Origin: Dehalococcoides mccartyi
GTDB taxonomy: Bacteria > Chloroflexota > Dehalococcoidia > Dehalococcoidales > Dehalococcoidaceae
Reading direction: 5' to 3'
Length of the DNA stretch: 64,000 bases
NCBI RefSeq assembly: GCF_001889305.1
Contig: NZ_CP013074.1
Span: 310,001-374,000, forward strand
Part shown: in pieces, positions 1 through 64,000 of the stretch
How the letters are laid out: the number at the start of each line of letters is the position of its first letter
Position numbering within the stretch: the first letter of the stretch is position 1
Made by a program: the position numbers and the translations under genes
Notes under the pieces: model-generated
Told to the model about the DNA's origin: nothing
The model's database searches: none
What the model saw: only the letters and a program-made list of their open reading frames with translations

Positions 1-78
1 AAGTGTATGCAATGTATCATCTGTCCGAAGGAGAACCGGGCGGGTTTTACTGCTTTGAAGGCAAATCCGCTTAGATAA
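1..78 (+). CDS. C-terminal end of a cysteine-rich (possible 4Fe-4S) protein, partial
   Basis: Only the last 25 codons are in the window. The frame reads KCMQCIICPKENRAGFTALK and ends at TAA (76-78). Three closely spaced cysteines (CxxCxxC) followed by proline resemble the tail of a ferredoxin-type 4Fe-4S motif. The rest of the protein lies upstream, so neither its domain structure nor its function can be given. About 175 bases without a convincing gene separate it from the next start. Confidence 0.5.
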   Translation, partial: KCMQCIICPKENRAGFTALKANPLR

Positions 79-253
79 ATACATAGTTATAGTTACTTGA
101 CCCTTTGCAACTCTGTTTTACTTCATTTAATCTAGTAGTAATATATTCTTATCCAGACATAATGACTCACCGCCAAAGGGATAGCCGCCGCTTTGAGCGG
201 CCGGTTTTTATTATAATCGCAGTATCAGTATGAAAGGGAGGGCTTTGCCATAT

Positions 254-529
254 ATGGAAAAGATAACGGGTAGGAACGCCGGGGAGATTAAGCTCTATGC
301 TCTAAGCACTTGCGGCTGGTGCCGTTTAACCCGCCAGCTTCTGGCTGAACTGGGGGTAGCTTATGAATTTGAATATGTGGATTTGCTTACGGGAGATGAA
401 CGGGCAAAAGCCTTAAAAGCTTTGGCCGCACTTAATCCGTCCAGTTCATTTCCTACTATGGTTATCCGGGGAAACAAAGTGATTATAGGTTATAAAGAGG
501 CTGAAATAAGGGAGGTGCTGAAAGCATGA
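254..529 (+). CDS. Glutaredoxin-like thiol-disulfide protein (CGWC)
   Basis: A 91-aa thioredoxin-fold protein with a CGWC redox motif near residues 19-22 (STCGWCRLTRQLL), followed by the cis-proline region (SSFPTMVI) and a GYKE segment typical of glutaredoxins. It probably reduces or oxidises cytoplasmic protein thiols. The ATG at 254 was chosen because GGGAGG lies upstream of it; the in-frame ATG at 230 has no ribosome-binding site. Its stop overlaps the start of the next gene by 4 bases (ATGA), so it is translationally coupled to a ferredoxin:thioredoxin reductase. That suggests it is the natural thiol substrate of that enzyme. The pairing is seen; the partnership is inferred. Confidence 0.8.
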   Translation: MEKITGRNAGEIKLYALSTCGWCRLTRQLLAELGVAYEFEYVDLLTGDERAKALKALAALNPSSSFPTMVIRGNKVIIGYKEAEIREVLKA

Positions 530-1032
530 GCCCGAAAATACCTAAACCGGCTGAAGATGCAGTAGTTTTGCAGGCACGTCTCAAGCGTGAGGCTGAGGCT
601 TCTGGTTACCACCTTAACCCAAACGGTGATTTTGTAAAGATGCTTGCGGAAGGTTTGCTTGCTAACCGCAGGCGTTATGGTTATCCTTCTTGTCCCTGCC
701 GTCTGGCAGAAGGCGACAAAGAGGCGGATAGGGATATTCTTTGTCCGTGTGATTACCGTGATGCAGACTTAAGTGAATTCGGCAGCTGCTACTGTGCCCT
801 GTATGTAAACAGCCGGATTGCAAAGGGGGAAAAACAGCCTCAGCCTGTACCTGAACGCCGCCATCTGCCCAATCCTGCGCCGAAGGCAAAATCTGTCGAA
901 ACATCTTTCGGGCTGACTTACCCTGTCTGGCGTTGCCGGGTATGCGGTTACTTGTGCGGGCGTGACGAAGCACCGGACGAATGCCCCATTTGCAGGGCTG
1001 GCAAAGAGCGGTTTGAGCTGTTTATACATTAA
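526..1032 (+). CDS. Ferredoxin:thioredoxin reductase catalytic chain fused to rubredoxin
   Basis: 168 aa. Residues 30-100 match the FTR catalytic beta chain, with CPC at 56-58, CPC at 73-75 and CYC at 88-90; these cysteines hold the 4Fe-4S cluster and active-site disulfide. The usual third motif is CHC, so the histidine is replaced by tyrosine here. Residues 133-168 form a small rubredoxin-like domain with C137xxC140 and C153xxC156. The protein probably passes electrons from ferredoxin or rubredoxin to a disulfide partner, very likely the glutaredoxin-like protein encoded just upstream with a 4-base overlap. The catalytic assignment is firm; the electron donor is inferred. Confidence 0.85.
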   Translation: MSPKIPKPAEDAVVLQARLKREAEASGYHLNPNGDFVKMLAEGLLANRRRYGYPSCPCRLAEGDKEADRDILCPCDYRDADLSEFGSCYCALYVNSRIAKGEKQPQPVPERRHLPNPAPKAKSVETSFGLTYPVWRCRVCGYLCGRDEAPDECPICRAGKERFELFIH

Positions 1033-1119
1033 AACCCAAAAGTCCATAAGGCTTGCCTGAGAGTGCCACTTGGGCTATCATAGTGTCTGGCAGTGAGTAT
1101 ATGAGGCTGGTCTTTTGGG

Positions 1120-2031
1120 ATGAATTTTTTACGCCGTTATGATTTTTATCTGCTGATACTGTTTATAGGGTTAGGGGTGCTGGCCTTTAACGGTGGCTGG
1201 GTACTGCCTTTGCGGCTGTTATTTGGCCTGCCGCTGGTCCTGATAGTGCCGGGTTATGCCCTGGCATCAGTCCTGTACCCCTCTAAGCTTAGCCTCAGCC
1301 GCTCCTCACGGCTTATGGTTAGTCTGGCACTCAGTCTATCAGTCTCCATGCTGGCAGGGCTGGTTTTAAACTATACGGTTGGGCTGGGGCAGGAGAGTGT
1401 TCTGTGTACTCTTTGCAGTTTAAGCCTTATATTTTGTCTTGCGGCCATTGGCAGAAGGCAACGTTTGCCGCCTGACGAAAGACCCGGTCTGATACTAATC
1501 CCTCCTGACACTAAAAAACAGGTCTCCGGAAATACCTCCCAGGTTTTCTTGAATATGCTTCTGGCAGTTTGCCTGCTGGGAGTGGGCGGATTTGCCGTAA
1601 AACAACTGGTACAAGTTTATTCGCCGGCGGAGTTTACTCAGTTTTATATGCTGGGTATAGATGATACTGCCGAAAACTTTCCAAGTATGTTTTTTCTGGA
1701 TAACGGGCAGGTGACTGAAGTGCAGTATGGCAACCGGCCTGCGGTAGAGGCTGTTTCTGCCTGCCTGAAGCTGGTCATCTCCAATAGCGGCCAGTTTGAC
1801 ATAGTTTATAGGGTGGAAGCTCTACTTAACGGCCATCTGCACAAGTTTTCCTTTGGCGATGGCACAGAATTTGACGGTTTTATAGACGTGCCTGCGAGTG
1901 TTGTTAATTCACTTGAGCTCTATTTTGCCCCGATTGAACCGGGTGATAACCAGTTACTGGAAATTTGGCTTTATTCGGGTGACACCCCGGTATTCTCCCA
2001 GCCTCTTAAACTTGTCTTCAGTACGGACTAA
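1120..2031 (+). CDS. DUF1616-type membrane protein
   Basis: 303 aa. The N-terminal half has about four hydrophobic segments (roughly residues 9-25, 29-55, 65-90, 93-112) with the LPLVLIVPGYALASVLYP signature typical of DUF1616. A fifth segment lies near 140-160, followed by a soluble, probably extracellular, beta-rich C-terminal half of about 140 residues. No enzymatic motif is visible. DUF1616 proteins are often near envelope glycan genes, and here the next genes are glycosyltransferase-like, so a role in envelope assembly is a reasonable guess. Function is unknown. The gene is convergent with the glycosyltransferase ending at 2044. Confidence 0.7.
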   Translation: MNFLRRYDFYLLILFIGLGVLAFNGGWVLPLRLLFGLPLVLIVPGYALASVLYPSKLSLSRSSRLMVSLALSLSVSMLAGLVLNYTVGLGQESVLCTLCSLSLIFCLAAIGRRQRLPPDERPGLILIPPDTKKQVSGNTSQVFLNMLLAVCLLGVGGFAVKQLVQVYSPAEFTQFYMLGIDDTAENFPSMFFLDNGQVTEVQYGNRPAVEAVSACLKLVISNSGQFDIVYRVEALLNGHLHKFSFGDGTEFDGFIDVPASVVNSLELYFAPIEPGDNQLLEIWLYSGDTPVFSQPLKLVFSTD

Positions 2032-2043
2032 AGCGGTTTTTGC

Positions 2044-3051
2044 TCAGGCCAAAAGCTTTGCATATATCTCTTTGAGGCTGGTTATTACCAGAGGCCAATT
2101 GCAGGCGGATACCTTGGGCCGGGTATTAGGCGGCGGGTTTTTTATATGAGCCTGAAAAGCTTTTAGAAATTCAAAATCATCTTTTGCATAGTACAATCCC
2201 TCTCCTTCAGTGAATACTTCAGGCAGAGCACCGAATGGGGTAGTTATAACCGGCAGATTGGAGGACATAGCTTCCAGTACTGAAAGAGGCATTTCGCTGG
2301 AAAAAATCTGGTGGTTGGTATCTTCTTCCAAGAGCATGGGGTATATGTAACAGTCTGCCAGAGCGTACCAGTCAGCAATATTGGGGCGGAAACTGGTCAG
2401 AATCATGCAGCTGCTTTTTCTCAGATTTTCCAGCAGGGTGCGGTTAAAAATACCCGGATTTGAAACGGCCATTATTACCTGTGTATCCGGGTTTTGCATA
2501 CGTCTTAGCAGGTCCACTCCCCGCCCTGACCGTATCGGCCCTACGTGAAGCAGAAGCAGTTTGTTTTGGGGCAGGCAATACTGGCGGCGAAGCTCAGCTT
2601 TGATTTCAGGTGAAACCGGCTGAAAAACAGTCATATCCACCCCGTTCGGTAAAATGACAGTCTCTATTCCGGACTCTTTGAAAAAAGCGGCACATTTTTG
2701 GGATAAGCAGATTGCCAGATCCGGTTTTATATACGGAAGCATGTTTTTTACGGTACGGGTCTTGGCTGGCTGTTGGGCGGAAATGACTGTTTTAGCTCGC
2801 GGAGCGGACAGTTTGGCCAGTTGCAGGCGGAAAAGTTCAGCCGAATCCGGTTTACCCAGCAGGTGAATTATATCCGGCTGGAAACGGCGGATGCGGTTCA
2901 GGCTTCTGGGGCGGGTAAAGTGTTCCTTGTGGCAGAGTAGAAGCGATATATCCTTTTCTTTGGAAAGAAAATCAGCCAGCTGGGCCGCCATTTTATATAT
3001 ACTGCGGTCAGGGCAAACCTTGAAATCACCTATCAGACAGATTTTTATCAT
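2044..3051 (-). CDS. Glycosyltransferase family 4 (GT-B) protein
   Basis: 335 aa. The C-terminal half carries the GT4 donor-nucleotide region: LPNGVD near 145, HVGPIRSGRG near 180, and an E-rich stretch EMPLSVLEAMSSNLPVITTP with the retaining-transferase acidic pair. This family transfers sugars from nucleotide-sugars to glycans or lipids on the cytoplasmic face of the membrane. The N-terminal acceptor domain is shorter than in many relatives, so the acceptor cannot be predicted. It sits between a DUF1616 protein and a HAD-glycosyltransferase fusion, consistent with a surface-glycan cluster. Confidence 0.75.
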   Translation of the reverse strand: MIKICLIGDFKVCPDRSIYKMAAQLADFLSKEKDISLLLCHKEHFTRPRSLNRIRRFQPDIIHLLGKPDSAELFRLQLAKLSAPRAKTVISAQQPAKTRTVKNMLPYIKPDLAICLSQKCAAFFKESGIETVILPNGVDMTVFQPVSPEIKAELRRQYCLPQNKLLLLHVGPIRSGRGVDLLRRMQNPDTQVIMAVSNPGIFNRTLLENLRKSSCMILTSFRPNIADWYALADCYIYPMLLEEDTNHQIFSSEMPLSVLEAMSSNLPVITTPFGALPEVFTEGEGLYYAKDDFEFLKAFQAHIKNPPPNTRPKVSACNWPLVITSLKEIYAKLLA

Positions 3052-3193
3052 ATTATGCTCTGGAATATCCGAAATCTAGTGTAAGCTACTCCCGCCTGTT
3101 CGTCAAAACATTTTTATATAGCAGCTGAGGTGGCTACGGATTGCCAAATATGCCAAATGACCATGACAATGTGTAATAATATGGCAAAAACTA

Positions 3194-3223
3194 TTGACAA
3201 ATGGCAAGATACGGGCTTATCAT
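3194..3223 (+). promoter_or_regulatory. Sigma70-type promoter for the HAD/glycosyltransferase gene
   Basis: TTGACA (3194-3199), an 18-base spacer, then TATCAT (3218-3223), about 30 bases before the ATG at 3253. The surrounding 80 bases contain several copies of TGCCAAAT/ATGGCA-like words in both orientations, possibly operator half-sites. No transcript data are available. Confidence 0.5.
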
Positions 3224-3252
3224 AGTGACAATAAGCGAAAAACAGGGTATAA

Positions 3253-4089
3253 ATGAACCAAAAGGCTGTATTTATTGACCGGGACGGCACAATTGTAGAG
3301 GATGTGCCGTATTGCAATTCCCCCAGAAAAATACGTTTGCTGAACGGGGCGGGTAAAGCTATTAAAAGATTAAATGACCAGGGCTATCTGGTCATTTTGA
3401 TTACAAACCAGTCCGGGGTTGCCAGAGGTTATTTTTCTGAAGAGACTTTAGGCGAAATTCATAACAAGTTAAGAGAAGAATTGGATTGTTTCGGTGCTCA
3501 TCTGGATGATATTTTTTATTGCCCTCATCATCCTTCAGAGGGTTGCACCTGCCGTAAACCGTCAACAGGTCTTATTGAAAGGGCAATTGAAAAACATGGC
3601 ATCAATAACAATCTCTCATATTTTATAGGTGACCGGCTGATAGATATGCAGGCAGCAAACCGAACAGGCTGTAAAGCAGTGCTGGTGCCTTATGCCCCCC
3701 CAGAAACAGATTATTTTAAATCAGATGTTACTCCTGACAGCCGCCCCTCTTTTCTGGCTGGTGATTTTACTGCCGCAGTAGATTGGATACTGGCAGATGC
3801 TGCGGGTGAAGCAGCCGTTTCGGTAATTATACCCACCCTTAACGAAGAGCATAATATTTGCTGTGTTTTGCCCCGCTTGCGGCGTGTCCCCGGTATTAGC
3901 GAGGTTATTTTGGTAGACGGTAAATCTACTGACCGGACTGTTGAAAATGCCCTGAGGCTATGGCCGGAAATAAAGGTTATTAACCAGCCCGGTCGGGGTA
4001 AAGGTAATGCTATGAGGGTGGGTTTTGTTAAAAATATATGCCACAAAGTCTCCAAACTAATGACAATAGACAGACTACAAGACATATAA
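3253..4089 (+). CDS. HAD sugar-bisphosphate phosphatase fused to a truncated GT2 glycosyltransferase
   Basis: 278 aa. Residues 1-180 are a HisB-N/GmhB-type HAD phosphatase: DRDGT with D9 and D11, a zinc loop with C90, H92, C98 and C100, and the late motif IGDRLIDMQAA. The family removes the 7-phosphate from heptose bisphosphates or related sugars. Residues 188-258 begin a family-2 glycosyltransferase (VIIPTLNEEHN, then VDGKSTD and GRGKGNAMRVGF). The DXD region and everything after it are missing; the frame runs into about 20 unrelated residues and stops. The phosphatase domain looks intact, while the transferase domain is almost certainly inactive in this form. Confidence 0.75.
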   Translation: MNQKAVFIDRDGTIVEDVPYCNSPRKIRLLNGAGKAIKRLNDQGYLVILITNQSGVARGYFSEETLGEIHNKLREELDCFGAHLDDIFYCPHHPSEGCTCRKPSTGLIERAIEKHGINNNLSYFIGDRLIDMQAANRTGCKAVLVPYAPPETDYFKSDVTPDSRPSFLAGDFTAAVDWILADAAGEAAVSVIIPTLNEEHNICCVLPRLRRVPGISEVILVDGKSTDRTVENALRLWPEIKVINQPGRGKGNAMRVGFVKNICHKVSKLMTIDRLQDI

Positions 4090-4204
4090 TAGCAAAAAAA
4101 ATGCCAAAAGGCTATAAGTTGTCTAATTAGTTTATCAAGGCATTCGGCAGGGTGACGGATATTGCCACTTGTACTTGGCGGATATATTTTCTAAACTGAT
4201 ACAG

Positions 4205-5002
4205 ATGGACCCCATTAAAAAGAACAGGATAGGCCTGCTTTTTAGCCTGATAGTTATCTGTCTGGCCGGGGTATCCTTTTTCTTCTGGGCTGTGCCGGAA
4301 GTACTTGGTCAGCAATATATCAAACTCCTTGACTGTCTGCCGTTACCACAGGCGGGAGAACGGATACTTGTATTTTCCCCCCACCCGGATGATGAGACTA
4401 TTGCGCTGGGCGGATATATTGCCAGTGCTTGTCAGGCTGGTGCGGAGGTAGAAATTGTACTGGTTACTGACGGCAGCAAATATACTCCTCGGGAGACCCG
4501 CTATGCGGAATTTGAACACGCCTGCCATCTTTTGGGGGTTAGCGAAGATAATCTGGTGTTTCTGGGTTTTAAAGATGGCAGTTTGAATTCATTATCGCTT
4601 AACAGTCTGGCTGCTTCATTTGGGAATTTGATAAACAGTTTTCAGCCGGATATCGTGTTTTATCCCCACCACAAGGATGCCCATGCTGACCATGCGGCTG
4701 TAAGCAGAGCAGTCGGTCAGTATCTTAAAACTATTCCCGGTATACAGAGGTATGAATATCTGGTGCATTACCGGATATTATTCCCTCAGCCGCGGATTTT
4801 TAACCAGAACTTGTATCTGCTGCCGCCGCTTACACTGGTAAATGAAGACCAGAATTGGCTTCGCTTTGACCTTTCTGAAGCCCAATTGGAGCAAAAAATA
4901 GCAGCCATGAGTGCTTATGAGAGCCAGCTGAAAAACCCGTTTTTAAATCCCCTTATGCAGAGTTTTATCCGCCAGAATGAGCTGGTTTGTCTGCCAAATT
5001 GA
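4205..5002 (+). CDS. PIG-L (LmbE-like) family deacetylase, membrane-anchored
   Basis: About 265 aa from the ATG at 4205; a TTG at 4169 would add 12 residues. An N-terminal hydrophobic segment (residues 8-30) anchors it. The catalytic zinc/base motif HPDDE lies at about 60-64, and a second histidine motif (HHKDAHADH) near 160 completes the PIG-L/LmbE signature. Members remove N-acetyl groups from GlcNAc-containing lipids or glycans. Together with the adjacent sugar phosphatase and glycosyltransferases this suggests surface-glycolipid modification. The start is uncertain because neither candidate has a clear ribosome-binding site. Confidence 0.8.
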   Translation: MDPIKKNRIGLLFSLIVICLAGVSFFFWAVPEVLGQQYIKLLDCLPLPQAGERILVFSPHPDDETIALGGYIASACQAGAEVEIVLVTDGSKYTPRETRYAEFEHACHLLGVSEDNLVFLGFKDGSLNSLSLNSLAASFGNLINSFQPDIVFYPHHKDAHADHAAVSRAVGQYLKTIPGIQRYEYLVHYRILFPQPRIFNQNLYLLPPLTLVNEDQNWLRFDLSEAQLEQKIAAMSAYESQLKNPFLNPLMQSFIRQNELVCLPN

Positions 5003-5252
5003 ATAGCTCGAGTGATGTTTTCGTTTAATACCAAAAATTGCATAAGGTTTTTGCGGCCCGGACTGTTTATGCCCCTCGTGGCCGGGCAGATTACCGGAAT
5101 AGCGTCTTTATGCGGGTGTTAGCGGGTGTTTCCCCTCTAGATGATACTAAGGTGTCTAGAAATGGATTGTGAGGCTTGCCTTTAGTAATGTTGAAAGCTA
5201 ACATTTAGGTGTATTTTCTGCAGTAAAAAAATTATCGGGAGCGGCCGGATAT

Positions 5253-6227
5253 ATGAACGATATTTTAGATAAAAAGTGGTCTTATCGTGAACTTGGCAAA
5301 ACAGGCATAGGGCTCAGCCCCATAGGTTTGGGTGGCTGGCAGTTTTCCCGCGGCAAGGGGGCGGCTATCGGTGTCTGGGGTATGCTAAACCAAACTAAAG
5401 TAAATGAGATTGTGCTTAATTCACTTACCGGCGGCATAAACTGGTTTGATACCGCTGAAGCTTACGGTATGGGGCAAAGCGAAGAGTCTCTGGCCGAAGC
5501 TTTGAAGCAGGCGGGTATCCGGCCGGGGGAATGTTTTATAGCTACCAAATGGCAGCCTACCATGCGCTCGGCCTCTTCTTTGAAGACCCTTTTGCCCATA
5601 CGTGAGGGTTTTCTAAGCCCGTATAAGGTAGATTTGTATCAGGTGCATTTCCCGGGGCTTTTTGCCTCCATTGATACCCAGATGGATAACATGGCCGCTT
5701 TGTATAAAGAAGGCCGGATACGGGCTATAGGCGTCAGCAACTTTAATGCTTCTCAGATGCGTATTGCCCAGAAACGTTTAAACAAACACGGGCTGTCACT
5801 GGCTTCAAATCAGGTCAAGTATAATCTGCTGGACCGGCAGATTGAGACAAACGGGGTGCTAGAGACCGCCCGCGAACTGGGTATCAGTCTGATTGCTTAT
5901 TCTCCGCTGGGTATGGGCATTCTCTCCGGTAAATACCAGCGCAATCCGGAGTATTTGGAGCAGGTGCCTTTTATCCGCCGCAAAGCTATCCGCCGCGGGT
6001 TGGAAAAGAGTATGCCGGTTATAGCCAAGCTTTCGGAAATAGCTGTCAGATACCATGCGGATATAGCTCAGGCGGCTTTGGCATGGGTAATTTACGGGCA
6101 GGGTGACACTGTTTTCGCTTTAGCCGGGGCCAGTACTCCGGTGCAGGCACGGGAAAACCTGAAGGCTTTGGATATAAAGCTGACCACAGCCGAAATCGCC
6201 GAACTAAACAGCATATCCCATTTTTAG
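5253..6227 (+). CDS. Aldo/keto reductase
   Basis: 324 aa with the AKR catalytic tetrad in order: D66 (WFDTAEAYG), Y71, K99 (IATKW) and H132 (LYQVHFPG). C-terminal motifs for NADP binding (SPLGMGILSGKY and ALAGASTPVQARENL) are present. It is a soluble TIM-barrel oxidoreductase reducing aldehydes or ketones; the substrate cannot be deduced. The length is normal. The ATG follows GGGAG within about 20 bases. Its last four bases overlap the end of the convergent UPF0251 gene. Confidence 0.85.
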   Translation: MNDILDKKWSYRELGKTGIGLSPIGLGGWQFSRGKGAAIGVWGMLNQTKVNEIVLNSLTGGINWFDTAEAYGMGQSEESLAEALKQAGIRPGECFIATKWQPTMRSASSLKTLLPIREGFLSPYKVDLYQVHFPGLFASIDTQMDNMAALYKEGRIRAIGVSNFNASQMRIAQKRLNKHGLSLASNQVKYNLLDRQIETNGVLETARELGISLIAYSPLGMGILSGKYQRNPEYLEQVPFIRRKAIRRGLEKSMPVIAKLSEIAVRYHADIAQAALAWVIYGQGDTVFALAGASTPVQARENLKALDIKLTTAEIAELNSISHF

Positions 6228-6577
6228 GGTTCTTTCGGCGGGTCTGGCTGGCAAGTGGGTGTTTGCCTCTGACAGCAGGGGCGGGCATCTATCTCAAAAA
6301 CCCCTCCCTCTATCCGTAGTGCCTTGCCATTTAGCAGGGCGTCGGCTACTTTGTATCTGGCGGAGTAGAGCATCCGCTGGAAAGTGGGCCTGGAAATATT
6401 CATCTGCTGGGCAGCCTCGGTCTGTTCAAGTCCCAGCAGGTCTTTCAGCCGCAGGGCCTCAGCTTCTTCAGTGGACAGCTGGTTTTCCTCAAGCATACTC
6501 AGAGGTATGCCGGCAGGTTTGTAATAAGCTACTTTGGGTATTTCACTTATGCGGCGGCATTTATATGGTCGGGGCAT
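6224..6577 (-). CDS. UPF0251 (DUF134) HTH protein
   Basis: 117 aa. It has the family opening MPRPYKCRRISEIPKVAYYK, the AGIPLSMLEE core, and a sigma-r4-like helix-turn-helix at about 53-80 (GLEQTEAAQQMNISRPTFQRML) ending in GKALRIEGG. A cysteine-rich tail (RPCCQRQTPTC) may bind metal. UPF0251 proteins are presumed DNA-binding regulators without a defined target. The normal length and clear family match make the call firm; the regulon is unknown. Confidence 0.85.
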   Translation of the reverse strand: MPRPYKCRRISEIPKVAYYKPAGIPLSMLEENQLSTEEAEALRLKDLLGLEQTEAAQQMNISRPTFQRMLYSARYKVADALLNGKALRIEGGVFEIDARPCCQRQTPTCQPDPPKEP

Positions 6578-6728
6578 GGTGTTTACCTTTCAGTTTCTTT
6601 GCCACTTGGCTTCAGAATAGCCTGTACTTTTATTTGTGTCAATATTTTTCTGCGGGTGTTATTACGTATCGTTACTAATAGACCTTATGCCTGTTTTGGA
6701 TTAGACTCAAAAAAGGAGGATAAAGCAG

Positions 6729-7223
6729 ATGACAGATACCAAGTTTATTGCGCAGCAGCTAGAGCTTTTAAAAGATCCGAATGGGCTGGTACGCCAGTCC
6801 GCCCGTCTGGCACTCGAAGATTTGGGTAAAGCAAGCGTGCCGTATCTGGTAGCAAAGCTGGATGAGAATAAGGGTGAAGCGTTGTGGGAAAGTGTTAAGG
6901 CCCTTAGCCGTATCGGGGATGCCTCTTCTGCCGGGGCTTTGGTAAAGCTTCTCTCCCATGAAGTATCTGATATACGTTGGCTGGCATCTTTGGGTCTGAT
7001 AAAGATAGGTAAAGAGGGGGTAAAGCCGCTTCTGCGGGCGCTTAGTTTGTCAGATGCCCGTTCCCCTTTCCTAAGGGAAGAAGCTCACCATGTGCTTACA
7101 GGGCTGAGGGATAAGGAGCTTAAGAGCAATCTTTCCGGGGTTATAAGTGCTTTGGAGAGCAATTCCCCACGGTCTGCTGTGCCGGTAGCCGCTGAGGAAG
7201 CACTTATAAAGCTTAAACTTTAG
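6729..7223 (+). CDS. HEAT-repeat protein (PBS-lyase type)
   Basis: 164 aa built almost wholly of about four to five HEAT-like helical repeats of roughly 31 residues, each with an A-R/K-x-AL-x-LG pattern (QSARLALEDLGK, ESVKALSRIGD, RWLASLGLIKIG). Such alpha-solenoids act as protein-binding scaffolds. An AAAGGAGG ribosome site is placed about 8 bases before the ATG, supporting strong translation. It has no operon partner: the upstream gene points away and the downstream one starts 450 bases later. No specific function can be assigned. Confidence 0.75.
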   Translation: MTDTKFIAQQLELLKDPNGLVRQSARLALEDLGKASVPYLVAKLDENKGEALWESVKALSRIGDASSAGALVKLLSHEVSDIRWLASLGLIKIGKEGVKPLLRALSLSDARSPFLREEAHHVLTGLRDKELKSNLSGVISALESNSPRSAVPVAAEEALIKLKL

Positions 7224-7364
7224 GGGCGGGCTTTCGGGCAGAACTAAATATAAGCATTTAGAAGTAACTAAACTAAACTACAGCAATTTATGGCAAGTTA
7301 TGGTCAAAAAATAAGCTGTATTTACTTAAAACAAATCAGTATCTCTCTATTATACCTCTGTAGC

Positions 7365-7394
7365 TTGACTGCGGGGGTATAATAGGGGTACAAT
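7365..7394 (+). promoter_or_regulatory. Candidate promoter for the aminomutase leader
   Basis: TTGACT (7365-7370), an 18-base spacer, then TACAAT (7389-7394). It lies about 285 bases before the aminomutase start, which implies a long 5' leader containing the small frame at 7425-7517 and the hairpin at 7471-7491. An overlapping TATAAT at 7378-7383 lacks a spaced -35. Confidence 0.45.
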
Positions 7395-7424
7395 ACACTT
7401 GATATCAAGGACACGAGGAGGTAT

Positions 7425-7517
7425 TTGTCATTCCAAAGTGAGAAAATATACTTAAATATAGTCTTGGTGACCCGTTTTATAACGGGTTTTATCCCCGGCC
7501 CTTTCCGCTGTTTTTAA
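7425..7517 (+). CDS. Possible 30-aa leader peptide
   Basis: A TTG start placed 7 bases after a consensus AGGAGG opens a 30-codon frame (beginning MSFQSEKIYLNIVL) ending at TAA 7515-7517. It lies within the leader of the aminomutase gene, and a terminator-like hairpin falls inside its coding sequence. No homologue is recognised. The strong ribosome site is the main support; it may be an attenuator peptide or a chance frame. Confidence 0.35.
   Translation: MSFQSEKIYLNIVLVTRFITGFIPGPFRCF
7471..7491 (+). terminator. Terminator-like hairpin in the aminomutase leader
   Basis: CCCGTT (7471-7476), loop TTAT, AACGGG (7481-7486), then TTTT. The stem is short (6 bp) and the U-run only four, so it is a weak terminator or an attenuator within the leader rather than a strong gene end. 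Confidence 0.4.
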
Positions 7518-7678
7518 TCTTCCGGTTGTTTCCTTCTCAGTTGTTTTGTGTCATTCCGGGTATGTGCTAGTCTTAGCGTAGTTTCAAACCTCTTTATTCA
7601 AGCTGTCAGCTTGTCCAGCCGTGTTTTCTTAATTCAGCTTTTGGGTTGGGGTGTATCCCGCACAAAGGAAGGATTAAC

Positions 7679-9871
7679 ATGGTTTTAACACATATTGAAG
7701 AAAAGATGCCTCAGACCTCTTTGCCGGAGCATGATTACCGCCTGATGGCCCACAAGATAGGCTCTGACTACAGTGAGGAAGAGTGGGGGAACTGGAAATG
7801 GCATGTTTCCCATACTATTAAGGACTTGGCCACCGTTGAAAAACTGCTGGGGGTAAAATTTTCAGCTGAGAAACGCCGCAGTCTGGAAGATACTATCCGC
7901 AATTTCCCCATGAGTATTACCCCGTATTACTTTTCCCTGATTGACACTAAAAATTTTGAAAATGACCCGGTTTTTATTCAGTCTGTACCCAGTGCCGCCG
8001 AGCTTAATTTCAGCTGCCATGATAAAGAAGACCCTTTGGCTGAAGATGTGGATAGCCCCACCCCCAGCATTACCCACCGCTATCCTGACAGGGTGCTGTT
8101 TCATGTCTCAAACCGCTGTGCCATGTACTGCCGCCACTGTACCCGCAAACGTAAAGTGGGGGATGTTGACAAGACCCTGTCCCGTGATGACCTGGTAAAG
8201 GGTTTGGAATATATTAAAAATACCCGCCAGGTGCGGGATGTGCTGCTATCCGGGGGTGACCCCCTGCTGCTTTCAGACAGTATGCTTGAGTGGCTGCTGT
8301 CTGAGCTGAAGGCCATACCCCATGTTCAGGTAATACGCATTGGCACGCGGGTGCCGGTGGTACTGCCCCAGCGGATTACCCCCCATCTGGTAAAAATTAT
8401 TAAAAAATACCACCCTGTCTGGGTAAATACCCACTTCAACCACCCCAGAGAGATTACTGCTACCTCTATCCGGGCGCTTCGCCTGTTGGCGGATGCCGGT
8501 ATCCCGCTGGGTAATCAGACCGTCCTTCTGGCCAAAGTAAATGACTGCCCGCGGGTTATGAAGGCTCTGGTGCACAAGCTGGTGGAAAACAGGGTGAGGC
8601 CTTATTACCTGTATCAGTGTGACCCGGCGCAGGGGCTTTCCCATTTCCGCACTTCCATAGGCAAGGGGATAGAGATTATTGAAAATCTTATCGGGCACAC
8701 CAGTGGTTTCGCTGTGCCTACATATGTAATAGATGCCCCCAACGGCGGCGGCAAGATACCCATTATGCCGAATTACCTGATATCCCAGTCTTCCAGCAAG
8801 GTTATATTGCGTAATTACGAAGGGATTATAACCGCCTATTACCAGCCGGAAGATTATCACCCGCCCAAGTGCGGTCAGGACTGTTCGGCCTGTAACCTTG
8901 AGCTTGATTTAAACGGTGCGGCCGAAGGGTCACTGGTGGGCATTGCCCGTTTGCTGTCTAATCACGAGGATACAGATTATTTAGTTCCCACCGAGTGTGA
9001 CCGGATGAACCGCCGCAAGAGCGGCTATGACCAGATAGTCACTCTGGGTACGTCTCTGATTCAGCACGGCAAAAACAGTGACCGTATTTATCTGATGAGG
9101 CTGGCTGCCGAGGAAACCGCTACCCTGCTGCCTGAAATGCAATCACTGGCCGCTGAAAACGGCTATACCAAGCTGTTTGCCAAAGTACCCGGTGATGTTA
9201 AAACCCTGTTTGAGGCAGACGGTTTTGAAACCGAAGCGGTTATTCCCTGTTTTTACGGCGGGACTAAAGCCGGTTATTTTATGGGCAAATTTATAGATAA
9301 GGGCAGGAAAACAGAGGAAAATGCCGAATTGCTGGAAGATGTGCTGAAGGTGGCCCATTCCAAAGCCGGTAAGGCACTTTCGTTTAAACTGCCTAAGGGA
9401 TACACCCTTCGTAAATGCACTGCTGACGATACTGCAGCCATGGCCGAGGTGTTTTCCACTGTATTTGCCTCATATCCGTTTCCCATTTACGAACCGGAAT
9501 ATATCAGCCGCACCATGACCGAGAGTATAACCTATTATGGTATCTGGCACGGGCAGAAACTGGCGGCGCTGGCTTCGGCTGAGCAATATCCGCTGGAAGG
9601 CCATGTGGAACTGACAGATTTTGCTACTCTGCCGGATTACCGCCGCCGCAAGCTGGCGGGTATCTTGCTGCATACTATGGAAACCGAAATGAAACAAAAA
9701 GGTTTCAGGGTAAGCTATACGTCTGCGGTGGCAGAGTCTTACGGTATGAATATAAGCTTTGCCAGACAGGGGTATGAGTTTGCCGGCCGGCTTAAGAATA
9801 ATACCCAGATAAACGGCGGCCTGAAAAGCATGAATATCTGGTACAAATGCCTGAAGAAACAGACTAAATAA
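7679..9871 (+). CDS. Lysine 2,3-aminomutase / beta-lysine acetyltransferase fusion
   Basis: 730 aa. Residues 1-430 are a KamA-type radical SAM enzyme with C147, C151 and C154 (CAMYCRHC) binding the 4Fe-4S cluster and a PLP-enzyme C-terminal region rich in CxxC ([10 protein letters not shown]). Residues 575-730 are a GNAT acetyltransferase with the acetyl-CoA loop [11 protein letters not shown]. In other organisms these are two proteins, AblA and AblB, that make N-epsilon-acetyl-beta-lysine, a compatible solute; here they are one polypeptide. The ATG at 7679 has AAGGAAGG 6-8 bases before it, whereas the longer frame start at 7646 has no ribosome site. The product is probably an osmolyte made in two steps. 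Confidence 0.85.
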
Positions 9872-9892
9872 GCCGGATTTTTGTGGCATTAT

Positions 9893-9936
9893 AAAAGAAA
9901 GCGGACACCTCTGAAAGATGTCCGCTCTTTTTCTTA
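9893..9936. terminator. Bidirectional terminator between the aminomutase fusion and the serpin
   Basis: AGCGGACA and TGTCCGCT form a stem around an 11-base loop, with CTTTTTCTT on the right for + transcripts and TTTCTTTT on the left for - transcripts. It serves the two convergent genes. Confidence 0.85.
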
Positions 9937-9951
9937 CAGACGTGTATTATT

Positions 9952-11232
9952 TCAGGCGGTGGGGTCTATTACCCGTCCGGTAAAGAGGGTAGTGCCGGTA
10001 GCCATATCTACTATACAGAAGATAAAAGCCCGGTCAATAGACAGGGTAACAAGCTCGGTCGGGGCGGAAGTCAGGTTCATGCTTACGGCTGTTGCCGCGG
10101 CCGCTTCAGTGCCGTCTTCGCTTACAGATATAAATGACTTGTGGAATACATCACCTATCATAAGGTTATATCCGCCGTCCATCTTGGAGAAATCTGCCTG
10201 GCTGCCAAAGGCAGTGGGCATACCCAGGGAAGACAAAGCGTCTTTAAGGGTAAACTTTGATTCAAAGCTGAACTTGGGCAGGGACAGGTTTATCTGGTTG
10301 GACTGGATAGAAGAAAGTATCTTTGCCAGCATCTGTCCGGAAAGGGCATCTTCCACCTGGGCAAATTTGCCTTCATCCGGCAGGATAATTACCATTGAGA
10401 GCCCGTTTCCGGCATAAGCCAGCTCTACAGCCTGAAAATCATCTCCGCTGTAATAGCCGTGGTTTTCAATCTGGCGCAGCATCTGCACATTTACGCTGGT
10501 ACCGTTTTGCAGGTAGAAAAGGCCGCTTTGAGTATTTTCTTCATCAAAGGGTGCTGCCCAGGCGGCATTAAAGTAGATAGCATTGGTCAGCACCAGACGG
10601 GTGGTTGCATCTATGCCATCAGCCGGGATAAGGTCTTTGATTTTGTCTTTGGTTGCGTCTGATACCCAGTCATTTATGACCTTGCGGGCTTCTTCGGAAT
10701 TAGCGGCAAAGTCCAGCACCCTAAGACCTGCCCCGTAATTCTGGGCCAGTGTATCCAGAAAATCTGACAGGAAGGTGTAGTCTTTCTGCCCCCAGATGGC
10801 ATTTACCAGCTTGAGTTCAAAAGTGCCTTCATCTGCTTCCTTGGCCTGAGCCTCTCTTTTATTCAGTTCCTGGTCAATAAAGTTAAAAAAGGCATGCAAA
10901 TCAGCATCCGGCAGCAGGTAATTAAGGGTGTTTTGCATCTCGGTTTTGGTGGCGGTATCTGCCCCGGCATAGGTCATGGCCAGAGCAATGGAAATGCTGA
11001 ACGGGGAGTAAAAGAAGTTGCCTTCCACGGTGCCTTTCAGGTAGCGGTACAGTTTAAAGGCTAAATCATTATTGGCTTGGACTTGGGTGTTTAAACTTTG
11101 CTGGCTGACATTCGGACTTAAGATCCGGTCTTTGTCAGATTTCAGTTCTTCAGCCGAAACACCGCCCGCACAGGCGGTAAAGGTGAATAAACTGACTACG
11201 GCCAGCAGCGAAAGCGCAAGTTTGGTTTTCAT
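9952..11232 (-). CDS. Serpin-family protease inhibitor lipoprotein
   Basis: 426 aa. A signal peptide with a lipobox (LFTFTAC, then AGG) is followed by a full serpin fold: NFFYSPFSISIALAMTYAGA, the breach and shutter motifs, and a reactive-loop hinge SEDGTEAAAATAV. The alanine-rich hinge is that of inhibitory serpins, which trap serine or cysteine proteases by loop insertion. By counting from the hinge, P1 falls near the threonine in MNLTSAP; that is an inference. The ATG at 11232 was preferred over 11259 because AAGGAG lies about 9 bases upstream and it starts the signal peptide. The protein is expected on the outer face of the membrane. Confidence 0.9.
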   Translation of the reverse strand: MKTKLALSLLAVVSLFTFTACAGGVSAEELKSDKDRILSPNVSQQSLNTQVQANNDLAFKLYRYLKGTVEGNFFYSPFSISIALAMTYAGADTATKTEMQNTLNYLLPDADLHAFFNFIDQELNKREAQAKEADEGTFELKLVNAIWGQKDYTFLSDFLDTLAQNYGAGLRVLDFAANSEEARKVINDWVSDATKDKIKDLIPADGIDATTRLVLTNAIYFNAAWAAPFDEENTQSGLFYLQNGTSVNVQMLRQIENHGYYSGDDFQAVELAYAGNGLSMVIILPDEGKFAQVEDALSGQMLAKILSSIQSNQINLSLPKFSFESKFTLKDALSSLGMPTAFGSQADFSKMDGGYNLMIGDVFHKSFISVSEDGTEAAAATAVSMNLTSAPTELVTLSIDRAFIFCIVDMATGTTLFTGRVIDPTA

Positions 11233-11364
11233 GCTTGTAGCTCCTTGTTTTGTCTGCAAGTATTAAAACGCACAGGGGTTAAAAAGGATAGCATAGGATA
11301 AAAATGCCCGTAGACCATTCCAGCCCAAAGGTTTATAATTGTAGTTTCTTTCAGGAGGACCGAT

Positions 11365-12006
11365 ATAAATATACGCAAGGCGGAGCGCTTTTCTTCATTT
11401 TCTCATCTGGCAGGGGCGGTGGGGGGTGTGCTGGCACTGATAGTGCTGGTCATACTTAGCTGGGGGAACTGGGATATCATGGCGGTCTCAGTCATTTATG
11501 CGCTGGCTGTTATCAGCCTGTTTTCTTTCAGTACTATTTACCACGCCCTGAAAAAACAGGAAAATGAAATAAATGTCTGGCGCAAGCTTGACCATATAGC
11601 CATATTTATAATGATAGCCGGTACTTATACCCCCATGGCTTATATCTATCTGGACGGGGGCTGGCGGCTGGGTATGCTTATTGCCACCTGGGCTTTTGTG
11701 CTTATAGGTGTCTTCCAGAAGGTATTTTTCTTGAATGCCCCCCGCTGGCTCTCACCGGTAACCTATCTGGGTATGGGCTGGATGGCGGTTTTCCCTTTAA
11801 GAGAGTTCTGGCTGAATATGCCGCCTCTGGTGTTCTGGCTGATTGCTGCCGGCGGTTTGGCCTACAGCATAGGGGCGGTTATTTACGGTATTAAAAAACC
11901 AAACCCGGTGCCGGGAGTATTCGGCTTCCATGAGATATTCCATGCCCTTATACTCTTGGGCTGGGCGTTTCATCTGGCGGCGGTTATACTGGCTATCTTA
12001 GCCTAA
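11365..12006 (+). CDS. Hemolysin III / YqfA-like membrane protein, probably with an ATA start
   Basis: A 7-TM protein of the HlyIII/PAQR family. It has SFSTIYHAL near residue 50, [15 protein letters not shown] near 75, and the late [18 protein letters not shown]; these conserved H, S and D residues are the presumed metal site. The first conventional start is GTG at 11419, but it would cut off a family-typical leader ([15 protein letters not shown]) that is coded in frame upstream. A consensus AGGAGG (11353-11358) sits 6 bases before an ATA codon at 11365 and before no other start. Function in this lineage is unknown; it may be a stress or lipid-related hydrolase. Confidence 0.8.
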
Positions 12007-13994
12007 TTATCCAGTGCCTTCAGGGCATCTTCCAGTTTCTGTTTGAGGGTATCATTCTGCTGGCAGAGCCTTAGCCATTTATCACCCAGAGTGACCAGCT
12101 GCTCCTTGCAGTTTTTATATTCCGCTGATGCATCGGCCGCTTTTTGGCCGCTGCGGTATAAATCAGGGTCGGCAAGCAGGATTTCCAGTTCCTGTTTGCG
12201 TTGTTCCAGATTTGTTATTTCAGCCTCTGTGTCGGATATTTCCTTCTTCAAAGCCCCGGTTTCTTTATAATGCTGGTTTCTTATCTGCCCTTCCAGAGTT
12301 TTGCGCTGTTTCTGGGAAAGTGTGGCCGGAACGGGGGAGGGGCGGTGAGAAATAACCGGTGCAGGGTTTTTAGACACTTCCCCTTCAAAAGGGTTGGCGG
12401 CGGCAAATTCCAGATAGGCATCATAATCGCCTTCAAAAACCCTGATTTTGCCGTTACGTACTTCAATAATCTTGTTAGCTACTTCGCGGATAAGGGTGCG
12501 GTCATGGGTGATAAAACACAGAGTGCCTTTGTATGCCTGAAGGGCGTCTGCCAGTATTTCGCGGGCGGGTATGTCCAGATGATTGGTTGGTTCGTCCATT
12601 AGTACCAGATTGGCGGGCTTAAGCAGCATTTTGGCAATGGCCAAGCGGGTTTTTTCACCCCCGGACAGCACCGATATCCTCTTTTTTACATCATCCCCGC
12701 TGAAGAGAAATGCCCCTAGCATACCCCGCAGCTGCTGTTCGGGGGCATCCGGTAAAATAGTTTCCAACTCCTCTATCAGGTTATTGGCAGGGCTTAGCGA
12801 CTCTACATAATACTGGGCAAAATAGGCGGTATTTACGTTTGCTCCCAGATTACGGTAACCCGAATCAAACGGCATAACCCCGGCCAGTATCTTAAGGAGG
12901 GTGGTTTTGCCGGCACCGTTAGGGCCTACCAGAGCGGCCTTGTCACCCCGGGCAAGCACCAGTTCCAGCCCCTGGTAGATAACCAGGTCACCGTAAGACT
13001 TGGTGAGGTTTCTTAGTTTTATAACATCATGCCCGCTGCGTTCGGGTTCTGGGAAATTAAAGTGTATTTTTTTGGTCTGGCGGGGGATAGCTACCGCAGA
13101 CAGCTTATCCAGCTTTTTTATACGGCTTTGCACTTGGCTGGCTTTGGTGGCTTTGTAACGGAAGCGCTCTATAAACTTGGTTTCTTTATCAATAAGTTCC
13201 TGCTGGCGGCGGGCCTGGCTTTCCAGCTGGTTCAGGCGGAGTTCGCGTTCCCGCAGGTAGCTGTCATAATTACCGGAATAAAGGCGGGCTTTTTGGTCTT
13301 CCAGTGACAGTATCTTGGTAGCGATGGAGTTTAAAAATGCCCGGTCATGGCTGGTAAAGAGCACCGAGCCGCTATACTGTTTGAGATAGCTTTCAAACCA
13401 GCGGGTGGACTCTAAGTCAAGGTGATTGGTAGGTTCGTCCAGTATGAGTATATCCGGGCTGAGGAAAAGGAGTTTGGCCAGTTCAGCCCGCATCAGCCAG
13501 CCGCCGGAAAACTCATGCAGGGGGCGGTCAAAATCTACCGGTTTGAAACCCAGCCCGGCCAGTATCAGCTTGGCTTCCTGTTCGGCATTATAACCACCCA
13601 GAGCCTCAAATGAGTGCTGAAGCTCCCCCAGCTCGTTCATCAGGCGGTTATTTTCAGAGCCGTCTTTTTCCTCGGCCAGTTCCCCCTGAAGCAGGGAAAT
13701 TTTGTGTGAAAGTGAGCTAAGGCGGTCAGAGGCACTGGAGACAGCTTTAAGAAGGGGCTGTTTGGAGCTGGGCTTGATATCCTGTTCCAGATAACCCACC
13801 GTAGTGCCGCGGCGGAGGATAATTTTACCTTCGTCCGCTTCCAGCCTGCCGGCAATCATTTCAAAAAGGGTGGTCTTGCCGCTGCCGTTTGGCCCAAGCA
13901 GAGCCAGACGGTCTCTTGCACCTATATTCAGGTTTACGCCGGTGTAAAGGCTGCGTACCCCGAAGGATTTGGAAAGATTTTGGATATTTAGCAT
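12003..13994 (-). CDS. ABC-F family ATPase (Uup/EttA-like)
   Basis: 663 aa with two ABC modules and no membrane domain. Walker A sequences are GPNGSGKTT (about 34-42) and GPNGAGKTT (about 365-373); the second signature is [13 protein letters not shown]. Both Walker B motifs are followed by EPTNHLDL or EPTNHLDI, typical of ABC-F. A linker of about 80 residues between modules and a C-terminal coiled coil ([20 protein letters not shown]) fit ribosome-acting translation factors. The ATG at 13994 is used; a TTG 15 bases earlier is less likely. The end overlaps the convergent hemolysin III gene by 4 bases. Confidence 0.9.
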
Positions 13995-14062
13995 CTTAGT
14001 TTTGTACAATCGCCATTATACAGTAAGAAACCCCCGCCGCCAAAGGAGGCATTTTCTGACAC

Positions 14063-14094
14063 AAAAATAGGGGAAGGTTTTAAAGCCTCCCCCT
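14063..14094 (-). terminator. Terminator for the lipoprotein gene
   Basis: Reading the minus strand: GGGGGAGG, loop CTTTAAAA, CCTTCCCC, then TATTTTT. Placed 32 bases after the stop at 14126. Confidence 0.85.
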
Positions 14095-14125
14095 TGGTTT
14101 TACCTGCCGAAAGGTTTCAGAAAAT

Positions 14126-14992
14126 TTAGCCTAACTGAATGGCGTTAACCGCATCAGGTGGCAGGGTAATAGTGACCGGCTGGTTAATATTAGTAATAGT
14201 AGTAGACATAACAAGAGACATAGTCTGGGCTTCTGTGATTATATCCATGGTCATATTCATCTTTATTACAAATGAAGTATCTTTGGCAACCCAGGCAGTC
14301 ATTTTGATATTTTTCAGGTTGTCAGCGGGGTTGGTTATGCTTGACGGGTCATCTACAGCTTGCTGTTCATTCAGATATTGTATCAGTTCTTCCAGGTCAG
14401 GGGTGATGGTCACTTTCCAGCAGCTTACTCCGTTTATTGTTTCAGACCCGTCTATGGTAATGGTTGATTTGGAGAACAGATAGTCATTTTGCTGGGATTG
14501 GGAATCCCAAGTTTGGCTTTGCATCTGGGCATCTATCAGCATTTTATACCAGGTATTAAGCTGCATGCCGGTGTCCTGGTCACTATTGGTAATCCTGAAA
14601 TACTGGAGACTGCCAATCATATAGGTCTCCAATTCCATAGTGCTTGCCAAATCCCCGGACATAATTACGCTGCTTGTTAGGTAAGCTCTCTTGTTGCCAA
14701 GGTCTTCTTTGCCATTTGCGGTCATAACTGTTTTGATATTCATACCGGAGACCTGCATAGTCATGTCAATCATGCTGGTCATATCAAAGCTGGTTATATT
14801 GGGAGAAGCTGCCAGTATGGAAGCAATCAGCTGTGAGCCGGTAGGGGTGGTGGGGGTTTCAGATGCAGGGGGATTATTGTTATTGGTGTCTGGTGAGTCA
14901 GTGTCATCAGTAGCGCTTGAACAGCCGCCCAAAGCCAGTGAGAACAGCATGAGCAGGCTGAGTAGGGTAGCCAAAAATTTGCCGGATTTCAT
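14126..14992 (-). CDS. Secreted lipoprotein, LppX/LolA-like fold (DUF6612-like)
   Basis: 288 aa. A signal peptide ends in the lipobox LALGGC (lipidated cysteine about residue 24), followed by a Ser/Thr/Pro/Asn-rich linker to about residue 55. The remaining 230 residues alternate beta strands in a pattern (GSLQYFRI, TITIDGSETINGVSCWKVTI) typical of half-barrel lipoproteins that bind lipids. The family assignment is by pattern only. It is a single-gene unit with its own terminator. The role may be lipid or peptide binding at the cell surface. Confidence 0.7.
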   Translation of the reverse strand: MKSGKFLATLLSLLMLFSLALGGCSSATDDTDSPDTNNNNPPASETPTTPTGSQLIASILAASPNITSFDMTSMIDMTMQVSGMNIKTVMTANGKEDLGNKRAYLTSSVIMSGDLASTMELETYMIGSLQYFRITNSDQDTGMQLNTWYKMLIDAQMQSQTWDSQSQQNDYLFSKSTITIDGSETINGVSCWKVTITPDLEELIQYLNEQQAVDDPSSITNPADNLKNIKMTAWVAKDTSFVIKMNMTMDIITEAQTMSLVMSTTITNINQPVTITLPPDAVNAIQLG

Positions 14993-15085
14993 CTGTTTCT
15001 GCCTTTCCCGTTTACCCTTATAGTAAACTGTATGACTATATAGGACATAATGATAAATGCGGGTAATAAATAAGTCAATAGATTT

Positions 15086-16270
15086 TTAATTTAAACCGGC
15101 TATGTAGCCTGAAGCCCAGGCCCAGCCCAGATTATAGCCGCCGCGTACCCCGTTTACGTCCAGTACCTCACCCGCCAGATACAGCCCTTTAACCAGTTTT
15201 GATTCCAGTGTTTGAGGGTCTATCTCCCCGGTGTCTATGCCGCCGGCAGTAAATTCGGCCTCATTCCAGCCGCGGGTACCAGAAACCTCAAACCGCCAGT
15301 TTTTTAGTTTGGCAGCGGCTTTGGCGGGATTGTTTTTTTCAAACAGCTGTTTAAACGCCAAGCAGAGCTTGTTGGGAAGTATGCCGGTCAGCATTTCCTC
15401 CGGGCTTTGCCCTGTTTTTTGGCGGTTTAAAAGCTCTGTTTCCAGCTGTTTTTGTTTCATGAAGGGTATCAGGTCTGTTTCAATGGAGACATCTTTTATA
15501 TCCATGCGGTTTATGGCCAGTGAAATCTCCTGGCTTATGTCCAGTATCAGGCTGCCTGACAGGCCGTATTTGGTAAAGAGCAATTCACCGTCAACCGGAG
15601 TGCCCGCTTTACCTCTGATACGGCTTTGAGCGCGAGCAATTATGCGTTGTCCCTGAAGCAGGTGGCAGAAGGGGTCTTTGACTACCAAGGGTACGGTACT
15701 GGGTACAGGTTTGATAATATGATGTCCCAGTGAAGCTGCCAGTTTATAGCCGCTTCCATCTGAACCGAAAGACGGGTAGGTGCAGCCTCCCCCGGTCAGG
15801 ATAAGGCTTGGCCCTGTCTGCTGTCTGCCATCTGCCGCTTGCAGGCTGAACCCGTTTTGAGTTTTGCGGATAGACAGGCAGTCAAAGCCGTACTCCACTT
15901 TTACCCCCAGACGCTGTATTTCCATTTCCAGTACTTTCAGTACCGAAGCAGCCTGGTTGGTAAACGGAAAGATGCGGCCGTCCTGTGAATAATAGTGAAG
16001 CCCCAGTTCAGAAAAGAAATTTAGTATCTCGTTCCGCCCGAAGCGGCTGAAAACGGAATTTACCAAAGGTCTGGCTTCGGGGTTATAAAAGCTGGAATCC
16101 AGCTGTTCGTTAAGCAGATTGCAGCGTCCATTGCCGCTGGCAAGTATTTTTTTGCCTAGCTGGGCAGTTTTTTCAAGGATAATTACCGGTTCACCACGGC
16201 GGGCTTTACTGATGGCGGCTGTCATGCCGGCAGCACCTCCGCCAATAATCAAGGTTGTTGTCTGGGGCAT
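15086..16270 (-). CDS. BaiN/HI0933-family NAD(P)/FAD-dependent oxidoreductase
   Basis: 394 aa. The N-terminal dinucleotide fold is IIGGGAAGMTAA, followed by the family signature GKKILASGNGRCNLLN at about 40-55. The C-terminal motif GLYLAGEVLDVNGVRGGYNLGWAWASG closes the FAD site. These flavoproteins (YhiN/BaiN) reduce double bonds in a range of substrates; the substrate here is unknown. The ATG at 16270 with AGAGAGG upstream was chosen over the one at 16300, which lacks a ribosome site; both are possible. Length is normal for the family. Confidence 0.85.
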   Translation of the reverse strand: MPQTTTLIIGGGAAGMTAAISKARRGEPVIILEKTAQLGKKILASGNGRCNLLNEQLDSSFYNPEARPLVNSVFSRFGRNEILNFFSELGLHYYSQDGRIFPFTNQAASVLKVLEMEIQRLGVKVEYGFDCLSIRKTQNGFSLQAADGRQQTGPSLILTGGGCTYPSFGSDGSGYKLAASLGHHIIKPVPSTVPLVVKDPFCHLLQGQRIIARAQSRIRGKAGTPVDGELLFTKYGLSGSLILDISQEISLAINRMDIKDVSIETDLIPFMKQKQLETELLNRQKTGQSPEEMLTGILPNKLCLAFKQLFEKNNPAKAAAKLKNWRFEVSGTRGWNEAEFTAGGIDTGEIDPQTLESKLVKGLYLAGEVLDVNGVRGGYNLGWAWASGYIAGLN

Positions 16271-16467
16271 TTTTAAAGAAGCCTCTCTAATATTTGTCAT
16301 CCGGGGTAGTTCAGGTTTAGCTTATTATACACCAAAGGCCGGACTTAACTTTTGGCGGAGTGAGTGATTGATTCTCAAGTATATCCGTTTGATAGGGGTG
16401 TGAGGCGGGTTCACACCGCACTAGGTAAAATGGGTAATGCTTGTGAATATATAACGGCAGAGACAGC

Positions 16468-16812
16468 TTATCCGACAGATATTTTCTGCCCGCAGTTCGG
16501 GCAGAATACTGCCTCTGCTGCCAACTCACTACCGCATTTGGTACAGTACCGCCCGTTTGTACTTGACAAACCTGTATGCGGGGAACAGGATTTCGCTAAA
16601 GGAGCAGGTTTTGTCGGGTTTTTAGTGTAGTTTCTTATAAGCAGAAATGACCCTAAAAGCATAATCAGAGATGGAAGTCCGGTGGCAAAGAAAAACATCA
16701 AGGCTGCTTTTGACTCGTTCTCATTCAGACAGTTGATGAGGTTTTGGGCTGAAAAAACAAGCAGGGGCAATCCCCAGAACCCCAGCAATATACCCAAAAT
16801 CAGCCTGACCAT
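16468..16812 (-). CDS. Small membrane protein with C-terminal zinc ribbon
   Basis: 114 aa. Two hydrophobic segments (about 3-22 and 37-60) are followed by a linker and a C-terminal double-CxxC zinc ribbon (YCTKCGSELAAEAVFCPNCGQKI). The start at 16812 (MVRLILG) was chosen because the longer frame to 16884 overlaps the preceding zinc-ribbon frame. It is one of three neighbouring zinc-ribbon units. Such proteins are common hypotheticals with unknown roles; the ribbon presumably faces the cytoplasm. Confidence 0.6.
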   Translation of the reverse strand: MVRLILGILLGFWGLPLLVFSAQNLINCLNENESKAALMFFFATGLPSLIMLLGSFLLIRNYTKNPTKPAPLAKSCSPHTGLSSTNGRYCTKCGSELAAEAVFCPNCGQKISVG

Positions 16813-16825
16813 AATTCCAACCCTC

Positions 16826-17077
16826 TTAGGGTTTTTCAGGATTGCACAGTTTCTTTGTACCGCAAACCGGGCAAAACTCGGCATCTGCTGCCAGTTTCTG
16901 TCCGCACCGGGTGCAATACTGAACCCCTTTGTTTATTTCAGTTATACCCAGCGGCTGATTTCTAGCATGTTTTTTATCCAGCTTGTTAAATAATTTTATC
17001 AGCACCTATATAAGGGTTGCGGAGATCGCTATGAGCATGATAATTATTATTAATTCCATCGGTCATATCTTGGGCAT
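16826..17077 (-). pseudogene. Decayed membrane / zinc-ribbon gene with two in-frame stops
   Basis: A single frame of 84 codons starts at ATG 17077 behind AAGGAAG. It would read MPKI, stop TGA, a hydrophobic stretch (MELIIIIMLIAISATLI), stop TAG, then KLFNKLDKKH and a full zinc ribbon (YCTRCGQKLAADAEFCPVCG), ending at TAA 16826-16828. The ribbon is nearly the same as that of the next gene, so this is probably a broken paralogue. A GTG at 17005 could still give a 59-aa soluble ribbon. Recoding of both stops is less likely than decay. Confidence 0.55.
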
Positions 17078-17164
17078 GGCACTTCCTTTCTGTATAAAGA
17101 GCGGCTATACCGTATGTGGTAAATTAATTCGGTTTGTTATATAGTCGTAAAATTTGTGTATGTA

Positions 17165-17488
17165 TCAATCTCTCAGGGGTATACCCTTGGCATCCTTCTC
17201 AAATGAACCGGTAAGTATAAGAATACCTTCAATAAAGCCCCAGATAGAGCCTATACCCAAGGTAACAATGCTGACAATGATTTGGGCTATACCTATACCC
17301 ACGAAACCCAGATAGAATCTGTGTACGCCGATGCTTCCCAGAAACACCCCCAGCAAACCGGCTGCAATTCGAGATTTGCGTTCAGGGTATTCCGCTGCGG
17401 TCATTTTACCGGTGTGGATATGGTTGCCGCAGGCAGGGCAAAAGGATACGCTTTCATCTACTTGTTTGCCGCAGTTGGAACAGTACAT
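17165..17488 (-). CDS. TM2-domain protein with N-terminal zinc ribbon
   Basis: 107 aa. It starts with a double-CxxC zinc ribbon (MYCSNCGKQVDESVSFCPACG, cysteines 3, 6, 17 and 20). A TM2 domain at about 38-95 follows, with two membrane helices joined by the conserved GVHRFYLGFVGIGIAQ loop. TM2 proteins are widespread with no agreed bacterial function. It is the upstream member of the zinc-ribbon group at 16468-17488. Confidence 0.8.
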   Translation of the reverse strand: MYCSNCGKQVDESVSFCPACGNHIHTGKMTAAEYPERKSRIAAGLLGVFLGSIGVHRFYLGFVGIGIAQIIVSIVTLGIGSIWGFIEGILILTGSFEKDAKGIPLRD

Positions 17489-17820
17489 GTTTTTCGCCTT
17501 TATATTTTTATTGTAAACATTATAAACTCGGCGATATGTATTAACAAGTACACAAAAGATAATAAAACGGCAAAATATTTGGTTTGTGCCAGCAGGTATT
17601 CTGTTTGAATTTGCCCTGAAGATTCTGCTTATGCAGTTAACTGCTTTTATACCTAAGCTGTACTATACCAACCCGGGTATTATAAGTGTTTATGGTATCC
17701 GGTTAAATCATTAACAAGGGCTATGGGCAAAGATTTGGCAGGATATAACAGTGATAAAGTATAGTAATTAAAATATAGTATTAGTTATATTGACTTTGCA
17801 TCTATTACAGGCCAATAATG
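17489..17820. other. Gene-free AT-rich stretch
   Basis: About 330 bases between the divergent TM2 gene and the structured leader. No coding frame or repeat is convincing. It probably holds promoters for both sides; TTGACT at 17790-17795 is a possible -35 for the rightward leader, without a clear -10. Confidence 0.4.
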
Positions 17821-17902
17821 GTAGTGGAGTAAGCAAAATTAAGGGAAGCGTTGAGCCGCTACCCATATTTGGTTCACTCGGATAGCGGGGAGCTAATAGT
17901 GA
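17821..17902 (+). ncRNA. Candidate structured 5' leader (unassigned riboswitch-like element)
   Basis: CCGCTA (about 17857-17862) pairs with TAGCGG (17883-17888) around a loop containing a smaller ACC/GGT pairing, and the flanking AGC and GCT extend the stem past a bulge. It is followed at once by an intrinsic terminator and then by ribosome sites of a secreted-protein gene, the usual riboswitch layout. The segment GGATAGCGGGG recalls the 3' half of c-di-GMP-I (GEMM) aptamers, but the conserved 5' core is not seen, so no class is claimed. Confidence 0.35.
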
Positions 17903-17934
17903 AACCGGCCCTTTAGGGGTCGGTTTTATTTTTT
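17903..17934 (+). terminator. Intrinsic terminator upstream of the secreted repeat protein
   Basis: AACCGGCCC, loop TTTA, GGGGTCGGTT, then TTATTTTTT. It lies 90 bases before the gene at 18026 and right after the candidate leader structure, so it could be a regulated (attenuation) terminator. No upstream coding gene on this strand needs it. Confidence 0.75.
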
Positions 17935-17969
17935 GGGAATTTTGCGGATTCCAAAAGGAGGTGTAGTGG

Positions 17970-18008
17970 ATGAGTGAGGTTGCAGGGAGTATCTGGACAG
18001 CAATTTAA
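17970..18008 (+). CDS. Possible 12-aa leader peptide
   Basis: ATG at 17970 with AAGGAGG about 9 bases upstream reads MSEVAGSIWTAI and stops at TAA 18006-18008. The next ribosome site (AAAGGAGGG) directly follows the stop and serves the gene at 18026. Coupled translation is plausible; the frame is too short to exclude chance. Confidence 0.3.
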   Translation: MSEVAGSIWTAI

Positions 18009-18025
18009 AGGAGGGAGAGCATATT

Positions 18026-19987
18026 ATGAGAAGAGCACTATCGATATTGCTTTCACTTTCAATTCTGGTAAGCTTGGGGTTGTTTTCCGCTGTACCCGTC
18101 AGTGCGGCAATAGTGAATGTCTCTATAAGTAGCGGCACTTCAACTGAAATAGTAGGCGTATACAATAAAGCCGGAGGGGGATCGGTATACGTTGACCTAA
18201 GCACTTCACCTCTCAGTGCTGTGCTTGCTCAGGAACCTAAACCATATCCTACCGGCTATGTGACCGAACCGCCTGATATTTTGGGTTCAGTATGGGATAC
18301 CGGGACCGGCCTGTATTTTCAATCTACCAATCCCGGGGCTGACTGGATATGGGAAACCCAGAGAGCTGAAGGCCCAAGCAGTTATGATGTCAGCAACCCT
18401 CTGTATGATGCCGCCGCTTATACCAATGGACGGGTAGTGGTATTTGAGCAGCACTTTACCCTTGACGGCACACCCCAGGCAGGTACTTTGCATATAGCGG
18501 CAGACAACTGCTGGGAAGTATTTATTAACGGCGTTTTTCTGGCACGCTCGTCTACTGCCAAAGTAGCTGGATGGGAGCTGACTAACCTGCATGAATCCTA
18601 TGTGGCTACAACCGGGTGGCAGGCGGTAGGGCATATTGCGGTGCCGGATACCATGCTGGTAACTGGTGAAAATACCATTACAATTCTGGCGGCAAATGAA
18701 TATTTCTGGTCAGACGACGGCAACAGCCCGTCTCCTGCCCTCAGACTTAGCCCATATTATCAATATAATCCGGGAGCATTAATCTTTAAACTAGATGTGG
18801 GCTATGAAGAATTTGTAGCCGACCCGGGTATCCAGGTAGAGAAAGCGGGTTTACCCGTTTCCGCTACTGAAAACACAACCATAGATTATACCTATACTGT
18901 TACCAATACCGGCAATGTGCCGCTTTCATCTGTGGCTGTAGTTGATAATCTGGTCTCTCCTGTTACCTACCAGAGCGGTGATGAAAATACTGATGGCCTG
19001 CTGGACTTGACCGAGATATGGATATTTACCGGCAGCTATCTGGTACCATGGTTTACTGCCGGGCCGGTAGATAATACCGCAACGGCTGAGGGATATTGGG
19101 ATACCACTAAAGTTACTGACGAAGATACCTTTAGTGTTCCTATACTGCATACGCCGAATATAGAGGTGGATAAGACCGGACCGGCTAATGCAGGTTATTT
19201 TGAGCAACTGGATGCCGATTATACCTATACCCTGACAAATATCGGCAACTGTTCGCTGGATGTTGATCTGACCGATGACCAAATTGCCGGGTTGTTATTT
19301 ACCGGCGGTGATACTAACGGCAACGGGTATCTGGAACCGGGTGAAATATGGACATTCATCGGTTCAGACCTGATTGTTTGTGAAGGTATTACGGAATTAT
19401 TCTTTACCAATATAGCTACTGCAATCGGTACTGATGCCACTGGTGCAACTGACAGGGATACCGATGATTGGACGGTGACTATTTTCCAGTGGCAGCCGCG
19501 TACTATCGGCTATTGGGGAAACTGGGATAACCACTGGTCAATCGGTTGTATTACGGATATTGTTAACCGAGTAAACGCGGATTCCGCCTATTTCAGCACC
19601 TTAACCGCAGAGCAGATAAATATCCTGTTATTGTCAGCTGACCAAAAAGGTAAAATGACTCAAGATAAGGCTCGCATTTTGGTGCAAAAGCAGCTTTTGG
19701 CTGCCTGGCTGAGTGTTGAGTCATACATAGGTGCTACCGATGGTGATTCAGAAACCTGCGGTACACTTGATGCGGCTATGAGGCCGGGTGCAACAGTGTA
19801 TCTGAGTAAATTTGCCGGTGCGGAGGCCCTTTTTGGGGCATCCAGTCTTACTGTAGCACAGGTACTGGCGGCAGTAGATGCTGGAATGAGCACCTGGACT
19901 CAGAATGAGCTGCTCATTGCCAAGGATGTACTGGATATGATGAACAATGCCGAGAATAACGGCTACTTCATGTTCATGGCACCCTGA
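18026..19987 (+). CDS. Large secreted protein with DUF11-like repeat domains
   Basis: 653 aa. A signal peptide ends near VPVSAA (residue 28). Residues 30-270 form a beta-rich domain of unknown type. Residues 275-375 and 380-485 are two conserved-repeat domains of the DUF11 kind (IDYTYTVTNTGNVPLSSVAVVDN and the matching YTYTLTNIGNCSLDVDL). The last 160 residues begin with RTIGYWGNWDNHW, similar to GYWKNH modules of secreted proteins. There is no C-terminal anchor, so it is exported or non-covalently attached. It is likely a surface or S-layer-associated structural protein. AAAGGAGGG precedes the ATG. Confidence 0.75.
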   Translation: MRRALSILLSLSILVSLGLFSAVPVSAAIVNVSISSGTSTEIVGVYNKAGGGSVYVDLSTSPLSAVLAQEPKPYPTGYVTEPPDILGSVWDTGTGLYFQSTNPGADWIWETQRAEGPSSYDVSNPLYDAAAYTNGRVVVFEQHFTLDGTPQAGTLHIAADNCWEVFINGVFLARSSTAKVAGWELTNLHESYVATTGWQAVGHIAVPDTMLVTGENTITILAANEYFWSDDGNSPSPALRLSPYYQYNPGALIFKLDVGYEEFVADPGIQVEKAGLPVSATENTTIDYTYTVTNTGNVPLSSVAVVDNLVSPVTYQSGDENTDGLLDLTEIWIFTGSYLVPWFTAGPVDNTATAEGYWDTTKVTDEDTFSVPILHTPNIEVDKTGPANAGYFEQLDADYTYTLTNIGNCSLDVDLTDDQIAGLLFTGGDTNGNGYLEPGEIWTFIGSDLIVCEGITELFFTNIATAIGTDATGATDRDTDDWTVTIFQWQPRTIGYWGNWDNHWSIGCITDIVNRVNADSAYFSTLTAEQINILLLSADQKGKMTQDKARILVQKQLLAAWLSVESYIGATDGDSETCGTLDAAMRPGATVYLSKFAGAEALFGASSLTVAQVLAAVDAGMSTWTQNELLIAKDVLDMMNNAENNGYFMFMAP

Positions 19988-20014
19988 CGTAAATTTGGTG
20001 GTCTGATAAAACAA

Positions 20015-20052
20015 AATACAGGGCAGCAACTGCGTAGTTACTGCCCTGTATT
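20015..20052 (+). terminator. Terminator of the secreted repeat protein gene
   Basis: AATACAGGGCAG(C) and (T)ACTGCCCTGTATT form a long hairpin 28 bases after the stop. The loop is CAACTGCGTAGTT-like and the downstream T-run is weak, so it may act in both directions. Confidence 0.75.
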
Positions 20053-20113
20053 CATTACACTTGCGGTTTTCTTAACGGGTATGCCACATCTAGATTAAAC
20101 CATATTGATACCT

Positions 20114-20160
<47 letters not shown>

Positions 20161-20728
20161 TTGAAAAGTTTTATTTCGTATCTCCAGGGGTAGTTAAGTT
20201 TATGTTTATTATAACAAATTTACATTCGTATTATTTGGAAATTGTAGACGTCAGATTTCTAAGATGCCGAAAAGTTAAGGTCTTTTTGAAATTAAAATAT
20301 GGCTAAAATCGGAAGTTATGGTTAATATACTTCCGAAAACAAAGTCAGGCTTTCAGCCTTGTAGAGTGGCAAATCATCTTTTTGTCCGGTATGGGTTAAA
20401 TTATGCCATTGCTGCTACATTATTAAGCACCTCTTTGAACATTTGTTTCTCGGTCTACTCCAATCTAAATGTCTTACAGTGGCGATCAAGATCTGCATCA
20501 TAAGTAAGCATCTGACAAAATACACTGAAATCTCTTTGCTAATGTTTGTTGAGTCGAGGGAGTTGACTGAGGTCTGAACAGTGGCTAGGGTTTATTGGAG
20601 TCGAGTGATTTAGTGTGTAAAATCTCATAGTATTTATAAAAGTGCGCTCATTTTAATTTTATAAAATAGGTTGTATTCTCGGGACAAGTGGTTTGGATTC
20701 TCAATCATCATAATTATTTACCTCTGTA
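20161..20728. other. Gene-free left end of the island
   Basis: 568 AT-rich bases between attL and the lipoprotein gene. A 61-codon rightward frame at 20318-20503 has no ribosome site or recognisable family and is not called. This is where an integrase would be expected, but none is seen. Confidence 0.5.
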
Positions 20729-21202
20729 TTATATTATAATAAAATCTATTTTAGCTTTTTCGATTAAATCTGCATAAATTATGACTTGATAATTGCCAGG
20801 TCGGAAACTATTCTGAGGTTTTTTTAGTGATATCGAAAAAGGAACAGGTGTTCCCGGATATACAGATTGCCATTCATCTATTATTTTGGTTTCAAATATC
20901 CAGACAACAGATATTACGACTTCTTCGCAGCACCTTATTGGGAATTCTCCTACCCAGAACGTAAAGAGTATGGCTTTAGAGTCAGTGTTGAAAACTGTTG
21001 AAGGTTCGATAGGTAAACCATCATCATTTATTGCTGTACTGAGGGTAGCATCGATCTGTGTTTCCACTGCTGTATAGCAGGTAGTATCCTCAACTTTACT
21101 TTGTTTTGAGGAGCAACCCAATAATCCTCCTAAAAAAATGAATATAATTATAGAAAATACAGCATTAATTATTGCCATTCTATCTTGGATTAGATGTTTC
21201 AT
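20729..21202 (-). CDS. Island-borne lipoprotein of unknown function
   Basis: 157 aa. A hydrophobic signal peptide ends in the lipobox LGGLLGC (cysteine about residue 30), followed by SSKQSKVEDTTC. The mature part has a short cysteine group (RCCEEV near 110) and looks beta-rich. The family is not recognised. It follows the NosR-like gene by 76 bases on the same strand and is probably co-transcribed with rdhA1-rdhB1-NosR-like, so it may be an exported accessory of that respiratory system. An alternative start 21 bases downstream (MAIINAV) would give the same mature protein. Confidence 0.65.
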   Translation of the reverse strand: MKHLIQDRMAIINAVFSIIIFIFLGGLLGCSSKQSKVEDTTCYTAVETQIDATLSTAINDDGLPIEPSTVFNTDSKAILFTFWVGEFPIRCCEEVVISVVWIFETKIIDEWQSVYPGTPVPFSISLKKPQNSFRPGNYQVIIYADLIEKAKIDFIII

Positions 21203-21278
21203 CTAGACAGTACCTCATAAGCTTTGCTAATGATAGTTACAATACAACATATAGTTGTTAATACTGTGAATATTAATA

Positions 21279-22475
21279 TTATGTTCTTTGTTGAGTTGCT
21301 ATGTGTTGTTTGAATATTCGTTGCCATAGTTTTTTACTGCCTCCACGTAATTGGATTGTTAAATCAAGAATTGCTCCTACAGGGCAAGCATAAAGACACC
21401 AAAAATTGTGAATGATAGTAGCGGCTATTATCGTTACCATAACTAGCATCCACGAGAAAGCTGATCCACTAAATGGGAATAAGGTATTCCATGGCTCAAA
21501 GACAGTCACGGAAGGATTCTGAAGTAATAAAGCTAAGAAGATTGATAACCAGAGGAGCCAATACCTTAATGACCTAAGTCTTTTTGACCATTTAAGATCT
21601 GGACGGATTGAGATTTTAGTTATAAGGTGTAAACCTTCTTGGATTGCAGAGAATGGACAAAGCCAAAAGCAATAATAATTCTTACCAAACAAGATCGCTA
21701 GTATTAACACTCCAAACATCAACACATAAATCCATAAGCTACTTGTCCAATTTCCTACATTCCCTAGTAATAAAGCTGTAAAATTGGTTAGACTGAGTGG
21801 TATCACTAACCACATTCCTAATACACCTAGCCCAAATCCAAGCGTTAAGAATCGCAACCACGTGTAGTTTTTAAAGGAACGGATCGTACGTAAAAAGAAA
21901 CTGGAAACTAGACCAGTCAGTACCATTACTTCAGATATGCCAAATTTTACAGGCATTACTGGTTCCGGATAAGGATGGCCCATTTGTTGGGATAGCAAAG
22001 CTCTTCCTAGACTCACTCCCTTTGCGACCCCTTTTGAAGATATGGTAGATCCAGAAACTGCATTAATATCTTGATCAATTATAAGTGGTTCTGTGTAATT
22101 TCTGCCAAGATATTGGTCAAAGTATTTTTTTTCATATAAACTATCAAACCAGGCTGCATCTTCGTTATAATTTGGGATAGATATATTCAGGATAACTCCG
22201 TCGGTAGACCAACCAAGAACAACTGTCATTGGTCCCCCATAGCCTTGGCTTTCAGTGATTGTGATATAGCCTACAATTGCTTCATTTTGAATAGCCGCAT
22301 ACAAATGGCCTGATCCCTGAATATCATCTAAACGCTGAAAAGAAGATGCACTAGGTTGTGCTTGTTTGAGATATGGTTCTTCATTGACATCATTAGTGAC
22401 TATGCCTATTAAAGCAGCAATAATTAGACTAATAATGGCTACTAAAGGGACATATTTTATCCTAAAATTCAACAT
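21279..22475 (-). CDS. rdhC: NosR/RdhC-like membrane flavoprotein with CX3CP motifs
   Basis: 398 aa. A first TM helix (10-27) is followed by an exported FMN-binding domain (about 45-165) with the SGSTISS motif (141-147) where NosR/RnfG-type proteins attach FMN covalently. Further TM helices follow (about 183-198, 208-232, 248-265, 303-320, 340-357). Two cytoplasmic CX3CP motifs (C269/C273 and C360/C364) match the polyferredoxin-like part of NosR, RdhC and PceC. It lies downstream of rdhA and rdhB. In other dehalorespirers the homologue is implicated in maturation or electron transfer; either role is possible here. The two extra C-terminal 4Fe-4S ferredoxin modules of long NosR are absent. Confidence 0.8.
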   Translation of the reverse strand: MLNFRIKYVPLVAIISLIIAALIGIVTNDVNEEPYLKQAQPSASSFQRLDDIQGSGHLYAAIQNEAIVGYITITESQGYGGPMTVVLGWSTDGVILNISIPNYNEDAAWFDSLYEKKYFDQYLGRNYTEPLIIDQDINAVSGSTISSKGVAKGVSLGRALLSQQMGHPYPEPVMPVKFGISEVMVLTGLVSSFFLRTIRSFKNYTWLRFLTLGFGLGVLGMWLVIPLSLTNFTALLLGNVGNWTSSLWIYVLMFGVLILAILFGKNYYCFWLCPFSAIQEGLHLITKISIRPDLKWSKRLRSLRYWLLWLSIFLALLLQNPSVTVFEPWNTLFPFSGSAFSWMLVMVTIIAATIIHNFWCLYACPVGAILDLTIQLRGGSKKLWQRIFKQHIATQQRT

Positions 22476-22495
22476 AAATCATGTATGCCTTTTTT

Positions 22496-22529
22496 GAGAG
22501 CTTGGCAGTCTCTGATCTGCCAAGCTCTC
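22496..22529 (-). other. 13-bp perfect hairpin between rdhB and rdhC
   Basis: GAGAGCTTGGCAG and CTGCCAAGCTCTC flank an 8-base loop in the 62-base gap. On the operon strand it is followed by A rather than T residues, so it is not an intrinsic terminator for that direction. It probably stabilises the rdhAB transcript end or marks a processing site. Confidence 0.65.
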
Positions 22530-22537
22530 TGATCAGA

Positions 22538-22828
22538 TTACTGAGAAGTGCTGTTGCCCATTTTGTTTCGGCGCCAAACTGATAGAAATGCGATTAATAA
22601 GAATATAATTCCCAAACCACCTATAACGAGTAGTCCCATAAAGGCAGCACTGGGTAATCCTTCCCAGAGCTCACCTAACGTATGTTGGTAGGAAGCACTG
22701 ACTAAAGCTATCCCTATTCCACCAATGAGCCAATCATGCCACCTTACCGAGATATTACGCGAATTAAGCCACCAGATCAATCCTGTAAGGCCTGCTCCTA
22801 AGATAAATGCATAGATAACATCTAACAT
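22538..22828 (-). CDS. rdhB: RdhB, reductive dehalogenase membrane anchor
   Basis: 96 aa with three hydrophobic helices (about 3-20, 33-48, 62-85), the usual RdhB size and layout. The WWLNSR segment after the first helix matches the family glutamate/tryptophan-rich region only loosely. It lies 30 bases downstream of rdhA on the same strand and is expected to hold the exported catalytic subunit at the outer face of the membrane. Confidence 0.85.
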   Translation of the reverse strand: MLDVIYAFILGAGLTGLIWWLNSRNISVRWHDWLIGGIGIALVSASYQHTLGELWEGLPSAAFMGLLVIGGLGIIFLLIAFLSVWRRNKMGNSTSQ

Positions 22829-22858
22829 AACGAACTCCTTTTTTAAGTTTAGTATTCA

Positions 22859-24421
22859 TCAAGTATATGGTTTACGGAATCTTGTCCCAATTGTAGTATC
22901 CAGCCCACCGTATGGTCTGATTTCATCCCACCATTCTTCAGGATCTTCAATATGACCATATCCGAAAATCTTTGCCATATTGAACATGAAACCATCAAGA
23001 ATAGGGGCGTTAGCCATCGCAGCTCGTGCAAAATCATGTATCCATGAAGTAGAACCTTCACCAAATGGGCAATTGGACATACAATTATCGCAACCACCAA
23101 CTGATAAACGATGTTGCATACATTGTTCAAGATGGATCATATATTTCTTGGCACCTGCGCAATTTGCTTGGTTGTGAAGTTCCCAAGTGGGTTCTTTATC
23201 CATAGACAGAGCTTGGTAAGGACAGGCTGTAGCGCATTTATTACAGGTATGACAGAAGCGGAAAATGCCTGAATCAATAGGCTTAGAAGGAGCGACTGGT
23301 AAGTCAGTGACAAATATTATGGTACTACGAATCATGGTGCCCCACTCTGGAATAATCATAGGGTTCATTCGATTAAGTTCACCCATTCCAGACCAAACAC
23401 CCCATGGTGTCACTGGCCCTAGACCTCCAGTACCACCGGCAATACATCCATATCCTAATGTTTTCATAAATTTCTGAAAACGGCGCTGGACTATAGCCAA
23501 ATTACCATAAGCTTGAGCTGTAGCAGCACGAGCTAAGAAATTACCGCGCTCCTTAATCGCAGCTGGGCCTCTCCTAGTTAGATTAGGGTCTTGTGCCACT
23601 GCGCAACATATTATGTTGGTATATTTATTTGGAATAACTTTTTTAAAATCAGTTGTATAAGGTTTATCTACATCTTCAAATTCTATATTCCGTGTTGGGC
23701 TTGCGGTACTGCCGAATAAGTATTTTGGTTCCATATACGTGCTACCAAATAACATAGCTCCACCAGGCCTGGATTGTCCAATGCGAGGATCTTTAGGATC
23801 ATCAATTACTGGTCCCTCGTAGTCACGCCCACGGAGGTAGAAATACTTTCGGAAATTAGCATCAAATATTTGACTAAAGCCTACAATATTAGCTCCGTAG
23901 AGCCTTAGTGCGGCGGTAACAATTTTACTAGCTTCTTCAGGTGTCCCCTGCCACTTACTGCACCCCAATTGTTCTGGTGCTTTTGCAAAGGGATCTTCCT
24001 TGAAGTATTCTGGGAAATCTCCAGCCCCCGAAGACCACGCGAATTTAGATCCCTCATGCAAAGCAAAACTTTTTAAATCAAGTCCAGGTTCGCTACCATT
24101 CAGCAACTCTTTTTGCATGCTTGCTTGTTTTGTTTTTAGACGATCGACTTCGCTCTGGCCAATATATTTGTCTATTGTGCCATAAATGAGACGGGTAGGC
24201 ATGTCAAAACGTTCAGTCAGGTCCCAATCAATTTCTACAGTGGGTTTGTCGGCTTCTTTAATCCACCATGGTTGTTTTACTTTCCAAGTAGAGGTGCTCA
24301 TTACCTCATCCATGTCATGGAATATTGGGGTACTGGCAGCCACGGCTCCCAGGCCTGTTCCTGCCAGGCCAATCCCCTTCATGAAATCCCGGCGAGAAAT
24401 CGTAGAATGTTGTATTCTCAT
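22859..24421 (-). CDS. rdhA: Reductive dehalogenase catalytic subunit (RdhA)
   Basis: 520 aa. A Tat signal (SRRDFMKGIGLAGTGLGA, RR at 10-11) directs folded export. The central region is the corrinoid-binding nitroreductase-like domain (TPEEASKIVTAALRLYGAN, the hallmark of RdhA). Near residue 390 is CHTCNKCATACP, and near 450 the second cluster motif GGCDNCMSNCP, giving two 4Fe-4S clusters. The halogenated substrate cannot be predicted. The ATG at 24421 with AAGGAG 7 bases upstream was preferred to 24445. Its promoter lies in the left arm of the island's inverted repeat and is shared in sequence with the YkgJ-like gene at 28401. Confidence 0.93.
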   Translation of the reverse strand: MRIQHSTISRRDFMKGIGLAGTGLGAVAASTPIFHDMDEVMSTSTWKVKQPWWIKEADKPTVEIDWDLTERFDMPTRLIYGTIDKYIGQSEVDRLKTKQASMQKELLNGSEPGLDLKSFALHEGSKFAWSSGAGDFPEYFKEDPFAKAPEQLGCSKWQGTPEEASKIVTAALRLYGANIVGFSQIFDANFRKYFYLRGRDYEGPVIDDPKDPRIGQSRPGGAMLFGSTYMEPKYLFGSTASPTRNIEFEDVDKPYTTDFKKVIPNKYTNIICCAVAQDPNLTRRGPAAIKERGNFLARAATAQAYGNLAIVQRRFQKFMKTLGYGCIAGGTGGLGPVTPWGVWSGMGELNRMNPMIIPEWGTMIRSTIIFVTDLPVAPSKPIDSGIFRFCHTCNKCATACPYQALSMDKEPTWELHNQANCAGAKKYMIHLEQCMQHRLSVGGCDNCMSNCPFGEGSTSWIHDFARAAMANAPILDGFMFNMAKIFGYGHIEDPEEWWDEIRPYGGLDTTIGTRFRKPYT

Positions 24422-24479
24422 TAATAATCTCCTTCTATTTGACATTCTGGGAATCTTATATCTGGCTTTTTAAGTGTCT

Positions 24480-24695
24480 ATCACCTCCCTTATTTTTAAA
24501 CATACCTATACCCAATTATCGGTATGACCTAACTATTGTATGCAACCATGGTTAATAAATAGTAAAATTAGTAAATAAATAGGTGTATACTAAGCATATT
24601 CTGGTAAATCTATTAGCATTTATGTGCAAAAACATAATCTAAGAAAGGTTTTTCACAGCCAGCTATAAGTTGATTGGTAAAATGTGTTGTATAAT
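24480..24695. promoter_or_regulatory. Divergent promoter region of rdhA1 and the kinase fragment (left arm)
   Basis: Rightward: TATAAT at 24690-24695, 54 bases before the kinase TTG start, with only a weak -35. Leftward (toward rdhA1): the palindrome CATACC-N14-GGTATG (24501-24526) holding extra ATACC words, a likely regulator operator. Closer to rdhA1 is a near-perfect anti-Shine-Dalgarno match (GGGAGGTGAT on the minus strand, 24480-24489) with no usable start behind it. The same elements recur in the right arm. Confidence 0.5.
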
Positions 24696-24748
24696 GCCAA
24701 ATGGTTTCAATAGGTAAACCCCGTAAATTTAGTAGTAGGGTATAACCA

Positions 24749-25122
24749 TTGAGAACCAAATTTAGATTCACGGAAGAGAGCGGTTTGAAACATTTGCGAC
24801 ATAGGACATATAATCCCGCAATATATAGAAAGAACTCTCATGCACTTTTTGCCTGCAGCCAGATTTCAGGCATTAGCCTGCACAAACAAACAGAGGAACA
24901 AAAGACCCAGAATCTGGATTGCCAGAAACTTTACAAGAAATATAAAGCTATATTTGAATGCAGTGGAGACCCCATTGTTATAGCTGAAATAAAGGGTACT
25001 GATTCTCGTGGTAAAATAAATTGTTGAGGTCAATGAAGCACCCATTAACATTTCCGATACTCCCAAAATGAACTACTTTCACATGACACTTCTTTTCTTC
25101 ACCCCGAAGAAGAAGTAAACAC
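24749..25122 (+). pseudogene. Truncated, frameshifted copy of the sensor kinase gene
   Basis: The TTG-started frame is identical to the first 88 codons of the intact kinase at 26765-28045 except one Cys for Arg. An extra A near 25015 then shifts the frame to TGA at 25025-25027. Similarity continues at DNA level to 25122 (codon 124 equivalent, mid PAS domain) and ends abruptly. The HisKA and ATPase domains are absent. A translated 92-residue peptide would contain the N-terminus and half a PAS domain only. Confidence 0.9.
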
Positions 25123-26084
25123 ATGCACTCGTATTAAGTCCAATTTAAAATACTCTGTTTTATCTATCAGGCTTGATCTAATATCAGAACATCTATTGTC
25201 AAACTAATTATGTATTACATCTAAATAATTCCTGATTTTCTATTGATGAATATCTGAAGAATCAAATATTTTTCATTGATATTAAGCCTAGCTCACTTAA
25301 TAAAGCCAACACCAGAAGTTGCACAATTGAATCATCACTAGACCAATGTTGTGTTTATTCCCTGCCACGGATAAAGAAATATTTACGTTGCATATAGTAA
25401 TCTTGATTGAAAAACCTGTATACTTCTCAGTATTTCAATCTACATATTCTAATAATAGTAATTATTACACTCTATTTATCGCATATGCGATACAATCTAT
25501 ATGCAATTAGTCTTCTTTTAACTACCGCACTAGTGAACAGAAAGTTTTAATTCTTTTACCTGCACCAAACTCAAGTAATACTGAATATAATTTCAGAATT
25601 GTGTAGATGATTTAAATGAAATTGGATGGTAACACTTAAAATGTTTTGGTCGAAACCGCTACAAAATACAGTGGTAAGCACAATTATTTAGATGGGGCGG
25701 TTTATATGTATTTCTATCCATTAGGAATATAGGAAACACGGTTTATTATTCCTTAAAACGAGTCTCATTCCATATTGTATTGAGGAAGGATAAAGAGTCA
25801 GCCGGTTTACCCCCGTTGTATTGTCAAGATTTATACGTATAAGTTATTAGATTTTTGAATGTAAACCATGTATATAACTTTGACAATCATATTTGATAAT
25901 AACAAGTGAAAATCAGCTGTAACCTGAGGATAAATTGAGTTTGAATTCATTCAAATCTAGGTTTACAGAACTTAATAAAAAGGGTGTTTATTATTAGGTC
26001 ATTTAGAACAAGCGATTATTCATACACATAAAAACATATCAATTACATCAATATATCGGTTTTTGTTTTAAATGACCATTGAAG
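25123..26084. other. 960-bp gene-free segment inside the potentially invertible region
   Basis: Very AT-rich, with stops in all frames and no coding frame above about 40 codons. No resemblance to the rest of the kinase or regulator genes was found by eye. It lies between the end of the kinase fragment and the 3' end of the response regulator. It may be decayed DNA left by the rearrangement that made the inverted repeat. Confidence 0.5.
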
Positions 26085-26756
26085 TTAAGGATTTCTTAGG
26101 AAGTATCCTAGCCCAGAACGATTTACTATTACTGATGAAATATTCGTTGTTTTTTCTATTTTGGTCCTTAGATACTGGATATGCACTTTTAATTTTTTAA
26201 TATTCTCTTCATTATCTTCTCCCCACAAACACTCTGTAAGTTGGGTATATGTGGCTGTATTGGGTGCAACCATAATAAGTTTTTCAAATATCAAACTTTC
26301 ATAAATGCTAAGATTAATCTTCTGATCTTTTATGTGGATGGTTCTCTGTGTCTTATCAAAACTTATATTTCCAAAATTGAAGTTGTCGATAGCCTTCTTA
26401 CGAACTAATGCTTTAATTCGAGCAATTAATTCCATTTTGCGGGGTGGTTTACTTATAAAATCATTCGCTCCTAATTCTAAGGCTTTCACAACATCTAATT
26501 CGTCTGTACGAGCAGTAATTACTAATATAGGGATATCTGTAAAATAACGTATATCTTTGATCACTTCGAATCCACTTATATCAGGTAAACCAATATCTAA
26601 TATAATAATCTCTGGTTGTATTTTTTCCACATTCTGAATACCCTGCTCACCGCTTTCGGCTATGGTAATTTCCGCACCAGGCCAACTAAGCTTAAAAATA
26701 GAAAAAAATACGTCAGCAATCTTAATATCATCTTCGATAATGAGGATTTTATCCAT
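26085..26756 (-). CDS. OmpR/PhoB-type response regulator
   Basis: 223 aa. Receiver domain: acidic pocket E8-D9-D10, phospho-acceptor D54 (IILDIGLPDISGF), T/S near 81 and K near 104 (ISKPPRKMEL). A C-terminal winged helix (about 130-223) ends in the RTKIE...GLGYFL signature for DNA binding. It follows its kinase by 8 bases, with AAGGAG just before the ATG. It probably controls rdhA1 or the YkgJ-like gene in response to a halogenated compound sensed by the kinase. Confidence 0.9.
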   Translation of the reverse strand: MDKILIIEDDIKIADVFFSIFKLSWPGAEITIAESGEQGIQNVEKIQPEIIILDIGLPDISGFEVIKDIRYFTDIPILVITARTDELDVVKALELGANDFISKPPRKMELIARIKALVRKKAIDNFNFGNISFDKTQRTIHIKDQKINLSIYESLIFEKLIMVAPNTATYTQLTECLWGEDNEENIKKLKVHIQYLRTKIEKTTNISSVIVNRSGLGYFLRNP

Positions 26757-26764
26757 GCTTCTCC

Positions 26765-28045
26765 TTATTGTGTGTTACAAATTGGTAGCACAATTGTAAA
26801 TTTACTGCCCCAACCTAATATACTCTCTGCTTTAATCTCGCCGTTGTGGAGTTCCACTATTTTTTTTGCCAGTGATAAACCAAGACCCAATCCATCAGAC
26901 TTGGTTAACACATATGGTTTAAATAATTTCTGAAGATCTTCATCTGAAATTCCCATGCCGTTATCCATTACATCTATGATTATCTCATTGTCATTAGTTG
27001 TACAAATGAGAATAATTTGCCCTCTTTGAGGGCTAAAAGTTATCGAATTATTAAGGAGATTTATCAGTACCTGTTTTAATCTGTAGGCATCAGCAAATAT
27101 CAGAGGTAAATCCGGACTGAAAAATAATTTTAAGGTTAAATGCTTATAATTCAAATTGGGGTAAAACAACCCAGACAATTCATTAACTAATTCATCCAGA
27201 TATATCCATGAACGCGTTATCTTTAATATACCTACTTCCCCTTTAGCCATATCATACAGTTCATTTATTCTTGCAAGTAATTCCATACTGGCAATATTAA
27301 TATTATTAGCCATCTTCTTTAGTTCGCCATCTAGATTATCTTCCAAAACCTCGCTGTTAAGCACAATAGGGGTAAGCGGCGTTTTTAATTCGTGTACCAG
27401 CGCTTTATAGAATTCAGTACGTTGCCGGATTTGGTTTTCAAGCTCTTGACGAAGATTCTGTTCTGCCAGATGAAGATTACGTGATCTTTTTTCAAAAGTT
27501 TTTCTTTCAGATATGTCTCTGATAACCGCAATAGCTATAGGTGGTTCATCAATGGCAATCAGGGTAGAGTGTATTTCTACATCTACTATACGGCCATCTT
27601 TGCATTTGTGCCTCGCCTCAAAAAAGACATGGTGATTTTTCATTAATTCCTGTCCTACCCAAGGTAACAAAGTGTTTACTTCTTCTTCGGGGTGAAGAAA
27701 AGAAGTGTCATGTGAAAGTAGTTCACTTCTGGAGTATCCGAAATGTTTAATGGCTGCTTCATTGACCTCAACAATTACTCTACCACGAGAATCAGTACCC
27801 TTTATTTCAGCTATAACAATGGGGTCTCCACTGCATTCAAATATAGCTTTATATTTCTTGTAAAGTTTCTGGCGATCCAGATTCTGGGTCTTTTGTTCCT
27901 CTGTTTGTTTGTGCAGGCTAATGCCTGAAATCTGGCTGCAGGCAAAAAGTGCATGAGAGTTCTTTCTATATATTGCGGGATTATATGTCCTATGTCGCAA
28001 ATGTTTCAAACCGCTCTCTTCCGTGAATCTAAATTTGGTTCTCAA
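26765..28045 (-). CDS. Cytoplasmic PAS-domain sensor histidine kinase
   Basis: 426 aa, no membrane segment. A short N-terminal extension, a PAS domain (about 62-185, ending AVIRDISERK), a coiled coil (188-212), a HisKA domain with phospho-acceptor H218 (ALVHELKTP), and a HATPase domain (NLLNNSITFSP, DNGMGISDEDL, GLGLGLSLAKKIVELHNGEI). It opens with TTG; no ATG exists before residue 135. The soluble PAS layout is typical of kinases beside Dehalococcoides rdh genes. Its promoter and first 124 codons lie in the right inverted-repeat arm and are duplicated at 24438-25122. Confidence 0.92.
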   Translation of the reverse strand: MRTKFRFTEESGLKHLRHRTYNPAIYRKNSHALFACSQISGISLHKQTEEQKTQNLDRQKLYKKYKAIFECSGDPIVIAEIKGTDSRGRVIVEVNEAAIKHFGYSRSELLSHDTSFLHPEEEVNTLLPWVGQELMKNHHVFFEARHKCKDGRIVDVEIHSTLIAIDEPPIAIAVIRDISERKTFEKRSRNLHLAEQNLRQELENQIRQRTEFYKALVHELKTPLTPIVLNSEVLEDNLDGELKKMANNINIASMELLARINELYDMAKGEVGILKITRSWIYLDELVNELSGLFYPNLNYKHLTLKLFFSPDLPLIFADAYRLKQVLINLLNNSITFSPQRGQIILICTTNDNEIIIDVMDNGMGISDEDLQKLFKPYVLTKSDGLGLGLSLAKKIVELHNGEIKAESILGWGSKFTIVLPICNTQ

Positions 28046-28356
28046 TGGTTATACCCTACTACTAAATTTACGGGGTTTACCTATTGAAACCATTTGGCAT
28101 TATACAACACATTTTACCAATCAACTTATAGCTGGCTGTGAAAAACCTTTCTTAGATTATGTTTTTGCACATAAATGCTAATAGATTTACCAGAATATGC
28201 TTAGTATACACCTATTTATTTACTAATTTTACTATTTATTAACCATGGTTGCATACAATAGTTAGGTCATACCGATAATTGGGTATAGGTATGTTTAAAA
28301 ATAAGGGAGGTGATAGACACTTAAAAAGCCAGATATAAGATTCCCAGAATGTCAAA
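27672..28356 (-). repeat. Right arm of 685-bp inverted repeat
   Basis: Mirror of 24438-25122. It contains kinase codons 1-124, the kinase promoter (TATAAT on the minus strand at 28099-28104) and the whole upstream region of the YkgJ-like gene up to 45 bases before its ATG. Confidence 0.93.
28099..28314. promoter_or_regulatory. Divergent promoter region of kinase and YkgJ-like gene (right arm)
   Basis: Same elements as the left arm: minus-strand TATAAT at 28099-28104 for the kinase, the palindrome CATACC (28268-28273)...GGTATG (28288-28293), and the anti-Shine-Dalgarno match GGGAGGTGAT (28305-28314). The gene at 28401 has its own ribosome site (GGAGG, about 10 bases before the ATG) outside the repeat. 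Confidence 0.5.
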
Positions 28357-28400
28357 ACAGGCAACTGAAGTTACTTGAATAGAATGGAGGTGTATAGTGC

Positions 28401-28994
28401 ATGGATACTCTAAAACCATTCGCTCAATCATTTACGCCTACCGAGATCTCATCTTACAAGTTACTTACAGCCGATTATGATAATTATTGTCAAGATCAAA
28501 TGTCTACACACTGTATGGCTGTAAAATTCAATTTTAAAACTTGTCAGCGTTGTGGATATTGTTGCCTTTGTTATCCTTGTATTCCCAGACCTGATGAAAT
28601 TAAACCAGCCTCGCTATATTTAAAAATTACTGTTTCTGAATTGATTAACGAATTTATGGTAGTCGATACTGCTGATTGTTGTACCTTCTTTCTACGATGG
28701 GCAAAAGAGGGGCAAGAAGATATCACGGGTGCTCGCATTCCTCCGTGGAGAATATATGACCGTGGTTATTGTATTCTGTTTGATAAAGTGACACAAGGAT
28801 GTCGTATTTATCCTGTCCGCCCATTGGAAGCCAGAACTATTAAGTGTTGGGATTCCAATGCAAGAAAAGATAAAAAACTCTGGGGTATGAACGCATGGGG
28901 ACAAGGCGATATTTATAAGTTTTTACCTGATTTTAATCCCAAATATTTCAGGAAAAGTAGAGTAAATCTCAGTCTACCACATTTACGGTTGTAA
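28401..28994 (+). CDS. YkgJ-type CxxC-rich (Zn/Fe-chelating) protein
   Basis: 197 aa. A dense cysteine group C48, C51, C54, C55, C57 and C60 (TCQRCGYCCLCYPCIP), followed by later conserved cysteines (YCILFD, GCRIYPVRPLEARTIKC), matches the YkgJ/PF03692 metal- or Fe-S-binding domain. The protein is soluble and cytoplasmic. Its upstream region is the right copy of the inverted repeat, the same DNA that precedes rdhA1, so both are probably induced together. A role in Fe-S handling or RdhA maturation is an inference from this sharing. No close functional homologue is recognised. Confidence 0.7.
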   Translation: MDTLKPFAQSFTPTEISSYKLLTADYDNYCQDQMSTHCMAVKFNFKTCQRCGYCCLCYPCIPRPDEIKPASLYLKITVSELINEFMVVDTADCCTFFLRWAKEGQEDITGARIPPWRIYDRGYCILFDKVTQGCRIYPVRPLEARTIKCWDSNARKDKKLWGMNAWGQGDIYKFLPDFNPKYFRKSRVNLSLPHLRL

Positions 28995-29323
28995 CACCCA
29001 ATATAGCTAATATAACATGATAAAATAGGCTAGCAGGAACTGCATAGGGAATTAGGGTAATATTTATATATAGAAGTTCTGCCTATTGTTACCCATAGTC
29101 ATTAAAATTGAAGCTAAGTGGGGCTAAGGTGTTAGTAGGTAGAACTCTGAAGGAATTTAATTTAACTTTCACACTCCCCATTTAGTGAACAGGGAATTAA
29201 CACAAATTTAGTGAAATTATTGACTATGTACATAACCTTTGAGGTAGCTTTTAATATTGAGGAAGAGTAAAAATAAATAACTTATATTGAAGAAAAACTA
29301 CTTATTTCTGCCTAGACTTGTGA
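28995..29323. other. Gene-free AT-rich gap between two convergent units
   Basis: About 330 bases between the YkgJ-like stop and the response regulator stop. No frame or strong hairpin terminator was found. Confidence 0.45.
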
Positions 29324-30001
29324 TTATTTGGCTAGGTAATAGCCCTGACCTGGTTTATTCAAAATGTATCTTGGATTCGAGGGATCATCTTCTAATTTTA
29401 CCCTGAGATGGTATATGTGTACCTTAATAGTTTTAATCAAATCTAGGAAAACTCCATCTGCTACCGTTTCTGATATCTTCTCATATGAGACTATCCTAGG
29501 TGCAGAGATTATAAGTTCTCTTAAGATCTGAGTTTCGATAGGAGTTAATGGGATCTCTTTTCCACTTAACAAAACAATACGTTTTAATAAATTCAGGCTG
29601 AACGGTCCCCACTTTAAAAATAGTTCTTTGTCCTCACCCACAGATCTTCTTAATAAGGATCTTATGCGTGCAGTTAATTCAAGTTGACGGAACGGTTTTG
29701 TAACATATTCATTTGCCCCTAGCTCTAGTGCTTTAACGATGTTAGATTCCTCTGCTTTTATAGTCAAGACAATAATAGGTACTTCTGAGAATAATCTAAT
29801 TAAACGGATTATTTCAAACCCATCTAGATCTGGCAATCCAAGGTCCAATACTATGAGATCTGGTGTCTTTTCCTCTAATATGTCTAATCCCTCTGAGCCA
29901 TATGGAGTGTTTAGAATTTGGGCTTCGGGCAAACCTATTTGTAGAGCAAAACGTATTGCATCGGTCACCATCTGGTCATCTTCTATAACTAATATCCTCA
30001 T
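29324..30001 (-). CDS. OmpR/PhoB-type response regulator
   Basis: 225 aa. Receiver: E7-D8-D9, phospho-acceptor D53 (VLDLGLPDLDGF), and K near 103 (TKPFRQLELTARIRSLLRR). A winged-helix C-terminus ends RYILNKPGQGYYLAK. Its ATG overlaps the kinase stop by 4 bases (ATGA), so the pair is translationally coupled. It is clearly paralogous to the regulator at 26085 but well diverged. The pair faces away from rdhA2, the usual arrangement for regulation of that operon. Confidence 0.9.
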   Translation of the reverse strand: MRILVIEDDQMVTDAIRFALQIGLPEAQILNTPYGSEGLDILEEKTPDLIVLDLGLPDLDGFEIIRLIRLFSEVPIIVLTIKAEESNIVKALELGANEYVTKPFRQLELTARIRSLLRRSVGEDKELFLKWGPFSLNLLKRIVLLSGKEIPLTPIETQILRELIISAPRIVSYEKISETVADGVFLDLIKTIKVHIYHLRVKLEDDPSNPRYILNKPGQGYYLAK

Positions 30002-31200
30002 ATGCGTGTGAGAGATAAAGGTAAGAATAATGTAAATTTGCTACCTACGCCAGGTTTACTTTCGACTGTGATTTCACCATGGTGCAGATTAATAATCATT
30101 TTTGATAATGCGAGGCCAACTCCCAGACCTGTTCTCCCATGCTTATCGTGAGAGGCATACAGTTTAAAGAGATCTTGTAATTCTTCCTGACTCATTCCTA
30201 GTCCATTATCTTCAACAGAGATAAAGATAATTTGGTCTTGGTCTTTTTGTTGGTAAATCCGTAATTCTATCCGACCTCTGACCGGTGTGTATTTTGCAGC
30301 ATTGTTTAGGAGGTTTATGATTACCTGCTTTATACGTTCTCTGTCTACATATACATCGGGCAAATTATTGGGGCAATCCACTGTAAAGGATTGTGAGTTA
30401 GTAACAAAAAGCTGAGACGTAAGTTTGGTTATCTCTTTGATAAGTAATTTTACATTGACTGATGAATATTCCAGTTTTAATATCCCGATCTCTCCTTTGG
30501 CAATATCCAGCAATTCATCAATTCTTCTATCTAGGTCATAGGTTCCTTTAAGTAATGATGAAGCACAAACGGATAATTTCCTATCCATAAAGTTTTGGGA
30601 ACAAAATACTTCAGCAGTCGATATCATCAGCGTTATCGGGTTTTTTAATTCGTGAACTAAAAAACGGGTAAACTTAATCCTCTGCTCAATCTCAAATTCC
30701 AATCTTTCCCTTAGGCACTTTTCCCTGCTATAAGATTCAACTAAAAGCTGCTCGTTTCGTTTCCTATCAGTAATGTCTCGTATGACCGCTATAACATAAT
30801 TTTCGCCACATACTCTAATGAGCTGACTATTTGTTTCAACAAGAATGAGGGTTCCCTTTTTAGTCGTAATAGATAGCTCACGAGTTATTTTTTGTCCATT
30901 AGTCTCTAAAGATTCAAGTATTTCCCTAACCTTTGGAGTAGTCTCCGGTGTGTCTATTAAGGATGAACTTTTACCTAGTAATGATTGACGGTTATATCCC
31001 AAATGTCGACAAGTAGCCTCGTTAACTTCACTAATAATTACCGGGGCATTTATACTAGTGACCTTAAAGAGAATGACAGCATCAGTAGTCTGATTAAATA
31101 GTGTAAAATATTTTTTATATTGTTTACGTAAAAAACGGTTTTCTCCATTTAATTTAGCGATATGTTTTTTTAGTATATAGTTTTCTCCGCTAATGTCCAT
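29998..31200 (-). CDS. Cytoplasmic PAS-domain sensor histidine kinase
   Basis: 400 aa without membrane segments. A short N-terminal coiled coil (1-30), a PAS domain (about 32-148, ending AVIRDITDRK), HisKA with H183 (FLVHELKNPIT), and HATPase motifs NLLNNAAKYTP, VEDNGLGMSQEEL and GLGVGLALSKMI. It starts with ATG and is divergent from rdhA2 across a 414-base control region. Likely senses the substrate of the adjacent dehalogenase; the ligand is unknown. Confidence 0.92.
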   Translation of the reverse strand: MDISGENYILKKHIAKLNGENRFLRKQYKKYFTLFNQTTDAVILFKVTSINAPVIISEVNEATCRHLGYNRQSLLGKSSSLIDTPETTPKVREILESLETNGQKITRELSITTKKGTLILVETNSQLIRVCGENYVIAVIRDITDRKRNEQLLVESYSREKCLRERLEFEIEQRIKFTRFLVHELKNPITLMISTAEVFCSQNFMDRKLSVCASSLLKGTYDLDRRIDELLDIAKGEIGILKLEYSSVNVKLLIKEITKLTSQLFVTNSQSFTVDCPNNLPDVYVDRERIKQVIINLLNNAAKYTPVRGRIELRIYQQKDQDQIIFISVEDNGLGMSQEELQDLFKLYASHDKHGRTGLGVGLALSKMIINLHHGEITVESKPGVGSKFTLFLPLSLTRI

Positions 31201-31614
31201 TTATAATCCCAACATTTCCTTGTTTTTTTATGTCTGTTGTTGGTGAGATTAGTATTAAAAACTTATATGTTTTCAGAAATTATATAACAAATTTAGCTAA
31301 GAACTACGTCAAGTTAAGATATATTAACCGCTTAGATCTAATAATATTTTTTATATCTATGTTTGTTATGACCTATTTTAGTACTGTTGGTAATTGTTTT
31401 GACAGTGTAGTTATGGTTAGTAAAAAGAAACCAAAATCTAACAATAACTTAAATTACTTTACCAAAATCTTTGCTGCCCGATGTTATTTTATTATCTAGC
31501 TTAGAAATTAGCGTAGATCTAAGCTGAATAATAAAAGGAGGTATCCCTAATAAGCAAAGAAAAACTTGAGATAGCCAAAATATAATTTTTCAGAATAGGA
31601 AAGGAAAATGATCT
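31201..31614. promoter_or_regulatory. Divergent control region between kinase and rdhA2
   Basis: 414 AT-rich bases. It contains TTGACA (31399-31404) without a convincing -10 and, 70-80 bases before rdhA2, an AAAGGAGGTAT anti-Shine-Dalgarno match (31534-31544) not followed by a start codon, as upstream of rdhA1. An 89-codon frame at 31230-31499 has no ribosome site or family and is not called. Confidence 0.45.
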
Positions 31615-33141
31615 ATGTCTGTATTTCATTCAATCGTTTCGCGACGGGATTTTATGAAAAGTTTAGGCTTTGCTGGTGCCGGACTTGGTGCACTAACTGC
31701 CTCAGCACCAATATTTCACGACTTGGATGAAGTTGAATCTTCGGCGTGGGGAAATTGGAAACGACCGTGGTGGGTCAAAGAAAGAGAATTTGGTAATCCT
31801 ACAGTAGAACTGGATTGGAAAGCTATGCAGCGATTTAATTTGTTAAATCAGCTTTGGCTACCCAATACGATTTCCAAATACCTTGGCTTAGAGAAAACTC
31901 TGGAAATCTATGCTGCGAATAGTGCGGACCTAATTAACGGTATCAAAAACAATGTGCCTGGTAAAACACTTAGGGATGTTTCACTATATACTGCAGCTTC
32001 AACGTATTTTTCCTCTCAGATGCCGGGACAAGCAATGAAATCATGGTTGGGGCCACAGAAAACTGAGGTTTATGGTATTTCTTCTACACCTGAGGAATTG
32101 GGAGTACCCAGATGGGAAGGTACTCCAGAAGAAAATTTAAAAATGCTCCGTGCTGCGATGAGATTTTTTGGAGCATCTCAAATAGGTGTTGTTGCTCTAG
32201 ATGATAATGAGCGAAAGATTATTTCTGTTCGTGACCCGGGTGATATGTTCAATTTTGATTATCTTACACAAACTCCACCTGATACCGATGCCAAATGGTT
32301 TGTGTTTGAGGATGTTGATAAAGGATACGAGGGTAGCAATAAATATGTATTGCCTAATAAACCGCTTTGGACTGTTTCTATCGCAATACAGATGTCTAAA
32401 GAGTTATTCCGTGACGGAACTGGTGCATTAAGGCAAGCAGCTAATATTAGCCGTTATCGTATTCACGCCATGCTACAATTTTTAACCCAAAATTTTTTAA
32501 GAGGAATTGGATACCAAGGATTTGGGTATCCTATTAGTGCTACAGGAGCATTACCGGCGCAAGCTTGTTCAATTCTATCAGGGCTATCGGAAATGGGGCG
32601 CAATAATAACTATTGCATTAGTCCAGAATTTGGCCCGATATGTGGTTACTTCAGTTTAATTACTGATTTGCCTTTAGCTCCAACGCCACCAATTGATTCA
32701 GGAATATTTAGGTTCTGTCATACATGTAATAAGTGCGCTGAGATATGCCCATCTCAAGCCATATCTTATGATTCTGAGCCAACATGGGAGATCAAACCAT
32801 CAGAAATTGCACCAGATGTTGAACCAATGTGGACAACTCCTGGTAAAAAGACATTCCATACTGATTCACCTAAATGTGCCACCTTTTTCCACTCAAATCA
32901 CGGCTATTGTGGCAGGTGTATGGGCAATTGTGTATTCAATACTAATACAAGTGCAATGGTGCATGACATAGTGAAAGCAACAGTAAGTTCTACCAGCTTG
33001 TTTAATGGGTTCCTTTGGAATGCTGATAAGGCATTTGGTTATGGTTTAACCCCGGATGAAGAAAAAGAAGATTGGTGGAATCATTCTCTTCCATTATACG
33101 GCCAAGATGGCACTATAGGAGCATCTAACGGAGGATACTAG
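31615..33141 (+). CDS. rdhA: Reductive dehalogenase catalytic subunit (RdhA)
   Basis: 508 aa. Tat signal SRRDFMKSLGFAGAGLGA (RR at 10-11); corrinoid-domain hallmark TPEENLKMLRAAMRFFGAS near 165-185; first cluster CHTCNKCAEICP near 365; second CGRCMGNCVFN near 430, where the usual CP is CV. The N-terminus resembles rdhA1 in length and in the APIFHDLDEV segment, but the rest is well diverged, so this is a separate orthologue group. The ATG has AAAGGAA upstream. It is followed by rdhB at 33 bases. Substrate unknown. Confidence 0.93.
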   Translation: MSVFHSIVSRRDFMKSLGFAGAGLGALTASAPIFHDLDEVESSAWGNWKRPWWVKEREFGNPTVELDWKAMQRFNLLNQLWLPNTISKYLGLEKTLEIYAANSADLINGIKNNVPGKTLRDVSLYTAASTYFSSQMPGQAMKSWLGPQKTEVYGISSTPEELGVPRWEGTPEENLKMLRAAMRFFGASQIGVVALDDNERKIISVRDPGDMFNFDYLTQTPPDTDAKWFVFEDVDKGYEGSNKYVLPNKPLWTVSIAIQMSKELFRDGTGALRQAANISRYRIHAMLQFLTQNFLRGIGYQGFGYPISATGALPAQACSILSGLSEMGRNNNYCISPEFGPICGYFSLITDLPLAPTPPIDSGIFRFCHTCNKCAEICPSQAISYDSEPTWEIKPSEIAPDVEPMWTTPGKKTFHTDSPKCATFFHSNHGYCGRCMGNCVFNTNTSAMVHDIVKATVSSTSLFNGFLWNADKAFGYGLTPDEEKEDWWNHSLPLYGQDGTIGASNGGY

Positions 33142-33174
33142 GGAGAGTTACAACATACTAATGGAGGAAAAAAT

Positions 33175-33447
33175 ATGTGGTTCATAGCGGGTTTAATGGT
33201 TGGTGCTATTCTTATAGCACTTATGTGGATTTTGAAGCGTAATAAAACCAAGATTACTTGGTATGAGTGGTTTCTGGGAGCTGTCGGTCTGGTTTTGTTA
33301 CTTTTCACTGTTCAAAACTTTTTTGCTAGTCTAGCTGAGATGGAAGCCCAAGCGGCCTATATGTTCTTGTTGACTACTGGGTTACCGTCTGTTATTTTGC
33401 TTGCAGTTGTCTGGCAACTATTAGCCAGAAGAGCTAAACGGCCTTAG
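33175..33447 (+). CDS. rdhB: RdhB, reductive dehalogenase membrane anchor
   Basis: 90 aa with three TM helices (about 2-18, 30-48, 58-83) and a positively charged tail (RRAKRP). GGAGG lies 8 bases before the ATG. It is downstream of and co-oriented with rdhA2, the standard pair. It anchors the exported enzyme. Confidence 0.85.
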   Translation: MWFIAGLMVGAILIALMWILKRNKTKITWYEWFLGAVGLVLLLFTVQNFFASLAEMEAQAAYMFLLTTGLPSVILLAVVWQLLARRAKRP

Positions 33448-33468
33448 TTTAAGCAACTGAATATATTC

Positions 33469-33504
33469 ATAAGGGGAGAAACTTGCCGGTTTCTCCCCTT
33501 ATAT
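33469..33504 (+). terminator. Terminator of rdhA2-rdhB2
   Basis: AAGGGGAGAAAC, 6-base loop, GTTTCTCCCCTT, then ATATTTTCC. A 12-bp perfect stem 23 bases after the rdhB stop. Confidence 0.85.
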
Positions 33505-33508
33505 TTTC

Positions 33509-33942
33509 CTGTCGTAATCATATATAGAGATGCGCTTATTATTGTATCCTCAGCCTTCAGCCTTGATATTTCTTCAGGAATTTTATTCGTAGTTTGAGTC
33601 CAGAGTGGTAGGTTGTATGGGTACAATACGTAAAACCAAGACGTTCGCGTAAGCCTTCAGCATAGCATAAGCCTAGCTCTAATCCCCACTAATTGATCCG
33701 GATTTTGGCAGTCACCAAAATAATTTAAACTTTTTCAATATTTTTATTAATTTCCACTCATGTAGTCCTGATTAAAAATTTGGTGATGCGGAATAAAGGG
33801 TCAGCATATTCATATTCCGAAAGGAAAGCTGTCTCTAAGTTGTATTGCTTGCAAACGGTTTTGTCTTCTCGTCCAATAAGGCCTCCAGAATTTCCATCAC
33901 GTTTGGAAAATCGGGCTTTTGTATTTGAGATAGGACATCGGA
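33509..33942. other. Gene-free right end of the island
   Basis: About 430 bases between the rdhB2 terminator and attR. Short frames on both strands show no ribosome site. Minus-strand fragments around 33600-33740 (for example FGDCQNPDQLVGIRA) faintly recall a transposase C-terminus but are broken and too short to call. Confidence 0.4.
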
Positions 33943-34018
<76 letters not shown>

Positions 34019-34053
34019 ACGGAGCACCATTATACCAAGTTTAAGTGAAAGTG

Positions 34054-34881
34054 TTAAATCGGCGGGGAATAGTTGTATTTTTGAAGCAGCAGATGTTTTA
34101 AATGGGGTATGGCATCAGTTGCTCCCAGTTCTCCGCGGAGGACGATTTCCGGCGCTTTCAGAAAATCACCCGGTCCTATTCCGGAAAGGTCAGGTTCAAT
34201 AGCAATATCGGCTGCCTGAAGATTTTCCTGAGCCATATGTATTGACATGATGTTAACTATCTGGAAGGCTGTATCAAAGATGGATGGTTCGGAATCTTTG
34301 TTCGGTTTTATATAATCATGGTGGTAAATAGCATTTACCGCAATTACAAAATCCGCTCCCATGTTTCGTACCACCCGAGCCGGAATAGGGGTGATAATAC
34401 CTCCATCTACCAGAAAACGGTTTTTGTTTTTTACTGGGCGGAATATTATAGGCAAAGACATGCTGGCAATTACCCCGTCAATGACAGGCCCTTCATTAAA
34501 GAGTACTTCTTGTCCGGTTTTAACGTCTGCAGCTACGCAGGCAAAGGGCTTCTTAAGTTCAGAAAAGGTGACGTCTCCGATAAGCTCTTTGAGATAGCTT
34601 TTTATCTTTCGGGATGATAAAAAGCCGGCTCTGGGCGCTGCCAGGTCAAAAAGAGGCATAAGTTGTTTCCAGCTCAGGTTACTTACGATTTCTTTCATTT
34701 CCTGCGGCTTGTGACCGCTGGCATATAATGCGCCTATAATAGCACCCATGCTGGTTCCTGTGACTAAATCCAGCGGGACGCCTTCTTTTTCAAGTACTTC
34801 AAGCACACCGATATGAATAATACCTCTGGCGGCACCTCCGCCCAGAGCAATGCCGATTTTAGGCAGTTTGGATTTGGGCAT
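34054..34881 (-). CDS. Patatin-like phospholipase (RssA type)
   Basis: 275 aa. Oxyanion loop GGGAARG near 12-18, nucleophile elbow GTSMG near 42-46 (serine 44), and catalytic aspartate in DGGI near 158. Length and order match bacterial RssA-type patatins, serine hydrolases acting on lipid acyl groups. Its start overlaps the end of the upstream acetyltransferase by 23 bases, so the two are coupled. Confidence 0.85.
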   Translation of the reverse strand: MPKSKLPKIGIALGGGAARGIIHIGVLEVLEKEGVPLDLVTGTSMGAIIGALYASGHKPQEMKEIVSNLSWKQLMPLFDLAAPRAGFLSSRKIKSYLKELIGDVTFSELKKPFACVAADVKTGQEVLFNEGPVIDGVIASMSLPIIFRPVKNKNRFLVDGGIITPIPARVVRNMGADFVIAVNAIYHHDYIKPNKDSEPSIFDTAFQIVNIMSIHMAQENLQAADIAIEPDLSGIGPGDFLKAPEIVLRGELGATDAIPHLKHLLLQKYNYSPPI

Positions 34882-35494
34882 TAATAACCTCCTCAGATTG
34901 GGGGGTATAACGCTCAGGGTTTTCTTCCCATTCCTGTCTTAGCAGGGACATAAACCAGACATCTATCCATGTCCCCCTGACCAGTATATCTCTCCGCAAT
35001 GTTCCGTCAAGCTGGAAGCCGTTTTTCTCCAGAGTGCGGCGTGATGGTTCGTTCCCCTTAAAAATACCGCCGAAAACACGCTCTGCGTTAAGATGCTTAA
35101 AAGCAAAATGGATACTTAAACGTACGGCTTCGGTCATATAACCTTTGGTCCAATATTTGCGTCCCAGCCAGTATCCGATAAGCGCCTGCTCTTTATAGCC
35201 GATAAGTCTGAAAGCCAGACTGCCTATCAGGCCGGGTTTATCCACTCTTTCAATGGCAAAGGAGTAGCGGCGTCCTGTTTCAAAATCAGATGTTTCCTCC
35301 TGGTATGCCAGGCGGAGTTCATTTATGGTTTTGGGGCCGTCCCACACCAGATATCGGATTATTTCAGGGTCTTTTATCAGGTTGAACGCGGTGTAAGCAT
35401 CGGCGGCTTGAATTATCCGCAGTCTGAGGCTCTGGCTTTCTAAAATCGCTTGTTTGAACCCTTGTCCGGTTGTGGCCTCAAATATATTCGGCAT
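34859..35494 (-). CDS. RimJ/RimL-type GNAT acetyltransferase
   Basis: 211 aa. Core GNAT motifs: IGSLAFRLIG, YWLGRKYWTKGYMTEAVRLSIHFAF (acetyl-CoA binding), and NEPSRRTLEKNGFQLDGTLR. It is like RimJ/RimL enzymes that acetylate N-termini or small amines; target unknown. It lies between the HerA gene (4 bases) and the patatin gene (overlap). Confidence 0.8.
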   Translation of the reverse strand: MPNIFEATTGQGFKQAILESQSLRLRIIQAADAYTAFNLIKDPEIIRYLVWDGPKTINELRLAYQEETSDFETGRRYSFAIERVDKPGLIGSLAFRLIGYKEQALIGYWLGRKYWTKGYMTEAVRLSIHFAFKHLNAERVFGGIFKGNEPSRRTLEKNGFQLDGTLRRDILVRGTWIDVWFMSLLRQEWEENPERYTPQSEEVINAQIQTA

Positions 35495-35498
35495 ATAT

Positions 35499-37091
35499 CT
35501 AGAAAAGTTCCTCTATCTCTTCGGTGCTGACTTTTTTACGGCTGACTTCGTTGTAAATAGACTGGTCATACTCACGGGGGACAAAGGCTACCGGCATGGG
35601 TACGGCCGCACCGAATATAAGTGCCTGCTGGCGTGAAGCCAGTTTGGCCAGTACGCCTTTGAGTTCGTTTTTGCCGGAGATTCCTGAGAGTACGGCGTCT
35701 ATATCTTTTTCATTGTCCAGCAGGGCGGTTATTTTAGTGCCCAGCTGAGACATAACCTCTGTATCTATGCCCGAAGGCCGCTGGTCTATAATAAGCAGGG
35801 TGACATTGTACTTGCGCATTTCACGGGCAATAGTGCCGAAGATGGTGCGGGAAGCAACTTCCGGGTTCAAAAATTTGTGGGCTTCCTCTATGGTGATAAC
35901 CAGCGGGGTGGGTTTGGCGGCGTCTTCGGCCATGGCCTGTTCCATGCGGTCACGGTAGCTGGTATATATGCGGCGGGTGAGCAGATTGGCCACCAGTATG
36001 TAGGCGGTGATATCTGTATACCGCCCGAACTCCAGTACTACATTTATATTCCGGTTCAAGTACTCAAGCACCCGGTCTACTGCTTTGACCGGGGCGTTTT
36101 CCACGATAAAGGGCAGGCGGGTAAGGGTGTTTAAGCCCCGTTTCAGGTTTTGGAAGGTGCTTTCATGGATGCTTAAACTGTCCAGCAGTTTTTTATCATC
36201 TTCTTCATCACCGATATTATTGGCTTCTTTTATCCAGTTCTTCTTAAAATATTTGCGTAACTGGTAAACGGCTTCTACTGCCTGTTCGGTCAGGTTCAGG
36301 GTCTGGCGGAGCAGGCTGATATCTTCCGGTTCTATTTCGTCATAGCCTATCTTTACCTCAAAGTCCACGCTGACCTTGCGTTTGCGGGAGCTTTCCCCGT
36401 CTAAGGTGAATACGGCTACCCTGTCCGGAAAGAGCTGTTTTAAGGCTTTGACTTTATGTTTTTTCTCACTGGTGCCTTCCCAGCCGTATTCGGAGTGCAT
36501 ATCAAACACCAGATTTACGCAAGAGCCTTTCTGGAGCATACCCACCAGCAGGGTGCGGGTGAGGAAGGTTTTGCCGGTGCCGCTTTTACCGAAGATGCCG
36601 TTTGAACGTTTGACCAGTTCGGGCAGGTTCAGGCAGAGGCGGGTTTCCATATCCAGCGGGTTGCCCACGTAAAAATGGGAGGCATCTTCCTTGCCAAAGA
36701 CCATTTCTATATCTTCGTTGGAGGCAATATCTACCGGGGCATAGTGGCTGGGTATGGTCTTGACCGGCTGAGGGCCGTCCAGAAGGCTTTTTTCGTCATT
36801 TCCCAGTACCAGATAGGGTATCACCTTGAGGTCTCCGTAAGCGGCTGTACCGCTGAGTATTTCAGCCAGAAATTTTTCGTCTGCGGCCGGGGGTGTAAGG
36901 GTAAGACGCTGGTCAGTTACTCCCAGAGAAACATCGGTTATCATACCCAGAAAACGTTTGGTTTTGCCCTGTATAGTTACATAACGGCCAACCGCCATGT
37001 CTTCCACCAGAGCTTCGCCATCCAGGCGGACATCTATTCCGCCGGAGAGTGAACCCCCTATTACAATACCCAGTTTGTTTTCGCTTGTCAT
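35499..37091 (-). CDS. herA: HerA-type DNA translocase ATPase
   Basis: 530 aa. An N-terminal HAS barrel (about 6-70), Walker A GKSGTGKTF near 184-192, Walker B VITIEEAHKF near 400, and the sensor/arginine-finger region IIDQRPSGID near 430. HerA forms a hexameric pump that works with the NurA nuclease to resect DNA ends. Here the NurA gene is two genes upstream on the same strand, and a HAS-barrel-like protein is coupled by a 4-base overlap. HerA-NurA sets act in repair and in some phage defence. Confidence 0.88.
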   Translation of the reverse strand: MTSENKLGIVIGGSLSGGIDVRLDGEALVEDMAVGRYVTIQGKTKRFLGMITDVSLGVTDQRLTLTPPAADEKFLAEILSGTAAYGDLKVIPYLVLGNDEKSLLDGPQPVKTIPSHYAPVDIASNEDIEMVFGKEDASHFYVGNPLDMETRLCLNLPELVKRSNGIFGKSGTGKTFLTRTLLVGMLQKGSCVNLVFDMHSEYGWEGTSEKKHKVKALKQLFPDRVAVFTLDGESSRKRKVSVDFEVKIGYDEIEPEDISLLRQTLNLTEQAVEAVYQLRKYFKKNWIKEANNIGDEEDDKKLLDSLSIHESTFQNLKRGLNTLTRLPFIVENAPVKAVDRVLEYLNRNINVVLEFGRYTDITAYILVANLLTRRIYTSYRDRMEQAMAEDAAKPTPLVITIEEAHKFLNPEVASRTIFGTIAREMRKYNVTLLIIDQRPSGIDTEVMSQLGTKITALLDNEKDIDAVLSGISGKNELKGVLAKLASRQQALIFGAAVPMPVAFVPREYDQSIYNEVSRKKVSTEEIEELF

Positions 37092-37687
37092 AGCTGTATC
37101 CTCTCCAGGATTACTTTAAGCCGCTGGTACTGGCCGGGCAGAATTCTGGCCAGCTCTTTGCCTGCTTTTACTAAAAAGGCCTGTTTGTCAGGTGCGGCGG
37201 CGGCAAGCTGACGCAGGCAGGCGGCGGTGACTTCGTCTGCCGGTACGGGCAGTTCGGAGTTTACCAGTATGTTTAAAAAGCCGAACGAACGGCTGAATTC
37301 GGCGGTTTCTTGGGGGGTGCAAGTTTCGGCAAAACTGTGGATATGGGCAGGGCGGGGCGGCAGGTAGTGGCAGATTTGCCCCTGTCCCCGGTAACCCAGT
37401 ATCAGGCAGGAAAATTCACTCCGTAGGAGTTTGCTTAGCTGGGGGCTTTGGGCATATATATCTTCTTCGTTTGCGGCGTCCTGTCCGCGGGCAATGGGCT
37501 TCCTGCCCGGCTCTATGGATGAGGTGGTGGCATGATAGACGGCGGCATAAATGGTATTTTCGCCTTCGCCGGTTTTTACCAGCGCCCCCAGAGCAGGTGT
37601 GTTATATAGCTGGTAAGACTGGGCGGTAAAGTCAGTGGTGCTGGTATCTATAACCTCGCCGATGCGGTTTGTATTTAGGTTGTCCAA
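37088..37687 (-). CDS. HerA/NurA-associated HAS-barrel-like protein
   Basis: 199 aa of no named family. The first 70 residues (IGEVIDTSTTDFTAQSYQLY, then LGALVKTGEG and IYAAVYHATTSS) resemble a HAS barrel, the small beta domain at the start of HerA, without any ATPase domain. The rest is helical. It overlaps herA by 4 bases and follows NurA by 71. It may be a clamp or adaptor for the HerA hexamer. The barrel resemblance is by eye. Confidence 0.55.
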   Translation of the reverse strand: MDNLNTNRIGEVIDTSTTDFTAQSYQLYNTPALGALVKTGEGENTIYAAVYHATTSSIEPGRKPIARGQDAANEEDIYAQSPQLSKLLRSEFSCLILGYRGQGQICHYLPPRPAHIHSFAETCTPQETAEFSRSFGFLNILVNSELPVPADEVTAACLRQLAAAAPDKQAFLVKAGKELARILPGQYQRLKVILERIQL

Positions 37688-37758
37688 TTTTTTTACCCCC
37701 TGCGGTTAATGGTGTATTTAAATCTGTTAAACAGACTGGCGGTGTTAGTTTACATAAA

Positions 37759-38964
37759 CTATACCCAGCGGGTTTTCTTGCTAAGGCTTTTGGCGGAACT
37801 GCTGGGGTTTATCTTGCTTGCGGTCAGCATTTCTTCTACCAGTTGGTTGAAAATACGCCTGTCCTGACCGCTGACTACTGCCTGTTCGTGGGCTTCGGAA
37901 AGGGAGACGGGGTAGCCATGCCCCAAGCGGCATTGTTCCAGTATCAGGCTGTGGCTTAAGCTTAACAGCTCTTCAGAGCGGGCAGTCCAGCCGGGCAGTT
38001 CCACCCGGGCTATTTCTTCACTGGTTTTCAAGTAGTAAAAATATACCCTGTGTTCCCCGTAATATTTTTCCAGTATGGAAGATGAGCTGGCAAACAGGGC
38101 GGAGCGTTCACCCGGTTTCAGTATGCGTTCAAACAGCATGCTGTCCGTGACGCCGGAAAGTATGTCACAAGGGCGTTTGCCGTTTGGCAGCTGGTCACAC
38201 CGGCTGGTGCAGTCTGCCGGTTCGTACGGGCAGTAAAGCAGGCGGAGGGTATTGACTACGTCTGTGCTTCCGGGGTAACTGATATAGCTGGCTAAAGCCA
38301 CCTGTCTGTCTTTGGTGTTCAGGTTTTGTATTTTGCCTAAATATTTCAGGTAACCGTTTACCAGCAGGTCTTCAACCACGTATTCGGGAAACTCTTTGGA
38401 AAGGAGTGACCAGAGTATCAAAGTGCCGTCTGCCAAAGCCAAAGTGGGCAGATTGGGGGAGGCGGCATCTGCCATTTCAGCCAGATGGCGGGTTTCTTCT
38501 ACGCTTCTTTTTATTCCCAGCAGAGTGCCTTCCACCGCTGTTTCCTTGTTGCCGCAGGAGATTACCATATCTTCGGGGCGGGCATACAGAGCGGGCAGGC
38601 TTTCCAGACCGGCAGACGGGGATTGGCCGTACTCCAGCCAAACCCTGCCGATATTTATCAGGTAACAGCGGCTAAGCTGGTGGCGGTCTACATCTATTTG
38701 CGAACCGTCTGTGGCCAGTATGCGGTAGCTTTGGGGCAAGGCAGGCGGCGGGTGAGTGGCGTCCGGTATTTCTTCCGGGTGTGCCAAAAGAAAAGTGGTC
38801 TTGCTGTGTTCTGCCTTGTCCAGCAAACGCCGGTATTCAGCCGGAGTGCGTTTCATGCCGTTCAGACCGGCCTCAAGGTGTTTTTGATGTTCCAGATCAC
38901 GGCCTTTTAAGTCTGAGACCATGCTCTGTATCTGAAGGGCGGTTTTGTCCAGGTTTAAAGACAA
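37759..38964 (-). CDS. nurA: NurA-domain nuclease
   Basis: 401 aa from a TTG start at 38964. AAGGAG lies 10 bases upstream; the longer frame to 39030 has no ribosome site. The metal-binding motif ATDGSQID near 80-87 and a second acidic motif LALADGTLILW near 175-185 are the NurA nuclease signatures. The C-terminal half carries further catalytic residues (E...D...H pattern, GYPVSLSEAHEQAV). It probably degrades DNA ends with HerA (35499-37091) and the 199-aa protein between. Confidence 0.8.
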   Translation of the reverse strand: MSLNLDKTALQIQSMVSDLKGRDLEHQKHLEAGLNGMKRTPAEYRRLLDKAEHSKTTFLLAHPEEIPDATHPPPALPQSYRILATDGSQIDVDRHQLSRCYLINIGRVWLEYGQSPSAGLESLPALYARPEDMVISCGNKETAVEGTLLGIKRSVEETRHLAEMADAASPNLPTLALADGTLILWSLLSKEFPEYVVEDLLVNGYLKYLGKIQNLNTKDRQVALASYISYPGSTDVVNTLRLLYCPYEPADCTSRCDQLPNGKRPCDILSGVTDSMLFERILKPGERSALFASSSSILEKYYGEHRVYFYYLKTSEEIARVELPGWTARSEELLSLSHSLILEQCRLGHGYPVSLSEAHEQAVVSGQDRRIFNQLVEEMLTASKINPSSSAKSLSKKTRWV

Positions 38965-39090
38965 TACCGGTTGTCTCCTTGTTTCTGCATTTGCTTCAGT
39001 ATAAAACAAGATATGTATTCCCACAAGCAATAAATGGCATTTACGCTATGGTGCTTTCAGGTTTTTGCCCCTAACGGGAGAAGTGTTATA

Positions 39091-39714
39091 ATGATTTTCA
39101 TGTTAGCCACTCTTCTTAGTGTTACGGTTATATCTTTTTCAGGTGTGCTGATGCCCGGCCCCATGTTTGCCCTGACTCTCTCCCGAAGCTATCACACACC
39201 TTGGGCAGGTGCCCAGATTGTACTGGGGCATGTGCTGGTGGAACTGCCTATTATTCTGCTCATTTATTTCGGTTTTGCCGGTTTTTTTGAGATTATCTGG
39301 GTGCAGATACTGCTCAGTCTGGCAGGCGGAATTATGATTATTTATATGGGGCTGGGTATGATAAAGGCCCGCCGTGAAGCCGCTCAGGATAAGGCTAATT
39401 TTAAATATAATACAGTGGTGTCAGGTGCGGCCATGAGCGCCCTGAACCCGTTTTTTCTGGTCTGGTGGGCAACTGTAGGGGCGATGCTGGTTATGAAGGT
39501 ATCGGACTATGGGCTGGGGGGGCTGGGGGCTTTGGCGGCTACCCACTGGCTGGTGGATTTAGCCTGGCTTTGCCTGGTTTCATTTATTGTGTACCGCACC
39601 CATCATTTGTGGGGGAGCAGGGTGCGGGAGATAGTTTTTATAGGCTGCGGGTTATTGCTTGCGGCATTCGGAGTATATTTTATAATTTCCGGGCTGCAGC
39701 TGTGGCTTTCGTAA
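39091..39714 (+). CDS. LysE/RhtB-family exporter
   Basis: 207 aa with six hydrophobic segments. The family signature is PGPMFALTLSRSYHTPWAGAQ near 20-40, with SALNPFFLVWWATVG in the middle. These proteins export amino acids or related metabolites. The ATG at 39091 follows GGGAGAAG; earlier in-frame starts at 39034 lack a site. A 26-base gap separates it from the deacetylase-like gene. Confidence 0.85.
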   Translation: MIFMLATLLSVTVISFSGVLMPGPMFALTLSRSYHTPWAGAQIVLGHVLVELPIILLIYFGFAGFFEIIWVQILLSLAGGIMIIYMGLGMIKARREAAQDKANFKYNTVVSGAAMSALNPFFLVWWATVGAMLVMKVSDYGLGGLGALAATHWLVDLAWLCLVSFIVYRTHHLWGSRVREIVFIGCGLLLAAFGVYFIISGLQLWLS

Positions 39715-39740
39715 TATTCTGAACCGGAGAAGGTACTCTT

Positions 39741-40766
39741 ATGGCTGTAGGTCTGGTTTATAACCATATATATTTAAACCATGAAACAGGTACCCATGTG
39801 GAAAATCCTGACCGCTTGCTGGCGATTATGGAATATATAAACACTCATGGGCTGAAAGACCGTCTGGTGCATATCGAGCCGAAACGGGTGGGGTTGCGTG
39901 AACTTGAAAGCTTTCATAAGCGCAGTTATATCAGCCGGGTGGAGGAAGTGGGTTTCAGCGGGGGCGGCTGGCTGGATCAGGATACGGTGATTTCGGTGGA
40001 TAGTTACGAAGCAGCTTTGTACGCTGTAGGCGGGGTGATTGAAGGGGTGGACAAGGTGCTTTCAGGTGAACTGGAGAGTGTCTTTGTGCTGTGCCGCCCG
40101 CCTGGTCATCATGCCTTGCCAGAGGCTTCCATGGGTTTCTGTGTTTTCAATAATGTGGCTTTGGGAGCTTTACATGCTCTGAATAAACATAAACTCAAGC
40201 GGGTGGCGGTAGTGGATTTTGATGTCCACCATGGCAATGGTATTCAGCATGTCTGCCTGAATGACCCGCGTGTGACCTATATTTCTACTCACCAGATTCA
40301 CCATTTCCCCTTTACGGGCGATAGCCGTGAAGATGGTCCTTTCCAGAATATTTTAAACATTCCGTTACCTGAAGGATGCGGAGACAGCCATTACCAGAAG
40401 GCCTTTGACGAAGTGATTTGCCCGTATCTTCGGAAATTTGCTCCTGAGCTGATACTTGTGTGTGCTGGCTATGATGCCCACTTTGCCGATGATATGGGTG
40501 AAATGTGTCTTTCCCAGAAGGGTTTTGCAGGTATAACCCGTTCCTTGAAGAAAACGGCGGAGGAAGTCTGCCGGGGGAAACTGGTATTCAGTCTGGAGGG
40601 CGGTTACCACTATCTGGGTTTGGCAGAAGGAGTGGGGGCTACCCTCTCAGTCTTGTTAAATGAATCCGTACCTCCTCCAAATACCAAAGCCCCCGAAGGG
40701 GCTGCGGATAAGCCTGATATCAGTGGGCTGATTCTGGAGTTACGGAGTATTTGCGGGATTAGCTAA
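39741..40766 (+). CDS. Histone deacetylase-like (AcuC/AphA) zinc hydrolase
   Basis: 341 aa. It has RPPGHHA near 116-122, the zinc ligands D-x-H in VVDFDVHHGNG near 155-165, the third aspartate in CAGYDAH near 243, and the late GGYHYLGLAEG. Bacterial members deacetylate small molecules or acetyl-lysine proteins. Length is normal. GGAGAAGG lies before the ATG. It overlaps the convergent cation-efflux gene by 27 bases. Confidence 0.88.
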   Translation: MAVGLVYNHIYLNHETGTHVENPDRLLAIMEYINTHGLKDRLVHIEPKRVGLRELESFHKRSYISRVEEVGFSGGGWLDQDTVISVDSYEAALYAVGGVIEGVDKVLSGELESVFVLCRPPGHHALPEASMGFCVFNNVALGALHALNKHKLKRVAVVDFDVHHGNGIQHVCLNDPRVTYISTHQIHHFPFTGDSREDGPFQNILNIPLPEGCGDSHYQKAFDEVICPYLRKFAPELILVCAGYDAHFADDMGEMCLSQKGFAGITRSLKKTAEEVCRGKLVFSLEGGYHYLGLAEGVGATLSVLLNESVPPPNTKAPEGAADKPDISGLILELRSICGIS

Positions 40767-41675
40767 ATCTGACGGACGTTTCTTACAGCTCATCTGGCAT
40801 TCCGGGCAGTTTTCCTCGGTGCATGGTTCTACGTGTATAGTTACGTAGTCTATTTTTAGTTTATCTTTCAGGTCTTTTTCCAAATGGTCACATATGGCGT
40901 GAGATTTTTCCACCGAAAGCGTTTTGGGCATAACCAGATGCAAATCTACATAACGGTAACTGCCGGCTTTGCGGGTACGCAGGTTATGAAACTCTACCAG
41001 CTTTGAGGTATGTTCATTTATCAGTGAGGTGATAGCATCTAACTCTTCTTTAGGCAGGCGGGCATCCACCAGTGCCCCGAAAGATTTGTTGAGGATATCC
41101 CAGGCGGCTTTGATGATGAGCAGTGCCACCAGCAAGGCTACGATGGGGTCAAGTATGCTCCAACCGGTCAATTTTACCAGTATAAGACCCAGAAGTACTC
41201 CGGCTGAGGTGATTACGTCGGTGGTAAGGTGGGCGGCATCTGCCTCCAGAGCAACTGAATCAGTCTCGTGGGCTATCTTTTTCAGATAGCGCGAAACCAG
41301 AGTGTTGGCAATTACGGATATTCCCATGATTACCACACCCCATTCCAGCATTTCCGGGGCAGAGCCTTCTATAAGTCTGTTTACTGCTTCGTAAATAATC
41401 CATATAGCGGCTATAAAGATAAGCACGGCCTCTACTGTGCCGCTTACATTTTCCCATTTGCCATGTCCATAAGGATGGTTAATATCTGCCGGCTTGTCAG
41501 AGGCCCTGACCCCGAAAAAAGCAATAACTGCGGCTACCAGGTCAAGAGTACTGTGAATAGCCTCTGCCAAAATGCTCACGGAGCCGGTAATAAAACCGAC
41601 CACTGTCTTCATAACTATAAGCGTTGAGTTGGAAGCTATCGAAAATGAAGCCGCTCTGGTTTTTCTAGTAGCCAT
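40740..41675 (-). CDS. Cation diffusion facilitator (CDF) transporter
   Basis: 311 aa. About six TM helices; metal sites HSTLD near 37-41 and DAAHLTTDV near 144-152 are the two HxxxD-type motifs of CDF exporters of Zn, Co, Fe or Mn. A cytoplasmic C-terminal domain (about 205-285) ends in a cysteine-rich tail (CTEENCPECQMSC). The ATG at 41675 with AAGGAAAG upstream is chosen over 41690. The metal is not predictable. Confidence 0.85.
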   Translation of the reverse strand: MATRKTRAASFSIASNSTLIVMKTVVGFITGSVSILAEAIHSTLDLVAAVIAFFGVRASDKPADINHPYGHGKWENVSGTVEAVLIFIAAIWIIYEAVNRLIEGSAPEMLEWGVVIMGISVIANTLVSRYLKKIAHETDSVALEADAAHLTTDVITSAGVLLGLILVKLTGWSILDPIVALLVALLIIKAAWDILNKSFGALVDARLPKEELDAITSLINEHTSKLVEFHNLRTRKAGSYRYVDLHLVMPKTLSVEKSHAICDHLEKDLKDKLKIDYVTIHVEPCTEENCPECQMSCKKRPSDLANPANTP

Positions 41676-41693
41676 TATCTTTCCTTGCATCGT

Positions 41694-42602
41694 TCAGTTA
41701 AGCTTTTTAAAGGGTTTTAATAATTTGCCCCAGTCACCGTTTTCCCAGGTAACCAGCAGGGAAGGGGCGACAAAAAGAGAATCATAAGTACCGGCAATAA
41801 GGCCGATAAGCATTACGATACTAAGGTTCTGGATGGATGCACCTAGGAAAAGCATAAGGGCTACCACGGTAATAATAACTGTAAAGCTGGAATTGATGGA
41901 ACGGACTATAGTTTCCATAATACTCTGGTTTACTATCACCTCAAAGCTGGGGTGAATGCCTTTGAGCTGGTTTTCCCGTATGCGGTCAAAGACTACCACA
42001 GTGTTGTTGATACTGTAACCGATAACGGCCATAATGCCGATAACAAACATAAGGTTTATTTCCCAGCCGAATATACCGGCCAGTAGGGCGAAGATGCCCA
42101 GCACCACCAGTGCGTCATGGAAAAGGGCGATGACTGCGCAGGTGCCGTAATGGAAGGGTTTGGGCATACGGCGGAAGGCCCAGGTGACATACAGCAGAAT
42201 GCCTACCAGTGCCGCCCCGACAGCTATCAGGGCCATTTGGGTGGTTTGTTTGGCAATCAGGGGGTCTACATTTTCAAAACCACGTTCGGTCAGGTTGCCG
42301 AATGTTTCCTCTAAGGAAGTTTCCAAGGAGACTTTCTGGCTGACATCAAGTTCGGTGGTGCGGATAAGATAGTCTCCGTCACCGGTTATCTGAACAATAG
42401 CTTCATTGTGTCCCAGACTTCTAAGCTCCTGAGTTAGTTCATCAATACTGATGGTCTGGTCAAATTTGACGGTCAGTATTGATCCGCTGGAAAAGTCTAT
42501 GCCGGGTTTCAGCCCGAATATCAGCAGCGAGGCCAAACCGGCCAATATTATCAGGGCAGATATAAATATAAACAGGGGTCTGTGCTGTATTATTTTATTC
42601 AT
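41694..42602 (-). CDS. secF: Protein translocase subunit SecF
   Basis: 302 aa. N-terminal TM helix, periplasmic domain, then five TM helices with GYSINNTVVVFDRIRE and SINSSFTVIIT, the SecF signatures. It works with SecD in Sec-dependent export driven by ion gradients. The ATG at 42602 overlaps the secD stop by 8 bases. Confidence 0.93.
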   Translation of the reverse strand: MNKIIQHRPLFIFISALIILAGLASLLIFGLKPGIDFSSGSILTVKFDQTISIDELTQELRSLGHNEAIVQITGDGDYLIRTTELDVSQKVSLETSLEETFGNLTERGFENVDPLIAKQTTQMALIAVGAALVGILLYVTWAFRRMPKPFHYGTCAVIALFHDALVVLGIFALLAGIFGWEINLMFVIGIMAVIGYSINNTVVVFDRIRENQLKGIHPSFEVIVNQSIMETIVRSINSSFTVIITVVALMLFLGASIQNLSIVMLIGLIAGTYDSLFVAPSLLVTWENGDWGKLLKPFKKLN

Positions 42603-43944
42603 TTTTGCCTCTTGTCTGGGTTGTGAATAGAGCAAGCTTTTTACCTGTTTTAGTACCTACAAAAAGCCTGAGCAATGTGCGGGTAACAAAAATGGCGGTG
42701 AACATGCTGACGGCTACACCTAAAAACAGGGTTACGGCGAAGCCTTTAACCGGTGCACCGGCTGCAATAGTACCGCCCACCCAGAACAGAATGCCGCAGG
42801 CAATAAAGGTGGTAACGTTGGAGTCCCAGATGGCAGACCAGGCACGAGAGAATCCGGCTTCTACCGCCGCCCCCAGTGTCTTGCCAGTCAGCAGCTCCTC
42901 TTTCAAACGGGCAAATATAAGGATATTGGCATCTACCGCCATACCTGCCGATACTATGAAACCGCCGATACCCGCCAAAGTAAGAGTAACAGGTACCAGC
43001 TTGAAGAGAGCTAGTACGATAACTCCGTAGAAAACGAGAGCGATACTGGCAAGAAGACCGGGCAAACGGTAAAAAGCTATCATAAATATCATAACCAGAA
43101 TTATGCCTACCAGGCCGGCTTTTACTGCCAGGTCCACAAAGTTTTGACCTAAGGTAGGTGAAACGGTTTGCTCGTATATCGGTTCAAGTGGTACTGGCAG
43201 ACGGCCTGCGTTCAGCTGGTTGGAAAGCATTTCTGCTTCGTTGTAGCTTAAGCCTTCTATAACGCCGCTGGTTTCAATAACGTTGTTAATAACAGGTGCA
43301 ATCGGTATTCCGTTATCACCGGAAAGGGCTTCGTCACCTTCAAAAATACCCAACTGCTGGTTCAGGAGACGGGTGGTAATTTCTTTGGATAACTGGGCGC
43401 CGATGTCATCCCATTCAAATACCAGCAGTATATTGCCGTACTGGTCCCGGTTGACATAAGTGCTGTCTTTAAAGTAGGCACTGGTCAGGGCGTACTCAAC
43501 TCCGTCAATTGTAGCGGTGGACGGTTTCCATTTGCCCAGACTGTTTTCCCATTTATAGTCTTCACCGTCAGCCGCCAGTTCGCCAAATTCCAGCAGGGCG
43601 GTACGGCCGATACGGGCTTTTTGTTCGTCTGTAATATCCAGCCCCGGCAGTTCAACCACTATACGGTCATCTCCCTGGCGCTGGATTGATGCTTCGGTTA
43701 CACCTAATGGATTTATGCGGTTGGAGATAACTTCAACCACTCCGTCCATTACCCCATCAATATTGCTTTCGTCTACGTTGGACAGGTCAGCCTGATATAC
43801 CATGTGCAGGCCTCCCTTTAAGTCCAGACCGAACAGGATTCCCTTGCCCAGAAGTGCGCCCTTGTCTGTTGGCAGCACTATGGTAAAGGCAAGGATCATG
43901 GCGGCCAGTATGGCCAAAAACACGAGCCCGTTTTTCCTTCGCAT
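42595..43944 (-). CDS. secD: Protein translocase subunit SecD
   Basis: 449 aa. It has GLDLKGGLHMVYQAD near 38-52, a large external P1 domain, and the RND-like membrane part (VSAGMAVDANILIFARLKEEL, then VTTFIACGILF). The start at 43944 has GGGGAGA upstream. Directly followed by secF. Confidence 0.93.
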   Translation of the reverse strand: MRRKNGLVFLAILAAMILAFTIVLPTDKGALLGKGILFGLDLKGGLHMVYQADLSNVDESNIDGVMDGVVEVISNRINPLGVTEASIQRQGDDRIVVELPGLDITDEQKARIGRTALLEFGELAADGEDYKWENSLGKWKPSTATIDGVEYALTSAYFKDSTYVNRDQYGNILLVFEWDDIGAQLSKEITTRLLNQQLGIFEGDEALSGDNGIPIAPVINNVIETSGVIEGLSYNEAEMLSNQLNAGRLPVPLEPIYEQTVSPTLGQNFVDLAVKAGLVGIILVMIFMIAFYRLPGLLASIALVFYGVIVLALFKLVPVTLTLAGIGGFIVSAGMAVDANILIFARLKEELLTGKTLGAAVEAGFSRAWSAIWDSNVTTFIACGILFWVGGTIAAGAPVKGFAVTLFLGVAVSMFTAIFVTRTLLRLFVGTKTGKKLALFTTQTRGKNE

Positions 43945-43957
43945 AATTCTCCCCAAG

Positions 43958-45454
43958 CTAATTTAGATTATTTTCAGGCTTGCTCCCAAGCCTTTGGCTG
44001 ATAAATTTAAAGGCCTCCTGGCGGTTTTTTATTTCACCGGCCGCCTGGGCCTCGGCAATTTCACCAAGCAGGGTTCTTATCCGGGGGCCTGGCCTGAGCG
44101 AAAAATGTTCTATCAGGTCGGTACCGGTTACCAGACGTTTCGGAGTAAGTCTGGTCTGCTGTTTTTTCTGCTCTGATAAAATGTGCGCTACTATATTAAC
44201 ATGTTCTTGCCAATTTGCCACCATCAAATTCGGCCCGTCTGTTGCCAAATGGTCTGCCAGACTCAGGTAAAGGGTGGCGGCGGCAGCTTCCGAAAGGTCA
44301 CGGAAATAGCGGTAAACAGCTTTTGGAGAAGGCAGCTGACCATCAGGATTCATTTGCACCGGGCGCAGGTGGTAGCAGACCATTTTTTCTACTAGTAAAA
44401 TTTCCTTTTTTGAAAAACGCAGGCGGGTGAGTATTTGACTGCTTAAGCGGCTGCCTTCCAGCGGGTGTCCGGTAAAACGTATCCGCCCGTCAGGGTCCGT
44501 GCTGCGTGTCTGGGGTTTGGCGATATCGTGCAGCAGGGCGGCCAGTTTGGTTAAGGTGCGGATACTGGAAGTGCCGCTTATTTTCCCGGCAAAATATTTT
44601 TCGAAGCCGCTTTCACGGTAGATTTCGGTGATGATTTCAGGGTTCTGGTAAGGCCAGACAGACCTGCCCAGTATGGCATCAAGTGCATAAATGGTTTTTA
44701 TGGAGTGTTCCAGCACATCCCAGGTGTGTTCATAGGGCTGAGGGTGGCGGTAGCAGGGAGCAAGCTCCGGAAATATGTTTAGCAGCAGTCCCAGCTCAAG
44801 GCACTTTTCCCAGATGCCGGGCTGGCTGGTTTCAAGGAGTTTCAGCAGTTCTTCCCGAACCCTTTCGCCGGCAACGGTTGATATAAGGGCGGCGTGGGCG
44901 GCGATAAGGCTTTGGGTTTGCCCGTCAAGTGCAAAGCCAAGTTCGGCTGATAAGCGGATAGCCCTTAGCAGCCTAATAGGGTCAGCACTGAATACATCTG
45001 CTGAGGTTACCCGTATAACCCGGTTTTCAATATCCGGTAGCCCCTGCGTGGGGTCAATTATGGCCTGTATCGGCAGGTTGCCCTGATGTACAGCAGACAA
45101 GGGTGCGGCCATGGCGTTAAGTTTGAAATCACGCCGGGTGAGGTTGGCAGTGATATCTGCTGTGCCGGAGATATCCAGCTGAAAAGCGGGCAGGATTACT
45201 CTAAAGACGTCATTCTCGGCATCCAGCACCACCTGAGTGGCTTTGAAATAACCGGAGATTTTGGCAGAAGCGGCTTGTCCGCTGCCAGTGATGCACAGGT
45301 CAATATCGGCAGTGGGTTTTTTAAGTACCAGATTACGCAAAAAACCGCCTACCAGATAGACTTCGCTAGCTTCTTCTGAAAATAAACGGCGGAGGTCTTC
45401 AAGCAGGGCGGCGGTTTTTTTATCAATACGGAGCAGCAGGTTTTTATTCGTCAC
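43958..45454 (-). CDS. CCA-adding / poly(A) polymerase-like nucleotidyltransferase with HD domain
   Basis: 498 aa. The class II nucleotidyltransferase head has VGGFLRNLVL and the catalytic DIDL pair near 52-56; TRRDFKLNAMA follows near 115; RNA-binding neck to about 260. An HD domain (LLHDIAKP near 325) is appended, as in bacterial CCA-adding enzymes with phosphatase activity. It matures or repairs tRNA 3' ends. A GTG at 45454 preceded by GGGTGAAGG is the probable start, since the earlier 18 codons are not family-like. Confidence 0.8.
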   Translation of the reverse strand: MTNKNLLLRIDKKTAALLEDLRRLFSEEASEVYLVGGFLRNLVLKKPTADIDLCITGSGQAASAKISGYFKATQVVLDAENDVFRVILPAFQLDISGTADITANLTRRDFKLNAMAAPLSAVHQGNLPIQAIIDPTQGLPDIENRVIRVTSADVFSADPIRLLRAIRLSAELGFALDGQTQSLIAAHAALISTVAGERVREELLKLLETSQPGIWEKCLELGLLLNIFPELAPCYRHPQPYEHTWDVLEHSIKTIYALDAILGRSVWPYQNPEIITEIYRESGFEKYFAGKISGTSSIRTLTKLAALLHDIAKPQTRSTDPDGRIRFTGHPLEGSRLSSQILTRLRFSKKEILLVEKMVCYHLRPVQMNPDGQLPSPKAVYRYFRDLSEAAAATLYLSLADHLATDGPNLMVANWQEHVNIVAHILSEQKKQQTRLTPKRLVTGTDLIEHFSLRPGPRIRTLLGEIAEAQAAGEIKNRQEAFKFISQRLGSKPENNLN

Positions 45455-45609
45455 GGCCTTCACCCAAAAATCTACTAAACTATACTCCGAACGTATCTTC
45501 AATATCAAGAAAATTACGTTTGGATAGCTTCGGGTTACAAACGTTCAGAACATACCTATATTACTGCTGCCAGACAAGGCGGCATCTGAAGGTAAGTAAT
45601 ATTTACTTG

Positions 45610-46011
45610 CTAGGTCATGGATTTGGATATGCTTTTCAGCATGGCCAGAATAGCAATAACCGCTCTTTGCAGCTCAATGGGCTCTTGTGCCAGCACTTTA
45701 GCTACATAAGGGTCAAGTTGTCTGGGGGTAGAGGTATATTCCGCTTCTATCTCCGAGATACTGTCCTTCTGGGGGGTAAGATATCCGGCCAGAGTGAATA
45801 ATTCATCTTCTTCAAAACCCAAGGGATGAGCAATTCTTTTGAGTATTCTGGCAGACGGAAATCGTTCGCCGCGCTCAATACGCCCCAGGTGGGAAGGAGA
45901 GACGTTGGTCTTGGCGGCCAATTCTTGCAGGGTAAGCGGTATTTTTACCCTTTGCTGACGGATTATCTCTCCAAGGTCTGCCCAGCCATTTGATGATGTG
46001 GCTTTACTCAT
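45610..46011 (-). CDS. XRE-family transcriptional regulator
   Basis: 133 aa. An HTH_3 domain at about 15-72 (IIRQQRVKIPLTLQELAAKT, then SPSHLGRIERGERFPS) is followed by a 60-residue tail without a recognised ligand domain. It probably represses or activates nearby or distant genes as a dimer. It stands alone, with about 250 AT-rich bases on its upstream side that carry no gene. Confidence 0.85.
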   Translation of the reverse strand: MSKATSSNGWADLGEIIRQQRVKIPLTLQELAAKTNVSPSHLGRIERGERFPSARILKRIAHPLGFEEDELFTLAGYLTPQKDSISEIEAEYTSTPRQLDPYVAKVLAQEPIELQRAVIAILAMLKSISKSMT

Positions 46012-46268
46012 GATCTTCCTGCCTTAGATATAATTCGGGTAAGGACTGAATATGATAAAGATACAATAGTATTATACGATAACGCTAACTCATATGCCAG
46101 ATGTCAATTTATGAGCTTTGTACAATGTATACCACCCAAAAGCAAGTGTCAAAATATGTGTTATTGGGAAGCTTGAATTATACAAATGGAATATAGATTA
46201 GTATTATATTTCAGGTCTATTCTGAATAAAAATAGTGCTTTGTATTATGACTATAGTACTTAAATGGT

Positions 46269-48716
46269 TTAGCACAAGCCATATGGGTCAAGGTCAATAC
46301 TCCAGCCCTGTCCAAAACTGATATTCCGAAGGAAATCTGCCGGGTTTGGTGAGCGCAGTATTAGTTGGTACCTATAGCGTCCCCGCAGACGTTGGATGAA
46401 AGCGGGAGCCGGCCCTAAAATTTCCAGACTGCCTGAACCGCCTGCATCAGCTTTTTCCCGGAGGGTTTCAGCCATAACTTCAGCCTGTTGCCGGCAAAAG
46501 TCATGGTTTAAATGGCTGAAAACAATGCAGGCTAATTTCCGGAAAGGAGGGTTATTCAGTTCCCGGCGGTAGGTTATCTCCTTGGCATAAAAACCCTGAT
46601 AATCATGGCAAACTGCTGCCTGAATGGCGTAGTTTTCGGGCGTATAGGTCTGGATAATCACTTTCCCTCCTGATATACCCCGGCCTGCCCGTCCGGCTAC
46701 CTGTGCCAGCAGCTGGAATGTGCGTTCGCCTGCCCTGAAATCAGGCAAGTTCAGACTGATATCCGCGTTTATTACTCCTACCAGAGTAACTGCAGGCAGG
46801 TCAAGCCCTTTGGCTACCATCTGGGTGCCGATAAGTATATCTGCCTGATGGCGGCTGAACGTATCCATTATCTGCTGGTGTTTATTTTTGCCTCTGGTTA
46901 CGTCACTATCCCAGCGCAGCAGTCTTGCCTGTGGAAAAGCCAGTCTTGTTTCTTCCTCCAGTTTCTGGGTGCCTATACCAAGGTATTTAATCCTGCGGCT
47001 GCTGCATTTTGGGCAGGTAAGAGGGTTGGAGTATTGCCTGCCGCACTGATGACAGACCAGATTTTCCTGGTCTGGGTGATATGTGAGCGGAGCATCACAG
47101 CTTTTGCACATGGCTACATAACCGCAATCACGGCACTGGATAAAACTGGCACCGCCCCGGCGGTTTATGAATAAAATGGCCTGCTCATGGTTTGCCAGTA
47201 CTTTTTCAATGGAGGCGTGCAGGTTGCGGGAAAAAATGCTACGGTTGCCCTCGGAGAGTTCGGTGCGCATATCTACCAGCTCGGTTTTTGGCAGGGAAGC
47301 GCCTCTATAGGGGGTCAGGCGTTCGGGCAGTTCCAGAAGCTGGTAAATGCCGTGTTTGGCTTTGAAATAGCTGTCAATATCCGGAGTGGCACTGCCAAGT
47401 ACCACTACAGCACCGTACTCTTCAGCCATTTTATTAGCAACGGTGCGGGTATGATAACGCGGCTGCGGGTCCTGCTGTTTATATGTCCATTCATGCTCTT
47501 CGTCTATGATGATAATGCCGGGTTTGTCCAGAGGGGCAAAAAGGGCGCTTCTGGGGCCGATTACGATATCTGCCTGATCGTTTTTTATCCTTTGCCATTC
47601 GTCAAACTGTTCACCCGGACTGAGGCGGCTGTGCAGCACGGCTATTTTGCCGGGGAAACGCCCTGCAAAACGGGCAATAGTCTGGGGGGTAAGGGATATT
47701 TCGGGTACCAGTACAATACCCTTTCTGCCCAGACGCAGGGTTTCAGCCAGTGACTGCAGATATATTTCGGTTTTACCGCTGCCGGTTATGCCATGAAGTA
47801 AAAATGTTCGGGGATTCGGGTCATTTTCAGGCAGGGTATTCAGGGAATGGGTGATGGCCTGCAAACACTTTGCCTGAGGAGGGCTTAGCTCAAGGTGCAG
47901 CATGGGGGTTATTTGACTGTAATCTATGGGCTGGCGGAATACCTGATGTTCTTCGGTACTTACCAGCCCCTTTTGTTCAAGAGCCTTTAAGACGGCCGAA
48001 TTATTTTTAAAGAGCAGGTTCAGCTGGCTCTTGGCAATGCCTAGCGGATTTTTCCGCAGGCACTCAAAAATATCTGTCTGGCGGGGGGATAACTTAGGGA
48101 GATTCTGGTTTTTAATAAATGCCAATGCCTGCCCGCTCAGGCGGAAGTGTTTTTCAAATTTGGTTTGTACCCTTGCAGGGCTTATCCGGTAGGTGCGTTT
48201 TACCAGCCCCTGATTTATAAGTTTGATTAGGGCGTTTTGGGTGGTTTTCTTGCCGAATATTTTTTCCAGTTCACTCTGGGGAGTAACATCTCCGGCTTTT
48301 AGCCGGTCAAATATTTTTTGCATATTTGGGCTTAAGGTTTCAGACGGGTTTTTTGCTGTAGCTGGCGGGATGGTCTCCAGGCTGATATAGGCCAGGCTTT
48401 GGCGTTCAAAAGACGGCGGCAGCATGAGGGCTACTGCTTCGTAAATACTGCATAAATAGGTTTGGCTTATCCACTTGGCTAACTTCAGCTGGTGAAAAGA
48501 AAGAAGCGGCGTATCAGAGATAACGCCGCAGATTTCACGTGTTTGCCCGAATGCCGGCTGGTCAGTTATTTCAAGGACTATGCCCTGAACTATTTTAGGT
48601 CCGAAAGGAGCCCAGACCGCCTGGCCGGGTTTTATTTCTAACCCCAATGGTATGGAGTAGGAAAAACTGCCCGGTCTAAGTACCGGAGTGTTTACGGCCA
48701 GTTCGGCAAAAGCCAA
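46269..48716 (-). CDS. priA: Primosomal replication-restart helicase PriA
   Basis: 815 aa. N-terminal 3'-DNA-binding domain, Walker A GITGSGKTEIYL near 310-320, Walker B DEEH near 402, and a zinc-binding insert with eight cysteines (CRDCGYVAMCKSC...CHQCG...CPKCSS) near 525-570. Helicase motifs QMVAKGLDLP and QVAGRAGRG complete it. It reloads the replisome at stalled forks. Full length. Confidence 0.93.
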   Translation of the reverse strand: MAFAELAVNTPVLRPGSFSYSIPLGLEIKPGQAVWAPFGPKIVQGIVLEITDQPAFGQTREICGVISDTPLLSFHQLKLAKWISQTYLCSIYEAVALMLPPSFERQSLAYISLETIPPATAKNPSETLSPNMQKIFDRLKAGDVTPQSELEKIFGKKTTQNALIKLINQGLVKRTYRISPARVQTKFEKHFRLSGQALAFIKNQNLPKLSPRQTDIFECLRKNPLGIAKSQLNLLFKNNSAVLKALEQKGLVSTEEHQVFRQPIDYSQITPMLHLELSPPQAKCLQAITHSLNTLPENDPNPRTFLLHGITGSGKTEIYLQSLAETLRLGRKGIVLVPEISLTPQTIARFAGRFPGKIAVLHSRLSPGEQFDEWQRIKNDQADIVIGPRSALFAPLDKPGIIIIDEEHEWTYKQQDPQPRYHTRTVANKMAEEYGAVVVLGSATPDIDSYFKAKHGIYQLLELPERLTPYRGASLPKTELVDMRTELSEGNRSIFSRNLHASIEKVLANHEQAILFINRRGGASFIQCRDCGYVAMCKSCDAPLTYHPDQENLVCHQCGRQYSNPLTCPKCSSRRIKYLGIGTQKLEEETRLAFPQARLLRWDSDVTRGKNKHQQIMDTFSRHQADILIGTQMVAKGLDLPAVTLVGVINADISLNLPDFRAGERTFQLLAQVAGRAGRGISGGKVIIQTYTPENYAIQAAVCHDYQGFYAKEITYRRELNNPPFRKLACIVFSHLNHDFCRQQAEVMAETLREKADAGGSGSLEILGPAPAFIQRLRGRYRYQLILRSPNPADFLRNISFGQGWSIDLDPYGLC

Positions 48717-48738
48717 TCCATATACCCCCTAAGAGAGC

Positions 48739-49149
48739 TTAAGAGGGTGTTTGTTTAACTTCTTTGATGCGGGCAGCTTTCCCGGAAAGCTTGCGCAGGT
48801 AGAACAGGCGGGCACGGCGTACTTTACCCTTCTTCATAATCTCAACCTTGGTAACGTTGGGTGAGAGGAAGGGGAAGGTGCGTTCAACACCTACGCCGTA
48901 GCTTATGCGTCGAACGGTGAAATTGCCGCCGTCAGCGGCCTGTTTTATTTTAAGGACTACACCCTGAAACATCTGAATACGTTCTTTGTCGCCTTCTTTA
49001 ATGCGGGCGTGTACTTTTATGGTATCACCGGGGCCGAAACTCGGCAGAACTTTTCCCTCTGCGGTATTTTCTACAGCAACTGTTTCTTCAGCTGCGGTTT
49101 CTTCTTCATTGGTTTCAGGGGTTTCCTGATTATTCATAGTCTCTTCCAT
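48739..49149 (-). CDS. rplS: 50S ribosomal protein L19, with acidic N-terminal extension
   Basis: 136 aa. The L19 core runs from about residue 35 ([16 protein letters not shown] to [16 protein letters not shown]). The preceding 32 residues are a glutamate/threonine-rich extension ([20 protein letters not shown]) absent from most L19 proteins. The ATG at 49149 has AAAGGAG upstream. It lies in the usual neighbourhood of trmD. Confidence 0.93.
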
Positions 49150-49272
49150 GGCGGTAAAAACTCCTTTAAATATCAACGGAATATTAAAACACAAACCCAA
49201 TTCATAATCAAGTGCGCGGGTTTGGCAGAGGGGATGCGGGGTGTTTGCATACCTTATATATAATACCGGGTT

Positions 49273-50019
49273 TTAATCTTTGGGGTTTTCTTCGGCCAGT
49301 ATTTCGTCCATCAGCTTGCGGTCTGTTTTGGAGAGGGTTATTTTTTCAAGCATATCCGGGCGTCTTTTCAAAGTACGCCGCAGAGATTCTTTACGACGCC
49401 AGCGGTCTATCCGGGCATGATTGCCTGAAAGAAGTACCTCCGGTATACCCCAGCCCCTGAATACCGGGGGACGGGTGTAGTGGGGGTGTTCCAGCAGGCC
49501 ATTTGAGTGGGAGTCTTCTTCTGAGGAGTCTTCTGAACCAAGTACGCCGGGTATCAGGCGGGAAACCGTATCTATAACTACCATGGCGGCCAGTTCCCCG
49601 CCGGTCAGCACAAAATCACCTATGCTTATTTCGTCTGTGGCCAGATGTTCCCGCACCCGCTCGTCAAAGCCTTCGTAATGGCCGCAGATTATAATCAGCC
49701 GCTGGTTGCCTGCCAGTTCGCGGGCGACAGATTGGTTAAAGGTGCGTCCCTGCGGGGAAAGGAGAATTACCGGGGCAGGGGTAGGATCTTTTTCCATGAC
49801 CGCCTCTACTGCCTCAAACAAAGGTTCGGGCTTAAGCAGCATGCCGGCACCGCCGCCATAGGGGGAATCATCTACCGCATGGTGCTTGTCATGGCTGAAA
49901 TCCCTGAAGTTATGTATTTCTAACCTTACCAGATTTTTGTCTGCTGCCCGCTTGAAAATACTCTCTTCAAAAGGGGACTGAAACATCTCCGGAAAAAGGG
50001 TTAATACATCTATTTTCAA
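49273..50019 (-). CDS. trmD: tRNA (guanine37-N1)-methyltransferase TrmD
   Basis: 248 aa. SPOUT trefoil-knot signatures [13 protein letters not shown] near 52-64, [10 protein letters not shown] near 112-121 and [13 protein letters not shown] near 132-145. It methylates G37 of tRNAs reading CNN codons, preventing frameshifts. Just upstream of rplS on the same strand, the conserved bacterial pairing. Confidence 0.95.
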
Positions 50020-50123
50020 GCTTTTCTCTCCTATTTTTACCCCTTGACGCTGTTCTATTTTAGCATACCCTTTTGGCCAGACCCAAAAGCCAAAAAGGTA
50101 TACAAAAATATATTTTTAAAGGC

Positions 50124-50152
50124 TTGACAATAGGGGTGTTCGCTTATAGAAT
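50124..50152 (+). promoter_or_regulatory. Promoter of the mraZ division operon
   Basis: TTGACA (50124-50129), a 17-base spacer, TAGAAT (50147-50152); a near-consensus sigma70 promoter about 50 bases before mraZ. Confidence 0.8.
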
Positions 50153-50160
50153 GGGAAAAA

Positions 50161-50186
50161 GTGGGGTAATGTGGTAAGTCGGGGAG
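50161..50186 (+). promoter_or_regulatory. MraZ-box-like direct repeats (autorepressor site)
   Basis: Three G-rich hexamers at 10-base spacing: GTGGGG (50161), GTGGTA (50171), GGGGAG (50181). MraZ is known to bind tandem TGGGN-type repeats upstream of its own gene, and this array lies just past the -10. Confidence 0.6.
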
Positions 50187-50201
50187 AGAGTATCTAAGAA
50201 G

Positions 50202-50630
50202 ATGTTTTTTGGAGAATTTGAGTACAAGCTGGACGAAAAGGGGCGTTTCCCTTTGCCTCCCGCCATCAGGCCCAGCCTGAAGGACGGCTTGATACTTGCA
50301 CCCGGCACCGGTGAGAAATGCATTTACGCTTACCCCCTGTGCGAATGGAAAAAACTGGCTGAAAGCCTGAAGAGTACTACAGTTGCTCCCAGCAAGATGC
50401 GCCGCTTAAACAGGGCTCTTTTCGCTTTGGCTTTTGATGTTAATCTGGATGCCCAAGGACGTCTAACCCTGCCTGCACCCTTGAAAAACTATGCTGGGGT
50501 TAATATAGAGGTTATTGTGGCAGGTGTCAACAATTATTTAGAAATTTGGGATAAAGAGACCTGGGAATCTGAAAAGAAGGCCAGCCAGGAGCAGGCATGG
50601 CAGATAATAGAAACGCTTGAGGGGAATTAA
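50202..50630 (+). CDS. mraZ: Transcriptional regulator MraZ
   Basis: 142 aa with two AbrB-like MraZ domains: FFGEFEYKLDEKGRFPLP at the start and FDVNLDAQGRLTLPAPLKNYAG near 75. It is the first gene of the division cluster and likely represses its own promoter. It also overlaps functionally with rsmH, which starts 7 bases after its stop. Confidence 0.93.
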   Translation: MFFGEFEYKLDEKGRFPLPPAIRPSLKDGLILAPGTGEKCIYAYPLCEWKKLAESLKSTTVAPSKMRRLNRALFALAFDVNLDAQGRLTLPAPLKNYAGVNIEVIVAGVNNYLEIWDKETWESEKKASQEQAWQIIETLEGN

Positions 50631-50636
50631 ACAGAA

Positions 50637-51686
50637 GTGACTGAGTATCCTCATATACCGGTTATGCTGGAAGAGTCTATACAGGGGTTGGGGGTTATAC
50701 CCGGCGGCCGTTATGTGGACTGCACTTTGGGGGCAGGTGGTCACTCCGAGGCTATTTTGGAGCACAGTTACCCTGGCGGACAGCTTTTGTCTATAGATAC
50801 AGATCCCAAGGCTATAGCTTTGGCTGCTGAGCGCCTGAAAGGTTTCGGCAGTTCGGTTTTACTGGTAAATGATAACTTTGCAAATTTGAAAGATATATGC
50901 CAGCGGTACGAATATATGCCGGTGCATGGCATTTTGTTTGATTTAGGTCTTTCCTCCATGCAGCTTGACAGAGAGGAATCCGGGTTCAGTTTTCAAACTG
51001 AAGCTCCTCTGGATATGCGTTTTTCACCCGGTCAGGAACTCTCGGCGGCGGATATCGTTAATACTTATGACCTTGCAGAGCTTTCAGATTTGATTTGGAA
51101 GTACGGTGAAGAGCCTTTCAGCCGGCGGATTGCCCGGGCTATTTTAGAGAAAAGGCCGTTTAAAACAACTACCGAATTGGCGTCTGTTATTGAAAAAGCG
51201 GTTGGGGGGCGTCACGGGCGGATTCATCCTGCCACCCGGACTTTCCAGGCTTTGCGGATAGCGGTAAACGAGGAGCTTTCGCACCTTGAGAGCGCTCTTG
51301 CACAGGCCCAAAGCCTTTTGGGACATGGCGGGCGGCTGGTAGTGATAAGCTACCATTCGCTTGAGGACCGCATTGTAAAACAATATTTTCAGAAAGAAGC
51401 CAAGGGCTGTATCTGCCCGGATGATATACCCCAGTGTGTTTGTGATCACCAGCCTTCGCTGAGAATAATAAACCGCCGGGTGATTACTCCGTCGGATGAA
51501 GAAATATCCCGAAACCCGCGCAGCCGGAGCGCCAAGATGCGGGTAGCGGAACGGATTATAGAACCCGGTGATGGGCGTTTTTTTTCCAGCCGGGCAGATG
51601 AATTAGTTAATCATGTCAGCGAAACTGGCTCTGTTCGGCACGGACAGGCTAAACATAAGGGGGTGGTCCAGAGGGGAGGCAGCTGA
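50637..51686 (+). CDS. rsmH: 16S rRNA (cytosine1402-N4)-methyltransferase RsmH
   Basis: 349 aa from a GTG start with GAGGGG upstream. It has [10 protein letters not shown], the SAM site [16 protein letters not shown] near 24-39, and [15 protein letters not shown] near 238, all typical of RsmH/MraW. It fine-tunes ribosome decoding. It follows mraZ as in most bacteria. Confidence 0.93.
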
Positions 51687-51756
51687 TGTGCGGAAAGGAC
51701 TAATGTTCCCGTAAGGGATTTTTGAGATACACGGTTTTGCAAATGGAGGGAGATAT

Positions 51757-52983
51757 ATGAAAAACAGAATCGTTACAGCGATTGATGTCGGCACTACCAA
51801 GATCTGTACTATAATTGCCGAAGTAAATCCTGTGGGCGGTGTCAACGTAGTTGGTGTTGGCATAGGTCCTTCGCAGGGTTTACATAAAGGTCTGGTAGTA
51901 AACATCAATGACGCACGGGAGTCCATCAGGGAGTCTATCCGTAAGGCGGAGCAGGCTTCCGGATACAAGGTTGAGTCCGCCTATGTAGGCGTAACCGGAC
52001 GCCACGTGGCCTCTATGAACAACAGGGGTGTGGTGGCTATTACCAGGAATGACCGCCTGGTAAGAAGTGATGACCTGAAGCGGGTTATGGCTACCGCTCA
52101 GAATATCAGCGTCCCCAATGACCGCAAACTGCTCCACGTTATTCCCAGAACCTATGCAGTAGACGGCCAATCCGGGGTAAAAAACCCGGTAGGTATGCAT
52201 GGTTTCAGGCTGGATGTGGAAACACATATTATTACTGCGGCCGCTACCTCGGTACAGAATCTGGTAAAATGCATTCGGGGGCTGGGCATTGATATTGATG
52301 ACCTGGTACTTGAACCTATTGCTTCCAGTGAAGCTGTACTGACTGATGACGAAAAGCAGGTGGGTGTTATCCTGGCCGATATCGGCGGCGGCACCACTGA
52401 TATCTGCGTCTTCAAAGATGGTAGTATCTGGCACACAGCTATTATCCCGGTGGCTGGTTATCAGCTGACACGTGATGTGGCTATTGGCCTGGGCCTTCCT
52501 TTTGATGTTGCCGAGGAAATGAAGAAACGCTACGGCAGCGTCCTGCCCGTATATGAAACTAAAATGGAATCTCCCAGCCCTATCTGTGAAGATGGCCATG
52601 GCGTTTCTTATCAGGACCTTTGTGACATCATCCGCGCCCGGGTTGAGGAAGTTCTCCGCCTTATTATGCTGGAAATACCGAACTCTGATTATGACAGCCT
52701 GGTACCGGCAGGGCTGGTACTTACCGGCGGCAGCTCTAATCTGGCGGGTATGGAAACTCTGGGACGGGATATCCTGCGCATACCGGTAAGGGTAGGAAAC
52801 CCTGACAAAGTATACGGCATTATAGATTCACTTCATGACCCGGCTTATGCCACCGGTGTAGGCCTTCTCATCTGGGGTGCCAAACACCAGCCGGTCAAAA
52901 AATCCTGGCTGGATAATCTCGGCTTTTTCGGCCGAATGCGTAACTTGCTCAAGGGTTTTGCCGGTCTGTTCGGGACTAATTAG
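51757..52983 (+). CDS. ftsA: Cell-division protein FtsA
   Basis: 408 aa, actin-like ATPase. Motifs include AIDVGTTKICTIIAEV near 6-21, LADIGGGTTDICVF near 207-220, and GLVLTGGSSNLAGM near 325. The C-terminal amphipathic helix that ties FtsZ to the membrane is present (LRNLLKGFAGLFG). The fork from rsmH skips ftsL, ftsI, murE, murF, mraY and murD, consistent with the wall-less Dehalococcoides lifestyle. Confidence 0.94.
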   Translation: MKNRIVTAIDVGTTKICTIIAEVNPVGGVNVVGVGIGPSQGLHKGLVVNINDARESIRESIRKAEQASGYKVESAYVGVTGRHVASMNNRGVVAITRNDRLVRSDDLKRVMATAQNISVPNDRKLLHVIPRTYAVDGQSGVKNPVGMHGFRLDVETHIITAAATSVQNLVKCIRGLGIDIDDLVLEPIASSEAVLTDDEKQVGVILADIGGGTTDICVFKDGSIWHTAIIPVAGYQLTRDVAIGLGLPFDVAEEMKKRYGSVLPVYETKMESPSPICEDGHGVSYQDLCDIIRARVEEVLRLIMLEIPNSDYDSLVPAGLVLTGGSSNLAGMETLGRDILRIPVRVGNPDKVYGIIDSLHDPAYATGVGLLIWGAKHQPVKKSWLDNLGFFGRMRNLLKGFAGLFGTN

Positions 52984-53023
52984 GTAAAGTAAATATTTAG
53001 AGTGATATAAGGAGAATATAAAA

Positions 53024-54154
53024 ATGGCTAAAACAAGTTTCGTTCCCAATCCCGCCAGAATTAAAGTATTCGGCTGTGGCGGCGGCGGTTGCAATGCTGT
53101 TACCCGCATGGTCCGTGAAGAAATACAGGGTGTTGAGTTTATTGCTATCAACACTGATGCCCAGGCTTTGGCTATCACTGAAGCTCCTATCCGCCTCCAG
53201 ATAGGCGAAAGAGTTACCCGCGGTTTGGGTGCCGGCGGCGACCATAACATGGGTCAGAAGGCGGCCGAAGAGAGCCGTGATGAAATCCGTGAGATAGTTA
53301 ACGGGGCGGATATGGTCTTTGTAACTGCCGGCATGGGCGGCGGTACCGGCACAGGTTCTGCTCCCATTGTAGCCGAAGAGTCCAAGAAAAGCGGCGCTTT
53401 GACTATTGCCGTTGTTACCAAGCCCTTCACTTTTGAAGGTGCTCACCGTGCCTCTACCGCCAAAGAAGGCATTAATCGCCTGCTGGGCAAGGTAGATACC
53501 CTGATTATTATCCCTAATGACCGTTTGCTGGATTTGTGCGACCAGAAGACCGGCGTTGATGCTGCCTTCAAAATGGCTGATGATGTACTGCGCCATGGCG
53601 TACAGGCTATTTCCGAGGTAATCACCGTTCCCGGTTTGATCAACCTGGACTTTGCTGATGTGCGTGCCGTTATGCGGGATGCCGGCCCGGCCTGGATGTC
53701 TATCGGTTATGGTTCCGGCAAAAACAGGGCTTCAGATGCTGCCAAGAGCGCTCTGGCCAGCCCCTTGCTGGATGTTTCCATCACCGGCTCCAAGGGTGTT
53801 CTTTTCAATATAGTGGGCGGTCCTGACCTGAGCCTTATGGAAGTTAACGAAGCAGCGGATGTTATTAAGCAGGCAGTTGATCCTGACGCCAACATCATTT
53901 TCGGTGTGGCTTCAGACTCATCCATGGGTTCAAATGTAAAGATAACCCTGATTGCTACCGGTTTTGTTTCCAAGATTGGTATGGCCGAAGAAGAGGGTGA
54001 TGATGCCATTACCCGCCAGCTGAAAGGTATCAAGACCGAAGACGAGCTGGATGTACCTTCCTTCCTGCGGAGACCGTTATTCAATCGGGCTCGCCCGGTT
54101 GCACCGCCGGTGGATACCCGCTCTAACAAGCCCTCTTCCAGGATTTCCTGGTAA
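53024..54154 (+). CDS. ftsZ: Cell-division protein FtsZ
   Basis: 376 aa. Tubulin-like GTPase signatures [11 protein letters not shown] near 20-30 and [14 protein letters not shown] near 105-118; the polymer T7 loop [11 protein letters not shown] near 208. The C-terminal tail holds LDVPSFLRR, a recognisable FtsA-binding peptide, followed by a further 20 residues. AAGGAG precedes the ATG; followed by a strong terminator. Confidence 0.95.
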
Positions 54155-54174
54155 GTCTGGTATAGATAATATAG

Positions 54175-54207
54175 CAGGGCTGCAGTTTATAAACTGCAGC
54201 CCTGTTT
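54175..54207 (+). terminator. Terminator of the mraZ-rsmH-ftsA-ftsZ operon
   Basis: CAGGGCTGCAGTTT, loop of two, AAACTGCAGCCCTG, then TTTCTTT. A 14-bp perfect stem, 20 bases after the ftsZ stop. Confidence 0.92.
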
Positions 54208-54235
54208 CTTTGTAAAAAATAGGACTATATACGTA

Positions 54236-54264
54236 TTGACTACCACTATCCCTTGTGTTAATCT
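54236..54264 (+). promoter_or_regulatory. Promoter of nrdR-nrdJ
   Basis: TTGACT (54236-54241), 17-base spacer, TAATCT (54259-54264), ending 10 bases before the NrdR box. Confidence 0.6.
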
Positions 54265-54273
54265 ATCTGCGCA

Positions 54274-54289
54274 ACACAATATACAGTGT
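54274..54289 (+). promoter_or_regulatory. NrdR box
   Basis: ACACAATATACAGTGT, a 16-bp near-palindrome matching the known NrdR operator. It lies at the transcription start, where NrdR would block initiation, and just before the nrdR GTG. Indicates autoregulation together with nrdJ. A clear second box was not found. Confidence 0.8.
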
Positions 54290-54300
54290 TGGAGGGCGTA

Positions 54301-54828
54301 GTGGATTGTCCTTATTGCAGTCACCCTGATTCCAAGGTGATAGATTCCAGAGATGTAGATGACGGGGTCCGCCGAAGACGTGAATGTGTGGTTTGCGGGC
54401 AGCGCTTTACTACTTATGAACGTTTTCAGCCGGCCGGTCTTTTTGTAGTTAAGAAAGATCAGCGCCGTGAAGAGTTTAACAAAGAAAAATTGCTGAGCGG
54501 TCTCAGACGTGCTTGTGAAAAACGCCCCTTGCCAGCCGGAGCGGTGGATAAAATAGCTGGTGATATAGAAGCTGAAATTTACAATATGGGCAAGGCCGAA
54601 ATACCCAGTACCCTTTTGGGGGATATGGTTATGGAAAAGCTTAAGGCACTGGATAATATTGCCTATGTGCGTTTTGCCAGTGTTTATCGTGAGTTTACCG
54701 ATATTACCCAGCTTAAAAAAGTAGTAGATAATTTGGTAAACGGACAGGACGAGGGCATACATAAAGGGCAGCTTAGCCTGTTGCCTGAAGATAAGATTTC
54801 CCCCAAGACCAGATATCAGAGGAGATGA
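54301..54828 (+). CDS. nrdR: Ribonucleotide reductase repressor NrdR
   Basis: 175 aa. An N-terminal zinc ribbon (CPYCSHPDSKVIDSR, then CVVCGQRFTTYER) for operator binding and an ATP-cone (about 47-137, VVKKDQRREEFNKEKLLSGL) sensing ATP/dATP. The GTG start at 54301 has GGAGGG 5 bases before it and gives the family start MDCPYC. The box at 54274-54289 predicts that it represses itself and nrdJ. Confidence 0.93.
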   Translation: MDCPYCSHPDSKVIDSRDVDDGVRRRRECVVCGQRFTTYERFQPAGLFVVKKDQRREEFNKEKLLSGLRRACEKRPLPAGAVDKIAGDIEAEIYNMGKAEIPSTLLGDMVMEKLKALDNIAYVRFASVYREFTDITQLKKVVDNLVNGQDEGIHKGQLSLLPEDKISPKTRYQRR

Positions 54829-54829
54829 C

Positions 54830-57430
54830 ATGGTAAATCACGTAAGCGGTAAGAAACCAACTCCGGTTAATCGCAACCGCGTGGCCCGCGCTATGTTTGT
54901 AGCCGCAGCCTCAATGGGTATTTCCGATAGAGTCCAGATAGAAACGCTTATCAGCCAGCTTATAAAGAAGCTGGAAAAACCGGTAGGTTTACCTGGTATG
55001 GAAGATTTGCTGCCCAGTGATTTAAAAGCACCTGCGGTACTGGCCACAGATGATGAGATAGATATAATGGTCAAAGAGGTGCTGGAGGAAGGCAACAAGG
55101 ACAAACAGACCCAAATTAATATCCAAGCCAAGGAGGAAGAACCTATGCCGGTAAAAGTACAAGTTAAATCTGAAATTATGGCTGATGCCAAAGCTGAAGG
55201 GCTGAAGCTTACAGATAATGCCGTGTGCGTGCTGGAACGCCGCTATCTGAAAAAAGACAAGCAGGGGAAGCCCACCGAAACTGTGGAAGATATGTTCCGC
55301 AGGGTGGCCCGTACTATTGCCATGGGGGAGCTTATTTATAACCCCAAGGCAGACGTAAGAAGCCGTGAGGACGAGTTTTATAACCTGATGACCCGTCTGG
55401 AGTTTTTGCCCAATTCTCCCACCTTGATGAATGCCGGGCGTGAGCTGGGGCAGCTTTCGGCCTGTTTCGTTCTGCCGGTAGATGATTCCATTGAGTCTAT
55501 TTTTGATGCCGTAAAGCATACCGCTATGATACATAAAAGCGGCGGCGGCACCGGCTTTTCATTTTCCCGCCTGCGTCCCGAACAGGACCGGGTGGGTACT
55601 ACCGGAGGGGTTGCCAGCGGGCCTGTGTCCTTTATGCGCGCCTTTGATGTGGCAACTGATGTTATCAAGCAGGGCGGCACCAGACGGGGCGCCAATATGG
55701 CTATATTGAGTATTGACCACCCTGATATCATGAAGTTTATCCATGCCAAAGATAAGGCCGGGGTGCTGACTAACTTTAATTTGTCGGTGGCTATTACCGA
55801 TAAATTTATGCAGGCGGTGAAAGACGGGGTTGATTATGATTTGCTTAATCCCCACAATGGTGAGGTTGTTTCCCGTCTGAATGCTACCGAAGTGTTTAAC
55901 AAGATTGTTCACATGGCCTGGAAGACGGGTGACCCCGGTATTGTGTTTATAGACCGCATAAATGCTTATAATCCCACTCCCCAGTTGGGGCGGATTGAAA
56001 GCACCAATCCCTGCGGTGAACAGCCGCTGCTGCCTTATGAATCATGCAATCTGGGGTCTATAAACCTGTCACGCATGGTGACTGTAAGCGGCGGTAAAAG
56101 TACGGTTGATTATAAGAAACTCAGCCGGGTGATAAAGAGTGCGGTTCGTTTCCTGGATAATGTCATAGACGTAAATAAATTTCCTCTGCCACAGATTGAA
56201 GAGATGACCAAGAAAAGCCGTAAGATTGGCCTGGGAGTTATGGGTTTTGCAGATATGCTTTTAGAACTGGGCATACCTTACAATTCGGAAAACTCTATCA
56301 AGCTGGCAGAGGAAATAATGTGCTTTGTAAATGACGAAGCACACAAATTCTCTTCAGAGCTGGCAGTGGAGAGGGGTGTGTTCCCTGCTTACCGCGGAAG
56401 TATCTATGAGAAGAGCGGCCGCCCCATGCGGAATGCTTCCTGCACTACTATTGCACCCACCGGTACTTTGTCTATTATAGCCGGCTGTTCTTCGGGTATT
56501 GAACCCCATTTTGCCCTGTGTTTCACCCGCAATATACTGGACGGCACCAAGATGATAGAGGTTAACCCGTATTTTGAGCGGGCTGCTAAAGAAGGCGGAT
56601 ACTATTCCGAGGAGCTTATCAAATCTCTGGCTGAAGGAGCGCATTTGGATGAGGCTGATGTGCCAGATGAGGCTAAAGAACTGTTCGTAACTGCTCACCA
56701 GATTGTACCGGAATGGCATGTGCGTATACAGGCTGCCTTCCAGAAATGCACTGATAATGCCGTTTCCAAGACAGTCAATTTTTCACGTGATGCTGGTGAA
56801 TGTGATGTAGCCGATGTCTACAAGATGGCTCATGCCCGTAACCTCAAGGGTATTACTATCTACCGTGATGGCAGCCGCGAAGATCAGCCTATGTCTACCG
56901 GCAAGGCCGAAAATAAAATTGAGACCCCGGCGGCGGTTGTTAACCCGAATTTGATGCCCCGCAAACGTTCCAAAGTAACCCAGGGTATCACCGAAAGGGT
57001 TACTACAGGTTGCGGATATATCTATGTTACTGTAAACTCTGACGAGCATGGAATTTGTGAGGTGTTTTCCTCACTGGGCAAAGCTGGAGGTTGTGCCTCT
57101 GCCCAGCTGGAATCCACCTGCCGGCTTATTTCGCTGGCACTGCGCTCAGGTATGGAAGTGGCTTCGGTAGTAAAACAGCTTAGAGGTATCCGTTGCCCGT
57201 CTATTGCCTGGGATGAAAGTAAAGCTGTGTTAAGCTGTGCCGATGCTATTGCCAGTGTGCTGGAAAAACATGTAGACGGTTATACCAAGCCGGTGGCAGG
57301 TTCGGCAAAAACTGTAAGTGCAAACGCTCTGGTAAGGAATATAGCCGGGCAGTGCCCCGAATGCGGCAGCATTTTGGTCTATCAGGAGGGGTGCTTTATC
57401 TGCCCTGGTTGTGGTTATACTAAATGCTAA
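54830..57430 (+). CDS. nrdJ: Adenosylcobalamin-dependent (class II) ribonucleotide reductase NrdJ
   Basis: 866 aa. A degenerate ATP-cone-like head (about 1-90), then the catalytic barrel with the active-site cysteines and NPCGEQPLLPYESCNLGSINL near 397-417, and the late TIAPTGTLSIIAG near 545. A C-terminal domain with the redox zinc ribbon (CPECG...CPGCGYTKC) re-reduces the enzyme. It makes deoxyribonucleotides without oxygen, and because it uses B12 it ties DNA synthesis to the corrinoid supply on which dehalorespiration also depends. One base separates it from nrdR. Confidence 0.94.
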   Translation: MVNHVSGKKPTPVNRNRVARAMFVAAASMGISDRVQIETLISQLIKKLEKPVGLPGMEDLLPSDLKAPAVLATDDEIDIMVKEVLEEGNKDKQTQINIQAKEEEPMPVKVQVKSEIMADAKAEGLKLTDNAVCVLERRYLKKDKQGKPTETVEDMFRRVARTIAMGELIYNPKADVRSREDEFYNLMTRLEFLPNSPTLMNAGRELGQLSACFVLPVDDSIESIFDAVKHTAMIHKSGGGTGFSFSRLRPEQDRVGTTGGVASGPVSFMRAFDVATDVIKQGGTRRGANMAILSIDHPDIMKFIHAKDKAGVLTNFNLSVAITDKFMQAVKDGVDYDLLNPHNGEVVSRLNATEVFNKIVHMAWKTGDPGIVFIDRINAYNPTPQLGRIESTNPCGEQPLLPYESCNLGSINLSRMVTVSGGKSTVDYKKLSRVIKSAVRFLDNVIDVNKFPLPQIEEMTKKSRKIGLGVMGFADMLLELGIPYNSENSIKLAEEIMCFVNDEAHKFSSELAVERGVFPAYRGSIYEKSGRPMRNASCTTIAPTGTLSIIAGCSSGIEPHFALCFTRNILDGTKMIEVNPYFERAAKEGGYYSEELIKSLAEGAHLDEADVPDEAKELFVTAHQIVPEWHVRIQAAFQKCTDNAVSKTVNFSRDAGECDVADVYKMAHARNLKGITIYRDGSREDQPMSTGKAENKIETPAAVVNPNLMPRKRSKVTQGITERVTTGCGYIYVTVNSDEHGICEVFSSLGKAGGCASAQLESTCRLISLALRSGMEVASVVKQLRGIRCPSIAWDESKAVLSCADAIASVLEKHVDGYTKPVAGSAKTVSANALVRNIAGQCPECGSILVYQEGCFICPGCGYTKC

Positions 57431-57450
57431 AAAATAATGGAGGATATAAA

Positions 57451-57543
57451 ATGGAAAATATTAAGGATATGCTGGCTCTGGTACTGGTTGCCGCTGGATT
57501 TATGTATCTTATGATAATCACTGTGGCTGGTCTGCTGGCTTAG
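57451..57543 (+). CDS. 30-aa small membrane protein downstream of nrdJ
   Basis: ATG at 57451 has GGAGG 8 bases upstream and encodes MENIKDMLALVLVAAGFMYL plus MIITVAGLLA, one hydrophobic helix. It is in the nrdR-nrdJ operon, 20 bases after nrdJ and before the terminator at 57571. No family is recognised, but the ribosome site, compact hydrophobic design and operon position favour a real small protein. Confidence 0.65.
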   Translation: MENIKDMLALVLVAAGFMYLMIITVAGLLA

Positions 57544-57570
57544 CTGTATCCTAGTTAGTTTTGGTATTAA

Positions 57571-57610
57571 AACACCTCTCCTGCCTTAAAAACAGGATAG
57601 GTGTTTTTTT
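57571..57610 (+). terminator. Terminator of the nrdR-nrdJ operon
   Basis: AACACCT and AGGTGTT, with an inner CCTG/CAGG pair, form a stem ending in TTTTTTT. Located 28 bases after the small membrane protein stop. Confidence 0.85.
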
Positions 57611-57659
57611 ATCTTAAATAATATATTATAGAATCAAGTCTGTATGTGGGTGGTGATTG

Positions 57660-58244
57660 ATGACGGATACGCTTGAAAGGGTGATGATATTTATAGATGG
57701 CAGCAATATGTATCACTATCTCAAATCTCATTTTCAAAGAACAGACATAGATTTTGGTTGTTTTTGCTCTAAAATTGCCGGACGTAGGCGGCTGGTGCGT
57801 ATTTACTATTATAATGCTGAGGTAGGCCGTAAGGAAGAACCGGAACGTTTTAATGACCAGAGGAAGTTTTTTACCAGTTTGGAAAAGATATCTTATATGG
57901 AGCTCCGGCTGGGTAGGCTGGTATATTCCGGGTGGCCTTCTACTCCTCCGTATGAAAAAGGGGTTGATGTGCTGTTGTCTACTGATATGCTGAGCCACGG
58001 ATTCAAGAATAACTTTGATACAGCTATACTGGTGGCAGGCGACAGTGATTTTGTGAGTGCCCTTCAGGCAGTTAAGGATAATGGCAAAAATGTGGAGGTA
58101 GCACTTTTCGGCAAGGAAAGAACCTCTATGGAGCTTCGTAAAGTAGCAGACAAAATTATCGCTGTGGACGGGCGTCTGCTGCGTAACTGCTGGAAACAGC
58201 AAAGAAACAACTATGGCACGCAAAGACCGCCTCAAGAATCGTAA
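57660..58244 (+). CDS. NYN-domain (LabA/DUF88) protein
   Basis: 194 aa. PIN-like acidic sites IFIDGSNMYHY near 11-21, EKGVDVLLSTDML near 103-115 and LVAGDSDFVSALQAV near 125-138 form the metal centre of an RNA-processing nuclease or binding protein. The ATG at 57660 is used (a TTG precedes it). It overlaps the radical SAM gene by 32 bases. Confidence 0.85.
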   Translation: MTDTLERVMIFIDGSNMYHYLKSHFQRTDIDFGCFCSKIAGRRRLVRIYYYNAEVGRKEEPERFNDQRKFFTSLEKISYMELRLGRLVYSGWPSTPPYEKGVDVLLSTDMLSHGFKNNFDTAILVAGDSDFVSALQAVKDNGKNVEVALFGKERTSMELRKVADKIIAVDGRLLRNCWKQQRNNYGTQRPPQES

Positions 58245-59847
58245 AGAACTTTCACGCACCCGGGTTTCTTATGCCTCCTCAGAGAGGGTAGCCGGTGAAA
58301 GCGGAGTTGTTATAAAGGATTGGGGTGGCAGATTACCTCTGGCAGTTGCTTATCCCAACTCTTACTATGTGGGTATGTCAAATTTGGGGCTTCATACCCT
58401 TTACCGTTTAATAAATAACTATCCTCAATATCTGGCGGAGAGGTTTTTCTGGGAAGGCGGTGCCGCCAAAGGCCGCCCGACCTTAAGTGTGGAATCACGC
58501 CGCCCGTTTACTGATTATGTATCTATTTTGTTTACCCTTTCCTACGAACTGGATTTTCTGAATATACCCTCCATGCTGGCTGATTGCGGTATGCCGCTCT
58601 ATGCACGTGAAAGGGACGAGACTTTTCCGCTGGTTATCGGCGGGGGTGCCTGCATAATGTCTAACCCGGCGCCGGCAGCTGATTTTTTTGATGTGTTTTG
58701 CATAGGTGAGGCCGAGGCTATTCTGCCTGAGTTGTTGCCTGTGCTTGCCGAAATGGCAGGTGAACCTAAAAGACTGGTTCTGGAACGTCTGGCAAGAATA
58801 TCCGGTTTATATGTGCCGTCTCTACCTCCGGAAAAACCGGTGGAAAGAGTATTTCCAGCTGAACTTACTCAAGGGGTAGGAACGGCAGTTTTCAGCAAGG
58901 CAACCGAACTGGGAGAGATGTACCTGATGGAAGTAGAACGCGGCTGCGGACATCAGTGCCGGTTTTGTCTGGTGGCGGGAGTGTTTTGTCCTTTGCGTTA
59001 CCACCCTTTGGAGTTACTTTTGAAACAGGCTGAAGAAGGTATGCTTGAGCGTAAGAGGATAGGTTTGGTAGGGCCGGTAGTGAGTGATCACCCTCAGGTG
59101 GCGGAGTTGATTTCCCGTTTGCGGGGTATGGGTGTCGGTTTAAGCATAAGTTCACTTCGGATAAAGCCATTGTCTGAAAAAATGCTTACCGAACTGGCAC
59201 TTTCGGGTGTTTCCAGTCTGGCTATGGCACCGGAGGCCGGTTCTGAAAGGCTGCGGAGGATTATCCGCAAAGGGATAACCGAAGATGACATAATGCGGGC
59301 AGCTGCTTTGGTTGCAGAACAAGGTTTCCGCCAGTTGAAGTTTTATTTTATGCTGGGGCTGCCGGGTGAGACTGACGAAGATATAGAAGAAATGATAAAC
59401 CTGGCTGAAAAAGCCCAGCAGGTTATGTCTGCTGCGGGGCGGGGAGTAAGATTAAGCCTGAATATTGCCCCCTTTGTACCCAAACCTTTTACCCCTTTTC
59501 AGTGGCTGGGTATGGAAGATGCGGCTCAGATAAAAAGGCGGTTGGATATAATACGTCTCCGTCTGGAAGGGCAGGGGATAGAGGTTCGGGCTGAAAGCCC
59601 GGAAATGTCCCAGATACAGGCGGTGCTTTCCCGGGGTGATGTTAGTCTTTCAAAACTGCTGGCGGCTGCGGGGGGTGACTCTCTGGCCTGCTGGAAGCGG
59701 GCAGCTAAGTCACTTGAGGTGGACAGCCCATCTTTGGCTAAAACAAGGTTTGATTTGGCAGATAAACTGCCCTGGTATATGCTGGAAAACCCGAAACAGA
59801 GACAAAAACTGGAAACTGAGTATAAAGCGGCGTTTAAGGAAATATAA
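58213..59847 (+). CDS. B12-binding-domain radical SAM protein (TIGR03960-like)
   Basis: 544 aa. An N-terminal B12-binding-like domain (about 30-200, PLVIGGGACIMSNPAPAADF) and a radical SAM core with CGHQCRFC near 243-250 (CX3CX2C). Relatives are full-length TIGR03960 proteins of unknown reaction. Translationally coupled to the NYN gene. The radical SAM call is firm; the substrate is unknown. Confidence 0.85.
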   Translation: MARKDRLKNRKELSRTRVSYASSERVAGESGVVIKDWGGRLPLAVAYPNSYYVGMSNLGLHTLYRLINNYPQYLAERFFWEGGAAKGRPTLSVESRRPFTDYVSILFTLSYELDFLNIPSMLADCGMPLYARERDETFPLVIGGGACIMSNPAPAADFFDVFCIGEAEAILPELLPVLAEMAGEPKRLVLERLARISGLYVPSLPPEKPVERVFPAELTQGVGTAVFSKATELGEMYLMEVERGCGHQCRFCLVAGVFCPLRYHPLELLLKQAEEGMLERKRIGLVGPVVSDHPQVAELISRLRGMGVGLSISSLRIKPLSEKMLTELALSGVSSLAMAPEAGSERLRRIIRKGITEDDIMRAAALVAEQGFRQLKFYFMLGLPGETDEDIEEMINLAEKAQQVMSAAGRGVRLSLNIAPFVPKPFTPFQWLGMEDAAQIKRRLDIIRLRLEGQGIEVRAESPEMSQIQAVLSRGDVSLSKLLAAAGGDSLACWKRAAKSLEVDSPSLAKTRFDLADKLPWYMLENPKQRQKLETEYKAAFKEI

Positions 59848-59876
59848 AAGGGAGACTTTTAAAAGTCTCCCTTTTT
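59846..59876 (+). terminator. Terminator after the radical SAM gene
   Basis: AAAAGGGAGACTTTT directly abuts AAAAGTCTCCCTTTTT, a perfect stem with a T-run in both directions. It also serves the convergent yqeY gene. Confidence 0.9.
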
Positions 59877-59895
59877 AGTTTAGAGGGTATTAAGT

Positions 59896-60345
59896 TTAAT
59901 TATTCAGAAGTGCGGTTACTACGGCATTTACCATCTGGCCGTCCGCTTTGCCTTTTACCAGCGGCATTAGCTTGCCCATTACTTTCCCCTTGTCCTGAGG
60001 GGTGCTGGCACCTGTTTCCGAAATTACCTTTTTAATAATCAGGGTTAGTTCGGCTTCGTCCATCTGTTCCGGCATATAGGATTGGAGTATTTCCATTTCC
60101 TGCTGTTCTTTTTCAACCAGCTCAGGCCGTTTTGCCTGCTTGTATGCCTCTATGCTTTCACGCCTTTGCTTTATCTCCTTGGCTATTACGCCGATGATTT
60201 CCTCATCTGTAAAGGTTTTCTGCTTGGCTATTTCAGCATAACTGATGGCTGAAACCAGCATCCGGAGAACATTACACTTCAGTTTTTCGCCTTGTCGCAG
60301 AGAAAGCTTGACCTCTTCGCCCAGCTTTTCTTTCAAATTCGGCAT
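59896..60345 (-). CDS. YqeY-like GatB-related protein
   Basis: 149 aa with the YqeY/Asn-tRNA-amidotransferase-B-related signature: LSLRQGEKLKCNVLRMLVSA, ELVEKEQQEMEILQSYMPEQ and TPQDKGKVMGKLMPLVKGKADG. These stand-alone relatives of the GatB tail are of uncertain function, perhaps tRNA-binding. It follows rpsU by 1 base. Confidence 0.88.
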   Translation of the reverse strand: MPNLKEKLGEEVKLSLRQGEKLKCNVLRMLVSAISYAEIAKQKTFTDEEIIGVIAKEIKQRRESIEAYKQAKRPELVEKEQQEMEILQSYMPEQMDEAELTLIIKKVISETGASTPQDKGKVMGKLMPLVKGKADGQMVNAVVTALLNN

Positions 60346-60346
60346 T

Positions 60347-60541
60347 TTAGGTGGCCTTTCTGGCGGCTTTTATTGCCAAACGCCTTTTTGCGGCGTCCTT
60401 ACGCTTGCGGCGGGTCGGGGGGCGTTCAAAGCGAGTTCGGCGACGTGCTTCGGAAAGTATGCCGTCCTGCTGTACCTTGCGGTTAAAACGTTTGAGCATG
60501 CTCTCAAAGCTCTCGTTATTTTCGGGTCTAACGTCTGCCAT
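60347..60541 (-). CDS. rpsU: 30S ribosomal protein S21
   Basis: 64 aa. ESFESMLKRFNRKVQQDGILSE is the S21 core, followed by a basic tail (RRRTRFERPPTRRKRKDAAK). The pairing rpsU-yqeY is common. The upstream region (60542-60600) holds GTGATATT with a GGGGG ribosome-site-like word. Confidence 0.93.
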   Translation of the reverse strand: MADVRPENNESFESMLKRFNRKVQQDGILSEARRRTRFERPPTRRKRKDAAKRRLAIKAARKAT

Positions 60542-60654
60542 TTGAATATCACCCCCTCACTTTGAAAAAAATGACCTGGAGAATCATTGTACTTGGATGG
60601 AGTGTTTAAGTCAAGATGTTCAAGCTATGCGGATTTGGAAAATACTGAGGCAAA

Positions 60655-60688
60655 GAAGAAGCCCTCTCCTTTCAGGGAGAGGGCTTCT
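60655..60688 (-). terminator. Terminator of the surface-protein gene
   Basis: AGAAGCCCTCTCC and GGAGAGGGCTTCT pair around CTTTCA; on the minus strand it is followed by TCTTTG. Located 28 bases after the stop at 60716. Confidence 0.85.
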
Positions 60689-60715
60689 AATACAAATGCT
60701 TAAGTCAGGGATTAT

Positions 60716-62488
60716 TTAGTAGTCAGCGTTGCGGCGGCCGAGCCAGAAGCCCAAAGCCAGCAGCAAGAGACCACCGATACCTATCAGGACATAGGTAGCC
60801 CAAGCGGGAAGGTCCAAGCTGAAGCCGACGGTGAAATTGCCGGCGCCGGTATATGCACTTGAGTTTCCAGCACCGTCAACAGCTTTGACTCTCCACCAGT
60901 AGGGGCTGTCTGAAGAAACGCTCTCCAGTTTTTGAGCATCGGTCATGGTGTAGGTGGATTCGGTGAGATCCTTTATCTGATAAAGGATAGTGGTAAAGTT
61001 CTGGTCAGCGGCAATTTCCAGTACATAGGTAACACCGCTGGGATCAGTTACATCTTCCCAGTCAAAAACAACGGGTTGTTTAGCTTTAAGCCCCATTTCT
61101 GGGGTAAGAGGGGCGGGAGTGGCCGGAGCAGTACCTTCAACAAAGAAAGTGAAGGTCTTACTGGTAGTGCCGGAGATAACGGTAATGGTGTGAGGTCCGG
61201 CAGTGGCGGCGGGGATTTTGAATTTCAGGCTGAAATCCCCGTTGGAATCAACCACGGGACTGGGAGTTACAGTAATTTGGGCACTGTCAAAGGTAACCAG
61301 TACGGTATCATTGGCCTTAAGCCCCGAACCTGTTATGGTAATTTCCTGTCCCACGTTTCCGGGGGTGGATGCATTGTTGGTGGGGGACATGGTGATATTG
61401 GTTGTAACTGTCAGGGTGGCGGTGGAAGTAACACTGCCGTCAGTGGCGGAGATAGTGTAAGCCCCCGCCTGAACACCGGGTATTACAAAAGTAGTGGTAA
61501 AAGTACCGCTAGACAGGGTTACGGTAACGCTCTGACCGAAGTAGGTCAGGGTAATGGTGCCGGTGGTGTTAAAACCGCTGCCCTTTACGGTAACGCTGGT
61601 GCCCACATTGCCGGAGGTGGGAGTTAAGGTGATTTTCTGGGCTATATCAAAGGTGACTTGAGCATTGTTGTTCCAGGCATCATTAACTTTCAGGGTGTGC
61701 GAACCACGGGTGAGTGCGGGTATTTCGTAAGTGGCGGTGAAACTTCCGTTTGAACCTACGGATACGCCGGCATTAACAGCAGTACCTGAGTCTATAGCTA
61801 TCTGAACAGCTCCGTCGTAAAAACCGGTGCCGGTTACGGTTATGGTGTCACCTACACCGGGATTAGCAGATGAAAGGGTTATCTTGGGATTAACAATGAA
61901 GTTAACCGGTGCACTGCCGGTTGCGCCGCCGTCATTGGCGGTTATGCTCAGGGTACCCTTTTTGGCAGCCGGGATGGTAATAGTGGTGGATATAGCCCCG
62001 CTGCTGTTAGAAGAGGTGGTGGCAAAGGGAGCGGTGATGCCGGCCAGGTAGAAACTCACGGTGGCACTGGGGGTAAACCCGCTGCCGGTTACGGCTACAC
62101 TGTCACCGACATAACCGGTGCCGCTAGCCAGAGTTATGCTGGGGGTAATGGTAAATGTCTGCGATGCGGCACTGTCGCCTCCGGTGAAGAGGAAAGATAC
62201 AGTGTAAGTACCCCTGGTAAGATTGGTGGGTACGGTAAAGCTTCCGCTGACTACACCGCCGCTGCCTACGGTGGCAGTGCTTATATTAGCGCCATTGAAC
62301 AAAATGTATACGAGTGAACCTGACGTGGCAACAGAGGTGCCTGTAACGCTTACCAGTGAACCGGCCGGGCCGGAAGTGGGGGAGAGAGTGAGAGTGGCTG
62401 CCGAAACCGGAGCAAGCGGTAAGGCCGCAATCAACAAGGCCAGGGTGGAAAACACCCCTAATACGCGAAGTAAAAATTTGTGTTTCAT
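60716..62488 (-). CDS. Repeat-built surface protein with C-terminal membrane anchor
   Basis: 590 aa. A signal peptide ends at PVSAA (about residue 31). Five to six Ig/TIG-like repeats of about 75-80 residues follow, each opening with a variant of LTPTSGNVGTSVTVKGSGF and closing in GSHTLKV/GTLSITA. After these comes a fibronectin-like module (KQPVVFDWEDVTDPSGVTY, WWRVKAVDGAGN). A TM helix (about 562-582) and RRNADY tail anchor the C-terminus. This looks like an S-layer or adhesive stalk, apt for a cell without murein. Monocistronic with its own terminator. Confidence 0.8.
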   Translation of the reverse strand: MKHKFLLRVLGVFSTLALLIAALPLAPVSAATLTLSPTSGPAGSLVSVTGTSVATSGSLVYILFNGANISTATVGSGGVVSGSFTVPTNLTRGTYTVSFLFTGGDSAASQTFTITPSITLASGTGYVGDSVAVTGSGFTPSATVSFYLAGITAPFATTSSNSSGAISTTITIPAAKKGTLSITANDGGATGSAPVNFIVNPKITLSSANPGVGDTITVTGTGFYDGAVQIAIDSGTAVNAGVSVGSNGSFTATYEIPALTRGSHTLKVNDAWNNNAQVTFDIAQKITLTPTSGNVGTSVTVKGSGFNTTGTITLTYFGQSVTVTLSSGTFTTTFVIPGVQAGAYTISATDGSVTSTATLTVTTNITMSPTNNASTPGNVGQEITITGSGLKANDTVLVTFDSAQITVTPSPVVDSNGDFSLKFKIPAATAGPHTITVISGTTSKTFTFFVEGTAPATPAPLTPEMGLKAKQPVVFDWEDVTDPSGVTYVLEIAADQNFTTILYQIKDLTESTYTMTDAQKLESVSSDSPYWWRVKAVDGAGNSSAYTGAGNFTVGFSLDLPAWATYVLIGIGGLLLLALGFWLGRRNADY

Positions 62489-62695
62489 TATCTGAGTTCT
62501 TTCAAGCCTCCTTATTTGAAAATAACATACCCTCTAAACTTGGGGCAATTATACCACAGAAGCCCTCCTATTCAAATAATTTGCAAGCTGATTATATCTA
62601 TTTATTAAAACGACAAAAAGGTCTTGAAGATATTAGAACATATGTGCTAAATTTAACCACGCTAAGCGCAGATTTTGCTGAAAAGGATTGGAGAG

Positions 62696-63037
62696 ATGAC
62701 GCTATTAGACAATGATTTGAAAACGGAAGAAACGGATTTGCTGCCTGAACTTACCTCTTACCCTGACCAGGGTTGTGAGTTTTCAAAAACCTGTTTGGAC
62801 TGTCCTTTGCCGGTGTGTGTCTTTGACCAGCCGCGCGGCCGCCAGAGATGGTTGAAAAGGCAAAGGGATAAGGAAATAGTAAGCCTGTTTCAGGGCGGGC
62901 AGGACGAGAGGGAACTGGCAGACAGGTTTCGCCTTAGTATCCGTACTATCCAGAGGGTGCTTAAGAAGAGTCTGGCCGGGGTAAATATAAATAGAAAAAC
63001 GGAGGTTTTAGAAAATAGTAATGGTACAGACTTTTAA
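62696..63037 (+). CDS. Phage-associated HTH protein with cysteine cluster
   Basis: 113 aa. An N-terminal cysteine group (CEFSKTCLDCPLPVCVFD near 27-44) may hold a metal, and a C-terminal HTH (DERELADRFRLSIRTIQRVLKK near 76-97) fits DNA binding. It overlaps the start of a portal gene by 17 bases, as small-terminase or regulator genes do in prophages. ATG at 62696 follows GGAGAG; the longer frame to 62675 is less likely. Confidence 0.6.
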   Translation: MTLLDNDLKTEETDLLPELTSYPDQGCEFSKTCLDCPLPVCVFDQPRGRQRWLKRQRDKEIVSLFQGGQDERELADRFRLSIRTIQRVLKKSLAGVNINRKTEVLENSNGTDF

Positions 63038-64000
63038 CCCGAATGAACTGAAAAGCCGTGATTTGGACAGGTTAAAAAGGTATGTAAATCTGCTGGATTT
63101 TTATCAGGGTAAACAGTGGGATGGCCACCCGTCCCGAAATGAAAAGCAGCTTACCTTCAACTATGCCAGAGTGGTAGTGGACAAGCTGTGCTCATATCTG
63201 ATGAGCGGAATTAACTTTGGGGCGGAAGCTTTGAATGAAGAAGATATTGAGAAAGCGGTGACTGCCCGCTCTATGCTTAACGAAGTTTACCAGCAGAATA
63301 ATCTGGAACAGCTGGACCTTGAGACTGAGATAGACTGCGCGGTGCTGGGAGACGGCTGTTTCAAGGTTATCTGGGATGCAGCTTCGGGCAGGGTGAGGGT
63401 AAGTGCGCCTGATATACAGGGTATTTACGCCTGGTGGTCACCGGATGATATGTCCCGCATCTACCGGGTGGCTTCCCGTTATGCCTTAAACAGTGAAGAA
63501 GCGGAGGTGAGCTACGGGCTGGAGCTTCCGTCCAGACAGTCATTCCTGACAGAGGTCTGGACAGAAGAAACCTTTGAACTCTGGTAGGATGAAAAGCTGC
63601 TTGAGAGCAAACCTAATCCTTACGGCTTTATCCCGTTTGTTATTTACCCTAATCTGCGTGAACCCAAGCGTTTCTGGGGGGTGTCTGATCTGGATGAGAT
63701 TATGGAACCCCAGCGTGAGCTTAACCGCGCCTTAAGCCAGCTTTCCCGTATTCTGGAACTTTCGGGTAACCCGATTGCGGTGCTTGAAAATGTGGAACAG
63801 TCTGAGGATATTGCGGTGCGGCCGGGGGCGGTCTGGAATCTGCCCGAAGATACCCGCGCTTACCTTTTAGACCTGCTTCGAGGGCTTTACAGCTACAGTG
63901 CGGTCTCTATGGACTGTCCGGATGTATTTAGGGTGTGTTATCTGGAAAATTATACCGGAAATGTGGCAGATAAACGGGCATTTCTGAGCCATCTGGTAGC
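63021..64000 (+). pseudogene. Phage portal protein (SPP1 gp6-like), amber-interrupted and running off the window
   Basis: The frame opens like a phage portal protein: LKRYVNLLDFYQGKQWDG, ARVVVDKLCSYLMSG. It is stopped by TAG at 63585-63587 (ETFELW then stop). The same frame continues open to the window end (DEKLLESKPNPYGFIPFVIY, then LDEIMEPQRELNRALSQL) with portal-like content. From about 63890 it no longer resembles a portal. A single substitution (TGG or CAG/AAG to TAG) explains the interruption. It marks a decayed prophage that extends to the right. Confidence 0.8.

Follow-up and report, generated by a model that had tools for sequence, protein, structure and literature searches.

An inverted duplication in a tRNA-Ala-bounded rdh island of Dehalococcoides mccartyi: probably a scar of gene shuffling that left two genes behind one two-component-system promoter

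We found that a sensor kinase and its response regulator, encoded in a reductive dehalogenase (rdh) island of Dehalococcoides mccartyi, are enclosed by a 685-bp inverted repeat, whose near-identical arms each carry the beginning of the kinase gene and the intergenic region that a kinase shares with an rdhA gene. We think it rather likely that an inverted duplication, formed during rearrangement of this tRNA-Ala-bounded island, set two genes downstream of a single two-component-system promoter; the repeat, then, probably records gene shuffling and does not work as an on/off switch. This explanation is based on four observations, namely the anatomy of the repeat, a step in the identity of its arms, a comparison with the corresponding locus of a genome which we take to be D. 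mccartyi 195-like (G002; 1,469,720 bp), and the equivalence of promoters in the two possible isomers of the segment; the mechanism of the duplication we infer. The DNA analysed (the window) is a 64-kb stretch, positions 310001-374000 of a single-contig genome of 1,521,287 bp, and coordinates below are those of the window unless another genome or the whole genome is named.

A repeat scan of the window, followed by gapped alignment, placed the arms at 24438-25122 (left arm, + strand) and 27672-28356 (right arm, - strand), exactly where a previous inspection of the letters alone (the sequence-only reading) had put them. Over the outer 576 bp the arms differ by one substitution (24920/27874), and over the inner 109 bp by nine edits (seven substitutions, one insertion and one deletion), a difference in edit density with a Fisher p of 4e-7; the original count of one mismatch in the outer 577 bp and about eight in the inner 107 bp was essentially right. 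The arm junctions are single and sharp (25122/25123 and 28356/28357). Each arm combines ~125 codons from the start of a PAS histidine kinase gene with ~310 bp of kinase/rdhA intergenic DNA that includes an rdhA leader. In the right arm the codons are the 5′ end of the intact kinase gene; in the left arm they form a frameshifted and truncated kinase 5′ end (HK′), with a stub ORF of 92 aa (24749-25027, + strand). The arm sequence is present in two copies genome-wide, the only further match being 25 bp long, which is chance level, and a search with 20-bp exact seeds showed the pair of arms to be the only repeat of 60 bp or more in the window, in either direct or inverted orientation. Nor did the rdh-rich regions of this and two further Dehalococcoides genomes, ~611 kb in all, contain another near-identical short-range inverted repeat; the only other inverted pair found there, from genome G001 (1,362,151 bp, presumably D. 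mccartyi CG5-like), is 2.8 kb long, 87% identical and 42 kb apart.

The left arm stops 17 bp before the ATG of rdhA1 (22859-24421, - strand), which encodes a 520-aa reductive dehalogenase with a TAT signal, and does so directly upstream of the rdhA1 ribosome-binding site. Directly after rdhA1 comes rdhB1 (22538-22828, - strand), coding for a small membrane protein, and downstream of it a gene for a NosR/RdhC-like FMN-binding, 4Fe-4S membrane protein (21279-22475, - strand). The right arm stops 44 bp upstream of a gene for a YkgJ-type CxxCxxCC protein (28401-28994, + strand), which thus lies directly behind the rdhA-type leader of that arm. Between and on the arms, as described before, are the genes of RRB, an OmpR-type response regulator (26085-26756, - strand), and HKB, a PAS-HisKA-HATPase kinase of 426 aa with a TTG start (26765-28045, - strand). 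As assembled, it is YkgJ that diverges from intact HKB, and rdhA1 diverges from the kinase stub, so that at the HKB locus no intact kinase faces away from an rdhA gene across their shared intergenic region. That layout is found at the second kinase/rdhA locus of the window (29998-31200, - strand, and 31615-33141, + strand), for which the sequence-only reading had also reported it.

The remainder of the segment is a non-coding, AT-rich spacer (25123-26084; 29.6% GC). We could not find a relative of these 961 bp in related-genome DNA, among ORFs of the window and of related genomes, or in plasmids, nor recognise in them a decayed kinase, regulator or rdhA gene; the spacer, having no known relative, gives no help on the origin of the arrangement. 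Its RRB-proximal end, read as a leftward transcript, folds better than shuffled sequences (z = -2.3) and is possibly the terminator region of the HK-RR operon. A search of genome contigs (one genome per species) with the HKB kinase returned distant kinases only, and viral contigs matched neither the kinase nor the exact arm sequence.

The arm intergenic region shows rdhA-leader features, among them an SD-like GGGAGGTGAT located ~70 nt before the ATG; most rdhA genes in the rdh-rich regions of the three genomes have an SD-like GGAGGTGA at a distance of 65-95 nt before the ATG. In rdhA upstream regions (L051-L078, and window positions 24421 and 31615) a hairpin-like GGGAAAGACC/GGAGAGACC element often comes after the SD-like GGAGGTGA, and the real ribosome-binding site after that. 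This leader element may be the 'rdhA motif' (WRC-34-1), a weak riboswitch candidate published in 2024 (PMC11109978); Rfam at gathering thresholds gave no match in the four rdhA loci scanned. By eye, the leader of the rdhA beside the HKB orthologue in the 195-like genome (L026, ~10150-10218) additionally contains an apparent short ORF, MCNFEFITWQWVFHKFIRRRLK, which has a strong SD and a stop codon overlapping the rdhA ATG (ATGA), and which possibly encodes a translationally coupled leader peptide. We did not see this short ORF in the arms of the window.

In the 195-like genome the orthologous block has the canonical order of a two-component/rdhA module: the kinase gene, followed by the regulator gene, is divergent from rdhA, rdhB and YkgJ, the last being the third gene of the rdhAB operon. 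The kinase (67% protein identity), the regulator (78%) and YkgJ (69%) are orthologous to those of the window and stand in the same relative orientation; moreover, the stretch from RRB through HKB and the leader to YkgJ has the same orientation to the core flanks in both genomes. The window, however, lacks rdhA-rdhB between the leader and YkgJ, and has the leader and kinase stub duplicated in reverse before the unrelated rdhA1, which is only 30% identical to the rdhA beside the kinase in G002 and is not its orthologue. A search of the genomes for close relatives of rdhA1, which might have revealed its former regulator, gave nothing nearer than 38% identity (in G001), too distant to be informative. 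Each of the two arms finishes with a leader of rdhA type, as is found before most rdhA genes, which marks the junction of the arm with YkgJ as the derived one; most simply, that junction would represent the 195-type module minus its lost rdhA-rdhB. None of the relatives compared shows the arrangement that preceded the duplication, which leaves room for more than one order of events.

The segment lies within a 13.9-kb rdh island flanked by two 46-bp repeats that are 100% identical: a copy of the tRNA-Ala 3′ end at the left boundary (20115-20160), and, at the right boundary (33943-33988), the 3′ 46 bp of the tRNA-Ala (TGC) gene itself (33943-34018, - strand). Core genes at the two sides of the window match G002 in the same orientation, at 94% on the left (217-221 kb) and at 96% on the right (310-314 kb). 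The host genome is close to strain 195, and the island is in high-plasticity region 1, for which islands with boundaries of this type have been described in Dehalococcoides (PMC2764846). Among the island proteins examined we recognised no integrase or recombinase, and the PF00589 hits of the genome all fall outside the island, which is consistent with a remnant island. Fragments of tRNA-Ala also border inversions in strains VS and BAV1 (McMurdie et al. 2009, PMC2764846). Those inversions and the present locus have in common the genus, the tRNA-Ala boundary type of high-plasticity region 1 and an rdhA-rich island. The former, however, span tens of kb and have short tRNA fragments or recombinase genes at their boundaries, whereas here a 3.9-kb segment has 685-bp arms made of regulator and rdhA-intergenic DNA, with no recombinase recognised.

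Some further features of the same genome were noted. A large surface-type protein gene (17694-20002; DUF7507/DUF11, 653 aa) adjoins the tRNA-Ala fragment at its end, and, because its 90% match in G001 lies in a distant region (1227220-1229530), it has moved between high-plasticity regions. Elsewhere in the genome, positions 1459876-1466239 and 1479904-1486273 form a 6.4-kb direct duplication, 96% identical and 20 kb apart, with two rdhA genes per copy. At the right end of the window (62675-64000), ORFs of 120 and 188 aa resemble, by reading only, genes that open a prophage packaging region, of terminase small subunit or portal type.

The sequence-only reading had proposed that the segment might flip and act as a regulatory phase switch. 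Such a switch would mean reversible inversion in the population, with the orientation altering expression of rdhA1 or of the kinase. We inverted the segment in silico and simulated crossovers along the arms. Several parts of that proposal held up: the arms are long and near-identical enough for RecA, recA is present in the genome, the flip recreates the divergent kinase/rdhA layout that is canonical in the 195-like genome, and the intact kinase keeps its promoter, moving unchanged to 24749-26029. Every simulated crossover within the outer 576 bp leaves the kinase at 426 aa, with the sequence exact or with one amino acid changed, whereas those beyond ~25025 mostly cut HKB to 92 aa. With RecA present and the kinase kept whole in this way, homologous recombination between the arms is plausible, and a silent inversion possible. 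The switch itself, however, is not supported. Since the arms are symmetric, relations inside the segment (the local circuitry of HK, RR and the HK′ fragment) are identical in both isomers, and only the outside neighbours are swapped. After the flip rdhA1 keeps 498 identical upstream bp, followed by one SNP and a next difference at ~593 bp, and YkgJ keeps 526 identical upstream bp, followed by one SNP and a next difference at ~621 bp. Because both genes would have the same upstream DNA in either isomer, and the kinase its own promoter, no ON/OFF difference in expression is predicted.

Thus, inverted repeats do flank the segment, but its inversion would alter no promoter, coding sequence or gene fusion, and no dedicated invertase was recognised nearby, either among the island proteins examined or among the PF00589 matches of the genome, although RecA could still act. 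Furthermore, the side comprising RRB, HKB, the leader and YkgJ is oriented as in the 195-like genome, with no sign of alternation between lineages. We consider a phase switch very unlikely on these grounds. It is highly improbable, too, that frequent inversion in cultures sets two heritable states of dehalogenase expression through read-through, antisense or supercoiling effects that the promoters do not show; were this true, the locus would be the first phase-variable one in organohalide respiration, since we know of no other so far. Long homologous repeats likewise serve as the recombination substrate in the IS-mediated, RecA-dependent phase variation reported for Burkholderia thailandensis (PMC9946442); in contrast to that system, the isomers here have no predicted expression difference, and there is no evidence of two states.

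The uneven identity of the arms had been taken as what ongoing recombination or gene conversion would leave. It does fit conversion, but it also fits mutations clustered at a rearrangement junction, and is, therefore, no proof. The 195-like sequence assigns the derived state to the left arm at eight of the nine inner edits; at the single outer SNP the left arm has the 195-like base, and it is intact HKB that differs (R instead of C). An old duplication with a decayed stub, in which repeated RecA exchange homogenised the outer 576 bp by silent inversion and gene conversion, would explain why the outer part of the left stub, non-coding in effect like the inner part, carries only one SNP where uniform decay of a stub dead throughout would be expected. 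Exchange would stop at the inner end, where crossover or conversion breaks the kinase, in agreement with the simulated truncations. This version of the duplication scenario is a real possibility, which we hold tentatively: the inner edits adjoin the new junction, and five of six left-derived inner substitutions fall at C on the same strand (a chance of ~8e-4 for that strand, without correction and picked post hoc), which suits a one-off cluster of mutations as well. Such a cluster, left by error-prone repair no more than ~110 bp from the inner junction, would be expected if one recent event, a staggered-break inversion or a template switch, made both arms and no exchange followed. The sharp, single junctions and the near-absence of change in the outer 576 bp speak for this version, as does the clustering with its strand bias; the bias, however, is that of six substitutions noticed after the fact, and an ancestral contiguous junction was not found among the relatives compared. 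We regard a single recent event, also a version of the duplication scenario, as an equally real possibility, likewise held tentatively. That the repeat is an assembly artefact, with collapsed or mis-joined copies, is very improbable. Short-read assembly can go wrong over ~577 near-identical bases, above all in orientation, and without a read across them the drawn orientation could be arbitrary; the four distinct flanks, the indels and substitutions specific to each arm, and the single-contig genome, however, argue against an artefact.

We return, thus, to an inverted duplication that put two genes behind one promoter. The sequence-only reading had offered promoter copying as its other option, and this fits, with rdhA1 and YkgJ both standing behind the same kinase/rdhA leader; copying of a promoter or operator is likely. 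The duplicated unit would comprise the 5′ end of the kinase gene and the kinase/rdhA intergenic promoter and leader. Its right copy would retain the intact HKB-RRB operon and now lead into YkgJ, formerly the third gene of the rdhAB operon, and its left copy, with the dead kinase stub, would lead in the opposite direction into the strain-specific operon of rdhA1, rdhB1 and the NosR-like gene. Judging from its position, the arm intergenic region is a putative operator of the two-component system; phosphorylated RRB could act in trans at this same operator in both arms, so that rdhA1, YkgJ and the HK-RR operon may share one signal. Occasional RecA inversion or gene conversion between the arms would be expected in living cells, with isomers predicted to be equal in expression. 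Both arms could have arisen at once if, in a canonical starting order in which rdhA1 (followed by rdhB1) was divergent from HKB and RRB, with the spacer and YkgJ beyond, the HKB-RRB-spacer part was inverted with a 685-bp staggered break, giving the present order. A duplication with subsequent deletion of rdhA-rdhB would fit equally well, and in that case the neighbourhood of HKB and YkgJ was inherited.

The process itself is already known, and the locus is a modest but clean case of it. Views of rdh regulation would remain unchanged unless orientation-dependent expression holds. If the arms do recombine, they would provide a natural marker for measuring recombination in a genus in which genetic manipulation is difficult. 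The locus is, above all, a well-preserved example of how rdhA genes of Dehalococcoides may come under a two-component system, where the target region of the regulator, and not the enzyme gene alone, appears to have been duplicated and attached to a new gene.
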